Assembly: GCF_900155395.1 (NCBI RefSeq)
Contig: NZ_LT699726.1
Coordinates: forward strand, 1-64,000
Length of the DNA stretch: 64,000 nt
From: Merdibacter massiliensis
Lineage (GTDB): Bacteria > Bacillota_I > Bacilli_A > Erysipelotrichales > Erysipelotrichaceae
Direction of reading: 5' to 3'
Shown in pieces: positions 1-64,000 of the stretch; within the stretch, counting starts at the first letter, position 1; the number at the start of each line of letters is the position of its first letter. The notes under the pieces were generated by a model that had not been told where the DNA came from, made no database searches, and saw nothing but the letters and a program-made list of their open reading frames with translations. A program made the position numbers and the translations under genes.

Positions 1-97
1 ATAATGTTGATAGGTTTTCCACAATAGGTGTTTTCATAATGCCAAAAAATAGGGATAATTGGGAGAATTGAAACAATTTCAAAGTAAAGAAAAGAAA

Positions 98-164
98 AAA
101 GAGGTCGTAACCTCAATAGACAGATTCGTTTAATTAAAATCTTCTATTTCGTTACAGCCTCTTT
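98..164 (-). terminator. Terminator after rsmI
   Basis: On the minus strand AAAGAGG-CT-GTAAC and GTTAC-GA-CCTCTTT form a long hairpin that starts at the rsmI stop and ends in a T-run. An inner GAGGT/ACCTC hairpin at about 101-114 could act alone. It closes the rsmI transcription unit. Bases 1-97 show no gene. Confidence 0.6.
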
Positions 165-1021
165 TAATTTAACCCATGATATTCTTTATAAATCTCATTT
201 TTGGATAGCCCGCGCTCTCTTGCTACGCGTTTGATGGCCTCATTCGTTGTCATTCCTTCCTGGATGTAATTTTGGATATGTTCCTTTAATAGCGGCATTG
301 CCTGCGTAACATCCTTTTCTTTCTCTTCTTGTTCACCAGCAATGACAACGACCATTTCTCCTTTACGTGAAGGAGCTTCCTTTAAAATTTCCTGAATCGT
401 TCCTCTTAAAAACTCTTCATGTTTTTTCGTCAATTCTCTGGCCAGGCACATAGGACGATCACCCAAAACTTCCAAACAATCTTTCAGCATCTTTTCAATT
501 CGATGCGGCGCTTCATAGAAAACAAGTGTCATTGGATAATGCTTCAATGCATGTAATTCTTTGATGCGCTGGCGTTCATTGCTGGGTAAAAAACCATAAA
601 AGAGAAACGGCTGCGGGGCAATACCGCTGGCTACCAATGCATTTAACATGGCATTACTGCCTGAAATTGGAACTACATGATATCCTGCATCGATCACTTC
701 TTTGACCAGTTCACTGCCTGGATCACTGATCAACGGATAACCGGCATCACTTACAACAGCAACATTTTTCCCTTCATCCAACAGTTGAACGATTCCTTTG
801 CTGCTTGCAGTTTCATTAAATTTATGATGTGCGATCAAATGCGTACTGATTTGAAAATGAGCTAACAGCTTCATTGTATTTCTTGTATCCTCGGCAGCAA
901 TGACATCTACCGTTTCCAATATTTCTTTTGCTCTTGGGGTCAACTCATTTAAATTGCCGATCGGGGTTGCAACAATATATAAGGTAGGATGATTTCCTTC
1001 AAAACTTTTTTGCTGATTCAT
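164..1021 (-). CDS. rsmI: 16S rRNA (cytidine-1402 2'-O)-methyltransferase RsmI
   Basis: This 285-residue protein has the usual RsmI length and fold. It transfers a methyl group from SAM to the 2'-OH of C1402 in the decoding centre of 16S rRNA. Visible features are the N-terminal LYIVATPIGNL motif (residues 14-24), AAEDTRNT (about 42-49), VVSDAGYPLISDPG and the VPISGSNA segment of the tetrapyrrole-methylase fold, and YEAPHRI. It lies 3 bp downstream of ricT, the last gene of the tmk-holB-ricT-rsmI series, an arrangement common in Firmicutes. A terminator follows. Identification rests on motifs and neighbourhood and is firm. Confidence 0.96.
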   Translation of the reverse strand: MNQQKSFEGNHPTLYIVATPIGNLNELTPRAKEILETVDVIAAEDTRNTMKLLAHFQISTHLIAHHKFNETASSKGIVQLLDEGKNVAVVSDAGYPLISDPGSELVKEVIDAGYHVVPISGSNAMLNALVASGIAPQPFLFYGFLPSNERQRIKELHALKHYPMTLVFYEAPHRIEKMLKDCLEVLGDRPMCLARELTKKHEEFLRGTIQEILKEAPSRKGEMVVVIAGEQEEKEKDVTQAMPLLKEHIQNYIQEGMTTNEAIKRVARERGLSKNEIYKEYHGLN

Positions 1022-1023
1022 AT

Positions 1024-2010
1024 TTAACGATCAGAAAAATCAAGGTCTGGCCACAATTCTTTGAAATCCAAGAACTGTACATCCTCTTTATTTTCAATCT
1101 TTGCCTGCTGCAACAGCACATTCATGCTAGTGACCCGATATTTTTTCCCTTTATATTCGATTTGTGCATTTAACTTTGGAAGTCCTTGACGCATTTCCTT
1201 GTATTGTGCATCCTCAAATTTCAAACAACACATCAGTTTTCCACATTGTCCGCTTAACTTTTGGATATTTAATGCCAAAAGCTGATTCTTTGCCATATTG
1301 ATTGATACGACATCAAAATCATTCATAAATCTGGAACAGCATGTTTCCATACCGCACATGCCTAATCCACCGATGATCTTTGACTTATTTCTCGGTCCAA
1401 CCTGCCTTAATTCAATACGGCAGTGAAAGCGGCTTGCGAGTTCTTTTAACAATTCACGGAAATCCACACGTTCTTCTGCTACATATACAAATATGATCTT
1501 ACTGCAGTCTAAAGTATATTCTGCCTCAATCAAATGCATGTCTAAATGCAGCATCTTGATACATTCATCACAAATGACCAATGCCCGTTTTGCTTTTTCG
1601 ATATTTTCTTGTTCACGTTCCAAATCCTTTTGTGTTGCCTTTCGCAATACCGGTTTGATCTCCATTCCTGTGTTTTGCACAAAAAATGGTTCACAATCTC
1701 TTACGATCGTACCTAGCTCCTGACCGCGTACCGTTTCAACGACTACCCGGTCATTCACTTTTAAATCCGATTCATCTGATCCAAAAGTGTACACTTTCCT
1801 TGTTTCTTTGAAACTAACATAAGCTAAGAACGGATAAGAACGTTCAGGCTGTGCGTTGTTTTTACGTGTTTGCCCGCCTTTTGCGCCTTGTGCCTGCTCA
1901 TTTCCTTTTTCTGATTTTTTTACATTTTTTTTATTTTGTTCTGCTGTTCCATTCCCTTTTTTCTTATTTTTATCACGAACAGCTTCATGCACATTCTTCT
2001 CTTCTGTCAT
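1024..2010 (-). CDS. ricT: PSP1-domain protein RicT (YaaT)
   Basis: A 328-residue PSP1-family protein. In Bacillus, RicT (YaaT) joins RicA and RicF in a complex that helps RNase Y process mRNA and affects sporulation and biofilm phosphorelays. The first 50 residues are a low-complexity Lys/Glu/Gln-rich tail, longer than usual. The PSP1 core follows, with conserved cysteines in GGLGMCGMETCCSRF and SGQCGKLMCCLKFE that may bind the FeS clusters known for the Ric complex. The ATG overlaps the holB stop codon by 4 bp (ATGA), so translation is probably coupled. Confidence 0.93.
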   Translation of the reverse strand: MTEEKNVHEAVRDKNKKKGNGTAEQNKKNVKKSEKGNEQAQGAKGGQTRKNNAQPERSYPFLAYVSFKETRKVYTFGSDESDLKVNDRVVVETVRGQELGTIVRDCEPFFVQNTGMEIKPVLRKATQKDLEREQENIEKAKRALVICDECIKMLHLDMHLIEAEYTLDCSKIIFVYVAEERVDFRELLKELASRFHCRIELRQVGPRNKSKIIGGLGMCGMETCCSRFMNDFDVVSINMAKNQLLALNIQKLSGQCGKLMCCLKFEDAQYKEMRQGLPKLNAQIEYKGKKYRVTSMNVLLQQAKIENKEDVQFLDFKELWPDLDFSDR

Positions 2011-2993
2011 TTTGTCACCTCTTTCAATTCCGCCATCAACTGATCGGCCAACAACTGTAAATTAACTGATCGGCGTAACAGATCTTTTTTATTCAATAAA
2101 TGCGGTATCACATCAACTGCTTCTTCTTTGCTCCATATGTGCTGCTGCCATAGTTTCTGATATCGTTTATCCTCACATGTAATTTCATCTAATGTACAAT
2201 CTTTTGCATAACGGATCAACAGATCCAACAGCCATGCAAAAGAATTTTTTCCTATTTTTTTATTTTTAGAAGGATAGCCTTTCAGCTGCAAAAACAGCGT
2301 TGCTTGATCTATGTTTTTTTCCATACGCTCCATCATTTCAAAAAAAACATAGCGCGCATGCTGATAATCTTCACTTTCGCTGATTTCCTGCATTTGTGAG
2401 GCACTGCAGTGTAAACTGGATAATAGATACGCATCAAACGCATCACAAACAGCGATTCCCTGCTTATAACTGTCTGCCCTTCTAAGGGCACGAAATGGGA
2501 TGCACTGACAACGGGAAACGATCGTCGGCATGACCGATTCCAATTGGTCGCTGATCAAAATGGCAATTACACCTTCCACTGGCTCTTCAAGAAACTTTAA
2601 CAAAGCATTCATCGCATCGTTCGTAGCGTTCTCCACATGATTCAAGATATAAATTTTATGCATATCTTCTTCTAGAGCTGTTTTTGTAAACATCTCCTGC
2701 AGCCGCAATATATCCTGTTTCTTAATAGAAGATTCGCTGCCGTCGATCACACAATAATCGGCATATTCCTGTAAAGCCACACGCTGGCATACATTGCAAG
2801 TTTCACAGGCAAAACCATCGATCGTATGTTTGCATAAAATGCTCTGTGCAAATAAAACTGCCATTTCTTTTTTTCCAGTGCCTTTTGGCCCGTAAAACAA
2901 ATAAGCATGTGCATAGGTCTGTCCCTGCAAGGCATTATGCAATGTTCGCCAAACGATTGGCTGCTGTTCACGCAAAACTTCCTGCTTACGCAT
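2007..2993 (-). CDS. holB: DNA polymerase III delta' subunit
   Basis: A 328-residue clamp-loader subunit that helps load the beta sliding clamp. Residues 33-42 carry a Walker A-like loop (FYGPKGTGKK), and a zinc module is visible as C-x8-C-x2-C-x2-C (CKHTIDGFACETCNVC). The SRC sensor motif appears in PTIVSRCQC, and the segment NALLKFLEEP is typical of delta'. Its start overlaps the end of tmk by 8 bp and its end overlaps ricT by 4 bp, so tmk-holB-ricT-rsmI is one operon. Confidence 0.94.
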   Translation of the reverse strand: MRKQEVLREQQPIVWRTLHNALQGQTYAHAYLFYGPKGTGKKEMAVLFAQSILCKHTIDGFACETCNVCQRVALQEYADYCVIDGSESSIKKQDILRLQEMFTKTALEEDMHKIYILNHVENATNDAMNALLKFLEEPVEGVIAILISDQLESVMPTIVSRCQCIPFRALRRADSYKQGIAVCDAFDAYLLSSLHCSASQMQEISESEDYQHARYVFFEMMERMEKNIDQATLFLQLKGYPSKNKKIGKNSFAWLLDLLIRYAKDCTLDEITCEDKRYQKLWQQHIWSKEEAVDVIPHLLNKKDLLRRSVNLQLLADQLMAELKEVTK

Positions 2994-3618
2994 CTTGATC
3001 GAATATCCTTTCGATTTCCTGCATGCAGTTTTCTGTTACCTTTTCAATGCTTTGGTGAGCATCTATCACATGGATGCGCTGCGGATATAACTCTTTTACT
3101 TTTTCATAACCTAAGCGAACTCTTTGATGAAACGCATTGTCCTCTTGTTCTAAACGATCTTTTGCTTCACGAGATGCCATGCGGTTCATGGCTTCCTCAA
3201 CACTTACATCTAAAAATAACGTCAGATCAGGAAGAATGCCTTCCGTTGCGAACAAATTCATATCATACACTTCCTGCATGCCGATCTGCCGTCCCATCCC
3301 TTGGTATGCAAGTGAACTATCAATGAAACGATCACAAATGACATGGATCCCGTTATTTAAAGCCGGCAAGATTTTTTCAACTAAATGCTGCCTGCGGCTT
3401 GCCGCATAAAGCAAGGCCTCTGTACGTGCATCCATCGTTTTATTATTTGGATCTAAAATGATCTGTCGGATCTGTTCCGCAATCTCGATTCCACCAGGTT
3501 CTCTAGTAAAAATCACGTTGATTCCTTGAGTGGATAATTGCTCGTATACTAATTTGCTTATGGTTGTTTTTCCACTGCCATCATTTCCTTCAAATGTGAT
3601 AAATTTTCCTCTATTCAC
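2986..3618 (-). CDS. tmk: Thymidylate kinase
   Basis: Phosphorylates dTMP to dTDP. The P-loop is FEGNDGSGKTT, followed by the DR(E)PGG-type motif TREPGG and the DRF motif in VICDRFIDSSLAYQG; the LID region carries DRLEQED. I chose the GTG at 3618 because AGAGGAG lies 7 nt upstream. An upstream in-frame GTG at 3639 gives 217 residues but has no ribosome binding site. First gene of the tmk-holB-ricT-rsmI operon. Confidence 0.94.
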   Translation of the reverse strand: MNRGKFITFEGNDGSGKTTISKLVYEQLSTQGINVIFTREPGGIEIAEQIRQIILDPNNKTMDARTEALLYAASRRQHLVEKILPALNNGIHVICDRFIDSSLAYQGMGRQIGMQEVYDMNLFATEGILPDLTLFLDVSVEEAMNRMASREAKDRLEQEDNAFHQRVRLGYEKVKELYPQRIHVIDAHQSIEKVTENCMQEIERIFDQDA

Positions 3619-3743
3619 ATTTTCACTCCTCTTTTTCACTCAATATAAGCATAGTTTCCTATCCAACGATCACTACCTATGCATACTCATATATTGTAAC
3701 ATAAAATTGCTTTGTTCTCATCTCTTGAATCGCCATATAAAAA

Positions 3744-3769
3744 CACAGCACGATAGAAAACATGCTGTG
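3744..3769 (-). terminator. Terminator after deoB
   Basis: On the minus strand CACAGCATG pairs with CGTGCTGTG across an 8-nt loop and is followed by TTTTTAT. It separates the deo block from tmk. Confidence 0.8.
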
Positions 3770-3775
3770 CTCTTA

Positions 3776-4966
3776 TTATTGTATTTCTTTCAAACGGGAA
3801 GAACCAATCGTCCCTTCTGGCATTTTTACATCAAAATTATCTGCAATCGTAGCTCCGATATCAGCGAATGTCTTGCTGTTGTTCCATAAACCATGGCCTT
3901 GCATAGATGGAGAATATACTAATAACGGAACCATTTCACGAGTATGATCTGTTCCTCTAAATGTTGGATCATTGCCATGATCGGCGGTAATGATCAAAAG
4001 ATCATCTTCTTTCAGCTCTTTTAACAGTTCTCCTAAAAGTACATCAAATCGTTCAAGTTCCTCGCCATAGCCAATCGGATTACGGCGATGTCCCCACAAT
4101 GCATCAAAATCAACTAGATTGACAAAACACAAACCATGGAAATCTTTTTTTGCTAACGCAATGGTCTGTTCCATGCCATGTACGCTGCTCTTTGAACGGT
4201 AGGCTTCACTAATTCCCTCTCCATCAAAGATATCCTTGATCTTTCCTACGCTGATGACATCAAGCCCGGCATCTTTTAATGCATTCAATACCGTTCTTCC
4301 GTATGGTTTTAAAGCATAGTCATGGCGGTTGCTCGTACGAACAAATTCACCTTTTTTCTTTCCTGTATATGGACGGGCAATGACTCTTCCCACTCGCCAT
4401 TCGTCTTTCATCGTTAATTCTCTTGCGGCTTCACAATAGCGATACAACGTTTCTAAACCCATTGTCTCTTCATTTCCGCATATCTGTAATACAGAATCTG
4501 CAGAAGTATAGACGATCAGATCCCCATGATTGATTTCCTGTTCAGCCAATTCATCTAAAATTGCTGTTCCGCTGGCAGCTTTATTGCCAATGATGCGGCG
4601 TCCGTCACAACGCTCGCTGAGCGCATCTAATAACTCTTTTGGAAACCCTGTTTCTGTAAATGTTTGGAATGGCTTGGTAATATGGAGTCCCATCATTTCC
4701 CAATGACCGGTCATCGTATCTTTTCCTACACTTGCTTCCTGCATCTTTGCATAATAAGCGATTGGTTCCTGGACAGGTGCTACATGTTTTAAGGGATGCA
4801 AATTGGCAATTCCCATTCTTTGCAGGTTAGGAATCAAAAGATCCGGCTTTTGTTCACTGATATGGCCCAGGGTATCGCTGCCTTCATCATCATAATCTTT
4901 TGCATCCGGCTCTGCTCCAACGCCTAAAGAATCAATAACGACTGTAAATATGCGTTTATATTTCAT
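3776..4966 (-). CDS. deoB: Phosphopentomutase
   Basis: Interconverts (deoxy)ribose-1-phosphate and (deoxy)ribose-5-phosphate, so it feeds the sugar released by the neighbouring phosphorylases into central metabolism. The 396-residue length matches the family. Alkaline-phosphatase-fold metal-site motifs are visible: the N-terminal [13 protein letters not shown], the phosphoacceptor threonine in [10 protein letters not shown] (residues 82-91), and the C-terminal [10 protein letters not shown] and DHTRE. The RBS GGAGGCG precedes ATG, which lies 1 bp after the deoD stop codon. Confidence 0.97.
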
Positions 4967-4967
4967 A

Positions 4968-5687
4968 TTACGCCTCCAAAACTGCGGCTTCTAAAGCTAC
5001 TTCCATCATATTCGCGAAAGCAGTCTGACGATCTTGTGCACTTGCATGCAGATCATTGACCAGGGAATCCGATATTGTCAGTATGCATGCTGCTTGTTTT
5101 CCTAATACTTTTGCATTATGGAACAATGCAAAGCTTTCCATCTCTACACATACACATCCATGCTCGCGGTAAAAGTCGGCATAGGTCGGCATGTTCGCTT
5201 CTGCATAAAAGATATCGCTGGAATGGATCCGTGCCAATCGTATTTCTTTATTTAATTTTTTTGCCGCTGTTTGAATCGTCTCATTCAATTCCTTGCTCGG
5301 CTCCATGATGTCCGTCTTGATCCCTGCCTGTGCCAATGGGAAAGTGGATTCGCTCCATGCACTGTCGGCCAATACCAAATCGAACAGATGCAGATCATCT
5401 ACATAAGCTCCTGCGCTGCCGATCCGTATGATCTTCTCTACATCATAAAATTTGAACAGCTCATAAGAATAGATACCGATGCTGGCCATTCCCATACCGC
5501 TGCCCATCACCGACACTCTCTTGCCTTTGTATGTGCCTGTATAACCAAACATGTTTCGTACACTGTTGAATTGTACTGGATTCTCCAAATATGTTTCTGC
5601 GATATGTTTGGCGCGCAATGGATCGCCCGGCATCAATACGACCTTTGCGATCTCTCCTTTTTCTGCTTGATTGTGTGCTGTGCTCAT
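4968..5687 (-). CDS. deoD: Purine-nucleoside phosphorylase, DeoD type (copy 1)
   Basis: Hexameric-type phosphorylase that splits purine (deoxy)nucleosides into base and sugar-1-phosphate. Motifs are [35 protein letters not shown] and [10 protein letters not shown], with ISDSL near the C-terminus. I use the ATG at 5687 ([11 protein letters not shown]) because AAGGAGG lies 8 nt upstream; an ATG 9 bp further upstream abuts the RBS directly. It sits between the YczE-like gene and deoB in one transcription unit. A second paralogue lies at 6514-7230. Confidence 0.96.
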
Positions 5688-5703
5688 AGCATTCATCCTC
5701 CTT

Positions 5704-6315
5704 TTAATTTTCTGTTGTTATGATCTTATGCATAGGCCCTGTGGTCAACATCTTGACAAAGAACTGTATGCCACTGCCGATACATAAAATAGCTAAAATT
5801 GTTCCTATAGCAGCTGTTGCTCCTAACAGGATACCCAGTATCGCTAATATGATATCACAAGATGTACGAACAATTCCAACTGCAATATGACCTTTTTCAC
5901 ATACTGTAAATACCACGGCTTCATAAGCGCCTCTACCATAATCCGCTATCGCATAAAGGGCTGCACCGAAAGCCAATATCATAAAGCCTAAGATCATTAA
6001 AATGATACGCACCCCATAAGAAAGGGATTGCAGATCCATAAATGCCAGCCAGTCCGTAACAATGGCAATGGCAATTGGATTGATGATCGATCCAACATGG
6101 ATCTGATGGCGATCAAAGAAGAAGACAATAAACAATAAGACCGCACAAACCAATAAATTTGCCTGTCCTACAGTTATATGCAACTGATTGGCGATTCCGA
6201 TCCAAAATAATGTCATTGGATCGCTTCCCAAATTCACTGCAATCGTCAAACTGATACCAAATCCCATGATAAAGGATCCCAACACTACAAAGAACAATTT
6301 TTTCAGTTTTTTCAT
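5704..6315 (-). CDS. YczE/YitT-like integral membrane protein
   Basis: A 203-residue hydrophobic protein with about five membrane segments, starting MKKLKKLFFVVLGSFIMGFG, which resembles the YczE family. The function of these proteins is mostly unknown; B. subtilis YczE is linked to bacillaene production. Its position just 5' of deoD and deoB suggests a role in handling nucleosides or bases, but that is inference from context only. The RBS GGGAGGAG lies directly behind a strong hairpin (6331-6369), so its expression may be attenuated. Confidence 0.7.
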   Translation of the reverse strand: MKKLKKLFFVVLGSFIMGFGISLTIAVNLGSDPMTLFWIGIANQLHITVGQANLLVCAVLLFIVFFFDRHQIHVGSIINPIAIAIVTDWLAFMDLQSLSYGVRIILMILGFMILAFGAALYAIADYGRGAYEAVVFTVCEKGHIAVGIVRTSCDIILAILGILLGATAAIGTILAILCIGSGIQFFVKMLTTGPMHKIITTEN

Positions 6316-6330
6316 GTAAATCTCCTCCCT

Positions 6331-6369
6331 AAAAAAGATACTGCAAAGATTTTCTTTACAGTATCTTTT
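6331..6369 (-). terminator. Hairpin with T-run in the leader of the YczE-deoD-deoB unit
   Basis: On the minus strand AAAAGATACTG and CAGTATCTTTT form an 11-bp stem with an inner TAAAG/CTTTG extension, followed by TTTTTT and, about 2 nt later, the RBS GGGAGG. It lies between the promoter at 6395-6424 and the first gene, so it is either an attenuator or a terminator of upstream readthrough. Confidence 0.6.
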
Positions 6370-6394
6370 GGCAGCGATCTTTTTTTACGTGTTT

Positions 6395-6424
6395 ACTATA
6401 ATGCTTTTCCCCATGATTATGCAA
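6395..6424 (-). promoter_or_regulatory. Predicted sigma-A promoter for the YczE-deoD-deoB unit
   Basis: TTGCAT and TATAGT are separated by 18 bp on the minus strand, downstream of the deoD2 terminator and about 25 bp upstream of the leader hairpin. Confidence 0.45.
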
Positions 6425-6472
6425 ATATTATTTTTCCACTTGCTACGGAAATCAAATATGTTCTCTTTTTGT

Positions 6473-6504
6473 AAAAAAAGACAGCAGAACAAGTATCCGC
6501 TGTC
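6473..6504 (-). terminator. Terminator after deoD copy 2
   Basis: GACAGC...GCTGTC stem with an inner GAT/TC pairing on the minus strand, followed by seven T. Placed directly after the deoD2 stop codon. Confidence 0.8.
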
Positions 6505-6513
6505 CATTTCTTA

Positions 6514-7230
6514 TCATGCATGCTGCCAAAGAGTTTCTAATGCAATCTGGATCATACCGTCAAAACTGCGTTCTCTTTCTATACTGCTCAGCTTTTCTTT
6601 TTTTTGCGGAAGATCACTGACCGTAAAGAGCACTGCTGCTCGCTTTTCTGCAATAGCAGCATTATGCAAAAGCGCAAAGCTTTCCATATCTACACCTAAA
6701 CAACCCTTTTGATCCCGAAGATCTTCTATATTTTCCTTTTTCTTATAATAGAAACAATCACTCGTATGGATTCTTCCTTTTCGACATTGCAGCCCTTGCT
6801 GCATCGCCTGTCTATATAATTCATCACTTAAGGACGAATCTGGATAAACGATATTTCCTTCAAATCCGCTATACGTTTTCGCATAGGATGACTCACTATA
6901 ACAGCTGTCTGCAACGATGATTTCCTTTAACTGCAAATCCTGCGCATAGGCACCGCAAGAGCCGGCACGAATGATCATCTCGCAATCATATTTATTAAAC
7001 AGTTCATGTGAATATATTCCCATCGAACCGCATCCCATGCCGCTGCCCATTACCGTCATCCATTTGCCTTTATACAATCCCGTATATCCAAGCATATTTC
7101 TGACATCGTTGATCAAAATTGCATCCGCAAAAAATCTTTCAGCAATGTACTTTGCACGAAGGGGATCTCCCGGCATCAATACAACTTTTGCAATGTCTTT
7201 TTTATCTGCTCGATTATGAGCCGTGGCCAT
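6514..7230 (-). CDS. deoD: Purine-nucleoside phosphorylase, DeoD type (copy 2)
   Basis: Second DeoD paralogue, 238 residues from MATAHNRADKK. It keeps [36 protein letters not shown] and GVDMESFALL. Compared with copy 1, the base-site segment reads GVDMESF instead of CVEMESF, and the C-terminal ISDSL has become VSDLP. The nucleophile-binding and base-binding regions have therefore drifted, and substrate preference may differ. The ATG at 7230 shares a base with the stop codon of the upstream gene (TAATG), so expression is coupled to the RarA-C-like gene. Confidence 0.9.
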   Translation of the reverse strand: MATAHNRADKKDIAKVVLMPGDPLRAKYIAERFFADAILINDVRNMLGYTGLYKGKWMTVMGSGMGCGSMGIYSHELFNKYDCEMIIRAGSCGAYAQDLQLKEIIVADSCYSESSYAKTYSGFEGNIVYPDSSLSDELYRQAMQQGLQCRKGRIHTSDCFYYKKKENIEDLRDQKGCLGVDMESFALLHNAAIAEKRAAVLFTVSDLPQKKEKLSSIERERSFDGMIQIALETLWQHA

Positions 7231-7841
7231 TAAAACTGCCACCCATTGAATTTGAATGTCGTGTCAGTGACATGATCCGGATCATATTCTTCCAGGATCT
7301 TGGCATAACGTTCCTTATAATCATTATCCACCTTTGCCTGTGGAATGACCTTGCTTGCTTCATTTAAGAAGTGGAAAGAATCTCTTCCCATTGCCTGTCC
7401 TCGCTGTGTATGTTTATCTAATGCATAATCTGGGATTTCTGGTAATTTCCCCATCGCAAAACTTTTGATACAGATATTCTTCAACAAATCACTTGAGCGG
7501 TCTTTTTCGCTCTCACACATATAGCGAATCGCATGGATAAAATAAATCGTACGATCATTGTCTGAATAATCAAAATTCAAACGTGCTTGTGACAATGCAT
7601 TGACAACAACAGCTGCCATTGGATTTCCCATTCCAATATCTTCGACAGAAATGGTCAATAATCTTCTCCATAGCTTTTCTTCTAACTGCGGAGATGAAAT
7701 ATATAATTCATAAGCAAACATACATGCCTGCTCTTCTAATCCACGACGAATCGATTTCTGTAAAGCCGAAATTACTTCGTCTGCGGCATATCCATTACGT
7801 GTAGTTATTTTTGACCATGGGTCATACATTTTCTTTCCCAT
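7230..7841 (-). CDS. RarA/MgsA C-terminal-domain-like protein
   Basis: A 203-residue protein that resembles only the C-terminal tetramerization and cluster part of the RarA/MgsA replication-associated AAA+ ATPases. The segments ISALQKSIRRG, WRRLLTISVEDIGMGNP and ALSQAR correspond to that family's conserved positions, but no Walker A or Walker B motif is present. RarA acts at stalled replication forks. What the isolated domain does is unknown; it might bind SSB or DNA, or interact with a full RarA elsewhere. It ends by overlapping deoD2 and lies 14 bp downstream of the PTS IIA gene. Confidence 0.65.
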   Translation of the reverse strand: MGKKMYDPWSKITTRNGYAADEVISALQKSIRRGLEEQACMFAYELYISSPQLEEKLWRRLLTISVEDIGMGNPMAAVVVNALSQARLNFDYSDNDRTIYFIHAIRYMCESEKDRSSDLLKNICIKSFAMGKLPEIPDYALDKHTQRGQAMGRDSFHFLNEASKVIPQAKVDNDYKERYAKILEEYDPDHVTDTTFKFNGWQF

Positions 7842-7855
7842 ACTATTACTCCTCT

Positions 7856-8191
7856 CTACGCTGCTTTTTCCAAATTTTGCAGCTTGCGATATACTTCTAT
7901 GATCTCTAATGCCAACAGTTTCATCGTTTCACTGCTCATAAATTGATCTTCTGCATGCAATACGAGCATAGAGACCTGCGGAGTATTATCTTGTGCTTCT
8001 TTTTGTAATAAAACGAGATGTGCATCGTGTGCATTTTTTAACACGGCATCACCTTCATCAATTTTTTTCATTGCATCTTCAAACTGATACGCTCTTGCCA
8101 AATGTGCTGCTTCTACATAGTTTGATTTTGCCACACCAGCATAAGCAATAATTTCCATTGCTGATGCTCCGAGTTGTTCCAAATCTAACAT
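7856..8191 (-). CDS. PTS lactose/cellobiose-type EIIA component
   Basis: A 111-residue EIIA of the Lac family. The phosphorylatable histidine is in MLVLHAEDQFMSSETMKLLA near residue 80, and a helical bundle is predicted throughout. It accepts phosphate from HPr and passes it to EIIB (8200-8496). It is the last PTS gene of the licC-licR-licB-licA-like series and lies 8 bp from licB. The probable substrate is a beta-glucoside or oligosaccharide, which cannot be fixed from sequence because no glycosidase lies nearby. Confidence 0.92.
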   Translation of the reverse strand: MLDLEQLGASAMEIIAYAGVAKSNYVEAAHLARAYQFEDAMKKIDEGDAVLKNAHDAHLVLLQKEAQDNTPQVSMLVLHAEDQFMSSETMKLLALEIIEVYRKLQNLEKAA

Positions 8192-8199
8192 GATTCTTT

Positions 8200-8496
8200 T
8201 TATCCCTTCATTGCTTTTGCTGCTTCATAAGCTGCTTTTCCATCTGCCAATGCATAAACACGCATATCAACAGCATCGGTTGGAATACCTAATTTTGCTT
8301 TTACATCATTGACTGCATATTTGATCTGTGGAGCTACCAAGCAAACGTCCCATTTGCCTTTTTCATCTGCAACGCTTGCTGCACTGACTGCCTGCACTGT
8401 CGCATCTTCTCCAATGCTCTTTGCATATTCAGCAATCTTTTTTACTAAAATAGAACTAGACATTCCTGCATTACAACAAACTAAAATTTTCATCAT
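8200..8496 (-). CDS. PTS lactose/cellobiose-type EIIB component
   Basis: A 98-residue cytoplasmic EIIB. The phosphocysteine loop is ILVCCNAGMSSSIL (residues 4-17). It transfers phosphate to the sugar moved by the EIIC at 10631-11929. It sits between the regulator and EIIA, and the RBS GGAGTG precedes ATG. Confidence 0.93.
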   Translation of the reverse strand: MMKILVCCNAGMSSSILVKKIAEYAKSIGEDATVQAVSAASVADEKGKWDVCLVAPQIKYAVNDVKAKLGIPTDAVDMRVYALADGKAAYEAAKAMKG

Positions 8497-8509
8497 TACG
8501 ACACTCCTT

Positions 8510-10444
8510 TTATACGATTTGTATGATTCTTTCTAGATAGTCAATCAATTCATTTTCATCTTGCATAGACATCAAGACATTTAATAACTGTGAAGAAGCA
8601 GCCACTTTATTGATCAAATGATAGATATGGACCATCTCTTTATTAATTTGAGACTCATGAGAACCGACAAACAACAAACGCGCCGGCTGATCTTTTTCCA
8701 CACAATTTCCGCGAATAAGTGCAACACAGATACTGCTTCTCTTTGCATCATTGATTAATGGATGGGGAAAAAAGACACCGTTATCGATATAGGTCGGATA
8801 GACGCTCTCTCGCTGCAGCACAGCTGCGGCAAATGCTTGTGCATTTTCAATACGATCTTCTTGTTCCAAACGTTTTGCACATTGATGAATGATTGAATCA
8901 AAACTTTGATCATCATCGATCAACAACACCAAACGACGGTCAAAAACTTTATGAAAGATCACTTCGCTCGATGATGCAGCAACGTGACGGCTTAAGAATT
9001 TCTCTATATTCCTGCGCTCTGCTTCTCCAGGCAACTGTGTGATCTCAATCAAAGGAAGCGGTAAAGCCTGGTCCAATACCATATCCGAAATCACCAATTC
9101 AGCTGTCTGTTCCTGCAAAGCACTAGGAAGTTGCTGCAGCGGAATCTGACAAACAATTTCCAGCTTATCGCGAAATTCTTGTTTTAACCAGATATGCAGT
9201 AAGTTTGCAAAGCTCTGTGAAGTTCCGTTGATCAAGATCGTGGGAACACGAATGCTTTGTGCTTTTAAAAACGGCATCACATACATGGTCAGAAAAGAAA
9301 TCTCATCTTCATTCATATATAAACCGTAACGTTCATAAATGATCGGTACGATCAACATCGTAATTTCATATGCAAAAGCATATTTTGTTTTTACTTCTTG
9401 TAACAATGGATTGGTCAGTTGATAATCCACTAACAGACGTTTGATAGCAAACTGTAAATGAATGCGAAAATTATCTAGCAAAGACGGCATACTGGTAAAG
9501 TCATAATTATATTTTTCTTTCATCTGACGAATAAATTCGTCTGCGATATCATCACTTTCGTTTCCCAGCTGATTGCTTTGACGGCTGCTGTAAAAACCTA
9601 AAGTTTCCACATAGTTTTGCAGTAAATGGATATCTGTTTCTTCAAAACGCAGGCGTAAATCTGCAAGCAGATTTCTCAGCATTCTTGTCAAAACTTCATT
9701 GTGATGAAATAACTGCACTTCTTTTTCTATCCTATGTTCATTCTCCACACGAATCATGGTGAAAAAAATCATCCATGAAATAACATAGATCAATTGATCT
9801 GAAAGAATAATGGCATTTCCTTTGCAGAAACAGCTGACATAATCGACAATACCGTTCAATTCTTCAAGGTCTACATAATCTTTCGTTAATTGAAACAAAT
9901 GCAGATCCATTAATTTATTAGAGGAATAAATCTCTTCTTTTGCGATTCGATAAAATAAAGTACGCAATTCTACCTCGTCTCGGTCGATACAGATTTTTCC
10001 ATTCTCCAGATTTAATGCTTGAAAATGATATTTATTCTTCAAGAGCTGAATCAAAGAAGTAAGATCTTTATAAATCGTTTGTTCAGAAACATATAAAAGA
10101 TCGGCGACTTGCGATAAACTCATCTCATAATTTTCAAACAGCTGTCCAAGCATGAAATATTTTCGTTCCATCGGCGTAGAAGCAATTTGTTTTCCATCCA
10201 CAGCATCCATTAACGATAGACATTCACGAATACGGCTAATATTTTCCTGCATGATAAAATAACCGGTGCGTTTACTAGACTGGATCATGCAATGGCTATT
10301 CAGCAAGATCATATTAATGCTCGCAATATCATTGCGGACCGTACGATCACTGACCTTTAATTCTTCTGCAATCGTTGCCGCATAAATTCCTTTTGGATGT
10401 TTTAATATACACGTGATTACTTTGCGCTGCCTGTCTGTTAACAT
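8510..10444 (-). CDS. LicR/BglG-type PTS-regulated transcriptional activator
   Basis: A 644-residue regulator with, in order, an N-terminal HTH (residues 1-60), an Mga-like HTH (about 85-165), two PRD domains (about 180-395), an EIIB-like domain (about 405-490) and a C-terminal EIIA-like domain (about 515-640). The EIIA part retains a histidine in FFPHPL. The EIIB-like loop reads TILINGTSQSF, so the usual phosphocysteine is absent and control through that site is unlikely. I start at ATG 10444 (MLTDRQRKV), with GGGGT upstream. It lies inside the PTS operon and probably activates it. Confidence 0.88.
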   Translation of the reverse strand: MLTDRQRKVITCILKHPKGIYAATIAEELKVSDRTVRNDIASINMILLNSHCMIQSSKRTGYFIMQENISRIRECLSLMDAVDGKQIASTPMERKYFMLGQLFENYEMSLSQVADLLYVSEQTIYKDLTSLIQLLKNKYHFQALNLENGKICIDRDEVELRTLFYRIAKEEIYSSNKLMDLHLFQLTKDYVDLEELNGIVDYVSCFCKGNAIILSDQLIYVISWMIFFTMIRVENEHRIEKEVQLFHHNEVLTRMLRNLLADLRLRFEETDIHLLQNYVETLGFYSSRQSNQLGNESDDIADEFIRQMKEKYNYDFTSMPSLLDNFRIHLQFAIKRLLVDYQLTNPLLQEVKTKYAFAYEITMLIVPIIYERYGLYMNEDEISFLTMYVMPFLKAQSIRVPTILINGTSQSFANLLHIWLKQEFRDKLEIVCQIPLQQLPSALQEQTAELVISDMVLDQALPLPLIEITQLPGEAERRNIEKFLSRHVAASSSEVIFHKVFDRRLVLLIDDDQSFDSIIHQCAKRLEQEDRIENAQAFAAAVLQRESVYPTYIDNGVFFPHPLINDAKRSSICVALIRGNCVEKDQPARLLFVGSHESQINKEMVHIYHLINKVAASSQLLNVLMSMQDENELIDYLERIIQIV

Positions 10445-10534
10445 CTTATTACCCCGATTTCTTCTTATTATTAGCTTATCACATCTACACATTTCTGTAT
10501 AAATAATATGAAGAAATTTCTTATTTATTCAAAG

Positions 10535-10562
10535 TGCCGCTTTTCTTTTTTGAAAAGCGGCA
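10535..10562. terminator. Perfect 11-bp hairpin between the EIIC gene and the regulator
   Basis: TGCCGCTTTTC and GAAAAGCGGCA are perfect complements around six T (plus-strand reading). On the minus strand there is no clean T-run, so it may be a weak terminator or an mRNA-processing or stability element that lowers expression of the regulator relative to EIIC. Confidence 0.5.
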
Positions 10563-10630
10563 ATCAATGAAACTGTGTAATGTTCTCCTCTTATAATAAG
10601 ACTTATTTGATAAAATCTACCTAAAGATCA

Positions 10631-11929
10631 TTATTCCCCTTGTACTTCAGCAACTTTTTGTGCTTCAATTTCCTTTTCTTTTCTTATTTCATCTGCTTCC
10701 ATCGCTTTAAAGAACGGATAATAGAAGACACCCATCAAACAAACATTAAAGATAGCAAGAACCGCTGCTTTTGGATCCATTGTCAATAAGAAGGCCTGGA
10801 ATCCTGGAGGCAGGAATCCTGGTGCTTCTCCCAGCGGCAAGCTTACCAATCCAGTTGCCATTGCTTCATAAGAAATAATTGCACAGATCACTGGTCCAAA
10901 TACAAATGGAATCAGCATATATGGGTTCATGATCATTGGCACACCAAAAATAATTGGTTCATTGATACCGAAAATAGAAGGTACCAAACCGATCTTGCCG
11001 ACCGTACTCAATGATTTTGCTTTTGAACGGCACAGCATCAGTACTAATAACAAAGTCATTCCTGAACCGCTGACCTGCAAGAATCCAAAATAGAAACCGT
11101 ATGTAAAGATATGTGTAGGTTCTAATCCTGCTGCAACTGCATTTGCATTTTCTGTTGCATACTGAATAGCAAAAGCTGCCCATACGCTCTGTGTAATTGC
11201 TGCACCGTGCAAACCAAATACCCAAAGCAATTGTGTCAAGAAGATGATGATAGCTACTGCCCATACAGAATCCATAGAAGAAATTGCCGGAGCTAACAAT
11301 CCCATGATGATTTTAGGGAAAGTTGTTTGTCCATACGTTGTGCAGAGACCAGCAACGATACAAGCCAAAACAATATTGATGGCAAATGGAATCAAAGATG
11401 CAAAACTTTCGGATACCATTGTAGGAACACTATCTGGCATACGGATCGTTAAATGCAATTTTTCTGTCAAACGGGTAATTTCAACTACTAACAAACCGCC
11501 AATGATGCTGACAAATAAACCTTCTGAACCAAAAGAAGCCACATCCCAGACTGTTGTTACATCCCCAACAAAACTTGCACATAAAACGCATTGTACCAAT
11601 ACCGCACATACTCCCTGCATGCTTGGTGATTTCATCCCATACGTTTTTGCTAAAGATTCTGCGATAAAGAAGGCAGAGAATAAAGACATGATGTTAGTCG
11701 TAAAATTTGTTGGAAAAGTAAAGATTGCAGAATTCTCAGTTACCCAAGCACCGAAACTTCCTCCAATCAAGTTGCCTAATCCTAAAGGGATCTGACAAAA
11801 TGAACCGACGATGATAATTGGAACGATTGCTACGACACCGTTCTTCACCGCCTGCAGATGACGTTGTTGTTCCAACTTTTGTGCAATCGGAAACAACCAT
11901 TTCTGCAAAAAGTTCTGAATTGCAGTCAT
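10631..11929 (-). CDS. PTS cellobiose/lactose-type EIIC permease
   Basis: A 432-residue membrane permease with about ten hydrophobic segments. It carries the sugar-binding stretch GINEPIIFGVPMIMNPYM (about residues 318-335) typical of the Lac/Cel EIIC family. It moves the sugar while EIIB phosphorylates it. It is first in the PTS unit. The upstream 187 bp separate it from the divergent oxidoreductase and contain no clear promoter match that I would defend. Confidence 0.93.
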   Translation of the reverse strand: MTAIQNFLQKWLFPIAQKLEQQRHLQAVKNGVVAIVPIIIVGSFCQIPLGLGNLIGGSFGAWVTENSAIFTFPTNFTTNIMSLFSAFFIAESLAKTYGMKSPSMQGVCAVLVQCVLCASFVGDVTTVWDVASFGSEGLFVSIIGGLLVVEITRLTEKLHLTIRMPDSVPTMVSESFASLIPFAINIVLACIVAGLCTTYGQTTFPKIIMGLLAPAISSMDSVWAVAIIIFLTQLLWVFGLHGAAITQSVWAAFAIQYATENANAVAAGLEPTHIFTYGFYFGFLQVSGSGMTLLLVLMLCRSKAKSLSTVGKIGLVPSIFGINEPIIFGVPMIMNPYMLIPFVFGPVICAIISYEAMATGLVSLPLGEAPGFLPPGFQAFLLTMDPKAAVLAIFNVCLMGVFYYPFFKAMEADEIRKEKEIEAQKVAEVQGE

Positions 11930-12116
11930 AATTTTTTCTCACTCACTTTCACTAAGATACATAATGTCATGACACCGTGAATTTTACATCATATTATTTA
12001 TTTTATACAAATAAATCATTTCCCATTCAGATAGGAAAAGAAATATAAATACGATTTCCATAAATATATGGTACAATTACCATGCTGAATTAATTGAAAC
12101 TATCAGGAGGTAACCC

Positions 12117-13490
12117 ATGATTTATGATTTAGTAATTATTGGAGCAGGTCCCGGCGGCATTTTCTCTTGTTATGAAGCTTGTCGTTTAGATCCATCTCTG
12201 CGCATTGCCGTCATTGAAGCAGGCAGTCCATTAGAAAAGCGGAAGTGCCCGATTGATGGCAAACGCATCAAATCTTGTATCAACTGTCCAGTTTGTGCAA
12301 TCATGAACGGATTTGGCGGTGCAGGTGCATTTTCTGACGGAAAATACAACATTACCAATGAGTTTGGCGGCAACCTCTACGAATACATCGGAAAAAACGA
12401 AGCAATTGAACTCATGGAATACGTTGATTCGATCAACACATCTCATGGCGGAGAGAATACGCGTCTCTTCTCTAACAACAATGCGCAGATCCGTAAAAAA
12501 TGTTTAGAGAATGATTTGCATTTATTGGATGCAAAGGTTCGCCATCTAGGTACAGACATCAATTATATTGTGTTGCAGAACTTATTTAATGAACTAAAAG
12601 AGAAAGCAGATTTTTTCTTCCATACGCGAATCGATGAAGTAAAAGAAACTGAAAACGGGTATCAATTAATTTCTACTAAGGGGGAAATTTTTGAAGGAAA
12701 ACAATGCATCATTTCTACAGGAAGAAGCGGCAGCAAATGGATGCAGAAAATTTGTGATTCCCTTGATATCAAAACAGAGAGCAACCGTGTCGATATCGGT
12801 GTTCGTGTAGAACTGCCAGCTGACGTTTTTGCTCATTTAACAGACGAGTTATATGAAAGCAAGATTGTCTATCGCACACAAAAATTCCAGGATAAAGTAC
12901 GTACTTTCTGTATGAATCCGCGTGGAGTTGTCGTCAATGAAAACACCAACGGTATCGTTACAGTCAATGGTCACAGCTACGAAGATCCATCACGTTATAC
13001 TGACAACACCAACTTTGCACTGCTTGTATCCAATCATTTTACTGAACCTTTCAAAGACAGCAATGAATATGGTGAAAGCATTGCACGCTTGTCCAACATG
13101 TTGGGAGGCGGTGTCATCGTTCAGCGATTCGGCGATTTGATTCGCGGACAAAGAAGTACAAAAGGACGTATTGCAGAAAGCTTTATCACACCAACTTTAA
13201 ATGCGACTCCTGGTGATTTAAGCTTGGTGATTCCTAAGAGACAATTAGATGATATCATCGAGATGATCTATGCCCTGGATAAAGTTGCACCTGGTACAGC
13301 TAATGATGATACACTGTTATATGGTGTGGAAGTCAAATTCTACAACATGCAAGTTGAAGTAGATGAGAACTTGGAAACAACACATAAAGGTCTCTACGTC
13401 ATCGGTGACTGCAGTGGTGTTACCCATTCTTTATCTCACGCCAGTGCCAGCGGTGTACATGTTGCACGTCACATTTGTGAAAATAAATAA
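12117..13490 (+). CDS. FAD/NAD(P)-dependent oxidoreductase, uncharacterized dehydrogenase family
   Basis: A 457-residue flavoprotein. Residues 6-14 (IIGAGPGGI) form the Rossmann FAD loop, followed by a Cys-rich stretch with CPIDG, SCINCPVC and FGGAGAFSDGKYN. The C-terminal GLYVIGDCSGVTHSLSHASASG completes FAD binding. It belongs to a widespread uncharacterized group of FAD-dependent dehydrogenases; the substrate is not known. Transcribed alone on the plus strand from RBS AGGAGGT, with its own terminator. Confidence 0.85.
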   Translation: MIYDLVIIGAGPGGIFSCYEACRLDPSLRIAVIEAGSPLEKRKCPIDGKRIKSCINCPVCAIMNGFGGAGAFSDGKYNITNEFGGNLYEYIGKNEAIELMEYVDSINTSHGGENTRLFSNNNAQIRKKCLENDLHLLDAKVRHLGTDINYIVLQNLFNELKEKADFFFHTRIDEVKETENGYQLISTKGEIFEGKQCIISTGRSGSKWMQKICDSLDIKTESNRVDIGVRVELPADVFAHLTDELYESKIVYRTQKFQDKVRTFCMNPRGVVVNENTNGIVTVNGHSYEDPSRYTDNTNFALLVSNHFTEPFKDSNEYGESIARLSNMLGGGVIVQRFGDLIRGQRSTKGRIAESFITPTLNATPGDLSLVIPKRQLDDIIEMIYALDKVAPGTANDDTLLYGVEVKFYNMQVEVDENLETTHKGLYVIGDCSGVTHSLSHASASGVHVARHICENK

Positions 13491-13503
13491 TCAAGAACTT
13501 ATA

Positions 13504-13538
13504 AAAAGGAATGTTCATCTGAAGCGAACATTCCTTTT
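13504..13538 (+). terminator. Terminator after the FAD oxidoreductase
   Basis: AAAAGGAATGTTC and GAACATTCCTTTT pair perfectly across a 9-nt loop. The symmetric A/T tails make it usable in both directions. Confidence 0.85.
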
Positions 13539-13589
13539 GTATTCATAAGCTAAAATTAAAATATAGATGATGTCCAATATGATATCTGC

Positions 13590-14189
13590 CTATTGATCTG
13601 CTTTTTCCTGCATCTTTTTCATCAACCGTAATTCTGCATTTTCTCGTTTCCGGTATAGAAACGGTGCCCAAGTCTGTTGTAACAGATCATCCTGCATGCT
13701 GAAGTAATTTAAGCGATCCATGTACCATCGTGTCTTTTCTTCGATCGGCTGACGGCAGTGCTCCATCCCATATTGATGTACTATTGCAGTCAGATCATAA
13801 GTGACCATGCCTATTGCATGCGTCTCGGTATGGATACTGCCGCAGCCCTGCCCAATGGCATGTGCCCATGCAATGATAAGCGGATCTTTTGTTTCTTTTG
13901 CAATGCCATGTACCGCTAAAATTGCTGCTTTTGCCTCAGGCATCTTCACTTTTCCTTTGGCCCATTGATCACAGATTTTTAAAACCTGATCAATGCGTTC
14001 ATCTTCGCCCCAGCGCTGTCGTAAAGCTGTCGCTACAAATTGTAAACTGTCTAAACACCACGCAACAATTACAATGTGATGCTGGCTTGCAATTTGCTTG
14101 CGAAGCGGCTGCAGTAACACGCTGTTGCGATCAAATAAAATTTGATTATGGCGAAGATATTTCTTTTTCATTTGTTCCAGCCAATCCAT
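13590..14189 (-). CDS. Imm5-like putative immunity-family protein
   Basis: A 199-residue alpha-helical protein. The central part (KGKVKMPEAKAAILAVHGIA, then DPLIIAWAHAIGQG and HTETHAIGMVTYDL) resembles the Imm5-like family annotated as putative immunity proteins. No toxin gene is adjacent, so a role in toxin immunity is unproven. It has RBS AGGAGGT and follows metK after a hairpin, so it may be read through from metK. Confidence 0.6.
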   Translation of the reverse strand: MDWLEQMKKKYLRHNQILFDRNSVLLQPLRKQIASQHHIVIVAWCLDSLQFVATALRQRWGEDERIDQVLKICDQWAKGKVKMPEAKAAILAVHGIAKETKDPLIIAWAHAIGQGCGSIHTETHAIGMVTYDLTAIVHQYGMEHCRQPIEEKTRWYMDRLNYFSMQDDLLQQTWAPFLYRKRENAELRLMKKMQEKADQ

Positions 14190-14209
14190 CCTTGACCTCC
14201 TAAAAGAAC

Positions 14210-14229
14210 CTCCTCTTGTTCAAGAGGAG
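14210..14229 (-). terminator. Terminator after metK
   Basis: CTCCTCTTG and CAAGAGGAG pair perfectly around two bases; the minus strand continues GTTCTTTT. The short loop and weak T-run may allow readthrough into the next gene. Confidence 0.6.
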
Positions 14230-14237
14230 ATAATATA

Positions 14238-15335
14238 TTAATATGACAGTTTCTTGATTTTTTCCCAAGTAAACTGTGGATCACCAAAATGTCCATAGCA
14301 GGATGTCTTTGAATAGATTGGTTTGCGCAGATCCAATTCTTTTAAGATATTTGTTACAGAGAAATTAAAATTCTTACGAATGATCGCTAATAGTTCTTCA
14401 TCACTTTTCACTCCGGTTCCAAATGTATCTACACATAAGGAAACTGGCTCGCTTTTACCAATCGCATAAGCTACCTGTACCTCACAGCGTTGTGCCAATC
14501 CGTTTGCAACGATATTCTTTGCAACATAACGGCAATAATACGCGGCACTGCGGTCCACTTTGGTCGGATCTTTTGATGAGAAGCATCCTCCGCCAATTCT
14601 TCCCATACCTCCATAAGTATCACAGACGATCTTACGGCCAGTTGTTCCAGAATCACCAAAGCTGCCGCCTACAACAAAACTGCCGCTTGGATTGATCAAA
14701 AACTTTGTATTTTCATCGATCATCTCTTTTTCGATGCTTGGCAAGATCACTTCATTCATGACCAATTCACGGATTTCTTCCTGTGTTGCCTGCGGTGCAT
14801 GCTGTGTTGATACCACGATTGTATCAATACGCTGCATCTTTCCATCTTTATATTCCACAGATACCTGTGTTTTGCCATCTGGACGCAATAATGGATTGTT
14901 GCGACGCACTTTTGTAAGCTGGCGCGCTAACTTATGCGCATAATAAATTGGTGCCGGCATATACTCATCGCTTTCATCGCAAGCATAGCCGAACATGATT
15001 CCCTGATCTCCTGCCCCAATTTCTGCATCTTGATGGTTTACAGCATTATGAATCTCACTGGATTGCTTATTGACTTTTACCATCACTGTATAGTCTTCTT
15101 CATAACCGATCTTACGAATAACCGATTTTGCAATTGTTTCATAATCAATGTGTGCTTTTGTATCTGCTTCGCCATAAATCAATACAAAATCATCTTTGAT
15201 CGTTGCTTCAACGGCCATATTAGAATAAGGATCTTGACGCAATGCTTCATCTAAAATAGCATCGGCAATAGAATCACAGATTTTATCGGGATGCCCTTCG
15301 GTGATGCTTTCTGAAGTAAAAATATAATCTTTCAT
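14238..15335 (-). CDS. metK: S-adenosylmethionine synthetase
   Basis: Makes SAM from methionine and ATP. Motifs are SESITEGHPDK at the N-terminus, GAGDQGIMFGYA (ATP and K+ site), GSFGDSGTTGRKI and GGGCFSSKDPTKVDRSA. I start at ATG 15335 (MKDYIFTSES) because GGAGG lies 5 nt upstream; an in-frame ATG at 15389 adds 18 non-conserved residues. The leader contains a CCGCGC/GCGCGG hairpin (15352-15371). An IS110-family element now lies between this leader and the S-box-like riboswitch at 16980-17114, so normal SAM feedback is probably disturbed. Confidence 0.97.
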   Translation of the reverse strand: MKDYIFTSESITEGHPDKICDSIADAILDEALRQDPYSNMAVEATIKDDFVLIYGEADTKAHIDYETIAKSVIRKIGYEEDYTVMVKVNKQSSEIHNAVNHQDAEIGAGDQGIMFGYACDESDEYMPAPIYYAHKLARQLTKVRRNNPLLRPDGKTQVSVEYKDGKMQRIDTIVVSTQHAPQATQEEIRELVMNEVILPSIEKEMIDENTKFLINPSGSFVVGGSFGDSGTTGRKIVCDTYGGMGRIGGGCFSSKDPTKVDRSAAYYCRYVAKNIVANGLAQRCEVQVAYAIGKSEPVSLCVDTFGTGVKSDEELLAIIRKNFNFSVTNILKELDLRKPIYSKTSCYGHFGDPQFTWEKIKKLSY

Positions 15336-15351
15336 AAATTCCTCCATTTCC

Positions 15352-15371
15352 CCGCGCCTAAGGTCGCGCGG
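15352..15371 (-). promoter_or_regulatory. GC-rich hairpin in the metK leader
   Basis: CCGCGC and GCGCGG pair around an 8-nt loop, ending 6 bp upstream of the metK Shine-Dalgarno sequence. It could affect initiation or mRNA stability; no known riboswitch class was recognised in this segment. Confidence 0.4.
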
Positions 15372-15428
15372 ACACAAATATTTCATCAATAAATCTCACA
15401 CGTCTCATTTTTTCGTGTTACCATATAA

Positions 15429-15612
15429 GAGAGGTGGTACACTACAGAGCACGTGGAGGTGAGTAGGAATTCTACTCAATTGAATATCCTGTATATATAT
15501 AAGTTGCTGTCATCATCTCAAGCACAAATAAGTAGGACTTTGAGCCTGGACACTTATGATTGTTCAATCAACTGTTGTCGATTCGCTTTGATGACAGTCA
15601 ATGCCACCTCTC
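15429..15612 (+). ncRNA. Candidate bridge RNA region of the IS110 element
   Basis: The segment is closed by GAGAGGTGG (15429-15437) and CCACCTCTC (15604-15612). It contains a hairpin GAGTAG/CTACTC (15461-15477) and a long-range pairing CTGTCATC/GATGACAG (15507-15514 with 15590-15597). In IS110-type elements such as IS621, a bridge RNA of about 180 nt is encoded upstream of the recombinase and pairs with target and donor DNA. Position, length and nested pairing agree. The guide loops were not assigned. Confidence 0.55.
15494..15521 (-). promoter_or_regulatory. Candidate outward promoter in the IS110 element facing metK
   Basis: TTGAGA (15516-15521) and TATATA (15494-15499) are 17 bp apart on the minus strand and point out of the element towards metK. 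The AT palindrome makes chance matches easy, so this is tentative. Confidence 0.3.
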
Positions 15613-15636
15613 CTTTTGCATGAAAGGAGTTTTTTT

Positions 15637-16893
15637 ATGGTAATGAAAATCGTTCGTTTCAACTGTTGTGGCATGGATGTTCACAAAAACCTGGTTGTCG
15701 CTACTATTGGGATCACCGATAGAAAGACCAACATTACAGAATACTTCCAACGATCCTTCTCCACTTTAAACTCCGACCTATACCGTTTAAAGGATTGGCT
15801 GCGATCTCATCACTGTTCTGATGTCTGTATGGAGTCTACCGGTAAATACTGGATCCCGATCTTTAACATTCTTGAAGATGAGACCAATGTCCATTTAACT
15901 CACCCCAAGTATGTCAAAGCCATCAAAGGCAAGAAGACAGATAAGAAAGATTCCAAATGGATCTGTGATCTCTTCAAACATGATCTGATCAAGTTTTCGT
16001 TTATCCCTCCCAAAGAAATTCGGGAGATGCGTGAGATCGCACGTTACAGATACAAACTGGTCTGCATGCGTTCTTCAGAACGGAATCGTTATCAAAACTG
16101 TATGACCATTTCTAATGTCGGTCTGGCTTCTGTTGTTTCAGATCCTTTTGGCAAGACGGCTTCCAACATTATGAAAGAAGTCATGAAATCCAATGTGATC
16201 GATGATGACAAGATCCTAAAGCTCGTTCACAAAAACTGTAAGAACAAAGATAAGATACTGGACTCTCTTCATGGCTATCACATTGAATCGGATCAACGAT
16301 TCAAGATGGAAAAATCTTTGGATCATATGGAATATTTAGATCAGCTCATTGATTCATGCGAAGTGGAATTGATTAAGCGTGCGTATCCTTTTCGCAGATC
16401 TTTTCAGCACATCACACAAATAAAAGGAATCAGTGCTTTATCTGCTATTCTTATCATCTCTGAAATAGGAATTGATATGTCTCAGTTCGAATCCGACAAA
16501 CAGCTTGTCAGTTGGGCCGGACTTTCTCCTGCCAACAACGAGAGTGCCGGCAAGAAAAAGTCAGTCCGTATCTCAAAAGCTGGACAGTATCTCAAACCTC
16601 TGCTTGTCCAATGTGCTTTATCGGCCATCAAAGATAAGACATCTTATTTTGGAAGAAAGTATTCCAATATCAAGAAACGACGAGGTCATAAGAAAGCAAT
16701 CATTGCGATCGCACGCATGATGCTGGTCAGCATCTACCACATGATCCTTACAGGAGAAGAATTTAATCCATGTGACCATGAATCCTTTATGGATCCAAAA
16801 CCAAACGCCAATCCTTCACTTACAGTTGAAAAAGCATTGAACTTTTTAAAACAATCTGGCATTGATATTTCTTCTATTCCAGTCAACTTATAA
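15637..16893 (+). CDS. IS110-family transposase (DEDD recombinase)
   Basis: A 418-residue transposase. The N-terminal RuvC-like DEDD domain shows CGMDVHKNLV, CMESTGKYW and KTDKKDSKWICDLF. The C-terminal domain has IKGISALSAILIISEIG and LVSWAGLSPANNESAGKKK, with the serine expected for the second catalytic site. These enzymes use a bridge RNA to recombine DNA without inverted repeats. I start at ATG 15637 because AAAGGAG lies 7 nt upstream; an ATG at 15601 falls inside the RNA region. The gene looks intact. Confidence 0.93.
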   Translation: MVMKIVRFNCCGMDVHKNLVVATIGITDRKTNITEYFQRSFSTLNSDLYRLKDWLRSHHCSDVCMESTGKYWIPIFNILEDETNVHLTHPKYVKAIKGKKTDKKDSKWICDLFKHDLIKFSFIPPKEIREMREIARYRYKLVCMRSSERNRYQNCMTISNVGLASVVSDPFGKTASNIMKEVMKSNVIDDDKILKLVHKNCKNKDKILDSLHGYHIESDQRFKMEKSLDHMEYLDQLIDSCEVELIKRAYPFRRSFQHITQIKGISALSAILIISEIGIDMSQFESDKQLVSWAGLSPANNESAGKKKSVRISKAGQYLKPLLVQCALSAIKDKTSYFGRKYSNIKKRRGHKKAIIAIARMMLVSIYHMILTGEEFNPCDHESFMDPKPNANPSLTVEKALNFLKQSGIDISSIPVNL

Positions 16894-16979
16894 ATTTTTT
16901 CGATATCTTTTACCTCCTGTTTTTAAGTCGGCCCTTTTTGCGCATTTTTATTCACACTTATCTCCTTCCCTTTACCATA

Positions 16980-17114
16980 AAAAAATCTTCTCGCGATAGA
17001 GAAGATGATGTTTTTCTATCTCTCTTATCGCTGTCAGCAGTACCACCTTATAAGATGCATCTTACAGGTTGGTGTGGGGTCTAGGAGCTGACTCTCTCAC
17101 CCATCTCTTGATAA
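16980..17114 (-). promoter_or_regulatory. S-box-like (SAM-I) riboswitch with terminator, formerly of metK
   Basis: Reading the minus strand, TTATCAAGAGA (17104-17114) opens a P1-type stem closed by GATAAGAGA (17021-17029). Inside lie GGGT/ACCC and a long ACCAACCT...AAGGTGGT hairpin around a TAAGAT/ATCTTA palindrome. An expression platform follows: ATCTTCTC/GAGAAGAT with a T7 run (16980-17006), which can compete with the P1 3' strand (GCGATAAGAGA against TCTCTATCGC). The opening and closing motifs agree with S-box leaders, while the core GAGGGA/GGCCC differs, so this is a variant. AAGGTGGTAC also resembles a T-box motif, which I rank second. It points at metK across the IS110 element. Confidence 0.6.
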
Positions 17115-17155
17115 TAGCAGATATATTAAAGCACACTCTATTTTAAATTGCAACT

Positions 17156-17186
17156 AAAAAAGACAACATAGCATTGCATGTTGTCT
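17156..17186 (-). terminator. Terminator after the M28-like peptidase
   Basis: AGACAACAT and ATGTTGTCT form a perfect 9-bp stem followed by six T on the minus strand. Confidence 0.85.
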
Positions 17187-17195
17187 AAACATTGA

Positions 17196-19058
17196 TCAGT
17201 CCAATATTTTTTGTATACAGCCCAGCCGCTCTAAAAGACGCAAATAACACATGAGCATATCTGCACAACGTATTCCGCTCTCCCCTTCTACTCGATCAAT
17301 GATCTCTCCTTCGCTGCGCTGTCCATCTATGCAGTAGAGACACAATACTTCACAAAGCGCTTTGTCTGTATTCTCTTTAAACTCTTCATCATATGCATCG
17401 ATCCACGTTAACTTCTCTTTATTTTCCAGAAATAAAGAACGAAGAGATTCAATCGGATCCTTGCATTTACGCTTATAAATAGTTGTTCCTGTGTTATCAG
17501 AAAGCATATCCTGCGGCAATAAGGACTCAATTCGCGCATATTGTTTCTCTAAACTGATTGTTTCACAGTAATGCAGCAGATCTTTGGCACAAGCAAGATG
17601 AAATTCTTTTAAAACAGCTAATTCTCTTTTGAATAAATCTTCATCATGTTTTTTTCGATAGGCTTTTCGCTTTTTTTCCTCTATTTGTTTCATCAAATGT
17701 GTACATTGATGAGTATAAACAGCTGCAGCGGTTTCTTTATCCATATTGCTTAAAAGATATACATAAGAAGCTGCCACTACTGTGGAATATTTTAACACTG
17801 CCGTATCCATTCGCTGTAAGGTATCCCCGCTTGTATGATAGTACAGATCCGGCATTTGCCCCAGCATGACACAGGGAATATCTACCTGTGGATCACTCAA
17901 AATAAAATGATCGCTTCCTAATCCAAATTCTTCTTCTTTGATCAACACATTTTGCAAGAGGATATCCTCTTTACAAGATGGTTCCTGTTTTACTTCTTCC
18001 AATAACAAAGAAGCAAGCTCCCCAGCAATAGATGGACTTGCATAAGGAAGATGCGTTAAAGTAATCGGTCCGGTAATGCCCTCTTGTTTTGCTCCGATCA
18101 TGTCTAAATTGATGGCTGCACAATAAGCGGATAGATCTTTCTTATCATGAATATAATGGTATGTTCCCGTAAATTCCGGAATCAAAAGTACTTGAATCGT
18201 TTTTTCCAATGGAGACAATTTCCCCTGATCAAGCAAGCGCTTGATGGCAATCAAAGTTTCCAAGGCCCCGCTAACACCTGAAGCATTATCATTTGCAGAA
18301 GCATATGGATGACACAAATGCGCTGTGATCAAAACCGTTTCTTTACTTTTCCCTGGCAAAGTAGCTTCCACGACCTCGATCTGCCCATCTTCGATTTTGG
18401 TATCCATATAAGCAAGTGCTTTTGGATAAGGAGAATCTGCTTTTCCTTGCGCAAATCTTTCTTTTTGCAATTGACACAGTGCTTTTAATTGCAAAGACAA
18501 GCGTGAGGAAATAACAAAACCAAATCCTTTTGCCTCCTCTTCACTATAATCCCACCAAAAACCGGTATAATTGCGAACATCCGGCACATCCTGCGGGCTG
18601 CGGAAGAAATTGGTTTCATTCAAATAATCAGAGATGATGCCAAGTGCACCCTTTTGAAATGCCCAACGGTAACGTTTTACTTGTTCATGTGTAAATAAAA
18701 GTTTGTCCTTAAAATCAACATCTTCATAATTAGATGGATCGCTTCCTTTGTCCATATCGATGATCTCAAGAGGTCTTTGTGCATCTTGCCATGCGATGCT
18801 TTGGGTAATAACTTGGATAGGATCTTCTTTAAAATCGGCTAGTTTTAACTGTTTCGGTTCAATGACCTGACACCAGCCGTCATTGCAGTTCCATTCAGGA
18901 AATAACCGGTAACTGCCAGCAAAAGTCTTTTCTTTCATCTCATAAGGAATCACTCGTGCATCAATTCCATATGCATGCAGCAGCTGGACACAATCTAAAG
19001 CAGCACGATAATAACTTCTTGTTGTCTGAATACGATGATGACGGGATACCATAGACAA
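17196..19058 (-). CDS. DUF4910/M28-like aminopeptidase-domain protein
   Basis: A peptidase-like protein of at least 620 residues. An N-terminal region is followed by a PA-like insert, then a zinc-peptidase core with ITAHLCHPYASANDNASG (about residues 247-264), LLIPEFTGT, INLDMIGAKQ and FGLGSDHF as likely metal and catalytic positions. A C-terminal winged-helix-like tail ends the protein. Substrate unknown. The TTG at 19058 has no RBS. The frame stays open upstream and encodes a plausible family N-terminus, up to an AUU codon at 19119-19121 that has AGAGAGG 5 nt before it. The real protein may therefore start there with a rare codon. Confidence 0.75.
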   Translation of the reverse strand: MSMVSRHHRIQTTRSYYRAALDCVQLLHAYGIDARVIPYEMKEKTFAGSYRLFPEWNCNDGWCQVIEPKQLKLADFKEDPIQVITQSIAWQDAQRPLEIIDMDKGSDPSNYEDVDFKDKLLFTHEQVKRYRWAFQKGALGIISDYLNETNFFRSPQDVPDVRNYTGFWWDYSEEEAKGFGFVISSRLSLQLKALCQLQKERFAQGKADSPYPKALAYMDTKIEDGQIEVVEATLPGKSKETVLITAHLCHPYASANDNASGVSGALETLIAIKRLLDQGKLSPLEKTIQVLLIPEFTGTYHYIHDKKDLSAYCAAINLDMIGAKQEGITGPITLTHLPYASPSIAGELASLLLEEVKQEPSCKEDILLQNVLIKEEEFGLGSDHFILSDPQVDIPCVMLGQMPDLYYHTSGDTLQRMDTAVLKYSTVVAASYVYLLSNMDKETAAAVYTHQCTHLMKQIEEKKRKAYRKKHDEDLFKRELAVLKEFHLACAKDLLHYCETISLEKQYARIESLLPQDMLSDNTGTTIYKRKCKDPIESLRSLFLENKEKLTWIDAYDEEFKENTDKALCEVLCLYCIDGQRSEGEIIDRVEGESGIRCADMLMCYLRLLERLGCIQKILD

Positions 19059-19156
19059 AATACGATATAATCGCTCCTGACTGATTTCCCTTTTGAATGC
19101 CTGGATAACTTGTTGCGTAATGATCGCCTCTCTTTCTATTCTTTTAAGATGATTTG

Positions 19157-19185
19157 ATTATACGCCTGTCTGTTTATATTGTCTA
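19157..19185 (-). promoter_or_regulatory. Sigma-A promoter for the M28-like peptidase
   Basis: TAGACA (19180-19185) and TATAAT (19157-19162) are exactly 17 bp apart on the minus strand. The start site would lie near 19150, about 20 nt before the AGAGAGG ribosome binding site. Confidence 0.7.
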
Positions 19186-19213
19186 TGTATTCCATTTCCC
19201 TCTATCGATATCT

Positions 19214-20704
19214 TTACGCTGCAGTTGATGAATGAACGCCAAGCCCTTCCATTTGTTTTTGCTTTACATACCCTTCTTCCACCAGCTGATTCATTAGAGC
19301 TATATATTTATCTCGCTTTTGATCTGCATCATCATCCATCAATGTATAATGACGAGTATATTCGATATCATCTATATAAAAGTAAAAATTGACATCTACC
19401 ATGACAGCTGCATTCGACTGCCAGCGACTTGAATCTGGCTCTGCCTTCTTATCTTCTATGACCCTATCCTGAAGTTTGATCAGTTCCTGCATCTCTTTTT
19501 CTTCTGTTTTACAGTCCAATACTTTAGTTGTTATCGTATAATAGGAACTCTCTTCCATGTCATTTAATGTTATCTCTATTTTTAGGCGTTCTATATTTTC
19601 TGGTATTTTTTCTTGAATAAAACCAAATCCTGAAGTTTGAACAAATAAAGATTTAGCCGAAAACATGCAAATAAGCAGGCCAATACAGATTGCTACTTGA
19701 AAAAGTCGAATATGGATCTTTCTTTGCGCAATGAACCATAAAACAAAATATAAAAAAACAGATACAATAAATGGCGGGTTCAAAAAATGATCATATCCCC
19801 AAGCATAGGAGAAAATAAACAGTGCTAGTGTCAATAAACTGATGACCATCGGATATGTCCATAATGATCTTGTTGGTGTCTGTGCATCTTCTGCTTTTTT
19901 CAATATAAAACTGCGTTTCGCACCAAAGTAAAAAATCCAACAGATAGCAAGCCATATGATCCAAATTCCAGAAGGAATCAGCCAAAAATCAACAGGAGTC
20001 TCATTAACAAAAAACTGCAGGATGATTTCAATTATCAATAAGCCTCCGGCAGTAGGCACGCTTATTAAACAGGCAAGCCAGCGCACTAATGGGTTCCCTA
20101 ATAAACTTTCATAAAATAGATCAAACAAATGACAATAGATAAATTCATTTGCATATTGTGAGAACATGGCCATTACGGAAGCTATCAACAAAATTGGAAT
20201 GATAAAATAACAAACAGTTAGGATGATTGCATCTAATCGAGAATGACTGACGATCGCTGCCCATGTATTGAATGAATATAACAACAAAGTAAGGGTAAAT
20301 ATTTTCCCAATGATCGAAAGAACTTCCCAATCCAGAAAATTAACTTGTATGATCGGAATGGTAATGATCAAAGAAATACCAGGAAATGCCCACAAATAAA
20401 GAATTCCTAAAAAGAATATATTCGTGAAAAAGGTCTTTCTTTTCATTCCCACGCAAGAATACAGATCCATTTCTCTCCGATTCCATAAAAAATGAAACAA
20501 ATAAATCGGCAAGAGGAAAGCTACTATGAACATCACAAAGAATAAGATAATCAAAAATAATGTCATACGATCTGTTTTATTGACGCTGAAATGTAAACCA
20601 AAAGAGAATAAAGGAAAGATACTGATCAAAAAAATACAGTAAACAATCAAAAAATTACGGTCGCGCCATAAATGATATCGAATATAAGAAAGGCTATTGT
20701 TCAT
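19214..20704 (-). CDS. ABC transporter permease, large membrane subunit
   Basis: A 496-residue protein with about ten membrane segments in the first 340 residues and a soluble C-terminal domain of about 140 residues (from about PENIERLKIEITLND) of the kind found in some antibiotic-response permeases. It is last in the operon 23434 to 19214: permease, GntR, ATPase, permease. The second permease (21947-23434) has the same architecture, so the two probably form a heterodimer with the ATPase. Start ATG 20704 (MNNSLSY) chosen over 20713, which abuts its RBS. It overlaps the ATPase gene by 11 bp. Substrate unknown. Confidence 0.8.
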   Translation of the reverse strand: MNNSLSYIRYHLWRDRNFLIVYCIFLISIFPLFSFGLHFSVNKTDRMTLFLIILFFVMFIVAFLLPIYLFHFLWNRREMDLYSCVGMKRKTFFTNIFFLGILYLWAFPGISLIITIPIIQVNFLDWEVLSIIGKIFTLTLLLYSFNTWAAIVSHSRLDAIILTVCYFIIPILLIASVMAMFSQYANEFIYCHLFDLFYESLLGNPLVRWLACLISVPTAGGLLIIEIILQFFVNETPVDFWLIPSGIWIIWLAICWIFYFGAKRSFILKKAEDAQTPTRSLWTYPMVISLLTLALFIFSYAWGYDHFLNPPFIVSVFLYFVLWFIAQRKIHIRLFQVAICIGLLICMFSAKSLFVQTSGFGFIQEKIPENIERLKIEITLNDMEESSYYTITTKVLDCKTEEKEMQELIKLQDRVIEDKKAEPDSSRWQSNAAVMVDVNFYFYIDDIEYTRHYTLMDDDADQKRDKYIALMNQLVEEGYVKQKQMEGLGVHSSTAA

Positions 20705-21587
20705 AGACACCATACCCTTTCAATTCCATTTCATAAAGAAATACTTCTTCCAAATTTACATTTTGCACTTCCAATATCACTGGATTTAATGAGCGCAAAT
20801 AATTGATGATCTTTTCCACATTTCCTTTCACGATCAACTTTGCAAACTTGGATTCTACGCGAATGCTCAGTAAATCTAGATGTTCAAATAGACTAGGATC
20901 TATTTCTTCTTTAAAGGCCAATTGAATAGCATGTACATTTTCTTTAATTTCATCAATATCGCCGCTTGTTGTAATACAATGTTCATCCAAAATACCAAAA
21001 CCATCGCAAATATCTTCTAATTCACGAATATTATGAGAAGAGATCAATACGGTCATTTTCTTTTCTTCAACACGATTGGCTAATGCTCTTTGAAACATCA
21101 AACGCATCATCGGATCTAATCCATCAAACACTTCATCCAATAATAAGAGTTTCGGAGATATCGCCAATGCAAATATAATAAATGCCTGTCTTTTCATTCC
21201 TTTTGAAAATTGTGCCATCAATTGATTCTCATCCAAACGAAATAATTTTAAATAATAGGCATAGCGTTCTTCATCAAAAGAAGGATACCACATTTGATAA
21301 AATTGCTTCATATCCTTAATCGATGCATTATGAAAATAAAATGGTTCATCGCTGATAAATAAAATATCTTTCTTTACAGATGGATTATCAAATATAGGTT
21401 CATTATTCCAAGTAACGACACCAGCATCTTCCTTTATGATACCTGCTAATATACGAAGCAATGTGCTTTTGCCAGCTCCATTAGGTCCTACTAATCCGAA
21501 GATTGTTCCATCCGCAATTTCTAGATTTACTTGATCCAAGACCTGCAAGTTCCCCAGCCTCTTAGACATGCATCGAATGTTCAACAT
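20694..21587 (-). CDS. ABC transporter ATP-binding protein (YtrB-like)
   Basis: An ATPase of 297 residues from ATG 21587, which has GGGAGG upstream; the longer frame to 21680 runs through the gntR gene. Walker A is VGPNGAGKST, the signature region is degenerate (FSKGMKRQAFIIFALA), Walker B is LLLLDEVFDGLD, and the switch histidine is in ISSHNIRELE. It belongs to the group paired with GntR repressors in ytr-type operons. The start overlaps gntR by 26 bp. Confidence 0.9.
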   Translation of the reverse strand: MLNIRCMSKRLGNLQVLDQVNLEIADGTIFGLVGPNGAGKSTLLRILAGIIKEDAGVVTWNNEPIFDNPSVKKDILFISDEPFYFHNASIKDMKQFYQMWYPSFDEERYAYYLKLFRLDENQLMAQFSKGMKRQAFIIFALAISPKLLLLDEVFDGLDPMMRLMFQRALANRVEEKKMTVLISSHNIRELEDICDGFGILDEHCITTSGDIDEIKENVHAIQLAFKEEIDPSLFEHLDLLSIRVESKFAKLIVKGNVEKIINYLRSLNPVILEVQNVNLEEVFLYEMELKGYGVYEQ

Positions 21588-21954
21588 ACGAATCTTCCTC
21601 CCTATAAATACGTTCAATACGTCTGACCAGTTCATTTTGATCAATGTGGTAATTTCGAAGTTCTTTAATGTACATATCAAACCGAGATATCTTTTCCTCT
21701 TTGATCAATTCATCTACATGTTTTGTCGTTATATAGCATCCTTTGCCCGGAATCTTATAGATGATCTTGTTTTTCTCTAGTTTGGAATATGCTTTTGCCA
21801 CTGTATTCGGATTAATACCCAATTCAGATGCTAATGACCGCACACTTGGTAACTGCTCATTTTCAATCAATACCCCTGCTGTGATATATTCTAAAATTTG
21901 TATTTTTAATTGTTCAAAAATTGGAATATGGCTTTGCGTTTTGATTTCAAACAT
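21562..21954 (-). CDS. GntR/YtrA-family transcriptional repressor
   Basis: A 130-residue YtrA-type regulator: a winged helix (residues 10-75: PIFEQLKIQILEYI, QLPSVRSLASELGINPNTVAKAY) and a short helical dimerization tail. In B. subtilis, YtrA represses an ABC operon that is induced by lipid-II-binding antibiotics. Here the gene is second in its own operon, and a dyad overlapping the operon promoter (23449-23472) fits autorepression. Confidence 0.9.
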   Translation of the reverse strand: MFEIKTQSHIPIFEQLKIQILEYITAGVLIENEQLPSVRSLASELGINPNTVAKAYSKLEKNKIIYKIPGKGCYITTKHVDELIKEEKISRFDMYIKELRNYHIDQNELVRRIERIYREEDSYVEHSMHV

Positions 21955-23434
21955 TTGCCTCTGGCTCCTTTCTCATCATATCTCCTAAATATAGGTAAGA
22001 ATCTCCTTCTACGAGCGTTGTTACATAGTACTGTAATTCGTATTCACCATCATTTTCCAACAGCAATTCAAATAAATTTTGCAGATAACGATTCATTTCT
22101 TCATAACTTCCTGCATAATCAAAGAACTGATCATGCCCTGTATCCAACGAATACCAGTACATGATGCGGTATGCATAGGTGTCGCTTTCCTTATTGGAAC
22201 ATCCCATCAGATCATGTTGTATCAATTGCACTCTTGATAAAAGATTACTATCGTTCTTGATATGAATGTCAAGATCATTTAATGTGCTATTCTCCTCTAA
22301 CTGTATATGATTTTTATCTAAGATCTGTTTGATCAGTTGTTGATTTTCTTCATTTATGTTCAGATCGATGGTTAAGGTGATGGTCAGTTCTTGAAACTTT
22401 TCTTTTGGGATGATTTCTTGAACCTGTCCAAAACCTTGTGTTGTTATAAATAAGAATGAAGTGATGATTTCAAAAATAGTTACAGCTGTAAATCCGATCA
22501 ACATATGCGATGTGAAATTTACTTTCCTTTTATAAATAAAATAAAAAGTTGCATAAATCAAAAAGATCATCATATAGAGAAAAGGGGTCCATTCATTCCA
22601 TTGAATACAGTTTAATAAAGATAATAATATTATTAAGATCATCAATGGATAAACGAGATAAGAACATGTATACACACCACACTCTTCTTCCTTTATTTTT
22701 TTAAATTGCCAGATTGTCCATACAAAGGCCATAATTGCCAATATGCTCCACCATAACAGCAAAGGTATGACTGGTTGTATGGAAGTTTGAAGTTTAATGA
22801 TCGAAAATAAATAGGGCATCAATTGAAACAAAGAGAAAAAGCTGAAGTAGTAATACAAATCTTCATTCATCATATCTGCGTAATCATATGCTTGAATCAG
22901 ATAAGAAGAACGGCTGTTTATAAAACTTTCAAAACTGAACTGCAGAAAAGCAAGTAACAACAACCATCCAAATCCAATGATCACTGCATCCATCATTCTT
23001 CGGCAGCGGGACAGGAAAAATACTGTAATAGCATAAATCACATTATGGAGAAAAAAACTGACTAACCAGTAATTAACAAACAAATGCAAGTTCCATCCAG
23101 TACAGAACCAGACATAATAAAGCAGCAGCAGCTGTATAAATATCCAGCCAAGAAAGTAATGATAAACAAATAATCTTCTTCTTGTAATAGGCATTGAAAA
23201 AACGAACATCGCTGCACTGGAATGATAAAGAAACCGAAATGTATGAATGGCTACCATGATCGTAAATATCATGGAAATCAATGTAAGCAATTGTTGGCTG
23301 TAAGATTGTGGTTGTGCAAATGAAGACACCAAACATAGTGGAATCACAATAAAAAATCCACAAAATCCAACAAAATAATATCGAAAACTTTGACGGATGG
23401 ATAACCTCATCCATTTTTGAAAAGTAATATGCAT
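21947..23434 (-). CDS. ABC transporter permease, large membrane subunit
   Basis: A 495-residue membrane protein with about ten hydrophobic segments and a soluble C-terminal domain starting near PKEKFQELTITLTID, parallel to the subunit at 19214-20704. First gene of the GntR-ABC operon. I start at ATG 23434 (MHITFQKW), which has AGAGAGGG upstream, rather than 23494, which lies upstream of the operator. It overlaps gntR by 8 bp. Confidence 0.8.
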   Translation of the reverse strand: MHITFQKWMRLSIRQSFRYYFVGFCGFFIVIPLCLVSSFAQPQSYSQQLLTLISMIFTIMVAIHTFRFLYHSSAAMFVFSMPITRRRLFVYHYFLGWIFIQLLLLYYVWFCTGWNLHLFVNYWLVSFFLHNVIYAITVFFLSRCRRMMDAVIIGFGWLLLLAFLQFSFESFINSRSSYLIQAYDYADMMNEDLYYYFSFFSLFQLMPYLFSIIKLQTSIQPVIPLLLWWSILAIMAFVWTIWQFKKIKEEECGVYTCSYLVYPLMILIILLSLLNCIQWNEWTPFLYMMIFLIYATFYFIYKRKVNFTSHMLIGFTAVTIFEIITSFLFITTQGFGQVQEIIPKEKFQELTITLTIDLNINEENQQLIKQILDKNHIQLEENSTLNDLDIHIKNDSNLLSRVQLIQHDLMGCSNKESDTYAYRIMYWYSLDTGHDQFFDYAGSYEEMNRYLQNLFELLLENDGEYELQYYVTTLVEGDSYLYLGDMMRKEPEANV

Positions 23435-23448
23435 GCAATTCCCTCTCT

Positions 23449-23494
23449 GTACTATATCCAATGATACAGTACAAGATATCTGAAATGAAAGCAA
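23449..23494 (-). promoter_or_regulatory. Promoter and YtrA-type operator of the GntR-ABC operon
   Basis: TTGCTT (23489-23494) and TACTGT (23466-23471) lie 17 bp apart on the minus strand. A dyad, GTACTATAT-N6-ATACAGTAC on the plus strand (23449-23472), covers the -10 and start region. YtrA-family operators share GTACT/AGTAC half-sites, so repression by the operon's own GntR protein is likely. Confidence 0.6.
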
Positions 23495-23613
23495 TACGAT
23501 TCCTAAATTATGACAAAACTGTTATTTCTTTGCCATTTTTATGTAAGGACAGTTAATAAAAACCACGCCAAATGTAAAGCTCCAATAAAATGGGACACTT
23601 ATAAATAACCACA

Positions 23614-24522
23614 CTATAGGTAGGATTCTCTGTATTTCATAGGAGGCATACCTTTTAATTTCTTTTGTGGTCTTTGATGATTATAGAAGTAGATATAATC
23701 ATCAACTTTCTTAATAAGATCATCAAAGGTATTTGGGATATTGTTATTAAGTTCTAAGCATTCAGATTTAAGATGAGAAAAGAAATTTTCACAACAGGCA
23801 TTATCATAACAATTCGCTTTTCTTGAATGTGATATTGTAACTCCATAACTATCAAGATATTTGATATATATGATATTTGTATACTGGAAACCTTGATCGC
23901 TATGGATGATGCATTCAATTGTTGGATTCCATATCTTATCATTGATGATCTCTTTTATATTGTTCATAACGATATTCATATCGTTAAATTTAGATATTTT
24001 ATATGCTAAAATAGAATTGTCATAAAGATCTTTAATAACGGAAATATACATACGACCTTTTTGACAATAGATATAGCTTACGTCAGTAACTAACTTTTCT
24101 AAAGGACGTGAAGCTTTAAAGTTTCTAGCGAGGACATTATCACAAACTGTTCTTGCTTTTTTGTCTTTTTCTTGAATCGTACAGCATTTAAACTTTTTCT
24201 TCCTGATAGGTGAGGATAAACCTAATATCTTCATATAACGATAAACAGTCTTTTCATTATAAATGACACCAGTATCTAAAGCTATTTTCATTGTTATATA
24301 ACGATATCCTTTATAAGATTCATAAAATATCATTTCTATCTGATCGGCTAAGAAATCATCAAATGAATACCTTATAGGCCTGCCTATATTTAACCAACGA
24401 TAATATCCACTACTTGATACTTTAAGATAATTACATAATCTTCTAACTGGATATTTATCTTTTAAATCATAAACTATCGAATATCTTAGTGCTCTCCGTA
24501 TATTTTGCGGAGAGCCTTCGCT
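23614..24522 (-). CDS. IS3-family transposase OrfB (DDE integrase domain), made by -1 frameshift
   Basis: The frame is open from the slippery A7 run (24522-24528) to 23614, 303 codons. It is translated as the C-terminal part of OrfAB; an internal ATG at 24333 would give only 239 residues. The HTH_21-like N-terminal part (PVRRLCNYLKVSSSGYYRW) is followed by the DDE core: D in VTDVSYIYC, D in HSDQGFQY and E in CCENFFSHLKSE. All three catalytic residues are present. Confidence 0.85.
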   Translation of the reverse strand, partial: SEGSPQNIRRALRYSIVYDLKDKYPVRRLCNYLKVSSSGYYRWLNIGRPIRYSFDDFLADQIEMIFYESYKGYRYITMKIALDTGVIYNEKTVYRYMKILGLSSPIRKKKFKCCTIQEKDKKARTVCDNVLARNFKASRPLEKLVTDVSYIYCQKGRMYISVIKDLYDNSILAYKISKFNDMNIVMNNIKEIINDKIWNPTIECIIHSDQGFQYTNIIYIKYLDSYGVTISHSRKANCYDNACCENFFSHLKSECLELNNNIPNTFDDLIKKVDDYIYFYNHQRPQKKLKGMPPMKYRESYL

Positions 24523-24833
24523 TTTTTTAATATTTCGTTCTCCATCTTAAGATATTCTAGCTGTTCATCTTTGGTCATATAATCAAGATCTATTTTCTTA
24601 GATCTACCTTTATTTACTCCATCTTTTTTACCTAAGCGTCTGCCATCATCTTTAAGTAATTCTGGATTTTGTTTATATAGTCTTATCCAATTTCTTAAGG
24701 TTCTATTATCTTTGATACCATATATTTTGCATATGCTGCGTAATCCACCATATTCATCACTTAGATAATCTTCTACTGCTTTAGTTTTTAACTCTGGAGT
24801 ATATTTATTAAATTTTGTACTCTTTTTAGCCAT
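24486..24833 (-). CDS. IS3-family transposase OrfA (HTH)
   Basis: A 115-residue DNA-binding protein: HTH segment YTPELKTKAVEDYL...LRSICKIYGIKDNRTLRNWI, then a leucine-zipper-like tail (DEQLEYLKMENEILKKAKAL). Near its end TTA AAA AAA gives a slippery A7, followed 6 nt later by an 8-bp stem (GCTCTCCG/CGGAGAGC), the usual IS3 arrangement for making OrfAB. Promoter sequences lie within the IS end at 24834-24904. Confidence 0.9.
   Translation of the reverse strand: MAKKSTKFNKYTPELKTKAVEDYLSDEYGGLRSICKIYGIKDNRTLRNWIRLYKQNPELLKDDGRRLGKKDGVNKGRSKKIDLDYMTKDEQLEYLKMENEILKKAKALRKIYGEH
24491..24528 (-). promoter_or_regulatory. Programmed -1 frameshift signal of the IS3 element
   Basis: Slippery A7 at 24522-24528, with a stimulatory hairpin formed by 24491-24498 and 24508-24515 around a 9-nt loop. 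Shifting back one base joins orfA to the open orfB frame. Confidence 0.8.
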
Positions 24834-25005
24834 GATAAAAGCCCCTTTCTATTAGAGTCATGTGTGGTTTTATTATACATGTCTATTATAACTGGGGCTT
24901 TACAAAAATGACGTGGTTTTCTCTTCGGCTATAAGCCTGTATTACCAGCTCGCGTCTCAAGGCGCTGCTTTCACTTCGTTCAAGCTATCGCTTTTGACTC
25001 TCGCC

Positions 25006-25020
25006 CTCCCTCAAAGGGAG
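25006..25020. repeat. Subterminal hairpin of the IS200-type element
   Basis: CTCCCT and AGGGAG around CAA, 4 bp beyond the tnpA stop codon. IS200/IS605 elements carry such hairpins at their ends as recognition sites for TnpA. Bases 24905-25024 contain no gene. Confidence 0.45.
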
Positions 25021-25024
25021 TTTT

Positions 25025-25298
25025 TTATTTGCTCTTCGCTCTACTCTTGTTTTCTTCCTTTATTCCTTTTTCTTCAAACGGATCTTTATATTCTTTTACA
25101 CTCAATTTATCCATCATGATATCGTGCGCTTCTTGCTCGCGTATGTATTTTGCGATTGTTTCTGAATTCAATCCTACGGTGCTCACATAGTACCCTTCTG
25201 ACCAAAAATGTCGATTTCCATATTTATACTTTAAATTTGCATGCCGATCAAACATCATCAATGCTGATTTCCCTTTTAAATACCCCATAAAGGATGAA
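25025..25298 (-). pseudogene. IS200/IS605 tnpA, 3' part, cut by the 6.4-kb element
   Basis: About 91 codons beginning at the insertion junction, from SSFMGYLKGKSALMMFD on. The catalytic tyrosine region is present (TIAKYIREQE). The matching 5' part lies at 31735-31902 and ends in PPKISV; joining both across the GT core restores the family sequence. A longer reading frame to 25375 runs into the inserted element and is not real tnpA. Confidence 0.85.
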
Positions 25299-25323
25299 AC
25301 GCCAAACTTTACAAAGGGCGAAA
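25283..25323. other. attL of the 6.4-kb serine-recombinase element
   Basis: The tnpA sequence reaches the dinucleotide AC at 25299-25300 (GT on the minus strand). The element follows: GCCAAAC, then the 16-bp arm TTTACAAAGGGCGAAA (25308-25323). The arm is exactly inverted at the other end. Confidence 0.8.
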
Positions 25324-25440
25324 ACAGACCGTGAAACGGGCTGCTGACAACAAATAAAGGCTGAGTATCAAGCACCGGGAAAGTGCGAGATATTCAGCCT
25401 GTTTTGTTGTTTGGGGTTTCCAAAGGGTATCCCTTTGGCA

Positions 25441-25476
25441 CACGACTTTGCTTGCAAAGTGTAGTGTGTTATACGC
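25441..25476 (+). other. oriT of MobV (pMV158) type
   Basis: A hairpin ACTTTGC-TT-GCAAAGT (25445-25460) is followed by TAGTGTGTTATAC (25462-25474). The pMV158 MobM nick region contains the same TAGTGTGTTATAC next to a hairpin ending in AAAGT. The cognate MobV gene is at 28884-29825 in the same element. Confidence 0.75.
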
Positions 25477-25848
25477 TCTGTCAGCGTTGCTGCGAAAATG
25501 GGGTTGCCAATCGGGAGGGCAAGCACATTTGAAGCGGCAGGAAAACAGAGCTGTGATTGCGTGGCGTGGAGCTGCAAGCGCAGAACTGGTTTCATCAGCA
25601 GACAGGGCGTATATGAAAATTCTCGTTTCTCGTCCAACGCCGGACTTCGGGAGAAAGTGTCCCGAACTTGTGGACACACTCACAAAAAAGCAGACGGATT
25701 TCTCTATCGAAATCGAAATGTGCGGGAAGCCATTTTAGGGTTTTCCCGCCTTGATTACCCATCAGCAAAGGTGGGTGGGACTGTCAACGGCGGCGCAATT
25801 TTTGCGCCGTTCATCTTGACCGTTGACTGGCTGGCTGACTTTGCTATG

Positions 25849-26680
25849 TTATAGCTTCAAAGCATTTTGGGGACATTCTTCCACGCATTTCATGCACAAA
25901 ATACATTCTGTTGCGTTTTTCTTATTTCGGGAATTGCATGGAACTTCTACATTCATTGGACATATCTTTTCACACTTTCCGCACGAAATACATTTCTTCT
26001 CGTCGACTTTGATGCGAAAAAGCGAAAAATAACTCATCGGTTTCAAAAAAAACTGTAATTGGGCAAATATATTTGCAAAAAGCTCTGTTATCTTTACATT
26101 TGTAGGCTATAGCAATTCCAACGGCATAGTAGAGAATATTTCCAATGATGAAGCTCCACCACATAATTTCCTCTTTGTTTGGGACTTGAAGAATAAAGAG
26201 CAAACTCACAAATATGAGAGAAGCTCCGAAAACAAAATAGCGGATCATTCCCCATTGCTTGCGTGAACTGGAAGGTTCCTTGAACGGAAGCAAATCTAAA
26301 ACCATTGCTGTCCAACAAGCATAACCACACCACCCACGCCCAAATAGCAAAGGACCAAATATTTTTGCAACAACATAATGAATTGTAGCGGCTTCAAATA
26401 CACCGAGGAAAAGATAATACCAGAAGCCCTCTATCTGCATATTTTCTCGACAAAGAAACCCCAGATACACAAGCATATACAGACCAACAGCAAATTGTAC
26501 TACATTCCGGGCATATTTTTTCTTCTTCCCATATAATACCAATCCAACAGCAATCGCAGTGCCAATATACGAGAAATTGAAAAGATAGAATATATTATCT
26601 AACGCAAACCATAATGTCACCGCAATCACTTCAAAAACGAGCCACATAACAAACGGCGGTAAATATTTTCTAATCATCAT
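25849..26680 (-). pseudogene. 4Fe-4S membrane protein (NapH/CcoG-like), one-base frameshift
   Basis: The first frame (from 26680) encodes about six membrane segments, then RGWCGYACWTAMVLDLLPF and CKYICPITVFF. At a run of eight A/T (26045-26052) the frame changes: dropping one base continues as KPMSYFSLFRIKVDEK and two ferredoxin motifs, CISCGKCEKICP and CILCMKCVEECP. Without correction the protein loses both ferredoxin clusters. It could be a true mutation, phase variation or a sequencing error in a homopolymer. Presumed role: electron transfer at the membrane. It starts inside the end of the XRE gene. Confidence 0.8.
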
Positions 26681-27482
26681 TTGATTCCTCCGCTTGTTCC
26701 ATCATCTTTTTTGCAAGTGTTTGAAATTGCTTGATGGTTTCCTCGTCCATCGGAAGAAGCTGCCCAATCTGTCCGGCAATCATAGCAGTTACATCGTCCA
26801 TAGAAAGCGGCTCCTGCTGGTGGTCTTTCATGGTTTCCTGCATGGTTTGGAACATAGCGGCGGTCACAGCTTCTCCCGGCTGTTCTCCGCTGTCCATATC
26901 TTTCTTAATATCCCGCAGGATAGCAAGAAATACATTCTTGATTTTTTCAATCTCCGCTTCATGTTCTCCCATCTTCTGTGCGTTCAGAAGTTGCAAATCC
27001 TGTCTTGCTTCTGCCCGATGTTCCGGGTGTTCTTTCATCAGATCGGACAAGGAAGCTGTTGCCAGTTCAATCAGCTGGTTTCTTGCCATGATACCCTTTG
27101 CCGCTGTGTCTTGAAAATAAATCCGTATCAAATCCATCAGTTTCGGGAAGTTCCTGTGTTCCAACAGACGGTTGAGGATTTGCACATCGACTGTACCTGT
27201 CACAAGCCCTCTCACAGCTCCCTCGGACAATCCTAATTCAGAAATATCATAGCTTTTACGGACACTCAAAGTGGACAAACCCAATATGTAGTCCGTTGAT
27301 ACCTTAAATTCCTTTGCCACGCCTATAAGAATATCGCTGCTGACCGTCTTTGTTTCACCGCTGACAATGCGGCTCAACTGGGAAGCAGATACGCCTATCT
27401 TCTTTGCAAGCTGCTTTTGTGTAATGTGGTTACCGTTGCACAAATCAGAAATCCTCTGTCCAGGTGTTCCGGGTAAAGCCAT
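26670..27482 (-). CDS. XRE-family transcriptional regulator
   Basis: A 270-residue regulator with an N-terminal HTH (TQKQLAKKIGVSASQLSRIV, about residues 24-43) and a long helical C-terminal region rich in Gln and Met that resembles element-borne regulators. I start at ATG 27482 (MALPGTPGQ), with GGAGG 8 nt upstream. It overlaps the FeS gene by 11 bp, so it may control it. Minus strand, unlike the mobilization genes to its right. Confidence 0.85.
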   Translation of the reverse strand: MALPGTPGQRISDLCNGNHITQKQLAKKIGVSASQLSRIVSGETKTVSSDILIGVAKEFKVSTDYILGLSTLSVRKSYDISELGLSEGAVRGLVTGTVDVQILNRLLEHRNFPKLMDLIRIYFQDTAAKGIMARNQLIELATASLSDLMKEHPEHRAEARQDLQLLNAQKMGEHEAEIEKIKNVFLAILRDIKKDMDSGEQPGEAVTAAMFQTMQETMKDHQQEPLSMDDVTAMIAGQIGQLLPMDEETIKQFQTLAKKMMEQAEESNDD

Positions 27483-27777
27483 ACACAACACCTCCTTTTC
27501 CTATTTCCCATTATACAGGAAGATTGCAAAAATGCAATTTTGAAATGGAATATTGCCCTAAAATGCAATTCTCGCAAGATTCCGGGAATTGCATTTTTTT
27601 CGTGTAGACTTAGGGTAGTTCATCGATGAGCTGCACCTTGAAAACAGAATGACCGTCCGAAAAGGAATACCTCTCCCGGAGAAGTAGCGCATTTGTGTAC
27701 CAAAGGAGAACCACGCCGCAGGAATGGGGCAGGAAGCCTTTTCGGGGAGAACGGCTAAGGAAAAATGGAGGGAACAC

Positions 27778-28191
27778 ATGAGAGAGAACCCATATAAACG
27801 ACTGCCGCCCATAGAGCGCAGGCAGGACGGTTCCCTTTACCGCATGACACCGGCACAGAGGAAACAGGCAAACGCCCTGATCCGTCGGGAGTGCTGCTGT
27901 TATGAGGACGGGAACTGTATGCTCCTTGACGATGGGGACACCCACACTTGCCCCCAGACCATTTCTTTCTCGGTCTGCTGTAAGTGGTTCCGCTGGTCGG
28001 TCTTGCCGCAAATCGGGACGCTGGAAGCGGAGATTTTCCGGGATAAGGAGCTAAAACGCTGTGCGGTCTGCGGCAGAGTGTTCGTCCCAAAGTCCAACCG
28101 GGCGAAATACTGTCCCGACTGTGCCGCCATAGTTCACAGGCGGCAGAAAACAGAAAGTGAACGGAAAAGGAGGTCTTGTGTGGACAGTTAG
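27778..28191 (+). CDS. Cysteine-rich VLP-domain protein
   Basis: A 137-residue protein from ATG 27778 (RBS GGAGGG). Cysteines are grouped as RRECCCYEDGNC, TCPQ, CCKWF, CAVCGRVF and YCPDCA, forming probable zinc sites; WSVLPQ is the VLP-like motif. Such proteins are common in Tn4451- and Tn916-like elements, with no established function. The last third resembles a zinc ribbon. Confidence 0.75.
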   Translation: MRENPYKRLPPIERRQDGSLYRMTPAQRKQANALIRRECCCYEDGNCMLLDDGDTHTCPQTISFSVCCKWFRWSVLPQIGTLEAEIFRDKELKRCAVCGRVFVPKSNRAKYCPDCAAIVHRRQKTESERKRRSCVDS

Positions 28192-28302
28192 GGGCTGAAA
28201 AGTCCTTGATTTACAAGGCTTTACAAGCACAGAACAGGGGTAGGCAATAGAAACTACCGTCTGCCCCAGAAAACGGGCTTCTAACCGTCCACAAAACACG
28301 AT

Positions 28303-28698
28303 ATGACAAACACCATTTATATCCATCAGCCGGAAAAGGCGGTCAGCTTTACCCGGCTTCCTAATTTCCTTTTTGAAGCCCCCACATTCACACCCCTGTC
28401 CAACGAATCAAAGGTACTGTATGCCTTTATCCTGCGCCGAACAGACCTGTCCCGGAAAAACGGCTGGGCAGATGAATATGGGCGCATTTACCTCTACTAT
28501 CCCATCAACGAGGTAGTGGAGCTGCTCCACTGCGGGCGGCAGAAAGCGGTCAACACCCTGCGGGAACTGCAATATGCCGGACTGGTGGAAATCCAGAAGC
28601 AAGGCTGTGGAAAACCCAACCGCATTTACCCAAAATCCTACGAAGCGGTTCCAAACACCGACTTCAAAAAATCCGGTTATGGAACGCCGGAGGACTGA
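28303..28698 (+). CDS. Replication initiator protein A (RepA N-terminal type)
   Basis: A 131-residue protein starting MTNTIYIHQPEKAVSFTRLP, then a winged-helix core (LSNESKVLYAFILRRTDLS, GRIYLYYPINEVVELL, GRQKAVNTLRELQYAGLVE). RepA_N proteins start theta replication of plasmids. In integrative elements a short form such as this could support limited replication of the excised circle, but only the N-terminal domain is present. Confidence 0.85.
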   Translation: MTNTIYIHQPEKAVSFTRLPNFLFEAPTFTPLSNESKVLYAFILRRTDLSRKNGWADEYGRIYLYYPINEVVELLHCGRQKAVNTLRELQYAGLVEIQKQGCGKPNRIYPKSYEAVPNTDFKKSGYGTPED

Positions 28699-28883
28699 AA
28701 ACCGCACTCCACAAGTACGATAATCAATCCTCTTGAAGTACGAAAACCGGACGGTATATAGAAATACAGAGATTAAAACGATTTTATTTATATCTTATCC
28801 ATTCCTATCCGATCCGAGATATTTTCTGCAGGATTTTCCTGTGGAAAAGTCCCGGAAAGGAACGGAATGGGGAAAGGAGTTTC

Positions 28884-29825
28884 ATGGCACAACACGCAAT
28901 TTTGCGATTTGAAAAACACAAGGGCAATCCGGCAAGACCGCTGGAAGCCCATCACGAACGGCAAAAGGAACAGTACGCCAGCAATCCCGACATTGACACC
29001 AGCCGGAGCAAGTACAACTTCCATATCGTTAAGCCAGAGGGCAGGTACTACCACTTCATTAAAAGCCGCATTGAACAAGCTGGCTGCCGCACCCGCAGGG
29101 ACAGCACCCGGTTTGTGGATACGCTGATTACCGCCAGCCCGGAGTTTTTCAAGAAGAAGTCCCCAAAGGAAATACAGGAATTTTTCCAGAGGGCGGCTGA
29201 TTTCTTAATCGGGCGGGTAGGGAAAGAAAATATTGTGTCGGCGGTGGTACACATGGACGAGAAAACGCCCCACCTGCATTTGGTCTTTGTCCCGCTGACA
29301 GAGGACAACCGCCTGTGTGCAAAGGAGATTATAGGGAATAGAGCCAACCTCACAAAATGGCAGGACGATTTTCACGCTTATATGGTGGAGAAATATCCCG
29401 ACTTGGAGCGTGGGGAAAGTGCCAGCAAGACAGGCAGGAAGCATATCCCTACCCGTCTGTTCAAGCAGGCGGTCAATCTCTCCAAACAGGCAAGAGCCAT
29501 TGAAGCCACGCTGGACGGTATTACCCCGTTCAATGCTGGAAAGAAGAAAGAGGAAGCCCTCTCCCTGCTGAAAAAGTGGTTTCCGCAGATGGAGAACTTC
29601 TCCGGGCAGCTCAAAAAATACAAGGTCACGATAAACGACCTTTTGGCAGAAAATGAACAGTTGGAAGCCAGAGCCAAAGCCAGCGAAAAAGGCAAGATGA
29701 AAGATACGATGGAACGGGCAAAGCTGGAAAGCGAGCTGAAAGACATTCAGCGGCTGGTAGACCGTATCCCGCCGGAGGTGCTGGCAGAACTGAAACGACA
29801 GCAGCGACACACAAGGGAACGGTGA
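28884..29825 (+). CDS. MobV-family relaxase (Mob/Pre)
   Basis: A 313-residue relaxase that nicks oriT and leads the strand into a recipient. The N-terminal motif HAILRFEKHK is followed by DTSRSKYNFHIV and by the metal-binding histidine triad in VHMDEKTPHLHLVFVPL (about residues 126-142). The C-terminal third is a coiled coil. RBS AAGGAG. A matching oriT lies 3.4 kb away at the left end of the element. Confidence 0.93.
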   Translation: MAQHAILRFEKHKGNPARPLEAHHERQKEQYASNPDIDTSRSKYNFHIVKPEGRYYHFIKSRIEQAGCRTRRDSTRFVDTLITASPEFFKKKSPKEIQEFFQRAADFLIGRVGKENIVSAVVHMDEKTPHLHLVFVPLTEDNRLCAKEIIGNRANLTKWQDDFHAYMVEKYPDLERGESASKTGRKHIPTRLFKQAVNLSKQARAIEATLDGITPFNAGKKKEEALSLLKKWFPQMENFSGQLKKYKVTINDLLAENEQLEARAKASEKGKMKDTMERAKLESELKDIQRLVDRIPPEVLAELKRQQRHTRER

Positions 29826-29895
29826 TCGATGACAGAAAACATTTCACGCCGCAGTATGACGGCACTGCACTTTGAAAATTAAATACGGAGGTACT

Positions 29896-30087
29896 ATGGA
29901 GCATATCAGATACAAGAAAGAAACAGAAGTCGTGACTTTTCAGGGAAAGGAAATCACGCTGGAAAATCTCTCCCCAGTGTTCACGCCGGAGCAGGAAGCG
30001 GCAAAACGCCGGGAGCTGGAACAACAGCTTTACGAGGTGTTCCGCAAGTATGCCGACAAACGGCAGAGTGAGGAAGCCGGGGCATAA
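29896..30087 (+). CDS. Small conserved mobile-element protein
   Basis: 63 residues from ATG 29896 (GGAGG 5 nt upstream). A beta-rich start (RYKKETEVVTFQGKEITL) is followed by a charged helix (PEQEAAKRRELEQQLYEVFRKYADK). No family function recognised. It lies between relaxase and recombinase, a position where small proteins that assist excision are often found, but that role is a guess. Confidence 0.7.
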   Translation: MEHIRYKKETEVVTFQGKEITLENLSPVFTPEQEAAKRRELEQQLYEVFRKYADKRQSEEAGA

Positions 30088-30181
30088 GGTTTTCCGAAGC
30101 CATCGTTGATTTGCGGGGCTGCTGACGGTATAATAAAGGTGTCAGCAGCTCCGTTTCTTTTTTAAGAAAAGGAGCGACAAT

Positions 30182-31678
30182 ATGAATAATCGAATAGACG
30201 CAATCTATGCAAGGCAATCGGTAGACAAAAAGGACAGCATTTCCATTGAAAGCCAGATTGAATTTTGCAAATACGAGTTGAAAGGCGGTAACTGCAAGGA
30301 ATACACAGACAAAGGGTACAGCGGCAAGAACACAGACCGTCCGAAGTTTCAAGAACTGGTGCGGGACATCAAGCGGGGCTTAATTGCAAAAGTCGTGGTT
30401 TACAAGCTCGACCGTATCAGCCGTTCCATTCTGGACTTTGCCAATATGATGGAGCTGTTCCAGCAATACAATGTAGAGTTTGTGTCCTCTACGGAAAAGT
30501 TTGATACCTCCACCCCGATGGGGCGGGCGATGCTGAATATTTGTATTGTGTTCGCCCAGCTTGAAAGGGAAACCATACAGAAGCGGGTAGCCGATGCCTA
30601 CTACTCCAGAAGCCTAAAGGGTTTTCGCATGGGCGGCAAGGCTCCCTATGGATTTCACACGGAGCCAATCAAGATAGATGGTATCAACACAAAGAAGTTA
30701 GTGGCAAACCCCGAAGAAGCGGAACAGGTCAAGCTGATGTTTGAGATGTATGCCGAGCCGGGAACTTCCTATGGCGATATTGTTCGGCATTTTGCGGAGC
30801 ATGGTATTAAGGATTTTTCCCGTCCGGCACTCGCAAACATTTTATGCAATCCCATTTATGTCAAGGCTGACCTTGATATTTATGAGTTTTTCAAAAGTCA
30901 AGGGACGGTCATTATCAATGACGCCGCCGACTTTACTGGAATGAACGGGTGTTACTTCTATCGTGGCCGGGGAATGAAAGGCGACACCAAACACAATCTG
31001 CAAGGGCATACGCTGGTTATGGCTCCCAGTGAGGGCTTGGTTTCTTCTGAACTGTGGCTGAAATGCCGAAAGAAGATTTTAGCCAACGCCAGTTATCAGG
31101 CGGGACGAAAAGCGGTCAATACTTGGTTAGCTGGGAAAATCAAATGCGGCAGGTGCCAGAAAGCGTTAAAAGCCGAGGGCAGTTATGGGCGGTGGTACTT
31201 CCGTTGCAGCAAGCGTTCCGATAACAAAAGCTGTGAGGGCGCAGGGACGCTCCGTATTCCCGATACGGAAGCTGTTATCTATGCCGCTATGGTAAAAAAG
31301 CTAAAACCGTTCCAGACCATCAAGGGGCGAAAAAATGCCTTGAAGTCCAATCCGAAGCTGACTGCCCTGCAAGTGGAACTCGCACAAGTCCAGCATGAAA
31401 TTGAAACGCTCATTGACACACTAACCGGGGCAAATCCCGTCCTGCTCTCCTATGTGAACAGCAAGATTGAAGAACTGGACGGACGCAAGCAGGAGCTTGT
31501 CAAAAAGATAGCGGAGTTGAGTGTGGATACCATCAGCCCGGAACAGGTCAAAGAAATTTCCGGCTATCTGGACACATGGGAAGAAGTGAACTTTGACGAT
31601 AAGCGGCGGGTGGTGGATTTGATGATTTCCGCAATTTACGCCACAAGCGAAAGTATCAACATCGTTTGGAAGATATGA
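30182..31678 (+). CDS. Large serine recombinase (TnpX-like)
   Basis: A 498-residue recombinase that should integrate and excise the 6.4-kb element. The catalytic serine is in IYARQSVDKKDSISIESQ (about residue 13), with DKGYSGKNTDRPKFQ, YKLDRISRSILDF and AQLERETIQKRV completing the resolvase domain. A recombinase domain, a zinc ribbon (CGRCQKAL...CSKRSDNKSCEG) and a coiled coil follow. It ends 32 bp before the right arm of the element, as expected for a serine integrase next to its att site. Confidence 0.95.
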   Translation: MNNRIDAIYARQSVDKKDSISIESQIEFCKYELKGGNCKEYTDKGYSGKNTDRPKFQELVRDIKRGLIAKVVVYKLDRISRSILDFANMMELFQQYNVEFVSSTEKFDTSTPMGRAMLNICIVFAQLERETIQKRVADAYYSRSLKGFRMGGKAPYGFHTEPIKIDGINTKKLVANPEEAEQVKLMFEMYAEPGTSYGDIVRHFAEHGIKDFSRPALANILCNPIYVKADLDIYEFFKSQGTVIINDAADFTGMNGCYFYRGRGMKGDTKHNLQGHTLVMAPSEGLVSSELWLKCRKKILANASYQAGRKAVNTWLAGKIKCGRCQKALKAEGSYGRWYFRCSKRSDNKSCEGAGTLRIPDTEAVIYAAMVKKLKPFQTIKGRKNALKSNPKLTALQVELAQVQHEIETLIDTLTGANPVLLSYVNSKIEELDGRKQELVKKIAELSVDTISPEQVKEISGYLDTWEEVNFDDKRRVVDLMISAIYATSESINIVWKI

Positions 31679-31709
31679 CGGCGCATAAGCGCCGCCATAC
31701 AACGCAACC

Positions 31710-31745
31710 TTTCGCCCTTTGTAAACTAAGCTACACTGATCTTTG
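31710..31745. other. attR of the 6.4-kb serine-recombinase element
   Basis: The 16-bp arm TTTCGCCCTTTGTAAA (31710-31725) is followed by CTAAGCT, the core AC (31733-31734) and then the tnpA sequence ACTGATC. Joining both ends gives an attP with 16-bp inverted arms around a central GT. Confidence 0.8.
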
Positions 31746-31902
31746 GCGGTATCATCACCAACATATGTACATGATCTCTCATCAGATGCCCTTCTATGAT
31801 CTCTACTCCCTTGTATCTGCACAATTGCCTCAATATCTCTCCCAGATCTCTGCGATATTGATTATAAATCACCTTTCGTCTATACTTAGGTGTGAATGCT
31901 AT
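31735..31902 (-). pseudogene. IS200/IS605 tnpA, middle part, cut on both sides
   Basis: About 56 codons, from IAFTPKYRRKVIYNQYRRD to the HUH motif DHVHMLV and PPKISV, where the 6.4-kb element begins. The first 15-20 codons are missing because the larger integrase element joins at about 31895-31904. The same tnpA gene was therefore hit by two independent serine-recombinase elements. Confidence 0.85.
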
Positions 31903-33706
31903 AGTAATCTAAATCACACATTGGCGGCATATACGACACCACCGGCAACAGGGGTTCTTCCTCTATGTACCCGGCTGCGCCGAGTACGTCGGAATAATCC
32001 TCCGTGGCGCAGCCTTTGATATATACCTGGCATTTCTGTTTGGTGCCATCAGTAGTAATATAAATTCGGTCAACAATCGAATGAACTAAAGTAAACAGAG
32101 CTTCAGGCTGTGCGTCCTTTGCAAACTCCTCAAAGGACAGCAGCCTTTTTTTCATGCCATTCAGTTCATGGACGAGATACTGATTTTCAGATTGAGTATC
32201 CTCCATTCGGCGCAGCGCAGCTTCGCACTTTGCCAGCTCGTCCGTCAATTCCTTTATATCATCCTGGATGAAGCGTTTAAGGGCGTCATCTGCCTCACGC
32301 AGATTTCGTACCTGTGCGGCAATATCCGCATTTAAGCGTTCAATAGCCTTTTTGGTTTCCTGGTACTCTTTCTCGCTTTGGTCAGTACGGATCATGCTGG
32401 CAACCCTGTTCTCCAAAAGTTGCCGGTAATAGTCGGAATGTTCTTCTTGCAGGCTGGAGAGTGAGTGGATAACAAATTCATCAAGCGTTACACCCTCAAC
32501 CCCTTTGAAGGTACATTCCTTTGCCCTCACCCCAGGGCAGGCATACTTGAAGCGGGGCTTGCCATTCGTCCAGCGATTGGATTCTGGCAGTACACGCAGC
32601 CGTTTTCCGCAAATAGGGCAATACATTAAGCCGGACAACAAAGCATTGGTTTTTCTATGGGGCCGGTTATACTTTTCTGCAATCTCATCCAGCATATTTT
32701 GTGTTTCCACCCATTTCCGGGAGCTGATAAATCCCTCATGGCGACCCACAGAAACAATCCATTCACTAATGGGTTTCCTGGTAAGAAGCTGTGAGAATTT
32801 GGGATTGAAAAAGGTGGAATCCTCATCCTCAACTTTCATCTGGTCGGTCTTATTATAAGCAGTAAGCCCATGCTGACCATCAAAGTCGGACGGTTCTCCA
32901 AACAGGTTCCCGTCATGCTCCAGAAAATAGTTGTAGGAATATTCATCTGCCACGCAGTAGATTGGATTCCGCAGAATCAGCCGGATGGTGGATGTGGTAA
33001 ACTTCGCGCCATGCTTCGTTTCATATTTCTCACTGATGATATTTGCCGTCTGCAAGAGAGAACGTGTCTCCCAGAAGGTGCTGTAGATTTCCAATACAAT
33101 CTCTTTTTCTTCCTGCACAGGGACGAGAAAGCTAATGGCACTCTTATTTTTTCCACTTCCCGTTGTCACACGTTGGGAAGAAAAGCCGGTCGGTGTTTTG
33201 CCTCCCAGCCAGCGCCCATCTTTTGCCAGCTCCATCAAGTTATCCTGGATACGTTCAGTTAGAATATCGCGTTCAAATTCTGCGATAATGGCCAGCACCT
33301 GGATGATGATTTTGGATGTGCTGATCCGCGTATTGATATTGTTGGAGCAGACCAAAAGCGTCACATCGTGACGCTCAAAGTATTCCAGAAGCCGCATGAG
33401 GTCGGAAGTTTTACGGCTGATTCGGTCTAATTTGTAACAGGCCACAGCCTTGATTTTCCCCATCTCAATGTCCCGGAGTAGCCTTTGAAAATCTGGGCGG
33501 TCGGAATAGTAACCACTTAAGCCTTTGTCCTCATACCGGGCAAATTCGTAATCTTCCGATAGAGAAAGCTGGTTGATAGCATAGTCGGCACTTTGCTTAA
33601 ACTGAACACCAATGCTATCTCCCTTATTTGTAATGCGGGATTTTCTCGCATATATGGCCACCAATCTATCATCAATTCCCATCTGGATTCTTGCTTTGCG
33701 TTTCAT
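31886..33706 (-). CDS. Large serine recombinase (integrase of the second element)
   Basis: A 606-residue integrase from ATG 33706 (MKRKARIQMG), with AGGAGG upstream. The resolvase domain has IYARKSRITNKGDSIGVQ, YEDKGLSGYYSDRPDFQ and YKLDRISRKTSDL; a recombinase domain, zinc ribbon (CPICGKRL...CPGVRAKECTF) and coiled coil follow. The final codons and stop (SIHT, TAA) are read from the IS200 tnpA target, so the attachment site lies inside the end of the gene and the C-terminus depends on the integration site. Confidence 0.93.
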   Translation of the reverse strand: MKRKARIQMGIDDRLVAIYARKSRITNKGDSIGVQFKQSADYAINQLSLSEDYEFARYEDKGLSGYYSDRPDFQRLLRDIEMGKIKAVACYKLDRISRKTSDLMRLLEYFERHDVTLLVCSNNINTRISTSKIIIQVLAIIAEFERDILTERIQDNLMELAKDGRWLGGKTPTGFSSQRVTTGSGKNKSAISFLVPVQEEKEIVLEIYSTFWETRSLLQTANIISEKYETKHGAKFTTSTIRLILRNPIYCVADEYSYNYFLEHDGNLFGEPSDFDGQHGLTAYNKTDQMKVEDEDSTFFNPKFSQLLTRKPISEWIVSVGRHEGFISSRKWVETQNMLDEIAEKYNRPHRKTNALLSGLMYCPICGKRLRVLPESNRWTNGKPRFKYACPGVRAKECTFKGVEGVTLDEFVIHSLSSLQEEHSDYYRQLLENRVASMIRTDQSEKEYQETKKAIERLNADIAAQVRNLREADDALKRFIQDDIKELTDELAKCEAALRRMEDTQSENQYLVHELNGMKKRLLSFEEFAKDAQPEALFTLVHSIVDRIYITTDGTKQKCQVYIKGCATEDYSDVLGAAGYIEEEPLLPVVSYMPPMCDLDYYSIHT

Positions 33707-33773
33707 ATTCAAATATCCTCCTTTCCAGGACGGTGAGAAAACCGCCCTTTTCTCCATTATTATAGGAACGTCC

Positions 33774-33959
33774 TCATTTTTGCTCAAAGGTGCGATTATC
33801 TTCTTTCAATGTAGAAAGCAATGCTTTTAATTCTTCTGCGCTAAAGTCCCTCAATTCACGAACGAGGAACTCGGCGCGTTTTTCAGCGAACTGGCGCAGG
33901 GATTGCTCGCTGTCTTTCCCGGTATGGAATACGATCTCCATAGGCTGCCCCCTACTCAT
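33774..33959 (-). CDS. Small protein coupled to the MazF/PemK gene
   Basis: 61 residues, rich in Glu, Lys and Arg and predicted all-helical (EQSLRQFAEKRAEFLVRELRDF, AEELKALLSTLKED). Its ATG overlaps the toxin's stop codon (ATGA) and AGAGG lies 5 nt upstream, so it is translated with the toxin. MazF antitoxins usually precede the toxin; here the only small partner follows it. An antitoxin or modulator role is possible but not shown. Confidence 0.65.
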   Translation of the reverse strand: MSRGQPMEIVFHTGKDSEQSLRQFAEKRAEFLVRELRDFSAEELKALLSTLKEDNRTFEQK

Positions 33960-34480
33960 TGGTGCCTCTTGACCACTTCATAGTCAAAACCGGGCCGCTG
34001 GCCGCAGTAAGTGCAGATGTCCTTTTCCACCCGGCCAGGGTGAACCCTGCGCAAATAATAAGAGCCTGTGCCGTAGAAGTTGTTGGCACAGGCCGGACAA
34101 AGGCACATGATTAAATTTGGGGGTGTTTCTTCGATCAATCCCACGCTGACAGCCAGGGCGCGGTTGAGCCGGCGAATATGCTGTTCCTCCAGATGTCCGA
34201 TGTACGTTTCCAGCCGCCTTTTATCAATGGTGCGGAGCTGCTCCATCAGCACCAGAGAAGGCAGCTCCAGGCCGTTCTCTGCTTTGAGAAGGTAATGGGT
34301 AGGCAGCTTGGCCTTGGCGTCCACTTTGCTGGATATGGCTGCCACAATGACCGTGGGGCTGTGCTTGTTTCCAGTATCATTCTGAATAATCAGGACCGGG
34401 CGATAACCTTCCTGCTCGGAGCCGATTCCCCGGCCCAAATCGGCATAGTACATATCGCCGCGATGATATGTTCTGTTCAT
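33956..34480 (-). CDS. PemK/MazF-family toxin with C-terminal zinc-ribbon-like extension
   Basis: A 174-residue protein. Residues 1-115 form a MazF/PemK endoribonuclease fold (RGDMYYADLG, GSEQEGYRPVLIIQND, then SLVLMEQLRTIDKRRL). An unusual tail carries C-x-C-x2-C (CLCPAC) and C-x2-C (CTYCGQ), likely a zinc ribbon. MazF proteins are usually about 110-120 residues, so the tail is an addition; it might bind nucleic acid or the coupled small protein. RBS GGGAGG. Confidence 0.85.
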   Translation of the reverse strand: MNRTYHRGDMYYADLGRGIGSEQEGYRPVLIIQNDTGNKHSPTVIVAAISSKVDAKAKLPTHYLLKAENGLELPSLVLMEQLRTIDKRRLETYIGHLEEQHIRRLNRALAVSVGLIEETPPNLIMCLCPACANNFYGTGSYYLRRVHPGRVEKDICTYCGQRPGFDYEVVKRHQ

Positions 34481-35046
34481 GCTTTATGACCTCCCTTTGA
34501 AATGCAGGCGGCTGCTGCCGCCTATGTAGAACCGGACAGCAGAACAGAATGAAGACCGGGGAGAGATAAAACAATCCTCTTGTTTTCATTGGCCCGTCCT
34601 GCTGTACGGCTCATATTTCAAAGCGTTCCTATTTGTCCTCGACACCCCGGAACACTGCGGGAAGTCATCAAACGGCTGGCAGCTCACCAGCTCCACGGGG
34701 AATCTCACCCCTCGCGTGGTTCTCACGCAACCGCCCCCATTGCCTGCGACGGATCACGGCAGCAAACCGCTTCAACGCTCGGACGTTAGGCTGGACGGGA
34801 GTATCGCTCCGCTGCTGGTCATGGCCGTACCGGGAGCCGCCCGGTACTGGCAGCCTGCTGTTTCTCGCTCCTTGCTGGGAAGAACAAACCAAAGACCTAC
34901 AATTTCTTTTTTCGGTGGTGTCTCGTTGTTTTCTCCCGGCAGATCACCGCGCAGCCGCTACCTGGGCTTTGGCTTTCGCCAAAACAGCGGGAATGTGCTT
35001 GATGAATGGGTATGCAGTTTTCAAGGTGCCGTGAGGCCATAAAAAG
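34481..35046. other. GC-rich stretch without a supported gene
   Basis: Several reading frames of 70-130 codons overlap here on both strands, but none has a recognisable domain, a good RBS or consistent codon use. It lies between the sigma-like copy 1 terminator and the toxin gene. It could hold a toxin promoter or a structured RNA, but I see no specific signal. Confidence 0.4.
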
Positions 35047-35083
35047 AACCTCTCACCCTATTTGCCGTTGAGGGTGAGAGGTT
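35047..35083 (-). terminator. Terminator after sigma-like gene copy 1
   Basis: AACCTCTCACCC and GGGTGAGAGGTT pair perfectly; the minus strand continues with CTTTTT. Confidence 0.85.
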
Positions 35084-35092
35084 GCACAACGA

Positions 35093-35542
35093 TTATTCCA
35101 AAATTTTTTTAAGTTTTTTGAGGGCCTTCATTTTCCGAACATGAACAGCATTGCGGTACACGCCAAGCTCGTCTGCATATTGCCGTTCTGTCTTTTCCTC
35201 AAAGAACAGCGCTTGGATCAGCGCACGTTCTTCTGGGGTAAGCAGGGAAAGCGCGGTATGTAGCCTGTCCACTTCCAGCTTGTGAAGCACCACGCTCTCC
35301 ACGCTTTCCTGCTCATCAGAGAATTGCTGGGCATTTTCATCCACCAGCCGATCCAAAGAATCTTCGCGGCTTGGGATGATCTGCACCACTTGGCCCTCCT
35401 TTCCGAGAACGAACCGCTCGGTTTTCAAATCGTTCTCAAAATAGCGCATTTTCCGGTCGCCCTGCATATAGGCCCGGTACACTTCATCCGTAACCTCAAC
35501 ATATTGGCCGCGAATCCATATTCTTTTTTTATCAGCGTCCAC
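35093..35542 (-). CDS. Small sigma-70-like regulator, copy 1
   Basis: 149 residues starting at GTG 35542 with GGAGG 9 nt upstream. The C-terminal half is a sigma region 4-like HTH (LSLLTPEERALIQALFFEEK, RQYADELGVYRNAVHVRKMKA). The N-terminal half (IWIRGQYVEVTDEVYRAYM) resembles element-borne sigma-like regulators rather than a clear region 2. Almost identical to copies at 42094 and 55336; it ends KKLKKILE instead of KKLKLLLE. Its targets are unknown. Confidence 0.85.
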   Translation of the reverse strand: MDADKKRIWIRGQYVEVTDEVYRAYMQGDRKMRYFENDLKTERFVLGKEGQVVQIIPSREDSLDRLVDENAQQFSDEQESVESVVLHKLEVDRLHTALSLLTPEERALIQALFFEEKTERQYADELGVYRNAVHVRKMKALKKLKKILE

Positions 35543-35559
35543 GCTGTTTTACCTCCGAT

Positions 35560-35682
35560 CAGTCTGAATTGCGAGAAATTCAGACTGGTCGGGCGGCCCC
35601 CTACAACGTGGGAATGGGGTTCCTCTATATTGAAAAACGCACCTGCAGAATGGGACAACAGCCCCAACAGCAAGTGCGTTTC
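35560..35682 (-). promoter_or_regulatory. Structured leader of sigma-like copy 1
   Basis: Two hairpins precede the RBS on the minus strand: a terminator-like stem AACGCACTTGC/GCAGGTGCGTT followed by T5 (35634-35682), and an 11-bp perfect stem CAGTCTGAATT/AATTCAGACTG (35560-35587) just before GGAGG. Both are kept in all three copies. This layout fits transcription attenuation or translational control. Confidence 0.6.
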
Positions 35683-35986
35683 CTTTTAGTTCGTGTAAAT
35701 CATGGCATGATGGTTCAGTATGAAAGGCGTAAAGCCACGGTGAACAGCAAGCGATTTTTTGACAGCCTGCGCTCTGTCGCATTATGTCGAAACGCTTTTT
35801 CCTCCATGGCGGCTCCCTCCGTAAGCCGCCGATCCCGCCAGCGTCAGGGCGTCGTCAGTATGAGGGCATAAAGAACGGCGGCCTTGATTTTCTCAAAGCC
35901 GCCGAAAAAGTAATATGGGCGTGTCAATAAGTCTGCTGCACGACGGCTTTTTTTCTTTTGCCATCGTCCGGCAGATAATGAAAATA

Positions 35987-36346
35987 TTATGTTTTAGGTT
36001 CAGGATTTACTAATGCCTTTACTTTCGCAATGAAATCACAGTCGGTTTTGCAGCAGAAAACGCCGCCATAAAATTTTGTCTGTTGTTCAATCAGGAAATC
36101 ATCGTCGCCAGACATAAGCAGGAAAGGGACAGTGATCCCTTTTTGACGAATTTCTTCGAGCAAATCCAGTCCTGTGCCATCCCGCATATTATAATCAGAA
36201 CAGATTGCTTCGACTTTTTGATGTTCCAGCAATCGCAACGCATCTTTTACCCCTGTTGCTGTATAAACCTCAAAATATTTTTCTAAAGCAGAGGTCAAAA
36301 AACCTAAAAAACCCAAATTGTCGTCTATGACAAGCAATTTTCTCAT
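35987..36346 (-). CDS. Stand-alone receiver-domain response regulator
   Basis: 119 residues consisting only of a CheY-like receiver: LVIDDNLGFL (acid pocket), the phosphoacceptor aspartate in ICSDYNMRDGTGLDLLEE (about residue 51), LLMSGDDD and a conserved-type lysine in FCCKTDCDF. No DNA-binding domain, so it would act through protein contacts, for example as a phosphate sink for the kinase of the same block. It is the last gene of block A, 64 bp after the permease. Confidence 0.85.
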   Translation of the reverse strand: MRKLLVIDDNLGFLGFLTSALEKYFEVYTATGVKDALRLLEHQKVEAICSDYNMRDGTGLDLLEEIRQKGITVPFLLMSGDDDFLIEQQTKFYGGVFCCKTDCDFIAKVKALVNPEPKT

Positions 36347-36410
36347 TAACTTCCCCCTTCTATCAGCTCCTTATTATGTTCTTATCTGATTGGTGGTTAG
36401 AAAATCAGAA

Positions 36411-37142
36411 TTATTTTACTTTCCTGTTCAGCCCTTTCAGAATGAACAGCGCCAGAACAGCACAGGCCAGCAGAACTATGATACCAATTAAGACCTGAAC
36501 CATGCTTGCATCGTAATAGCCGGAGATATTGAAAACGGCCGTCATGGGATATACCGTCTTTAGCTGTTCGGACATACTTGCGAACAGCCCAGCAAACGAA
36601 TAAATTTCTGCAAATACCAGCGCCAGCCAGTAACCTTTTTTCATCCGGGCCACCAAAGCGATAATCGGAGAAATGGCAAAGAACACGCCGATCCCGTCCA
36701 GAAGATATGTTTTCAGGTTTCCCAAAACAAGGCCAATTGAAAGAGCTTCAAAGTGCAAAACGGCCTCAACGAGAAAGGTAATCGCAAAAAGCAGAAGATA
36801 GATTACGACGCTGAACACCAGAGCAAGCACCATTTTGGAGAGCGTCAGCTTCACTTCATCCACGGGAATGAGCCGCAGGGATTTCAGGGTGTCCTCCTGT
36901 TCCTCCCGGCAGATCATATAGCTTCCCAGCAGGGCAATGACCGCAGGCAGCACATAAAAGGTGGCAAGGGATTGGGCCGCTGTCATAAACCATCCGGCAC
37001 CGTCAATATAGCGGCTTTCATAGAACGTGAACTGACCCTGTGCAAAGACAATCAACGCCACCATGACCGTTGCAAAACCGGCAATCCACAAGATTTTGGA
37101 ACGGCGGAGTTTCCGGCGCTCCGCCCAAAGTAAAAGTTCCAT
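36411..37142 (-). CDS. ABC-2 permease, lantibiotic-protection type
   Basis: 243 residues with six membrane segments in the pattern of MutG/EpiG/CprC-like subunits (start ELLLWAERRKLRRSKILWIAG). With the permease at 37155 and the ATPase at 37879 it forms a three-gene transporter like those that expel lantibiotics or free lipid II. It lies 12 bp after the preceding permease. No bacteriocin genes are adjacent, so defence rather than self-immunity is likely. Confidence 0.85.
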   Translation of the reverse strand: MELLLWAERRKLRRSKILWIAGFATVMVALIVFAQGQFTFYESRYIDGAGWFMTAAQSLATFYVLPAVIALLGSYMICREEQEDTLKSLRLIPVDEVKLTLSKMVLALVFSVVIYLLLFAITFLVEAVLHFEALSIGLVLGNLKTYLLDGIGVFFAISPIIALVARMKKGYWLALVFAEIYSFAGLFASMSEQLKTVYPMTAVFNISGYYDASMVQVLIGIIVLLACAVLALFILKGLNRKVK

Positions 37143-37154
37143 TTCAAATGCACC

Positions 37155-37886
37155 TCACTTTCTCTTTTTCAAAGCAGCCCCAGCCAGCAGGACAGAAGCA
37201 ACGCCCCACACGCCTATGCAGAGGAATGCCCCCGGAATATTGAGTGGCTGGGTAATTACGACACCCGGAATATCCCGCATAACAATGGCGGTCATGCTGG
37301 ACAGCGGATGCAGGTACATATTCACCATCAAGAGGATAAAGCCGAGGAATGTATAAACCAGCGTCAGGCAGACGGGAAGAATATACCCCTTCTGCGCTGC
37401 GGCAGCCGCCAGTATTGGCAGCACCGCAAAGGCGGTCAGCAGAGAGATTTCCATACACTTCCGCAGAAGATAAAGGACGCTCCCGCTGTCAAAGGCAATA
37501 TAGCCGGGCAGGACGCCGGTAAGGATGGACGCGGCTGCGGTAATCAGCATGAAGCAGACCGAGTACACCAGCACCACAGCAAATTTGCTGAAAAAGTACG
37601 CCATCTTATTGACCGGCACAATCCAGAGCTGTTTGAGCATATCATATTGGTTTTCGTTATACATCAGCATGGTACACAGCATCCCCAGCACCACCGGCAG
37701 GATAATCCACGGGGTATAGCTGAACGCCGTCCACTTGTAAAACTCGATGGGTTCCACGCCGGTTCCCTTAACGCTTGCGAAGTAGAACACGGCGGCCAGC
37801 GGCATAAACAGAGCTGCCAGCAGCATGAGCCAGATAAACTTTCTCCGGCGCAGCTTTAGAAATTCAATCTGTATCAGTTTAAGCAA
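37155..37886 (-). CDS. ABC-2 permease, lantibiotic-protection type (MutE/EpiE/CprB-like)
   Basis: 243 residues from a TTG at 37886 (LLKLIQIEFLKLRRRKF), which overlaps the ATPase stop codon and has GGGAG close upstream. The longer open frame to 38048 lies inside the ATPase gene and is not conserved. Six membrane segments are predicted. The N-terminal EFLKLRRRK motif is typical of this family. Confidence 0.85.
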   Translation of the reverse strand: MLKLIQIEFLKLRRRKFIWLMLLAALFMPLAAVFYFASVKGTGVEPIEFYKWTAFSYTPWIILPVVLGMLCTMLMYNENQYDMLKQLWIVPVNKMAYFFSKFAVVLVYSVCFMLITAAASILTGVLPGYIAFDSGSVLYLLRKCMEISLLTAFAVLPILAAAAAQKGYILPVCLTLVYTFLGFILLMVNMYLHPLSSMTAIVMRDIPGVVITQPLNIPGAFLCIGVWGVASVLLAGAALKKRK

Positions 37887-38802
37887 TGCCCTCTCCCCCC
37901 GTAATCTGCTTGAAATAGTCCTCAAGGGTATCATTGCAGATTTGGGAGCTGATAACAGCCACATCCTGCACCACAAGGGCCTTGTTGATTGCCGCCATAT
38001 CCAGTGCGGTGTCATAGAGTCGCAGGTTATGTTCGTCCTGCACCGCATAATCCGTCACATGGAACTGCCGTTCCAAAATCAGTGAGGCTTTGGGGACATC
38101 CGACACCTGAAGCTGGATGTATTTCCGATTTTTCTTTTCCAAATCCTCCATGCTGCTTTCTTCCAGCAGTACGCCGTGGTCGATGATGCCAATATCATCC
38201 GCCAGAAGTGCGATTTCGGAAAGAATGTGGCTGGAAATCAGGATGGTTTTGCCGCGATCCACGCTTAAATCCTTGATAAAATTCCGCACTTCGGCAATGC
38301 CGATGGGGTCAAGCCCGTTGGTCGGTTCATCCAGGATCAAAAGCTCCGGGTCATGCAGGATGGCGTTGGCAATGCCGAGACGCTGCTTCATACCGAGAGA
38401 ATACTTGCTGAACAGCTTTTTGTCCCGGTAAGGAAGCCCCACGACTTCCAGTGCGTTCTTGACGGCGTTGGGCCGGGGCGTCCCGCGTAGCTTCGCAAAG
38501 ATTTCAAGGTTTTCTGTGCCGGTCAGGTTCGGGTAAAAGCCGGGAGTTTCGATGATAGCCCCAATGCGGGGATAAATGCGCTTCTCATGGCCTTTGATGT
38601 TCTGGCCGAACACATCCACTTCGCCGGAAGTGATTGGCGTAAGGCCCAAAATCATTTTCATAATGGTGGTCTTACCGGCTCCATTTCGGCCCAAAAGCCC
38701 GTAAATCCGGCCCGGCTTCACATGAATATCCACAGAGCTGACGGCGGTTTGCTCGCCGTAAATCTTCGTCAGCTTTTTGGTTTCAATCACAAAGTCACTC
38801 AT
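37879..38802 (-). CDS. Lantibiotic-protection-type ABC transporter ATPase (MutF/CprA-like)
   Basis: 307 residues. Walker A GRNGAGKTT, signature YSLGMKQRLGIANA, Walker B LLILDEPTNGLDP, switch histidine in ISSHILSEI. The length and C-terminal extension match the bacitracin and lantibiotic ABC group. RBS AGAGAGG. It sits between the lipoprotein and the two short permeases. Confidence 0.92.
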   Translation of the reverse strand: MSDFVIETKKLTKIYGEQTAVSSVDIHVKPGRIYGLLGRNGAGKTTIMKMILGLTPITSGEVDVFGQNIKGHEKRIYPRIGAIIETPGFYPNLTGTENLEIFAKLRGTPRPNAVKNALEVVGLPYRDKKLFSKYSLGMKQRLGIANAILHDPELLILDEPTNGLDPIGIAEVRNFIKDLSVDRGKTILISSHILSEIALLADDIGIIDHGVLLEESSMEDLEKKNRKYIQLQVSDVPKASLILERQFHVTDYAVQDEHNLRLYDTALDMAAINKALVVQDVAVISSQICNDTLEDYFKQITGGEGIA

Positions 38803-38819
38803 AAAGATGCCTCTCTTTC

Positions 38820-39245
38820 TTATTCTGCTTCATTTTTCCAAATGACATAGTTGTAAAGGCTGCCATCCGGGGAATAGTTGATGAACACTTTGAAATCGCC
38901 CTTTTCACAGGGAATGACAAATTCAACACGGATTTGGTCGGAGTGTTCCGGCACATAACAGGACACCTCCGGGGAAGCGTTCTCCGGCAGCCCGCCCAGC
39001 TTATCGGCTTCTTCCTTCCATGTTTCCTGTATCGCCTCCGCAGAAGTATTGTCCTGTACGCCCTGCGGCAGCGCATTGAAGAAAGTTTCAAAATCTCCAT
39101 CCATCATCTGGTTAAAGTATTCGGTAGCTTCCTCTGTAATGGCCTGCTGGTCGGGGGCTTCGCTGGAAGATGGGGCGGCCTGCTGGCAGGCGCAAAGCGA
39201 AAAAGCGAACAGAACACAGAGGAATAAACTAATCAATCGTTTCAT
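38820..39245 (-). CDS. DUF3887-like lipoprotein
   Basis: 141 residues with a lipoprotein signal: KR start, hydrophobic stretch LISLFLCVLFAF, lipobox LCAC with Cys19 as the lipidated residue. After a Ser/Ala/Pro linker comes an NTF2-like DUF3887 fold (EEATEYFNQMMDGDFETFF). It probably sits on the outer face of the membrane, where it may bind the peptide or assist the transporter encoded on both sides. Confidence 0.85.
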   Translation of the reverse strand: MKRLISLFLCVLFAFSLCACQQAAPSSSEAPDQQAITEEATEYFNQMMDGDFETFFNALPQGVQDNTSAEAIQETWKEEADKLGGLPENASPEVSCYVPEHSDQIRVEFVIPCEKGDFKVFINYSPDGSLYNYVIWKNEAE

Positions 39246-39257
39246 AGGTCTTTCCTT

Positions 39258-40025
39258 TCAATAAGATTGCTTTTTTAGAGCCACAACGGATGCGGCGGCA
39301 AATGCGGCACCGATCAGAAGCAGCGAACCTGCACAGACAAGCGGCGAAGTATGGGGCAAAACGCCTTGCATCAGGCTTTCTACCATAGCTGCGGCTGCTT
39401 CGGAAATATGGGGATAAATCCCCATCACGCTTGCCAGCGGGTGTATTCCCGTAAGATAGGCAGGGGCAATGACTACGGGAACCAGATAAAGCAGCGTTGC
39501 GCCAATAGGCAGGATATATCCTTTTGACAGCGTGGCAAGAAACACAATCGGAAGCATGGCTATGGGGATCAGAAGCCCGCCCGTCAGATACAAAAGGCCA
39601 GCAACCATTAGTGTTTGGGCATTCAGATCGGGAAAGCCCCCAGCAATCAGCCCGCCGACAACACATAAAAGAAAGGTAATCAGGCACAGTCCCACGGACA
39701 TCAGGATCACCACAGCAACTTTTGAAAAGTATAGCTGCGCTTTTGTGATAGGAATGATGAGCAGTTCTTTCAGCGTGTCGTTCTTGTGTTCGTCAAAAAA
39801 TAAGGTTGTGGCGAACATTCCCAGCACAATCGGCAGGAACAGGCTGGACAGGTTCTTAAACGCCAGTGTGTAGAGGTCGCCAAAGCTATCCATGTAGGGG
39901 CTGCTCCTTGCAATGCTGCAAGCCCGCTCAATCGCAAACGCCCCAAACAGCAGCGTCAGGGCCAAAATACACCAGACAATCTTATTCCGCTTCCATTTCT
40001 GGATTTCAGTTGCAATGATCGTCAT
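39258..40025 (-). CDS. ABC-2 permease, first gene of the block A transporter operon
   Basis: 255 residues from ATG 40025 (MTIIATEIQKWKRNK), with GGAGG 7 nt upstream. Six membrane segments, similar in layout to the permeases at 36411 and 37155. Three permeases with one ATPase is one more than the usual pair. The promoter directly upstream has a TATAAT box and four 11-bp repeats (40064-40104). Confidence 0.85.
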   Translation of the reverse strand: MTIIATEIQKWKRNKIVWCILALTLLFGAFAIERACSIARSSPYMDSFGDLYTLAFKNLSSLFLPIVLGMFATTLFFDEHKNDTLKELLIIPITKAQLYFSKVAVVILMSVGLCLITFLLCVVGGLIAGGFPDLNAQTLMVAGLLYLTGGLLIPIAMLPIVFLATLSKGYILPIGATLLYLVPVVIAPAYLTGIHPLASVMGIYPHISEAAAAMVESLMQGVLPHTSPLVCAGSLLLIGAAFAAASVVALKKQSY

Positions 40026-40050
40026 GCGGTTTCCTCCTTTCATGGTTCCC

Positions 40051-40104
40051 ATTATAAGGGACGAACCTTGCCATAACCTTGCCGAAATCTTGTTTTAACC
40101 TTGC
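40051..40104 (-). promoter_or_regulatory. Response-regulator-type promoter of block A with four 11-bp-spaced repeats
   Basis: On the plus strand AACCTTGC occurs at 40064, 40075 and 40097 and as AATCTTGT at 40086, each exactly 11 bp apart. TATAAT lies at 40051-40056 on the minus strand, 7 bp from the first repeat, and there is no good -35 box. OmpR-family regulators bind direct repeats on one DNA face like this. The regulator at 41057-41758 is the obvious candidate. Confidence 0.75.
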
Positions 40105-40116
40105 TTTGAACGCAAG

Positions 40117-40142
40117 AAAGCCCTGCGCGGTCACAGGGCTTT
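40117..40142 (-). terminator. Terminator overlapping the 3' end of the block A kinase gene
   Basis: AAAGCCCTG and CAGGGCTTT pair perfectly; the stem includes the last kinase codons and is followed by CTTG on the minus strand. It separates the kinase from the transporter promoter. Confidence 0.7.
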
Positions 40143-41054
40143 CGGAAGTATGATGGTAAAGGTTGTACCAGCTCCGGGGACACTGGCTGCCGTGATGGTT
40201 CCTTTATGGACGCTTACCAGTTCCTTCGCAATGGAGAGGCCCAGCCCGTTCCCTTTGGCAGATCGGGAGTGGTCGCATTGATACATTCGTTCAAAGATAT
40301 GGGGGATGTCAGCGGCGGAAATCCCTTTCCCGTTATCGGCCACCATGATTTTTGCCTGCTGCTCCGTTTCGGTTATGGTCAGGGACACTTGCCTTGCGTC
40401 GCTGTGCGTCAGGATATTTTGCAGCAGGTTATTGAGAATACGGGTGTAGGCGGTGGGATCAACCCTTGTCATGTATTCTGTTTCGGGTATCTCTATCTCA
40501 TAGGAAAGATTGTGATTTTCCAGCAGCGGCACCCAGTCAGCCATAATGTTGCGGGAAAGCTCGTTCAGGTCGCAGACTTCAAAATGAAAAATCTGCTCCC
40601 CAGCATCCAGCTTCACCCATTCAAACAGGGCGGTCACAAAGTCTTTCAGGTGATGGGCTTTTTCCGTAGCCACCCGAATATATTCTTCCTGCTCGGCCCC
40701 TGTTACGATCTTGCTTTCCACGGCCTCCAAATAGCCCACCAGAGAGGCAAGCGGCGTTTTTACATCATGGGAAAGGCTTGTCATAAGTCGTTTATAAGCC
40801 TGCTCGGATTGCTTTTGCTGGATCAGCCGGGATTGGCTGCTCATAGCAATTTCGTTGATGTCATAACAGATTTGCTTTGTCAGGTCACTTTCCCGCGCCA
40901 GCACACGGCGGTTCAGGTTTCCGTTCTTTATATCCGTCAGGGCATCTTTAATAAGGGAAAGCTGGCCCCGGACGCGGTGAAGTTTTGCCAAAAGGTAAGC
41001 AATCACCAGCAGGGCAATCAATAAGGCCAGCAGCAGATAAATGTTCAGCTCCAT
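40131..41054 (-). CDS. Sensor histidine kinase (VanS/CprK-like)
   Basis: 307 residues from ATG 41054 (MELNIYLLL), with GGAGG 7 nt upstream; an ATG 6 bp earlier overlaps the regulator's stop codon. One or two N-terminal membrane segments with almost no extracellular loop, then a HAMP-like linker, the H box SLSHDVKTPLASL (about residue 96), the N box ILNNLLQNILTHS and the G boxes VADNGKGIS and GNGLGLSIAK. Kinases with such a small sensor part often depend on a transporter for signal detection. Confidence 0.92.
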   Translation of the reverse strand: MELNIYLLLALLIALLVIAYLLAKLHRVRGQLSLIKDALTDIKNGNLNRRVLARESDLTKQICYDINEIAMSSQSRLIQQKQSEQAYKRLMTSLSHDVKTPLASLVGYLEAVESKIVTGAEQEEYIRVATEKAHHLKDFVTALFEWVKLDAGEQIFHFEVCDLNELSRNIMADWVPLLENHNLSYEIEIPETEYMTRVDPTAYTRILNNLLQNILTHSDARQVSLTITETEQQAKIMVADNGKGISAADIPHIFERMYQCDHSRSAKGNGLGLSIAKELVSVHKGTITAASVPGAGTTFTIILPKAL

Positions 41055-41056
41055 GC

Positions 41057-41758
41057 TCATGCCTCCTTATTGAACCGATACCCCACACCCCGGACAGTCT
41101 GGATATAAAACGGCTGTTCTGGATTTGGCTCAATTTTCTTCCGCAGTTTGCTGATAAAAGACATGATGTTGCTGTCGTCAAAGGCATATTCCTCCGCCCA
41201 TACCTGCGTGTAAATCTGCTTCTTGGTAAACACCCGGCCTTTGTTGGACGCCAGAAACAGAAGCAGGTCAAATTCCTTGCCGGTCAGCTCTACCGGGAGA
41301 TTTTGAACTGTCACCGTCCGATTGACTTTATCAATCACCATATCTTTCAGCAGCATAGTGGCGGCCTCGTTCCCGGCCACGGGATTTAAGGTGGTATAGC
41401 GCCGGATCAGGGAATTGACGCGAGCCATCAGCTCGTTAATGCTGAAAGGTTTTGTCAGGTAATCGTCCGCCCCCAGCCGCAGGCCAGAAACTTTATCTTC
41501 CTCATCGCTTTTGGCGGTCAGCATCAGCACCGGCACATTATGTTTCTCCCGGATCTTCTGCAATACCTGAAAGCCGTCCATATCCGGCATCATTACATCC
41601 AGAATAATCAGAGAACAGGCATCCTTGTTTTCTTCCAGCAGCCGCAGGCCCTCTAAACCGCCATACGCCACCACCGCAGACAAATTTTCCTGTTCCACGC
41701 ATTTTTTCATCAAGGCACAAAGTTCCTTGTCATCGTCTATAATCAAAACACTATTCAT
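41057..41758 (-). CDS. OmpR-family response regulator
   Basis: 233 residues: receiver (LIIDDDKELC, phosphoacceptor in LIILDVMMPDMDGF, LTAKSDEED, LTKPF) and winged-helix C-terminal domain (ELTGKEFDLLLFLASNKGRVFTK, SFISKLRKKIEP). The start overlaps the HTH gene by 8 bp. It likely binds the 11-bp repeats upstream of the block A transporter. Confidence 0.94.
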   Translation of the reverse strand: MNSVLIIDDDKELCALMKKCVEQENLSAVVAYGGLEGLRLLEENKDACSLIILDVMMPDMDGFQVLQKIREKHNVPVLMLTAKSDEEDKVSGLRLGADDYLTKPFSINELMARVNSLIRRYTTLNPVAGNEAATMLLKDMVIDKVNRTVTVQNLPVELTGKEFDLLLFLASNKGRVFTKKQIYTQVWAEEYAFDDSNIMSFISKLRKKIEPNPEQPFYIQTVRGVGYRFNKEA

Positions 41759-41939
41759 GTTTCAAGGCCCTCCCTTGTTTCGTCCTGCCGTCCACCGGCT
41801 TTTTGGCATCTTTGGGGATTAGCCAAACCGTTCCCATTTTTTCAGCTCCCGGAATGCGTCCCTCGGAGCAATAATAATTGATCTGCCGTGGAGAAATTCC
41901 CCATTTCTCGCCGGCTTCTCTTAAAGTCATATAATCCAT
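41751..41939 (-). CDS. Small HTH protein (MerR/excisionase-like)
   Basis: 62 residues from ATG 41939 (MDYMTLREAGEKWGISPRQ), with GGAGG 8 nt upstream. A winged HTH of MerR/Xis type (YMTLREAGEKWGISPRQINYYC, then GRIPGAEKMGTVWLIPKDA). It is first in the regulator-kinase operon behind a good promoter, so it probably adjusts transcription of this two-component system. Confidence 0.8.
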   Translation of the reverse strand: MDYMTLREAGEKWGISPRQINYYCSEGRIPGAEKMGTVWLIPKDAKKPVDGRTKQGRALKHE

Positions 41940-41959
41940 TGCACATACCTCCAGCACCT

Positions 41960-41988
41960 ATTATACTTCGCTCTTTCGAAGAATACAA
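41960..41988 (-). promoter_or_regulatory. Promoter of the HTH-regulator-kinase operon
   Basis: TTGTAT and TATAAT with a 17-bp spacer on the minus strand. The spacer contains CTTC...GAAG half-sites that could be an operator. Confidence 0.65.
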
Positions 41989-42045
41989 GCCAAGAAACAT
42001 GAACGCCTAAATAAGAATATGAAAAATAAGTATAAACGATATAAA

Positions 42046-42080
42046 AGGAACCTCTTGCGTTATCAAAGCAAGAGGTTCCT
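42046..42080 (-). terminator. Terminator after sigma-like gene copy 2
   Basis: AGGAACCTCTTGC and GCAAGAGGTTCCT pair perfectly and TTTTAT follows on the minus strand. Its sequence differs from the terminators of copies 1 and 3. Confidence 0.85.
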
Positions 42081-42093
42081 CATTTGGTTTAAT

Positions 42094-42546
42094 TTAGCCC
42101 TCCAATAAGAGCTTCAACTTTTTAAGGACCTTCATTTTCCGAACATGAACAGCATTGCGGTACACGCCAAGCTCGTCTGCATATTGCCGTTCTGTCTTTT
42201 CCTCAAAGAACAGCGCCTGGATCAGCGCACGTTCCTCTGGAGTCAGCAGGGAAAGCGCGGTATGTAGCCTGTCCACTTCCAGCTTGTGAAGCACCACGCT
42301 CTCCACACTTTCCTGCTCGTCGGAGAATTGCTGGGCATTTTCATCCACCAGCCGGTCCAAAGAATCTTCGCGGCTGGGGATGATCTGCACCACTTGGCCC
42401 TCCCTTCCGAGAACGAACCGCTCGGTTTTCAAATCGTTCTCAAAATAGCGCATTTTCCGGTCGCCCTGCATATAGGCCCGGTACACTTCATCCGTGACCT
42501 CGACAAATTGGCCGCGAATCCATATTCTTTTTTTATCAGCGTCCAC
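42094..42546 (-). CDS. Small sigma-70-like regulator, copy 2
   Basis: 150 residues, GTG start at 42546 with GGAGG upstream, same domain layout as copy 1. It differs at a handful of positions (GQF for GQY, GREGQ for GKEGQ, C-terminus KVLKKLKLLLEG). It lies 5' of the HTH-regulator-kinase operon of block A, separated by a terminator. Confidence 0.85.
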   Translation of the reverse strand: MDADKKRIWIRGQFVEVTDEVYRAYMQGDRKMRYFENDLKTERFVLGREGQVVQIIPSREDSLDRLVDENAQQFSDEQESVESVVLHKLEVDRLHTALSLLTPEERALIQALFFEEKTERQYADELGVYRNAVHVRKMKVLKKLKLLLEG

Positions 42547-42561
42547 GCTGTTTTACCTCCG

Positions 42562-42689
42562 ATCAGTCTGAATTGCGAGAAATTCAGACTGGCCGGGCGG
42601 TCCCCTACAACGTGGAAATGATGGGGTTCCTCTATAAAGAAAAACGCACCTGCAGAATGGGGTATTACCCCAAACGGCAAGCGCGTTTC
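42562..42689 (-). promoter_or_regulatory. Structured leader of sigma-like copy 2
   Basis: Same two hairpins as copy 1. The terminator-like stem (42640-42689) has GCGCGTTT where copy 1 has GTGCGTTT, keeping G-U pairing, and the inner loop now forms GGGG/CCCC. These compensating changes support a real RNA structure. Confidence 0.6.
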
Positions 42690-42770
42690 TTTTTAGTTCG
42701 TGTAAATCATGGCATGATGGTTCAGTGTGAAGGGCATAGTATCCCGCTGAAAAACGGGAAGTTTTTTTGA

Positions 42771-43065
42771 CCGTACACCGTCAAACAGGCGGCCTACGAC
42801 ATAGAATCATACTCGCTGCTTCTAATGAGCAGCGGTGCGCAGGATGACCAACGCATGAAATATCCCTCCAGGCCAAAAACGTGGTCTGGAGGGATGGGCA
42901 TGACAAAGCACCCTGCCAAAACCTCGTTTTTTTTATTGGCAGGACCATCTATACGATTCGGGTCAGTTCACTTTTCTATGCACTGTCAGTTCTCTAAAAT
43001 TTGAACTGCTATGCCATTATAAATCTAGCATAAATCTGTAAAATAGAAAGAGAGGTGAACTGTAG
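42771..43065. other. Intergenic region with two inverted repeats, no gene
   Basis: ATCCCTCCAG/CTGGAGGGAT (about 42862-42895) and CCTGCCA/TGGCAGG (about 42911-42946, with T8 in the loop) are terminator-like. GTCAGTTC occurs twice (42962 and 42985), possibly an operator for the XRE gene that follows. Confidence 0.45.
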
Positions 43066-43398
43066 GTGCAGATTAAACATGAAACGCTTGGTGAGATCAT
43101 CAAGAATGCCCGCATGAAAGCAGATATTACGGTCGAAGATCTGGCTACCAAGGTCGGAGTAACCGAGAGATTTATATATCGTATCGAGAACGAAGGCAAA
43201 AAGCCCAGCTACGACATTCTCTACAAGCTGATTCGGGAACTGTCCATTTTACCCGATCAGATTTTCTTCCCAGAAAAGCAGATTGAGGATTCCGAAATGG
43301 AAAACCTTGTCCGTATGCTGTATAACTGCGATGAGCGTTCTATGCAGATCATCAAGGCGACAGTTAGGGCGGCCTTGGACAGCCAGCCCAGAGAGTGA
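43066..43398 (+). CDS. XRE-family regulator
   Basis: 110 residues from GTG 43066 (AGAGGTG upstream). HTH at residues 7-60 (LGEIIKNARMKADITVEDLA, GVTERFIYRIENEGKKPSYD) and a helical tail. It is the only plus-strand gene in the cargo region, and lies tail to tail with the Cys-rich gene across a shared terminator. Similar small XRE regulators control Tn916-type accessory genes; the target here is unknown. Confidence 0.85.
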   Translation: MQIKHETLGEIIKNARMKADITVEDLATKVGVTERFIYRIENEGKKPSYDILYKLIRELSILPDQIFFPEKQIEDSEMENLVRMLYNCDERSMQIIKATVRAALDSQPRE

Positions 43399-43401
43399 AA
43401 A

Positions 43402-43444
43402 AGAGCCGATGCCCGTGGGAAATTCTCACAGGTTCATCGGCTCT
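43402..43444. terminator. Bidirectional terminator between the XRE and Cys-rich genes
   Basis: AGAGCCGATG and CATCGGCTCT form a perfect 10-bp stem located between converging genes. Confidence 0.7.
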
Positions 43445-43448
43445 GCGT

Positions 43449-43622
43449 CTATGCGTCTGGCTCTTTGATGACAACGATATGTAATTGTTTCGCCTGGATT
43501 AAGCTCTCTCGTTTGCACTTTGGGCAGTAGAGAGGATAATTGATTAAAACCGTATCCTCCCTGATTCGATCACGGGTTTTATTCCCGCAGACGGGACAAT
43601 AAACCCACTCTGTTTGCTGCAT
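43449..43622 (-). CDS. Cysteine-rich KTR-domain protein
   Basis: 57 residues from ATG 43622 (RBS GGAGGTG). Two zinc-knuckle pairs, YCPVCGNKTRDRIRED and LYCPKCKRESLI, contain the KTR-like NKTR motif. The family is frequent next to Tn916-like elements; function unknown. Last gene of the FtsX-exporter transcription unit, 81 bp after a membrane protein. Confidence 0.8.
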   Translation of the reverse strand: MQQTEWVYCPVCGNKTRDRIREDTVLINYPLYCPKCKRESLIQAKQLHIVVIKEPDA

Positions 43623-43703
43623 GGGAATCACCTCCATTCTCCTGTTTTCAAGACATGGCCGAGGGCTTGCTGCTCTGCAAGCCCGCCGGCGTGTCTTTTT
43701 TAT

Positions 43704-44123
43704 TTATTCTTCCTTTTCCCGGAATCCCCAAGCCTCAAAATCCGTATCGTCTTCCTCCGGCTCCACCTCTTCCATAAAGGTGGAGTCAGGGGCCTCTGTC
43801 GAGGCGTTGAGCATATAGGGCGTGACCTGTACCGGCATCTCGTTCTTGAGCGCCAGCACCTTGGGGGCTGCCTTGCCGCAAAACACCATGGCGGCGGCAA
43901 AGGCGAAATACTGCACACAGCTTGTAAGATAGAGATTCACAATGGCCAGTTCATTTCCCTGCACAGGAACGCCCTGCTCAAGCTGCCGGGAGATATTTTG
44001 GTGGCAGGCTACCAGGGAAACAAAAGCCGTAATCAGCAGCACCGCCGCAAGAACATAAAATGCAACGGAAAGGATAGTCCCTTTTTTCGAGGGCTTTGTG
44101 ATTGGATTGCTGTCCATCTCCAT
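43704..44123 (-). CDS. Small membrane protein of the FtsX-type exporter operon
   Basis: 139 residues from the ATG that overlaps the ATPase stop codon (TGATG; GGAGG 8 nt upstream). Two hydrophobic segments (GTILSVAFYVLAAVLLITAF and YFAFAAAMVFCG) and an acidic C-terminal tail. No family recognised. Position suggests an accessory subunit of the transporter. Confidence 0.7.
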   Translation of the reverse strand: MEMDSNPITKPSKKGTILSVAFYVLAAVLLITAFVSLVACHQNISRQLEQGVPVQGNELAIVNLYLTSCVQYFAFAAAMVFCGKAAPKVLALKNEMPVQVTPYMLNASTEAPDSTFMEEVEPEEDDTDFEAWGFREKEE

Positions 44124-44827
44124 CAATGCGCCCTCCTTTCACTGCGGGGAGCGTTGTTTCTGCGGGATTGAGGCTGGGCGGCTCCATCTTGAACGCGCTC
44201 TAGCACCTGCAGCTCACCCTTTCTCAGCCGGAACACCACATCGGCCTGCTTCGCAAGTTCATTGGAGTGGGTAACGACCACCACACACTTGTTCATCTTG
44301 TGGGCGCTCTCTTTGAGAATATCCGTGATGTCCTGGGCGGTGTCCTCGTCCAGATTGCCGGTAGGCTCGTCCGCCAGGATCACTGGGGCCTCACTTGCCA
44401 GGGCACGGGCGATGGCCACACGCTGCTGTTGGCCACCGGAGAGTTTCAGTACATTGCGCTTCGATTCTTCTTTCGTCAGGCCCAGCCGCTCCAAAATGGG
44501 CAGCGGCGGCAGCTTGGAAGTCAGCGACACATTCTCCGTGGGAGTCAAGTAGTCGATGAGGTTGTATGCTTGGAAGATAAACGCCACATGGTTTTTCCGA
44601 TGGTCGGAAAGGCCCGTCTTGGCAATATCCTGCCCGTCAAAGTAAATCTGGCCGCTACCGGGGCTGTCCAAGCCGCCGATCAGGGAGAGCAGGGTGGTTT
44701 TGCCGCAGCCGGAAGGCCCCAGGATGGCGTAGAGTTTGCCCTGTTCCATTTCGGCGTTGACGCCTTTTAAGACTTTCTTTTTATTATCGTAGGAATATCC
44801 CACTTGCTTGATTTCCATGATACTCAT
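44123..44827 (-). CDS. MacB/LolD-type ABC ATPase
   Basis: 234 residues. Walker [10 protein letters not shown], signature [16 protein letters not shown], Walker [14 protein letters not shown], switch histidine in [13 protein letters not shown]. The extra charged tail ([15 protein letters not shown]) is unusual. It powers the FtsX-like permeases encoded upstream, forming a mechanotransmission-type system such as those that protect against antimicrobial peptides. RBS GAGG. Confidence 0.93.
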
Positions 44828-44867
44828 AGTGATTACCTCATTTCGTTATTTTAGGGGGTGGATGGTC

Positions 44868-46142
44868 TTATTCCATCTGCGACAAAATCTGCTTGGGCTT
44901 CAGCCGCATGGTGGAGATACTGGACACCAGCACCGCCGCCACCAGCAAAATGCCGCCCACGATAGCCACCAGCATGAAATGCTCCGGCGTGACGATGACA
45001 TTCTCCGCCGCCTTGCCGAACAGCGTACCCAGGGCGCCGGCCACTTGCTTACTGGATAGGTAGGCCAGCGGGAATGCCACCACCGCGATCAGCAGGGTTT
45101 CCAGCACATACTGGAGAATCACCGCAGGCTTGGCGATTCCAACGGCCAGCAAAATCCCGGTTTCTCTCTTTCGACTGCGGATGGACATGGAGAGGATGAG
45201 AATTATCAAAACCATGCTCACAGCCGTGATGACAACGATGAGGGTAGTAATCAGGGTGCCGGTGTCAGAAAGGGCGCTGGAGATATTCTGATATACCTCG
45301 TCGTTGGCGGTAATGATAAAGTTATCCCAGTTAATAGAATCAATATGTTGCACGTTCTTTATTACATTGTCTAATTGAGCAGCGTCCTCCACATAGAAAA
45401 AGGCTCTTTCAATTCCATCATCTGAGTAATTTACTGCCAATGCCTCCATAACATTGTTACTACAGAAAGCATATTGATTATAGTCCCAATAGGTAGACGC
45501 ATCGTACATATTTATTGTGTCGTCCTTGTCCGCCACAATGTCAAATACGCCTATAAGTTCCATCTCAACCTCTGGATCGTTATATTCAGGGTTAATAATA
45601 CCTGTAATTTTGTCTCCTATTTTTAACCCGTTTTTTTCAACGCTCTCCCGGCTGAGAATAACTCCATCTGTAACATCCTCTGTAATGTGAGAACCTTCAA
45701 CAAGCTCAAATCGCCCGGATACAAATAAACTGTTAAATTCAGAATTATATGCGCCATAAGCATAATAGGCGAATCCGTCTGGGCTAAGGCTAAGATTATT
45801 TCCTTCTTCATCGTACAGGGTAGGCACACCGCCATTTGACGCATCGTACCCAGTGATACCTTCCACCGAAGCGATTTTTTGAATCATATCTTTAGTGATG
45901 AGTTCTTGCGTACTATAAGTACCATCACTGTCATTTGCCCAACCACCAGTAGATAAGTTTCTCTCCACCGTGAAGCTGGCCCCGGTGGTTCCCCGGACTT
46001 CCTCAGCCTGTTCCTCCTGGGCGTCGGCTATGGCAAGCCCGGATAACACCAGGGTGGTAATAGCCAGGAGCAGGAAGAACACCAGCAGCGTCTTTTTCCA
46101 TTTTCTTGCGGTATGTAAAACCGCTCGTATTCCTAAATTCAT
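44868..46142 (-). CDS. FtsX-like permease, tandem copy A
   Basis: 424 residues: one N-terminal membrane helix (KTLLVFFLLLAITTLVLSGLA), a MacB-like extracellular domain (about residues 40-275) and three C-terminal helices (VVITAVSMVLIILILSMSI and on). The first 70 and last 150 residues are almost the same as in copy B, but the extracellular part is only loosely similar. The DNA of the middle is visibly more AT-rich than the ends, which points to a mosaic gene. Confidence 0.9.
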   Translation of the reverse strand: MNLGIRAVLHTARKWKKTLLVFFLLLAITTLVLSGLAIADAQEEQAEEVRGTTGASFTVERNLSTGGWANDSDGTYSTQELITKDMIQKIASVEGITGYDASNGGVPTLYDEEGNNLSLSPDGFAYYAYGAYNSEFNSLFVSGRFELVEGSHITEDVTDGVILSRESVEKNGLKIGDKITGIINPEYNDPEVEMELIGVFDIVADKDDTINMYDASTYWDYNQYAFCSNNVMEALAVNYSDDGIERAFFYVEDAAQLDNVIKNVQHIDSINWDNFIITANDEVYQNISSALSDTGTLITTLIVVITAVSMVLIILILSMSIRSRKRETGILLAVGIAKPAVILQYVLETLLIAVVAFPLAYLSSKQVAGALGTLFGKAAENVIVTPEHFMLVAIVGGILLVAAVLVSSISTMRLKPKQILSQME

Positions 46143-46154
46143 ATTGCGCCTCCT

Positions 46155-47432
46155 TTACTCCATCTGCGCCAAGATCTGCTTTGGCTTTAGCCGCATAGTC
46201 GAGATACTGGACACCAGCACCGCCGCCACCAGCAGGACGCCGCCCACGATAGCCACCAGCATGAAATGCTGCGGCGTGACGATGACGTTTTCCGCCGCCT
46301 TGCCGAACAGTGTACCAAGAGTGCCGGCAATCTGTTTGCTGGAGAGGTAGGCCAGCGGGAAGGCCACCACCGCGATCAGCATAGTTTCCAGCACATACTG
46401 GAGAATGACCGCAGGCTTGGCGATACCCACCGCCAGCAAAATCCCAGTTTCTCTTTTTCGGCTGCGGATAGACATGGAGAGGATCAGGATAATCAGCACC
46501 ATGCTCACAGCAGTAATGACAACAATGAGGGTGGTAATCAGAGTGCCGGTGTCGGAAAGAGCGCTGGAAATATTTTGATATACCTCGTCATTGGCGGTGA
46601 TGATAAAGTTATCCCAGTTAATCGAGGATATGTTCTGTACCTCAGCTATCACGTTATCCAACTGTGCTGCATCTTCTACGAAAAAGTGGGCCTCTTGGAG
46701 TTTGCTCCCATCTTCATAATTAACAGCCATTTCTTTCATTGCATTGTAGCTGCAAAAAGCATAATCGGCATAATCCCATAGTGTAGAAGCATCATACATG
46801 GTCGCCTCATCATTTTTATCGGCAACGATATCAAAAAAACCTACTATCTCCATATCAACTTCTGGATCGCCATTATTCGGATCATTGATTCCGGTAACTT
46901 TATCACCAATTTTTATCCCATTCCGTTCAGCGTTTTCTTTGCTAATGATAAGGCCGTTTTTTACATTTTCTGTAATATGAGAACCTTCTACCAGTTCAAA
47001 TCTTCCGGATGAAAAAAGTTGGTTGTATTCAGTATTTATTGAACCATAGGTATAATAACTGTTGATAACATTTCCATTAACAAGTTCTTCACCAGTTTCA
47101 TTATAATAGCTCGGCATAGAGACAACCGCTGCATCATATCCTGCAACTCCATCTACTGAGGAAATTTTCTGAAGCATTTCTTCGGATATAAATTCCTGCG
47201 TACTATAAGAACCACTATTGCCGCTGGCCCAACCGCCAGTAGATAAGTTTCTCTCCACGGTAAAGCTGGCCCCGGTGGTTCCCCGGACTTCCTCGGCCTG
47301 TTCCTCCTGGGCGTCGGCTATGGCAAGGCCGGACAGCACCAAAGTGGTAATGGCCAGGAGCAGGCAGAACACCAGCAAGGTCTTTTTCCATTTCCGTGCG
47401 CTATATAAAATCGCTCGTATTCCTAAATTCAT
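46155..47432 (-). CDS. FtsX-like permease, tandem copy B
   Basis: 425 residues with the same architecture as copy A, 12 bp upstream of it. Both share N-terminal QEEQAEEVRGTTGASFTVER and the segment NFIITANDEVYQNISS onward. The extracellular middle differs (for example MPSYYNETGEELVNG) and is AT-rich. The pair could form a heterodimer or act as alternative partners of the single ATPase. RBS AAGGAGG. Confidence 0.9.
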   Translation of the reverse strand: MNLGIRAILYSARKWKKTLLVFCLLLAITTLVLSGLAIADAQEEQAEEVRGTTGASFTVERNLSTGGWASGNSGSYSTQEFISEEMLQKISSVDGVAGYDAAVVSMPSYYNETGEELVNGNVINSYYTYGSINTEYNQLFSSGRFELVEGSHITENVKNGLIISKENAERNGIKIGDKVTGINDPNNGDPEVDMEIVGFFDIVADKNDEATMYDASTLWDYADYAFCSYNAMKEMAVNYEDGSKLQEAHFFVEDAAQLDNVIAEVQNISSINWDNFIITANDEVYQNISSALSDTGTLITTLIVVITAVSMVLIILILSMSIRSRKRETGILLAVGIAKPAVILQYVLETMLIAVVAFPLAYLSSKQIAGTLGTLFGKAAENVIVTPQHFMLVAIVGGVLLVAAVLVSSISTMRLKPKQILAQME

Positions 47433-47447
47433 ATCACCTGCACCTCC

Positions 47448-48788
47448 TTAACTCATTTGCGACAAGATACTCTTGGGCTTCATCTTCATGATCGGGTAGG
47501 CCGCCAGTGCGGTAGAGGCCACACACAGCACCATGCCAAAAGCCCAAACCATAGCGTAATCCTCGGCGGAAACAGCCACCTCGATCTCGGCAAGGCCCAA
47601 ATCCTCGGTGGGTTCTTCTTCCACAGCTTCGCTTTCCCCGGTCAAGTCCACCGTTTCATAGGTTTCGCTTGTCACCTGGGAGAGCAGACTGCTCCCGATC
47701 TGATGGGAAATGGCTGTGCTGGTGCCGAAGGAAATGAACAGGGCGATGGCCGCCACAAGGATCACTTCCAGCAGGTATTGCAGCAGCACCGAGCCTTTGG
47801 AAATGCCCATGGCCAGATAGACGCCGGTTTCATGGATTCGTCCACGGAGCCGCAGCGTCAGGAACAGGGCCAGCACCAGGAAACAGATTACCGATACCAC
47901 AGCGATGGCGATAAAGACGATGTTCTGCAAGCCCTCCAGGGATTCCTTGGCGTTCTGATAGTCGTTGTCGTAGCGGGTCAGGGTACAGCTCTCCCAATCC
48001 ACGCCATCCAGTTCCTGCACATCGGTCATAATGCGCTCCAGTTCGTCCGGGTCGTTCACATAGAAATCCCCGTACTGGACATTGGTGGTTCCCTCGGTGC
48101 CGTAGAGCAGGAAAGAGGCGGTGGAGAGGTCGGTAAACACAATGTTGTCGTAAAGGTCATAGGACGGGGCCATGCCGATGGAATCCTGCTCTTCCGTATT
48201 AGTGAAGATCCCGGCCACCGTCACGGGGATGGTCTTATCTTTGTCCTCCACATTCCCCAGCAGCATGGTGTCTCCCACAGACAGGCCGTTACGCTGGGCG
48301 AACTTCTCATGGATCATCACCTGGCTGCCGGTTTCAGTGGTGATGGGGCTGCCCTCCACCATTTCAAAGCCGCCATCGGTGAAATAGCTGTCCTCCTGGG
48401 AATTGGAGTTGGCTACCACCCGTCCGGCGTTCTCGTAGCCCTCCGGCACCTGGGCAGCGCCCTCGGTGTTGATTTCCAGAAGGTTCCCGTCTGCGTCAAA
48501 ATAAGTAGCATAGGTGTAGGAGCGCAGGGTGTACCTGCCACTCAAGCCATCCATAGCAAGAATTTGGCTTACCGTATCCTCCGGGATGCCGTTTTCCAGC
48601 GTCTTGGCGTTGATGGTGAAATAGCCCAGCAGGGCTTTTTTGATATTGGCGTTGGCCGTTTCCGTAGCCGATTGGATGGAAAGGCAGGTCAGCATCAGCG
48701 TAGCCATGACCAGCAGAAACGCCAGCAGTGTGAGGGTCTTGCCCTTTTTGCGGACGGAATACAGGCAGGCTCGTTTGCACAGGTTCAT
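47448..48788 (-). CDS. FtsX-like permease, divergent third subunit
   Basis: 446 residues with the FtsX topology but only distant similarity to the tandem pair. It has an extended loop between the last helices (GESEAVEEEPTEDLGLAEIE). First gene of the exporter operon; GAGG lies 11 nt upstream of its ATG. The promoter carries the 11-bp-spaced AGGTGGAGT repeats at 48924-48943. Confidence 0.9.
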   Translation of the reverse strand: MNLCKRACLYSVRKKGKTLTLLAFLLVMATLMLTCLSIQSATETANANIKKALLGYFTINAKTLENGIPEDTVSQILAMDGLSGRYTLRSYTYATYFDADGNLLEINTEGAAQVPEGYENAGRVVANSNSQEDSYFTDGGFEMVEGSPITTETGSQVMIHEKFAQRNGLSVGDTMLLGNVEDKDKTIPVTVAGIFTNTEEQDSIGMAPSYDLYDNIVFTDLSTASFLLYGTEGTTNVQYGDFYVNDPDELERIMTDVQELDGVDWESCTLTRYDNDYQNAKESLEGLQNIVFIAIAVVSVICFLVLALFLTLRLRGRIHETGVYLAMGISKGSVLLQYLLEVILVAAIALFISFGTSTAISHQIGSSLLSQVTSETYETVDLTGESEAVEEEPTEDLGLAEIEVAVSAEDYAMVWAFGMVLCVASTALAAYPIMKMKPKSILSQMS

Positions 48789-48909
48789 CTCACGGCCACC
48801 TCATTTCCTTGTCGTAAAACCAGTGGGTTCACTTGTGTACCTCCTAACGTAGTTTTTCGCCGGGGCTTTTCCCGCTCCGGTGGTGTCCCCGTCTGCCGGG
48901 AACACCCTT

Positions 48910-48950
48910 ATGGTACACTACGAAGGTGGAGTTGAGGTGGAGTGGAGATA
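48910..48950 (-). promoter_or_regulatory. Response-regulator box at the FtsX-exporter promoter
   Basis: AGGTGGAGT occurs at 48924-48932 and 48935-48943 on the plus strand, exactly 11 bp apart, with a partial third copy next to them. On the minus strand a -10-like TACCAT follows at about 48911-48916. The same repeat pair stands at the promoter of the regulator gene at 54428-55102, so that two-component system probably controls this exporter. Confidence 0.7.
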
Positions 48951-48969
48951 TTTTTTTGGTGGAGCTGGC

Positions 48970-49095
48970 GATAAGGTGTAAAAAATCGGCGGCCTTGATT
49001 GGTTCAAAGCCGCCGTATAGTCAAACGTAGGACGTGACGATTACCTGCTGAGCAACGGCTTTTTTCTTTTGCCGTCTGGCGGGGCAGATTAAAGC
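48970..49095 (-). repeat. Partial module-boundary repeat without a sigma gene
   Basis: GGCGGCCTTGATT...TCAAAGCCGCC (about 48989-49014) and a GGCTTTTTTCTTTTGCCGTC stretch match the outer parts of the repeats at 35870-35985 and 56120-56240. The sigma-like gene is missing here. Confidence 0.7.
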
Positions 49096-49115
49096 GATAT
49101 TCGTTTTTTTACATC

Positions 49116-49751
49116 TCAATCAACTCTTTTGCATTTCCAGTAAATGGTACACCATAAAAATAGACCTGCCAAAGTAATAATTCCTTTGTTCCATAGCCAA
49201 ATATTATTTTGATCTCCGGCAAATCGGATAAACAAATAGACATATTCTAACCCCGGAAATCTTAATAGGCTTCGCGTCAATAAGATTATCAGCCATATAA
49301 CCCCACAGACTAATGTTGCTATATGTTCTTGCCTACATATAATCCCTAACAAGGCACACAGCGATGATAAAAAGAATGTTGGTGGGAAATACAGCACAAT
49401 CAATTCCCATATTGGCATTTCGTATCGCATAACTGACGCGCCTGCCATGCTAAAAACCGCGAATAAACTGGATATTGCAAAAGCGATTATATAACGTAAC
49501 AATACCCATTTGAAAAGAGATTTGCTTTGTGCGGCAATAATATCAAAATTACTGTCTGCTCTCGTCTTTCCCCATTCACCAACAACGATTGTGACAAAAA
49601 ACGGGAATACCACTTCAAAGCTGACCGGATAAAAATCAAGCAGATTTCCGGCTATGATAGAAAGAACAATCATAGCAACCGTAAAGGCCGCTGATACGAT
49701 AAAGAAATTTATCCCGAAAATTTTTACTTCGCTTTCAATTCGCGCTTTCAT
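49116..49751 (-). CDS. ABC transporter permease, BlaI-controlled block
   Basis: 211 residues from ATG 49751 (MKARIESEV), which overlaps the previous stop codon (ATGA) and has GGAGG upstream. Six hydrophobic segments. No close family recognised; it pairs with the permease at 49748 and the ATPase at 50502. Last gene of the BlaI-M56-ABC group. Confidence 0.8.
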   Translation of the reverse strand: MKARIESEVKIFGINFFIVSAAFTVAMIVLSIIAGNLLDFYPVSFEVVFPFFVTIVVGEWGKTRADSNFDIIAAQSKSLFKWVLLRYIIAFAISSLFAVFSMAGASVMRYEMPIWELIVLYFPPTFFLSSLCALLGIICRQEHIATLVCGVIWLIILLTRSLLRFPGLEYVYLFIRFAGDQNNIWLWNKGIITLAGLFLWCTIYWKCKRVD

Positions 49752-50509
49752 TCTGACCTCCAAAACTTGTGTTTCAAAAACAGCAGGCTGCCAAACACAA
49801 GACCGCTTCCTACAAGGAAAAATCCATTTGCAATAACGCTCCCCATATCAACAAACGGCCATCTCGGATGCACCCATATCAAACGGACTAAATCGCCGGA
49901 AGTAATCAAGTAAAATGGCATTGCCTCTGCCGAGCCTACATAGGTGGCATTAAACCCAAACAATATTGCGGCCAGAATATAGAATAAGCGAATGTCAATC
50001 ATCCCCGGTAAGGCAATCGAGCAAAAGCTGACAAATAAACTCGTTGGAACTAAAGAAACAAAGATTGCTTTTATCAACGGGGCAATACATTCAATCAGGG
50101 AAATTTCAAATGGCGCAGCAATAAAATAAATTGTCGTGTTAAGTAAAAGAAAAATACACTGCATGGAGAAAACATATAGAAATCCGCCCAACAGCTTTCC
50201 CAACACATATTGCCATTTTCGTAAGGCCGATGACATCAGCAAAGATTTCATTCCTGTCTTAGTATCTATCGGAATACGTCCTGCCAATAAGAACATCAGA
50301 CCGAACAATAAAACAAGGCTGTCGAGGCTCACAATCCGATAAACAAAGTATGCTGGCTCATTCAAAAACTCCAACCGAGCTAAATTCCCAGCAGAGGGGA
50401 AATTGTCAAGTAAAGAAAGTGCCGTCGCTACAAGAAGTACACCCCATGTAACCAGACGCTTGAACTGCATTTTATATTCATAATGGAGAACAGAAAACAT
50501 TTTACGCAT
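49748..50509 (-). CDS. ABC transporter permease, BlaI-controlled block
   Basis: 253 residues from ATG 50509 (MRKMFSVLHYEYKMQFKRL), with GGAGGG upstream. Six membrane segments of ABC-2 type. It overlaps the ATPase gene by 8 bp and the next permease by 4 bp, so the three are one translational unit. Confidence 0.85.
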   Translation of the reverse strand: MRKMFSVLHYEYKMQFKRLVTWGVLLVATALSLLDNFPSAGNLARLEFLNEPAYFVYRIVSLDSLVLLFGLMFLLAGRIPIDTKTGMKSLLMSSALRKWQYVLGKLLGGFLYVFSMQCIFLLLNTTIYFIAAPFEISLIECIAPLIKAIFVSLVPTSLFVSFCSIALPGMIDIRLFYILAAILFGFNATYVGSAEAMPFYLITSGDLVRLIWVHPRWPFVDMGSVIANGFFLVGSGLVFGSLLFLKHKFWRSE

Positions 50510-51380
50510 GGGCTTTCCCTCCCATACAATACACATAAGCATCTTCCAAAGTCGCCGTGACAGGTGTGGCCTGTAAGAAAAGCCCGCTTTCGTCCATTAT
50601 TCGCGCAGTCAATCCGTGGCTCTCATATGTCGTCGATAATACTACCGATTTCTTTTGAAGCTCGATAAGCTGGTTTTCATTTTCTAAATGTAGGATTTTT
50701 ACCTTATCTTTTACCCGTTCCAATAAGGTGGCAGATGTGCCAGCATAAAATAGATGCCCTTTCCGCAGAACAGCAAGTTCTTCGCATAGCTGGTGAATAT
50801 CTTCGACAATATGTGTAGAAAGCAAAACGGTGCGGCCCTCTCTTGCATATCTTGACAATAGGCCGCGGAACCTCACCCGTTCTTCTGGATCAAGACCGGC
50901 TGTCGGTTCGTCAACAACAAGAATTTGAGGATTGCCAATTAGCGCCTGCGCGATGCCAACCCTCCGTTTCATGCCGCCTGAAAGCTGACCTATTTTGCGT
51001 TTGGAAAATTCCAACATTTCAACCTGTTCCAACACATTGCTGACAGCTTTTTTGTTATGAATGCCTTTGAGTTCTGCCATGTAATTTACAAAGTCAAATA
51101 CAGAAAGAGAGGGGTACATGGCAAGTTCCTGTGGCAAATATCCAACTCTTGCTCTGACCTCATTTCCCTGTTTCACGGTATCAAAACCGCAAATGCGGAT
51201 TGTGCCTGCTGATGGGGTTAATACCGTAACCAATGCCTTCATCAGCGTAGTTTTTCCAGCACCATTGTGTCCCAACAGGCCAAAAACACCGCTGCCAACA
51301 CGAAAGCTGACATCATCAAGGGCGGTAACGCCGTTCTTGTATTTTTTAGTAATGTGACTAATCTCAATGTTTGTATTCAT
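50502..51380 (-). CDS. ABC transporter ATPase, BlaI-controlled block
   Basis: 292 residues from ATG 51380 (MNTNIEISH), with GGAGGAG upstream. Walker A GHNGAGKTT, signature LSGGMKRRVGIAQA, Walker B ILVVDEPTAGLDP, switch histidine in LSTHIVEDI. It belongs to the ABC-2 ATPase group often linked to peptide or drug export. A BlaI-like dyad lies 17 bp upstream of the start. Confidence 0.92.
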   Translation of the reverse strand: MNTNIEISHITKKYKNGVTALDDVSFRVGSGVFGLLGHNGAGKTTLMKALVTVLTPSAGTIRICGFDTVKQGNEVRARVGYLPQELAMYPSLSVFDFVNYMAELKGIHNKKAVSNVLEQVEMLEFSKRKIGQLSGGMKRRVGIAQALIGNPQILVVDEPTAGLDPEERVRFRGLLSRYAREGRTVLLSTHIVEDIHQLCEELAVLRKGHLFYAGTSATLLERVKDKVKILHLENENQLIELQKKSVVLSTTYESHGLTARIMDESGLFLQATPVTATLEDAYVYCMGGKAHA

Positions 51381-51396
51381 ACGCTCCTCCATTTAA

Positions 51397-51408
51397 CTAC
51401 ATTCGTAG
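51397..51408. promoter_or_regulatory. BlaI-like operator upstream of the ABC ATPase gene
   Basis: CTACATTCGTAG is a near-perfect dyad of the TACA-N-TGTA type bound by BlaI/MecI repressors. It lies between the M56 gene and the ATPase start, with TATAAA about 6 bp upstream. Confidence 0.5.
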
Positions 51409-51432
51409 ATTTATAGGCTTTAATGATACGGG

Positions 51433-52398
51433 TTACTCATTGTAACCCGCACCATATTCTGTACCAGTATTATAGGCCGGATAAGGATAGAAATGTTCTC
51501 TGCTAAATTGTACGGAAAAAGCAACCGTAAGTATCAGAGAAACAGCCAGAATAGCCGTTATCATCCTGTCCCTGATCTTTGATGATTTTGTGGTGATCCG
51601 TTTGATTCTACGTTTTGTCAACACAAAACTGAGTGCGCCAATCCCTTTACCGGGTTTTGTAGCTTGAACCGTAGACAGTTCCAGCAGTCGGATAATAGCC
51701 GCAGCATATTCTGTTTCTGTGACTTTTCCCTGCGAAAATTTTAAGGCATTGCAATCGCAATCCGTTTCACAATGTAGTGAAAAATCTCCTTTAGCAATCC
51801 ACGCAAAAGGGTTGAGCCAGTTTAATATGCAAACATAATCATAGATACGCTCCAAAAGAATATGTTTCCGCTTAATATGGGTCAACTCATGGATAAAGAC
51901 AGCGGATAATTCGCCATCGGTCAGCTTTTCTATAACTGTTTTGCTCATGATAATTGCTGGGCGGATTGCGCCGGTAACGCAAATGGGGTTATCCAAAGTC
52001 CCCCAATATAGTGCAGGCACTTTTTTTAAGCCGACAATTTCCGCACATTGTAAGCAAAGAGCATTTAGACGCTCAGTGCTACATATCTGGTATCCTTTCA
52101 ATGCCCGCTTTGCCATTATAGAGCGTATCGTATCATAGACGAAAAGAATACCGCACCCACACACCCATACCCAACAGGCAATATAAAATCCATTTAACCA
52201 TTCCTGTGTTTCTGGTGATATGAGAAACACATCCGGTGAAAGGAATGGAACGCAAAAAAGGATCATACCGCAAAGCGGAAACCATAGCGGCAGCGTACAA
52301 CGCAGAATGTGATTGATAAAAAGAGATAAAACACAAAATATACCGCCAATAGCAGATACAAAAATAATCGCATTGAAAATGTTACCGAGTATCTGCAT
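51433..52398 (-). CDS. M56 metallopeptidase, BlaR1-like without penicillin-sensor domain
   Basis: 321 residues: four membrane segments and a zinc peptidase motif FIHELTHIKRKH (about residues 167-178). In BlaR1/MecR1 a C-terminal penicillin-binding sensor of about 250 residues follows; here the protein ends about 50 residues after the last helix (SREHFYPYPAYNTG). It could still cleave the BlaI partner, but the trigger must differ from classical beta-lactam acylation. It overlaps blaI by 17 bp. Confidence 0.88.
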   Translation of the reverse strand: MQILGNIFNAIIFVSAIGGIFCVLSLFINHILRCTLPLWFPLCGMILFCVPFLSPDVFLISPETQEWLNGFYIACWVWVCGCGILFVYDTIRSIMAKRALKGYQICSTERLNALCLQCAEIVGLKKVPALYWGTLDNPICVTGAIRPAIIMSKTVIEKLTDGELSAVFIHELTHIKRKHILLERIYDYVCILNWLNPFAWIAKGDFSLHCETDCDCNALKFSQGKVTETEYAAAIIRLLELSTVQATKPGKGIGALSFVLTKRRIKRITTKSSKIRDRMITAILAVSLILTVAFSVQFSREHFYPYPAYNTGTEYGAGYNE

Positions 52399-52771
52399 CT
52401 GTTTTCTCCTGCTGCTCGATCAAGCTCTTTAGCTCATGCAATTCATCAGACGAAAGATTGCCGTTTTTGACAAATCCCATTACCATCTTAGACAGGGAAC
52501 CATCATATACGCGGCTTAGAAAACTGCGGCTTTCCGCAAGCTGGCATTCACTTTCTGATACTGCTGGATAATATAAGTATCCCTTTCCTTGACGTTTTGT
52601 AGTCAATGCTCCTTTTTTTACCAAACGGGCAAGGTATGTTTGAATAGTCGTCTTGCTCCAACCTGTTTCTTTTAACCTGTCTAATATTTCGGGAAGTGTT
52701 TGTGGAGAATTACTCCAAACAATCTTCATTACTCGCCACTCTGACTCTGAAATAGAAAGTTGCTGCTCCAT
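52382..52771 (-). CDS. BlaI/MecI/CopY-family repressor
   Basis: 129 residues: winged helix (ISESEWRVMKIVWSNSPQTL, WSKTTIQTYLARLVKKGAL) and a C-terminal dimerization helix pair. It represses until its M56 partner cleaves it. First gene of the operon with a strong promoter (52810-52838) that carries operator-like half-sites. Target genes are likely its own operon and the ABC genes downstream. Confidence 0.92.
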   Translation of the reverse strand: MEQQLSISESEWRVMKIVWSNSPQTLPEILDRLKETGWSKTTIQTYLARLVKKGALTTKRQGKGYLYYPAVSESECQLAESRSFLSRVYDGSLSKMVMGFVKNGNLSSDELHELKSLIEQQEKTDADTR

Positions 52772-52809
52772 AAAGCGCCTCCTTTGATTGATGCTGTGTA
52801 GTTTATTCT

Positions 52810-52838
52810 ATTATAGCATTGGAACTACATAGTGTCAA
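52810..52838 (-). promoter_or_regulatory. Consensus promoter with BlaI-like operator
   Basis: TTGACA and TATAAT are exactly 17 bp apart on the minus strand. ACTATGTAGT fills the spacer and AACTACAC follows the -10 box, giving TGTAGTT/AACTACA half-sites around the start. A perfect promoter held by a repressor fits the BlaI model. Confidence 0.75.
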
Positions 52839-53014
52839 CCATTGCATAGAATATCTATACGTAAAATTAAACGGAAAACTATGCCTGTCTACGCATTTAA
52901 GCCACTGAAAAGCCCGCTATTTCGGGGTTTCCCGGCATGGTCGATGGGCAAGGCAGGACAGATTATCTAATCCTCGCCAGAGAGCGCTTCTAAATCTGTA
53001 GGGAAATCCATAAA

Positions 53015-53052
53015 ACGTTGGGCATGGTAACTGTTAGCTACACACCCAACGC
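53015..53052. terminator. Terminator beyond the block B kinase
   Basis: ACGTTGGG and CCCAACGC pair; T7 follows on the plus strand and TTTTAT on the minus strand, so it can act in both directions. The remaining bases between 52839 and 53014 show no gene. Confidence 0.6.
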
Positions 53053-53079
53053 TTTTTTTCATAAGAGTTTATAGTGCCA

Positions 53080-54444
53080 TCACCACAAAAATGCTGTAAA
53101 CTTCACACCGTTTTCCGTATTAACCATGTTATAGATAATTTCGTGGTGATCCAGGATGGTTTTAGTGATATACAGCCCCAGGCCGCTGCCGCCGCTGTTC
53201 CGGTTCCGGGATTTGTCCACCCGATAGAAGGGAGTGAAGATACGCTCCAAATCTTCCTCAGCAATGTGGACGCCGGTATTCTCCACGGAAAACACCTCGT
53301 CTTTTTGGGTGACAGTAATCACCGCCCCCACCGGCGAATAGGTCACGGCATTTCCGATCACATTGGTGAACACTTTCTCCATAAGCCGCCGGTCCCCCTG
53401 GTAGTGGTATTCCGGCTGGATGTCCATGCGAAGCTCGATCTGCTTATCCTCCATCCGGCCACGGAACTGCTGGCAGACCTTTCGCAGCATTTGGCTGATG
53501 TCCAGGTCAGTGCGCTCCAGGTGGAAATCGCTGCCGCCCATCCGGGCCGCCGATAGAATCTCCTTTACCAGCGCCTCCATGTCATTGGTGGTTTTCATAC
53601 ACCGGCGCAGGTAAGTATCGCGGTCTTTGTATTCGCCAACCTGATAGATCATGCCCTCCAGTTGCCCCTTGATGATGGCAATGGGAGTTTTCAGCTCATG
53701 AGAGACGGCGGTGAAAAATTCCACGCGCTGCTTTTCCTGCTCACGCTCCCGCTCAATATCTTTCTTCAACTGCCAGTTCGCTGACCGCAGGCTGGCCAGC
53801 GCATTGCTGAGCTGCTCCGCCATCTCATTCAGGCTGGTGGCCAGCACACCGATCTCGTCTTTTCGGTTGACTTCACACTTCCAGGTCATGTCCAGGGTGG
53901 TCATCCGCTTTGCCACGTTGCTGATATTGACCAGCGGCTTAGAGTAGTACCGGGAACAAACTACCGCCCCAATGACGGAGATCAATAGAATCACAACGGC
54001 AATAAAGGGGATGAGCTTCAACAGGATGTCATAGGACTGCGCCACCGCAACCAGGGCGGCATTGGCAAATACATGGTAGGTCTGCCCGCCTTGCTGGAAT
54101 GTAGCGGAACAGCTCATAGAGGGGGCAGAAGTGTCCATGTTCTCCATATCGGCAAAATTCACGGAGAACAAATTATTCCCATAATCATCGTTGATTTCCA
54201 CCGAGGCGTTGTTCGTCATGGAAAATTCCATCAGACTGTCCGAACTGGCCTCCCAGCCGTTTCGCTCCAAAACCGCCACCAAGTCATAAAAATCGGAAGT
54301 GACTTGGCCTTCCAGCTCCGTATGGTAATTCCTCGGCAGGAAAATCATCACCATGCCGTAAATGATAATGCAGCAGACCACCAGCAGCGCCAGCATACTG
54401 AGGAAGGTTTTGGCCTGAATGCTTTGACTAATCTTCCTTCTCAA
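53080..54444 (-). CDS. Sensor histidine kinase of block B
   Basis: 454 residues from a TTG that overlaps the regulator's end. Membrane helix (about 13-33), extracellular domain of about 110 residues, second helix, HAMP (RMTTLDMTWKCEVNRKDEIG), H box SHELKTPIAII (about residue 246), N box VFTNVIGNAVTYS and G boxes. The extracellular domain is large, so it could detect a ligand directly. The paired regulator probably controls the FtsX exporter 5 kb away. Confidence 0.93.
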   Translation of the reverse strand: MRRKISQSIQAKTFLSMLALLVVCCIIIYGMVMIFLPRNYHTELEGQVTSDFYDLVAVLERNGWEASSDSLMEFSMTNNASVEINDDYGNNLFSVNFADMENMDTSAPSMSCSATFQQGGQTYHVFANAALVAVAQSYDILLKLIPFIAVVILLISVIGAVVCSRYYSKPLVNISNVAKRMTTLDMTWKCEVNRKDEIGVLATSLNEMAEQLSNALASLRSANWQLKKDIEREREQEKQRVEFFTAVSHELKTPIAIIKGQLEGMIYQVGEYKDRDTYLRRCMKTTNDMEALVKEILSAARMGGSDFHLERTDLDISQMLRKVCQQFRGRMEDKQIELRMDIQPEYHYQGDRRLMEKVFTNVIGNAVTYSPVGAVITVTQKDEVFSVENTGVHIAEEDLERIFTPFYRVDKSRNRNSGGSGLGLYITKTILDHHEIIYNMVNTENGVKFTAFLW

Positions 54445-55102
54445 TTTTATATCCCGCCCCTCTCATGGTTTCTATGTAGTCCACACCCAGCTTTTTACGG
54501 ATGTTCTTGATGTGGGTATTCACGATTTTTTCATCGCCAATATAGTCGTAGCCCCAAACCGTGTCCAGCAGCCTTTCCCTGGACACCACCCGGCCCTGGT
54601 TCTCCAGAAGGAGCTTCAAAATCTCAAATTCCCTGGTGGTCAGGGAAACGCTTTCTGTTCCAACAAGGACGGTAAGGCTGTCCGTGTCCACCGTGATTTC
54701 CTTATAGCGGATCACGGTATTGGGCGCAGCGCCGCCCTGTTCAGCCCGACGCAGCACCGCTTCGATATGCTTCATCACAACCGGCATGGAAAAGGGCTTG
54801 GTGATATAATCATCTGCCAGAGCGTCAAAGCCCTTCATCTGGCTATCCTCATCATCCAATGCGGTGAGCATGATGATGGGAACCCGGCTCTCCTTCCGCA
54901 GAATCTCACATACGGCAAAGCCATCAATTTTCGGGAGCATTAAATCCAGAAGCACCAGATCGGGCTTGTTCGCCCGGAACTGTTCAATACCTTCCAGGCC
55001 ATCAGCAGCCAGTACCACCGTGTAGCCTGCGTCCTCCAGGAACGCCTTGATGATATTCTGAATGGATTCTTCATCCTCTATAATCAAAATCATTTTTGAC
55101 AT
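54428..55102 (-). CDS. OmpR-family response regulator of block B
   Basis: 224 residues from ATG 55102 (MSKMILIIEDEES), with GGAGGTG upstream; the longer frame to 55135 starts inside the promoter repeats. Receiver (phosphoacceptor in LVLLDLMLPKIDGF) and winged helix (LTTREFEILKLLLENQGRVVS, NTHIKNIRKKLG). Its own promoter has the AGGTGGAGT pair also seen at the exporter promoter, which suggests autoregulation. Confidence 0.94.
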   Translation of the reverse strand: MSKMILIIEDEESIQNIIKAFLEDAGYTVVLAADGLEGIEQFRANKPDLVLLDLMLPKIDGFAVCEILRKESRVPIIMLTALDDEDSQMKGFDALADDYITKPFSMPVVMKHIEAVLRRAEQGGAAPNTVIRYKEITVDTDSLTVLVGTESVSLTTREFEILKLLLENQGRVVSRERLLDTVWGYDYIGDEKIVNTHIKNIRKKLGVDYIETMRGAGYKIEKED

Positions 55103-55117
55103 CGCTTGCACCTCCAA

Positions 55118-55160
55118 AGGTAGTGTAGCATACAAAGGTGGAGTTTAGGTGGAGAAGGGG
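55118..55160 (-). promoter_or_regulatory. Response-regulator box at the regulator's own promoter
   Basis: AGGTGGAGT (55136-55144) and AGGTGGAGA (55147-55155) are 11 bp apart on the plus strand. On the minus strand a -10-like TACACT follows, then the RBS. Spacing and orientation match 48910-48950. Confidence 0.7.
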
Positions 55161-55293
55161 GCTTTTTTTGAAAAATCCCTCTGTTCATATTATACCTGAA
55201 CTACAATGCCAGAAAAAGTGTGCGAATTTGAATTTTGTATATCCTCATAGCACGAGATTGTATGACAGGCTGTTTCTATTTGAGGAAGTCAAA

Positions 55294-55331
55294 AATGCCC
55301 CTCACCCAACAATATCCAGGTGAGGGGCATT
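55294..55331 (-). terminator. Terminator after sigma-like gene copy 3
   Basis: AATGCCCCTCACC and GGTGAGGGGCATT form a perfect 13-bp stem followed by TTTTGAC on the minus strand. Confidence 0.85.
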
Positions 55332-55335
55332 AGAT

Positions 55336-55788
55336 TTAACTCTCCAATAAGAGCTTCAACTTTTTGAGGACCTTTATTTTCCGAACATGAACAGCATTGC
55401 GGTACACGCCAAGTTCATCTGCATATTGCCGTTCTGTCTTTTCCTCAAAGAACAGCGCCTGGATCAGCGCACGTTCCTCTGGAGTCAGCAGGGAAAGCGC
55501 GGTATGTAGCTTGTCCACTTCCAGCTTGTGAAGCACCACGCTCTCCACACTTTCCTGCTCATCGGAGAATTGCTGGGCATTTTCATCCACCAGCCGGTCC
55601 AAAGAATCTTCGCGGCTTGGGATGATCTGCACCACTTGGCCCTCCTTTCCGAGAACGAACCGCTCAGTTTTCAAATCGTTCTCAAAATAGCGCATTTTCC
55701 GGTCGCCCTGCATATAGGCCCGGTACACTTCATCCGTGACCTCGACAAATTGGCCGCGAATCCATATTCTTTTTTTATTAGCGTCCAC
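55336..55788 (-). CDS. Small sigma-70-like regulator, copy 3
   Basis: 150 residues, GTG start, same leader and RBS as copies 1 and 2. Differences include DANKK for DADKK at the start, EVDKLHTAL for EVDRLHTAL, and the ending KIKVLKKLKLLLES. It lies between block C and the block B regulator. Confidence 0.85.
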   Translation of the reverse strand: MDANKKRIWIRGQFVEVTDEVYRAYMQGDRKMRYFENDLKTERFVLGKEGQVVQIIPSREDSLDRLVDENAQQFSDEQESVESVVLHKLEVDKLHTALSLLTPEERALIQALFFEEKTERQYADELGVYRNAVHVRKIKVLKKLKLLLES

Positions 55789-55803
55789 GCTGTTTTACCT
55801 CCG

Positions 55804-55931
55804 ATCAGTCTGAATTGCGAGAAATTCAGACTGGTCAGGCGGCCCCCTACAACGTGGAAATGATGGGGTTCCTCTATATAGAAAAACGCACCTGCAGAAT
55901 GAGACAACAGCCCCAACAGCAAGTGCGTTTC
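55804..55931 (-). promoter_or_regulatory. Structured leader of sigma-like copy 3
   Basis: Same two hairpins as in copies 1 and 2: the terminator-like stem at 55882-55931 and the CAGTCTGAATT/AATTCAGACTG stem just before the RBS. Confidence 0.6.
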
Positions 55932-56254
55932 TTTTTAGTTCGTGTAAATCATGGCATGATAGTTCAGTGTGAAGGGCGTAAAGCCACGATGAACAGCAAG
56001 CGGCTTTTTTGATAGCCTGCGCCCTGTCGCATTATGTCGAAACGCTCTTTGTTTCATGGCGGCTCCCTCCTGAAGCCGCCGTGTCAGCGTATAGGCGTCA
56101 CTCCTTTGTTGAGGGCATAAGGAACGGCGGCCTTGATGTTACTCAAAACCGCCGCAGTACCCTGAAAATCCATTATGGGCGCACAAAGCTACCTGCCCTG
56201 CAACGGTTTTTTCTTTCCCCGTTTAGCGGGGCAGGATAGCTTGTCTTATTCGTT

Positions 56255-56704
56255 TTATTCTTGCTCTTGTGCGGCTGCCTCTTTCAGCCGCGAAAAGCTC
56301 TCATCGCTGATAATGTGTTCAATCCGGCAAGCGTCGGCCTCCGCAGTCCTGGGGTCAACGCCTGCGGCGATAAGCTGCTCGGTAAAAAAGCAATGGCGCT
56401 CATAGATTTTTTCAGCAACCTCGCGGCCCACATCGGTCAGATGGAGAAAGTGATCTTCGTCCATTGTAAGAAAGCCGCCGTCCCGCAAGGTAGCCACTGC
56501 ATGGCACACGCTGGGCTTTGACACCTCCATGTGCCGGGCCACATCTACGGAGCGCACCATACCGAGTTTCTTTTGGAGAACAAGGATGGTTTCCAGGTAG
56601 TCCTCCCCGGACGGAGTTATTACGGGCTTCATAAACTCTTTGCGCTCCTTTGCCTGTTTTTGTTGCAATTCTTCCCATGCTTCACGAATAATCAAAGAAA
56701 ACAC
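56255..56704 (-). CDS. DtxR/MntR-family metal-dependent regulator
   Basis: 149 residues. A winged HTH (TPSGEDYLETILVLQKKLG, RSVDVARHMEVSKPSVCHAVA) and a dimerization/metal domain (VAEKIYERHCFFTEQLIAAGVD, then AEADACRIEHIISDES) with Cys, His and Glu ligands in the DtxR positions. No SH3-like third domain. GTG 56704 has AAAGGGGG 9 nt upstream; an internal ATG at 56632 (MKPVITPSG) matches the family's usual start. Last gene of the block C operon, so metal status probably feeds back on the transporters. Confidence 0.9.
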   Translation of the reverse strand: MFSLIIREAWEELQQKQAKERKEFMKPVITPSGEDYLETILVLQKKLGMVRSVDVARHMEVSKPSVCHAVATLRDGGFLTMDEDHFLHLTDVGREVAEKIYERHCFFTEQLIAAGVDPRTAEADACRIEHIISDESFSRLKEAAAQEQE

Positions 56705-56757
56705 CTTGGCACGCCCCCTTTCAAGAATAATAGGTTCTGATGTTTATGCAAAAGAAA

Positions 56758-58488
56758 TCACTTTAGTTTCCAGCCACTTGCCAGTTCACGCTGTTTCCAA
56801 AAACGACTATAAATTCCATCTTGAGAAATCAGTTCTGCGTGTGTTCCTTTTTGCGCCACTTTGCCATCCGATATAACGACAATCTGATTGGCATTTTTTA
56901 CTGTTGATAAGCGATGTGCAATGGAAATCAGTGTTTTTCCCTTTGTAAGTTGTTCAATCGCTGCCAACAGTTCATGTTCATTCTCCGGGTCAACGCTGGA
57001 TGTTGCTTCATCCAGGATAATGATTGGAGCATCTTTCAAAATGGCTCTCGCTATGGAAACACGCTGCTTTTCACCGCCAGACAAAGTAGAGCCACCTTCA
57101 CCCACCTTTGTGTTATATCCTTCGGGCAAAGATACGATAAAGTCATGGCATTGAGCCTTTTTTGCTGCCTCCACGATTTGCTCATGGCTTGCATCAGGAT
57201 TGCCAAAGCGAATATTATTCTCAATGGTATCATTGAAAAGGTAGACGCTTTGAAAGACCATGCTGATATATTGCATAAGGCTATCCGCAGTGTAATTTTT
57301 TACATCCTGCCCGTCCACAAGAGCCTGACCTTCTTGAACATCCCAAAAGCGGGCAATCAGGTTGCAAAGGGTTGTTTTACCCGATCCCGATGGCCCCACA
57401 ATCGCGCAGGTGGTTCCCTGTGGGATAAGCAGAGAAACATGGTCGATAATTTTTCTGGACTTTTCATATCCAAAAGATACATCCCGAAGCTCAATATCAA
57501 ACCGTTTCGGGACAAGTTTATTTGATGTTGTGTCCATCTGCGGGATGTTCGTAACTTCTTCCAGGCGGTTTAAGCCAGCGGTGACGACACGGGAAAGAAA
57601 CGCACCATTTCCCATCTGCTCCATTTCGGAAAAAATGATAAAGGCACTGACAATCACCATGAGGCACCACGGCAACGATAAACTTCCCGCCAGATACAAA
57701 AGAACGGCGGCTAACATCAAAACACTGCCGGTTATCTTGTAAACAGCAGAGTACCATTTCATCAAAGCCATAGAAGCGTGTTCCTGTGCAAGATCAGCTT
57801 CTTTCTTTTTGCGAAAAGAGGCATAAACGGCATTTTCGCTACCATCCGCTTGGGAAAAGGCACGAAGCACCGCAATTCCCCGGATATATTCCAACGCCTG
57901 AGTCGTCATATCTTCTTGCGCCGCCAATACTTTCGGTGCGTGTTCCCTTGCAACTTGTCCAATAGCATGAAGAATTAGGATGCCGACAAGGGAACCTGCA
58001 AGGGTGATTACTGCAAAAACAGGAACGGAAAATAGGAAGAATACGATCATTACCAGCGCCATCAACGCTCCGCTGGTCAGATCAGTGACCGCCATCATGG
58101 AATATTGTTCCAACTCTGTTACTGTCGTTGTAAGTACATTCTGAATACTTCCCAAACGCTGCTCGGAAAAATATCCCATAGGTGCTTTTCGCATGAGGGC
58201 GCCAACATGAAGTCTGTAATCACGGAATATATCAAAGCCCTTAGCACTCATGGAAATATCCATAAGCCACTGAAAAAAGAAACGGCCCAACACACTGATA
58301 CACAAGACAGCAAGAGCTTTCCAGATCACATCCATTGTCAGGCTGTCCAGATCAGAGGCAACAATATAAACCGCCCATAAAACCATTGCCATACATACGC
58401 TTTGCAGGAAATTAAAGAGGATGCCCAGCAAGATTTTTGATTTATGCTTTCCCGCCAGATTGAGTATTCTTTTAATCATAGCAATCAT
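56758..58488 (-). CDS. ABC transporter, fused membrane and ATPase domains (YbtQ/IrtB-like)
   Basis: 576 residues: six-helix exporter-type membrane domain (1-310), then ATPase domain with Walker A GPSGSGKTT, signature LSGGEKQRVSIARAIL, Walker B IIILDEATSSVDP and switch histidine IAHRLSTV. In YbtPQ and IrtAB, pairs with this fold import metal-siderophores. The gene overlaps no neighbour but lies 3 bp from its partner. Direction of transport is inferred from context. Confidence 0.9.
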   Translation of the reverse strand: MIAMIKRILNLAGKHKSKILLGILFNFLQSVCMAMVLWAVYIVASDLDSLTMDVIWKALAVLCISVLGRFFFQWLMDISMSAKGFDIFRDYRLHVGALMRKAPMGYFSEQRLGSIQNVLTTTVTELEQYSMMAVTDLTSGALMALVMIVFFLFSVPVFAVITLAGSLVGILILHAIGQVAREHAPKVLAAQEDMTTQALEYIRGIAVLRAFSQADGSENAVYASFRKKKEADLAQEHASMALMKWYSAVYKITGSVLMLAAVLLYLAGSLSLPWCLMVIVSAFIIFSEMEQMGNGAFLSRVVTAGLNRLEEVTNIPQMDTTSNKLVPKRFDIELRDVSFGYEKSRKIIDHVSLLIPQGTTCAIVGPSGSGKTTLCNLIARFWDVQEGQALVDGQDVKNYTADSLMQYISMVFQSVYLFNDTIENNIRFGNPDASHEQIVEAAKKAQCHDFIVSLPEGYNTKVGEGGSTLSGGEKQRVSIARAILKDAPIIILDEATSSVDPENEHELLAAIEQLTKGKTLISIAHRLSTVKNANQIVVISDGKVAQKGTHAELISQDGIYSRFWKQRELASGWKLK

Positions 58489-58491
58489 TGC

Positions 58492-60246
58492 CTATCCCTC
58501 CTTCTTTTCCAGATTTGATGCTCCGACATACTGCTGCCACATTCGATGATACAGTGGACACTGTTCCAGTAATTCTTTCTGTGTTCCTCTGGCAATAATA
58601 TTTCCCTTATCAACGACAAGAATTTGCTCCGCATTTTGAATAGTGGAAAGCCTGTGGGCGACAACCACAAGAGTTTTGCCGTGAACAAGACGCCCAACAG
58701 CCTCTTGGATTTGAGCCTCGCTTTCGGGATCAGCGTAGGCAGTTGCCTCGTCCAAAATGATAAGGTTTGACTGTTTCAGCATAGCCCTTGCAATCGTAAT
58801 GCGCTGGCGTTCGCCCCCTGAAAGCCGATCTCCCGCGTCACCGGCAAAGGTATCATACCCTTGCGGCAATTTCATAATAAAGTCATGGCAGTTTGCGGCT
58901 TTGGCCGCAGCCTCTACTTCCTGATCAGACGCTTGTGGGTTTCCCATGCGAATATTCTCTCGAATAGACTTATTAAACAAAAAGTTGTCCTGCGCCACAT
59001 AGCTGATTTCCTGCATCAACTGATCGAATGGAATGTCTTTTATGTCCTTTCCACCATAGCGAACGATACCGGAAGTCGCATCCCAAAATCCAGCCATCAG
59101 CTTTGCAATCGTTGATTTGCCAGAGCCGGAAGCCCCAACGATAGCGGTCATAGTTCCTGGTTTTGTCTGGAAAGATATGCCATGAAGCACTTCTTTGGTA
59201 TCGTTATAGGAAAATGAAACATTCTCAAAAGAATATGCACTTCCGTCAAATTCAACTTTCGCATCCGGGCGTTTTTGTTCTGGCGTTGCGAGGAAATCTT
59301 TGACGGGCTTCAGATTAGCGGTAATCGTTGTCAGCATTTCGCCGGCACTTGCCAGCTTCATCAAAGGCGCAATCGCACCAATGGGGATGATAATGCACGC
59401 AACAAGGATCGGAAGTGAAATCTGCTGGTTCATATAGAGGTATGCACCAATGGGCAGACTTCCCAGCATTGTCGATGGAAGAATTGCTTTTACCGCAGCC
59501 ATCCAAAACCAGCATTGCCGCCACCAATCAAGCGTACTATCATGGAAAAAGTTCACTGAATTAGAAAACTTGCCAAAAGATGCTCCTGTACGGCCAAAGG
59601 CTTTTATGACCTGGATGCCTCCAACATATTCAACCAGCGCTGCATTCATTTCGTTTCCGCTACGCAGATAGGTTTCCATTTTCTCACCATATCCGCGAAG
59701 CATCCCGAAAATAAAAGGGATGCAAAGAGGAATTGTAATGAGTGATGCCAATCCCATGCGCCAGTCCAACGCAAACAACAAAACAATGCAGGCTGCCGGA
59801 GCTGCGATATTTGAGGGGATTTCGGGGATAAAATGCGCTATCGCATCTTCCAATTTTGCAACATTATCTACAATGAGATTTTTATATACGCCGGACGGCG
59901 TTTCCAGCATGACGCCCATTGGAACCTTTCGCATTTTTTCTGCAATCGCACACCGAATGTTGCACAAAATGGTAAATGCAATCTTATGGCTGCGGCTGGA
60001 TGCAATAATACCGAGCAGAGTTTTGAGAATGATACCTGCTGCGGCAATTCCGGCCCAAATCAGTGTACTATGTATCGTTGCTGTACCTGCGAAAACTTCG
60101 TTGGCAAGCATGGCGGCGGTCAAATAGGGGAGCATACCAAATAACTCTGACAGAACTGTCAAAATTACAGACAGCGGCATCTTTCCCTTGGCATCGCCGG
60201 AAAACTCAAAAAGAGTTTTTATTGGATTATCTTCTTTCTGCTTCAT
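58492..60246 (-). CDS. ABC transporter, fused membrane and ATPase domains (YbtP/IrtA-like partner)
   Basis: 584 residues with the same layout: membrane domain, Walker A GASGSGKST, signature LSGGERQRITIARAML, Walker B LIILDEATAYADPE, switch histidine VAHRLSTI. It forms the probable heterodimer with the product of 56758-58488. It overlaps the ECF ATPase gene by 4 bp. RBS GGAGGGG. Confidence 0.9.
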   Translation of the reverse strand: MKQKEDNPIKTLFEFSGDAKGKMPLSVILTVLSELFGMLPYLTAAMLANEVFAGTATIHSTLIWAGIAAAGIILKTLLGIIASSRSHKIAFTILCNIRCAIAEKMRKVPMGVMLETPSGVYKNLIVDNVAKLEDAIAHFIPEIPSNIAAPAACIVLLFALDWRMGLASLITIPLCIPFIFGMLRGYGEKMETYLRSGNEMNAALVEYVGGIQVIKAFGRTGASFGKFSNSVNFFHDSTLDWWRQCWFWMAAVKAILPSTMLGSLPIGAYLYMNQQISLPILVACIIIPIGAIAPLMKLASAGEMLTTITANLKPVKDFLATPEQKRPDAKVEFDGSAYSFENVSFSYNDTKEVLHGISFQTKPGTMTAIVGASGSGKSTIAKLMAGFWDATSGIVRYGGKDIKDIPFDQLMQEISYVAQDNFLFNKSIRENIRMGNPQASDQEVEAAAKAANCHDFIMKLPQGYDTFAGDAGDRLSGGERQRITIARAMLKQSNLIILDEATAYADPESEAQIQEAVGRLVHGKTLVVVAHRLSTIQNAEQILVVDKGNIIARGTQKELLEQCPLYHRMWQQYVGASNLEKKEG

Positions 60247-61727
60247 AAAGCCCCTCCTTCCTCAGAACCGAAAAATTGTTGAACATGCTGTCCGTTCTGT
60301 GTATCAAACGGCCCATACCATTTCACAGTCCCATCCTCAATAAAAATGAAATAGTCACAGCATTCTGCAATCAATTCCGGGTCATGGGTAATAATCAGCG
60401 ATGTTTTCCCTATGGCGCTTAATTTCTTGAGGCAATTTGAAACCTCCAACATATGCCGATAGTCCAAACCGCTTGTCGGCTCATCAAAAACCATAATTTC
60501 TTTTTTTGATGCAATGGCACTTCCAATCGCCACGCGCTGTTTTTGCCCGCCAGATAACGAAAGGGGATGGATACTTTTTAATGCAGTTAAATCCATATCA
60601 TGCAGGATCTCATCAACTATTTCTTCACGCTGAGCATCGTCCGTATGTTCCACGCTTATGGAGATTTCATCTTCAACGCTTTCTGTAAAAAGCTGATGAT
60701 TGACATCCTGCATAACCAGATAGCAGATTTTCAGCCGCTGCCGGTTGCTGTATGTTTTACTTCCGAACGAGAACAAGCCTCTTGCCCGTTTCTCAAGCCC
60801 ACACAGGCAACGGGCAAAAGTTGTTTTTCCAGCTCCATTTTCCCCGATAATTCCAACAATCGCACCTTTCGGAATAGATAAGGTCGGTATTTCAATCCCA
60901 ACGCCATCCTTGTAATGAAACGATAAATCTTTCACAGAATAGCAGTCCGAACTATACGGTGTTCTGGCATTGGAGTCAAAAGACACTGGCGATATGGATC
61001 GCAGCCCACGGCGCTTGATTTCATCTGCTGACAGGCCCCAGAATGTATCAGCGGGCATATCTTCTTTGATTTCTCCATCGTTCATATAAACAACCCGATC
61101 TGCCACACCCTTCAAATAACTAAGCCGATGTTCAGCAACAATAACGGTCTTTCCCTGGGCTTTCCATCGCATGATAATATCTTTCAGCATCCAGATTGAG
61201 CGCCAGTCTAAATTAGAAGTGGGTTCATCCAAAACAAAAATGTCCGGCATGGGAATGGAAACTGAGGCACAGGCTATCTTTTGCTTTTCACCGCCAGACA
61301 GATGGAATAGATTTCGCCCAACAAGTTCTCCAATTCCAAATTCATTGATTGCGTTTTCTAAATACTGGCTGATTTGCTCAACAGGTACAGCCAGATTTTC
61401 ACATCGAAAAATCAGTTCACTGGTAGAGTCAATATTAAAAAATTGTGTGCGCGGGTTTTGAAAAACAGAGCCAACCTTTCGGGCTACCTTATGGATCGGC
61501 TGCTTCGAGATGTTTTCTCCATTAAGCAGGACTTCACCAGTGAGCTGCCCCTCATAAAAGCTGGGAATAAGGCCATTCAATAGCCGTGTGATTGTTGTTT
61601 TTCCGCACCCTGATCCTCCACATATAAGGACAACTTCTCCATCGTGAATAGACAGATTTACATTCGTAAGAGAATTGTCCTGTTCGCTGTCCTTATAGCG
61701 GAAGGACACATTTTTCAGTTCGATCAT
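60243..61727 (-). CDS. ECF transporter double ATPase (EcfA-A' fusion)
   Basis: 494 residues from ATG 61727 (MIELKNVSFRYKD), with AAGGAGGGG upstream. Two ATPase domains in one chain: Walker A GGSGCGKTT and GENGAGKTT, signatures LSGGEKQKIACAS and LSGGQKQRVAIGSA, Walker B IFVLDEPTSNLD and IMVFDEPTSGLD. It drives the T and S components encoded just upstream. The longer frame to 61820 lies inside the T gene. Confidence 0.93.
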   Translation of the reverse strand: MIELKNVSFRYKDSEQDNSLTNVNLSIHDGEVVLICGGSGCGKTTITRLLNGLIPSFYEGQLTGEVLLNGENISKQPIHKVARKVGSVFQNPRTQFFNIDSTSELIFRCENLAVPVEQISQYLENAINEFGIGELVGRNLFHLSGGEKQKIACASVSIPMPDIFVLDEPTSNLDWRSIWMLKDIIMRWKAQGKTVIVAEHRLSYLKGVADRVVYMNDGEIKEDMPADTFWGLSADEIKRRGLRSISPVSFDSNARTPYSSDCYSVKDLSFHYKDGVGIEIPTLSIPKGAIVGIIGENGAGKTTFARCLCGLEKRARGLFSFGSKTYSNRQRLKICYLVMQDVNHQLFTESVEDEISISVEHTDDAQREEIVDEILHDMDLTALKSIHPLSLSGGQKQRVAIGSAIASKKEIMVFDEPTSGLDYRHMLEVSNCLKKLSAIGKTSLIITHDPELIAECCDYFIFIEDGTVKWYGPFDTQNGQHVQQFFGSEEGGAL

Positions 61728-61738
61728 CGTGCCCCTCC

Positions 61739-62458
61739 TTAAAACAAGTAATAGAGAATAAGTGCAGCAGTTAACAGAACCATCAAAAGGATGTCCAATC
61801 CTTTGATCTTTATTTTGCAATAATTACTTCTTTCCGTATCTACGCCGAGGCCGCGTGCAACGGCGGCAGCGGATAGTTCGTCACCAATTTGCACAACAGA
61901 AGCAATCAGCGGTACGAGCCTGTATTCCAACATGGCAATCGGCCCTTTACTAACTCCAATACCGCGCATTTTCATTGCATCCTGAATACTGTGGTACTCG
62001 TCCGCCACCGTAGGAAAGAAGCGAAATATCACAGCGAAAGGGATTGTGATTTTTCTGGTAATGTGCATTTTTTCCATCGCCGCCACAAACTCGCTGACTT
62101 TTGTTGTCTGTAAAAAACTCATGGCGATAAACAGGGTGGGCATCATACGAAGCACCACCTCGACTAACAAGCGAATGATAATACCTAAAAGGCTCATTCC
62201 AGATATGTACGCCAGTAGCCCATTTGCCCCATAAGCGGCACAATAGGCCGCCGCATAAACCGCGGCAAGGCCGGGCCTCCTGATGTTTATCAACATCAGG
62301 AAAGCCAGCCCTGCAAACACGATTTTCAAAATGGTATCAAGTTCGCTTTCAGACGATGGAACCATGACAAGACTGAACACCATTAAGGTATATAGTTTTG
62401 TCCTTGGGTCAAGATTGATAACGGCTTGCTGCGTATTCGTTGATACCTTACCACTCAT
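61739..62458 (-). CDS. ECF transporter transmembrane component EcfT
   Basis: 239 residues with four to five membrane helices and the coupling motifs AMKMRGIGVS and AAVARGLGVD (Ala-Arg-Gly helices that touch the ATPases). Its ATG overlaps the stop codon of the S component (TAATG). This is a dedicated module rather than the shared housekeeping EcfT. Confidence 0.92.
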   Translation of the reverse strand: MSGKVSTNTQQAVINLDPRTKLYTLMVFSLVMVPSSESELDTILKIVFAGLAFLMLINIRRPGLAAVYAAAYCAAYGANGLLAYISGMSLLGIIIRLLVEVVLRMMPTLFIAMSFLQTTKVSEFVAAMEKMHITRKITIPFAVIFRFFPTVADEYHSIQDAMKMRGIGVSKGPIAMLEYRLVPLIASVVQIGDELSAAAVARGLGVDTERSNYCKIKIKGLDILLMVLLTAALILYYLF

Positions 62459-63054
62459 TATGCAATTCCCGCCCGTTTGAAATGCTTGTTTAGGACAGCG
62501 CGGCCAATCAAAGCGCCGATGACACCGCCGACAGCAGTTGCAAGAATGACAACTGGAACCATATAGCCCTGCACTAAGGCTGCGAGGCTATCTGCAAAGG
62601 CATCACCCTGGCTGGCACGATACATTTCAACATAAGCATCGCCCATGATAAACATGGGGAGCTGTGTCCCGACCTGCCAAACACTGAATACTGCATAGCC
62701 TGCCAGCATCGCTTTCCAGCTTTTATATTTTCCAGCCTTCATAATGACATCTGCCAGCAAGCCAAAGACAATGCCGGTAATCAGAGCGTAGTATCCATAT
62801 CCCATCAGGAAAAAGATAAGGCCCAGAAGCACACCCATGATTGTCACAAGGCCGAAGGTTTTTACCTTCGTGTAGAAAAGGATGCAGGGTATGCCTGCAA
62901 TGATCGCTGTCAGCACAGGATAAAAAACAGCCATCACCGGAACAAAGCCGGTCATTGCACACACATAGAAGATCACAAAATAAATGACCGTGAAGATTGC
63001 GACATTTACAAGATCGCGCACGCCAATTTTTGAGGTTTGCACATTGTTTTCCAT
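62458..63054 (-). CDS. MptD-family putative ECF S component
   Basis: 198 residues, six helices, starting MENNVQTSKIGVRDLVNVAIF. It resembles the MptD group of substrate-binding ECF subunits. The substrate is not known; with YbtPQ-like partners and a DtxR regulator, a metal chelate or a part of one is the best guess. RBS AAAGGAGG. Confidence 0.85.
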   Translation of the reverse strand: MENNVQTSKIGVRDLVNVAIFTVIYFVIFYVCAMTGFVPVMAVFYPVLTAIIAGIPCILFYTKVKTFGLVTIMGVLLGLIFFLMGYGYYALITGIVFGLLADVIMKAGKYKSWKAMLAGYAVFSVWQVGTQLPMFIMGDAYVEMYRASQGDAFADSLAALVQGYMVPVVILATAVGGVIGALIGRAVLNKHFKRAGIA

Positions 63055-63073
63055 AAAATATCCTCCTTTGTTT

Positions 63074-63089
63074 GTTAGTTGCTGCTAAC
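63074..63089. promoter_or_regulatory. Dyad upstream of the S-component gene
   Basis: GTTAG-N6-CTAAC lies about 20 bp upstream of the start, overlapping the RBS approach. It resembles half-sites of DtxR-type operators (TTAGGTTAG core). A second loose dyad GTTA-N4-TAAC lies at 63938-63949. Low confidence. Confidence 0.3.
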
Positions 63090-63189
63090 CTATTTGTCAA
63101 AATGTAGCCGACGCTTTGAATATTCTCATATCAAACCATCGGCTGTAAGATTGTGTGAAAGCGCCTATACGCAGATCATTCGGGCGGCT

Positions 63190-63837
63190 TTAATCCGGCC
63201 ACATGACATCACCTACTTTCCCGCCTTCAAAAATCGTTTTCCATCCGGCATTGAAGAACCGGCTCATACTTTGTATGTGCTTTTTAGCATCTTCTTTGGT
63301 CATATCATGGATAACGGTTTCAAAAAGGCCCGTATAAAAAGCGCTCGATAGCAGGTGGGCCAATTCCATTGTCAACCGGCCAGAAGAAATCGCATCGTTT
63401 CCAGTCTTTTCAATATATTGCAAAGTGGTCTGTATATCAATCGCAACCACTCTGTGCATAAACTCCTGATAGCAATTTGTTTCGCCGCTGAGAAGCATGA
63501 TTTTGAATTCATCAAGATGAGCGAAAACAAAATCCATCAGCTTTGAAAATTTGCCATTGGAGTAGCTATTGATTTGTGCTTTTTGTTCTTCCGGCTCTAA
63601 AGCCTCAAACCCGGCCAGCGTTTTTTGTAACAACTCGCAAAAGCCATCAGCAACAGGCTGGACAATACTGTGGTATAACGCCTCCTTGTCCGAATACCGA
63701 TAGAGCAAGGAGCTTTTCGTTGTGCCTGCTTTTTCGGCAATATTACGCAAAGAAGCGTTCTCGTATCCATTGGCAAGAAATTCTTCTTTGGCACACTTGA
63801 GAATATTCTCCGTTACGCCTTCAATCATCTTGGCCAT
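63190..63837 (-). CDS. TetR/AcrR-family regulator of block C
   Basis: 215 residues: N-terminal HTH (ILKCAKEEFLANGYENASLRNIAEKAGTT in two parts, then KSSLLYRYSDKEALY) and a helical ligand domain. First gene of the block C group, 135 bp before the S component. The promoter carries a perfect inverted repeat (63857-63888), so autorepression is likely. Its ligand could be the transported chelate. Confidence 0.93.
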   Translation of the reverse strand: MAKMIEGVTENILKCAKEEFLANGYENASLRNIAEKAGTTKSSLLYRYSDKEALYHSIVQPVADGFCELLQKTLAGFEALEPEEQKAQINSYSNGKFSKLMDFVFAHLDEFKIMLLSGETNCYQEFMHRVVAIDIQTTLQYIEKTGNDAISSGRLTMELAHLLSSAFYTGLFETVIHDMTKEDAKKHIQSMSRFFNAGWKTIFEGGKVGDVMWPD

Positions 63838-63856
63838 AGGCTCACCTCCTTCTTGT

Positions 63857-63888
63857 TTTAGACCATCGGTCTAAACCGATGGTCTAAA
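63857..63888. promoter_or_regulatory. TetR operator, perfect 14-bp inverted repeat
   Basis: TTTAGACCATCGGT and ACCGATGGTCTAAA are exact complements around CTAA. The repeat lies directly after the -10 box of the tetR promoter, where a bound repressor would block transcription. Confidence 0.8.
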
Positions 63889-63915
63889 TATAGCATAGAA
63901 AGATCAGATAGTCAA
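63887..63915 (-). promoter_or_regulatory. Sigma-A promoter of tetR
   Basis: TTGACT (63910-63915) and TATATT (63887-63892) with a 17-bp spacer on the minus strand. A further inverted repeat CATAGAAAGA/TCTTTCTATG (63894-63930) covers this promoter. Confidence 0.75.
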
Positions 63916-63961
63916 GATGGTCTTTCTATGTTTGGTTGTTAATGCTAACGGAAAATAATGT

Positions 63962-63986
63962 AACAGGCGGAAAAAATCCGCCTGTT
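63962..63986. terminator. Hairpin at the window end
   Basis: AACAGGCGGA and TCCGCCTGTT pair perfectly around five A. Probably ends a gene lying beyond the window on the right. Confidence 0.6.
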
Positions 63987-64000
63987 CGATGCTGTTAAGC

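What the first reader, a model, noticed from the sequence alone, without database searches (positions are those of the whole stretch)
15429..15612. Candidate bridge RNA in the IS110 element
The non-coding segment is closed by GAGAGGTGG/CCACCTCTC and has two inner stems. IS621 work shows that IS110 enzymes use an RNA of this size from this position to choose target and donor DNA. If the guide loops match 15418-15425/16972-16979 and their flanks, the reason for insertion in a metK leader would be readable.
Basis: partly seen in the sequence, partly recalled or inferred. Interest (0 to 1): 0.6.

Follow-up and report, generated by a model that had tools for sequence, protein, structure and literature searches.

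The report
Jumping gene guided to start codons
This small jumping gene carries a guide RNA that appears to read a gene's ribosome-binding site and start codon, so it lands between the two (here in the essential gene metK) and brings a replacement ribosome-binding site, a targeting strategy I found described nowhere in the papers searched.

Summary
Twenty further copies in the same genome put the IS110-type element at about 15339-16959, not 15418-16979. All 21 copies lie just upstream of an ATG; 20 of those ATGs open ORFs of 50-501+ codons. The target's own Shine-Dalgarno (SD) lies beyond the right end, and the left end supplies a new one (GGAGG). In same-genus genomes the metK SD and ATG are contiguous.

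The RNA (15429-15612) has a closing stem with strong compensatory covariation. One guide (15492-15500, UAUAUAUAU) reads the start codon plus spacer. Across 56 guide/target combinations its three variable bases match the junction 152/168 times (shuffled 77±5, maximum 97). The other target guide (GGAGGUGA) is itself an SD. A donor guide (GACACUU) covaries with the right end.

The design recurs in many Bacillota IS110 relatives. One sublineage whose guides lack SD and CAU inserts inside ORFs instead.

Guide order is that reported for IS1111 elements, although the RNA lies upstream of the transposase as in IS110. Not shown: RNA expression, transposition, a match for the fourth guide, covariation of the SD guide. 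Preserved gene expression is inferred.

The parts
15333..15335 (-). Start codon of metK (CAT on +), read by the 3' target guide
   Evidence: MKDYIFTSESITEGHPDK... ORF starts here; same start in G001/G002
15336..15340 (.). Three spacer bases (AAA) and the TT at the crossover; left junction of the element. Core length (T or TT) not resolved
   Evidence: Junction alignment of 21 copies; frame of joined flanks in L181 counts TT once
15341..15345 (-). Shine-Dalgarno supplied by the element's left end (GGAGG in metK sense)
   Evidence: Sequence; predicted anti-SD pairing about -12.6 kcal/mol
15341..15428 (+). Left end upstream of the RNA
   Evidence: Shared by the 21 copies
15429..15612 (+). Bridge RNA, closing stem 15429-15439 with 15602-15612
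   Evidence: Fold z -2.7; compensatory covariation
15455..15462 (+). 5' target guide GGAGGTGA, an SD sequence complementary to the target's SD at the right junction
   Evidence: SD-like in most homologues; covariation not demonstrated
15492..15500 (+). 3' target guide TATATATAT, reads CAT-NNN-T (start codon plus spacer)
   Evidence: Covaries with left junction, 152/168 variable bases identical against 77 shuffled
15549..15557 (+). Donor guide GACACTTAT, matches the right end TTCACACTT
   Evidence: NN of guide equals NN of right end in many lineages
15610..15629 (+). Terminator-like hairpin overlapping the RNA 3' end and the transposase RBS
   Evidence: 4 found in the region, 0.9 expected
15637..16893 (+). 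IS110-family DEDD transposase, 418 aa
   Evidence: PF01548, PF02371; NF033542 245 bits, cut-off 140
16894..16959 (+). Right end, terminates in TTCACACTT
   Evidence: Junction alignment
16960..16970 (-). Native metK SD (GGGAAGGAGAT in metK sense), now cut off from its start codon
   Evidence: Contiguous with metK ATG in G002
17022..17117 (-). SAM riboswitch of metK, upstream of the insertion
   Evidence: RF00162, 47.3 bits

Best explanation
The segment 15429-15612 encodes the bridge RNA (seekRNA) of an IS110-family element whose guides are set to bacterial translation-start regions. Shown by sequence: one target guide (UAU-NNN-U) reads the complement of the start codon plus the next three spacer bases; the second target guide (GGAGGUGA) is itself a Shine-Dalgarno sequence and complements the SD of the target; a donor guide reads the element's right end; the element sits between SD and start codon with its left end next to the ATG. 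Inferred: the transposase-RNA complex pairs with these sites and exchanges strands at the shared T(T). The gene loses its own SD but gains one from the element's left end (GGAGG-AA-NNN-ATG), so translation can continue, which makes most genes, even an essential one such as metK, tolerable targets.
For: All 21 copies at CAT-NNN-TT with an SD beyond the right end; 20 of 21 ATGs open ORFs of 50-501+ codons. Uninterrupted SD-ATG at metK in same-genus genomes. Guide and junction change together between the two copy groups, including mosaic copy L030, and across 56 combinations. Donor guide covaries with right end. Closing-stem covariation. Second element type in G050 with guide UAUAAUAAC at CATAATAAC before four different ORFs. 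Sublineage with other guides sits inside ORFs at sites its guide matches. The supplied leader has predicted anti-SD pairing as strong as native ones.
Against: No expression or transposition data. The SD guide shows no covariation with the right junction (p=0.11) and only weak preference over other RBSs (p 0.02-0.04). No convincing left donor guide. The window copy has one mismatch in the variable triplet. About 24 of 54 left ends in the clade supply no strong SD, so SD replacement is not universal. One of 21 copies opens only 8 codons.
Confidence: 0.88

Rival explanations
1. Ordinary bridge RNA without start-codon programming: insertions scatter over AT-rich DNA and only those upstream of genes survive selection.
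For: Insertion inside genes is often lethal; a bias to intergenic DNA is expected.
Against: Position is exact to the base (between SD and ATG in 21 of 21), and the guide contains the matching CAU/SD and covaries with the spacer. The sublineage with other guides sits inside ORFs.
Confidence: 0.05
2. Guide-junction agreement reflects shared ancestry: the junction bases belong to the element end and simply co-evolve with the loop.
For: Group 1 copies share ATA and group 2 copies TTT at the junction; elements are related.
Against: Junction bases differ among copies with identical ends and guides (window AAA against ATA; CTT against TTT). Native SD-ATG spacing only comes out right if the bases belong to the target. 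Unoccupied SD-like-AATATATG sites exist. L030 separates guide from background.
Confidence: 0.04
3. The segment is a cis-acting leader that controls transposase expression rather than a guide RNA.
For: A terminator-like hairpin overlaps the transposase SD at 15610-15629.
Against: Leader control does not predict that loop bases vary together with insertion-site bases and with the right end. Both roles may coexist.
Confidence: 0.02

Closest known systems
IS621 and its bridge RNA (IS110 group; PMC11208160, PMC11208158)
   Same: DEDD recombinase with RNA upstream of the CDS, two loops, paired guides for target and donor, about 180 nt
   Different: IS621 targets REP elements with a CT core. Here the target is SD plus start codon with a T(T) core, and the guide order relative to the transposase strand is opposite.
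ISEc21 seekRNA (IS110 type; PMC11187229)
   Same: RNA upstream of the transposase; natural retargeting by guide changes in a relative
   Different: Reported order there is bottom-strand match 5' and top-strand match 3'; here it is reversed. ISEc21 targets a conserved part of an IS3 transposase gene.
IS1111-group seekRNAs such as ISEc11 (PMC11187229)
   Different: Their RNA lies downstream of the transposase and they have subterminal inverted repeats; here it lies upstream and I saw no such repeats by eye.
Mobile elements that use harmless repeated sites, such as IS110 members in REP elements (from PMC11208160 and own knowledge)
   Same: Specific, repeated genomic sites
   Different: Here the site is inside the expression signal of genes, made tolerable in about half of lineages by an SD carried on the element end.

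Membership tests
IS110 family (DEDD recombinase) | DEDD N-terminal domain and Transposase_20 C-terminal domain | tested here: met
   PF01548 76.9 bits, PF02371 70.4 bits; NF033542; D14, E66, D102, D105 invariant
IS110 family (DEDD recombinase) | RNA is expressed, binds the recombinase and is needed for recombination | not testable with these tools
   needs experiment
IS110 group (as opposed to IS1111) | Guide RNA in the left end, upstream of the transposase | tested here: met
   15429-15612 precedes the CDS at 15637
IS110 group (as opposed to IS1111) | 5' guide matches top strand, 3' guide complements it (ISEc21, IS621) | tested here: not met
   5' guide complements the top strand at the right junction, 3' guide matches the top strand at the left junction (order)
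IS1111 group | Guide RNA downstream of the transposase | tested here: not met
   RNA is upstream
IS1111 group | Subterminal inverted repeats of 7-17 bp | not tested
   none seen by eye in the ends, no repeat search run
Bridge RNA | Conserved structured RNA across homologues | tested here: met
Bridge RNA | Target-binding loop with two guides matching target | tested here: inconclusive
   3' guide met by covariation; 5' SD guide complementary but covariation not shown
Bridge RNA | Donor-binding loop with two guides matching the element ends | tested here: inconclusive
   guide for the right end met; guide for the left end not found

The most novel reading that the evidence does not exclude
A widespread clade of Bacillota IS110 elements has bridge RNAs that read the cell's translation-initiation signal itself (SD plus start codon). 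Each genome thus offers very many targets, and in part of the clade the donor end carries a replacement SD so the host gene survives. RNA position is IS110-like while guide order is IS1111-like.
Probability: 0.8. Interest if true: 0.82.

Novelty: new variant of a known kind. Interest (0 to 1): 0.78.

Why it matters
Known bridge-RNA elements aim at repeats or at other mobile elements. This clade aims at a universal gene-expression signal and, in about half of its lineages including this one, brings its own SD, which would explain how it reaches 20 or more copies in a 2.5 Mb genome and sits at an essential gene. It makes the guide rules of these recombinases testable by natural variation: a three-base guide segment changes with the three-base spacer. 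It also combines IS110-type RNA position with IS1111-type guide order. For annotation, a gene's SD and riboswitch can be separated from its start codon by a whole IS.

Tried and rejected
Rfam: no bridge RNA family hit at gathering score. Sigma-70 scan of the element: no more promoters than chance, 5 against 5.2, so the RNA promoter is unresolved. Spacing test between two SD-guide classes: not significant. Fixed-register SD-guide test: not significant. In one search the row for the window copy used a wrong right junction (-4.0 kcal/mol); corrected (-12.9). Left donor guide: only AAGU around the core could be matched, not accepted. Core length: left unresolved (T or TT). Search for an uninserted allele of L181's site among phages: no match. 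A conserved-pattern search of 392 genomes of the phylum found few further genomes; the pattern is narrow, so it is not a census. Literature: the searches returned no report of an IS110 element targeting start codons or SDs, but most subscription papers and all preprints are outside the library.

Full report
THE ELEMENT. The window lies in an unnamed 2.47 Mb genome with 21 near full-length copies of this IS: 10 at about 99-100% identity to the window copy (group 1, window included) and 11 at about 90% (group 2). Comparing their ends places the element at about 15339-16959. The transposase (15637-16893, 418 aa) is IS110-family with D14, E66, D102 and D105 invariant in nine homologues; its only relative among solved structures by sequence is IS621 (8wt6, E 1.5e-8).

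THE TARGET. In all 21 copies the left end directly follows CAT, NNN, TT on the + strand, and the right end (TTCACACTT) is followed by an SD complement such as TCACCTCC. Read in the other direction this is SD, AA, NNN, ATG. In 20 of 21 copies the ATG opens an ORF of 50 to 501+ codons; the exception opens 8 codons. The window copy is at metK. In two same-genus genomes metK (97 and 94% identical) has SAM riboswitch, terminator, SD and ATG contiguous; G002 reads GGAAGGAGATCGGA-ATG. In the window GGAAGGAGAT and ATG (15333-15335) are separated by the element, and the SAM riboswitch (17022-17117) is 1.7 kb from its gene. Unoccupied SD-like-AATATATG sites remain in the genome, so the group 1 junction sequence also occurs as plain genomic DNA.

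THE RNA. The segment 15429-15612 folds with z -2.7. In a plain MAFFT alignment of 37 homologues, the closing stem and the donor-loop hairpin are paired in 94.9% of cells (shuffled 73.2%, slid at most 42%), with 14 of 18 pairs changed on both sides. A terminator-like hairpin at 15610-15629 overlaps the 3' end and the transposase RBS.

THE START-CODON GUIDE. Group 1 RNA carries UAU-AUA-UA and sits at CAT-ATA-TT. Group 2 RNA carries UAU-UUU-UA and sits at CAT-TTT-TT or CAT-CTT-TT, the C being a G-U wobble. L030 has a group 1-like left end but a group 2 guide and a group 2 junction. The window copy itself sits at CAT-AAA-TT, one mismatch.

THE RULE IN RELATIVES. Relatives came from whole genomes of the order, GTDB genome contigs and IMG/VR contigs: Erysipelotrichaceae, Lachnospiraceae, other Clostridia, Streptococcus azizii and some bins with other labels. 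The left junction was taken from a conserved left-end box (CATT), not from the guide; four junctions with a shifted box were set by hand. Over 56 distinct guide/target combinations the three variable bases are identical 152 of 168 times, against 76.6±5.3 after shuffling (maximum 97 in 20,000); whole triplets agree in 42 of 56 against 5 (maximum 14); the first core base agrees in 55 of 56. About 17 further lineages read by eye follow the rule. One relative (L136) has CAC at this position in both guide and target, which would be a GTG start, but its flank is too short to test. Related elements are not independent, but neighbouring lineages carry different triplets (AGA, AGC, AGT, AAT, ATA, CAT, TAT, GTT), each matched.

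OUT-OF-SAMPLE CHECKS. A second element type in G050, found by a conserved pattern outside the 3' guide, has guide UAUAAUAAC and sits at CATAATAAC before four different ORFs of 80, 458, 116 and 279 codons. In a sublineage whose guides lack SD and CAU (L124, L125, L181; 5' guide GCGUGGUGAG or GUGUGGUGAG, 3' guide AACACUU, AAUUCUU or AAAACUU), the left junctions are ACACTT, ATTCTT and AAACTT. In L124 and L181 the joined flanks are one open frame of 164 and 289 codons, so these copies are inside ORFs. Change of guide goes with change of target.

THE OTHER GUIDES. The 5' target guide is SD-like in nearly all lineages and complements the SD at the right junction, but covariation could not be shown. 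The donor guide GA-NN-CU(U/A)A matches the right end TCA-NN-CT(T/A) over many sequence classes. I found no convincing left donor guide.

ORDER OF GUIDES. Relative to the transposase strand the 5' guide complements the top strand and the 3' guide matches it. PMC11187229 reports this order for IS1111 elements and the reverse for the IS110-type ISEc21; IS621 also has the reverse order (PMC11208160). Here the IS1111 order occurs with the RNA upstream of the transposase, as in IS110.

CONSEQUENCE FOR THE HOST GENE. The left end supplies GGAGG five bases before the ATG. Predicted anti-SD pairing averages -12.4 kcal/mol for the supplied leaders, about -11 for the native ones and -2.5 inside the genes (window value corrected). 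In 30 of 54 distinct left ends of the clade the supplied leader pairs at -8 kcal/mol or better; the others, mainly Lachnospiraceae types, have only AAGGA further upstream. Preserved translation is therefore inferred, and likely only for part of the clade. How metK is transcribed now (read-through from the riboswitch promoter or another promoter) is not known.

MINI-ELEMENTS. Genome G059 holds three elements of about 175 bp with the same two ends but neither RNA nor transposase, again between an SD and three different ATGs, with spacers TTT, GTT and GCT. They look like non-autonomous passengers moved in trans (inference).

VERDICT. It is a new variant of a known kind: membership in the IS110 family is met by the protein, but the guide order reported for the IS110 group is not met.

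Noticed in passing
L050, L059, L063 (G059), locus positions about 1360-1550: Three elements of about 175 bp with the left and right ends of this IS but no RNA or transposase, each between an SD and the ATG of a different gene: MITE-like passengers.
   Followed up: partly
L124, L125, L181: Sublineage with naturally changed guides that inserts inside ORFs instead of at start codons.
   Followed up: partly
L220, L232, L240, L242 (G050): A second start-codon-directed element type with guide UAUAAUAAC in the same genome as the UAU/AAU-type copies; pattern count for G050 is 20.
   Followed up: partly
L238 (G050:C1:2056971): A copy with a rearranged left end: the guide region is intact but the usual left-end box is gone.
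   Followed up: no
window 34693-34805 (-): Rfam pemK RNA hit just above its gathering score (38.3 against 34.8 bits).
   Followed up: no
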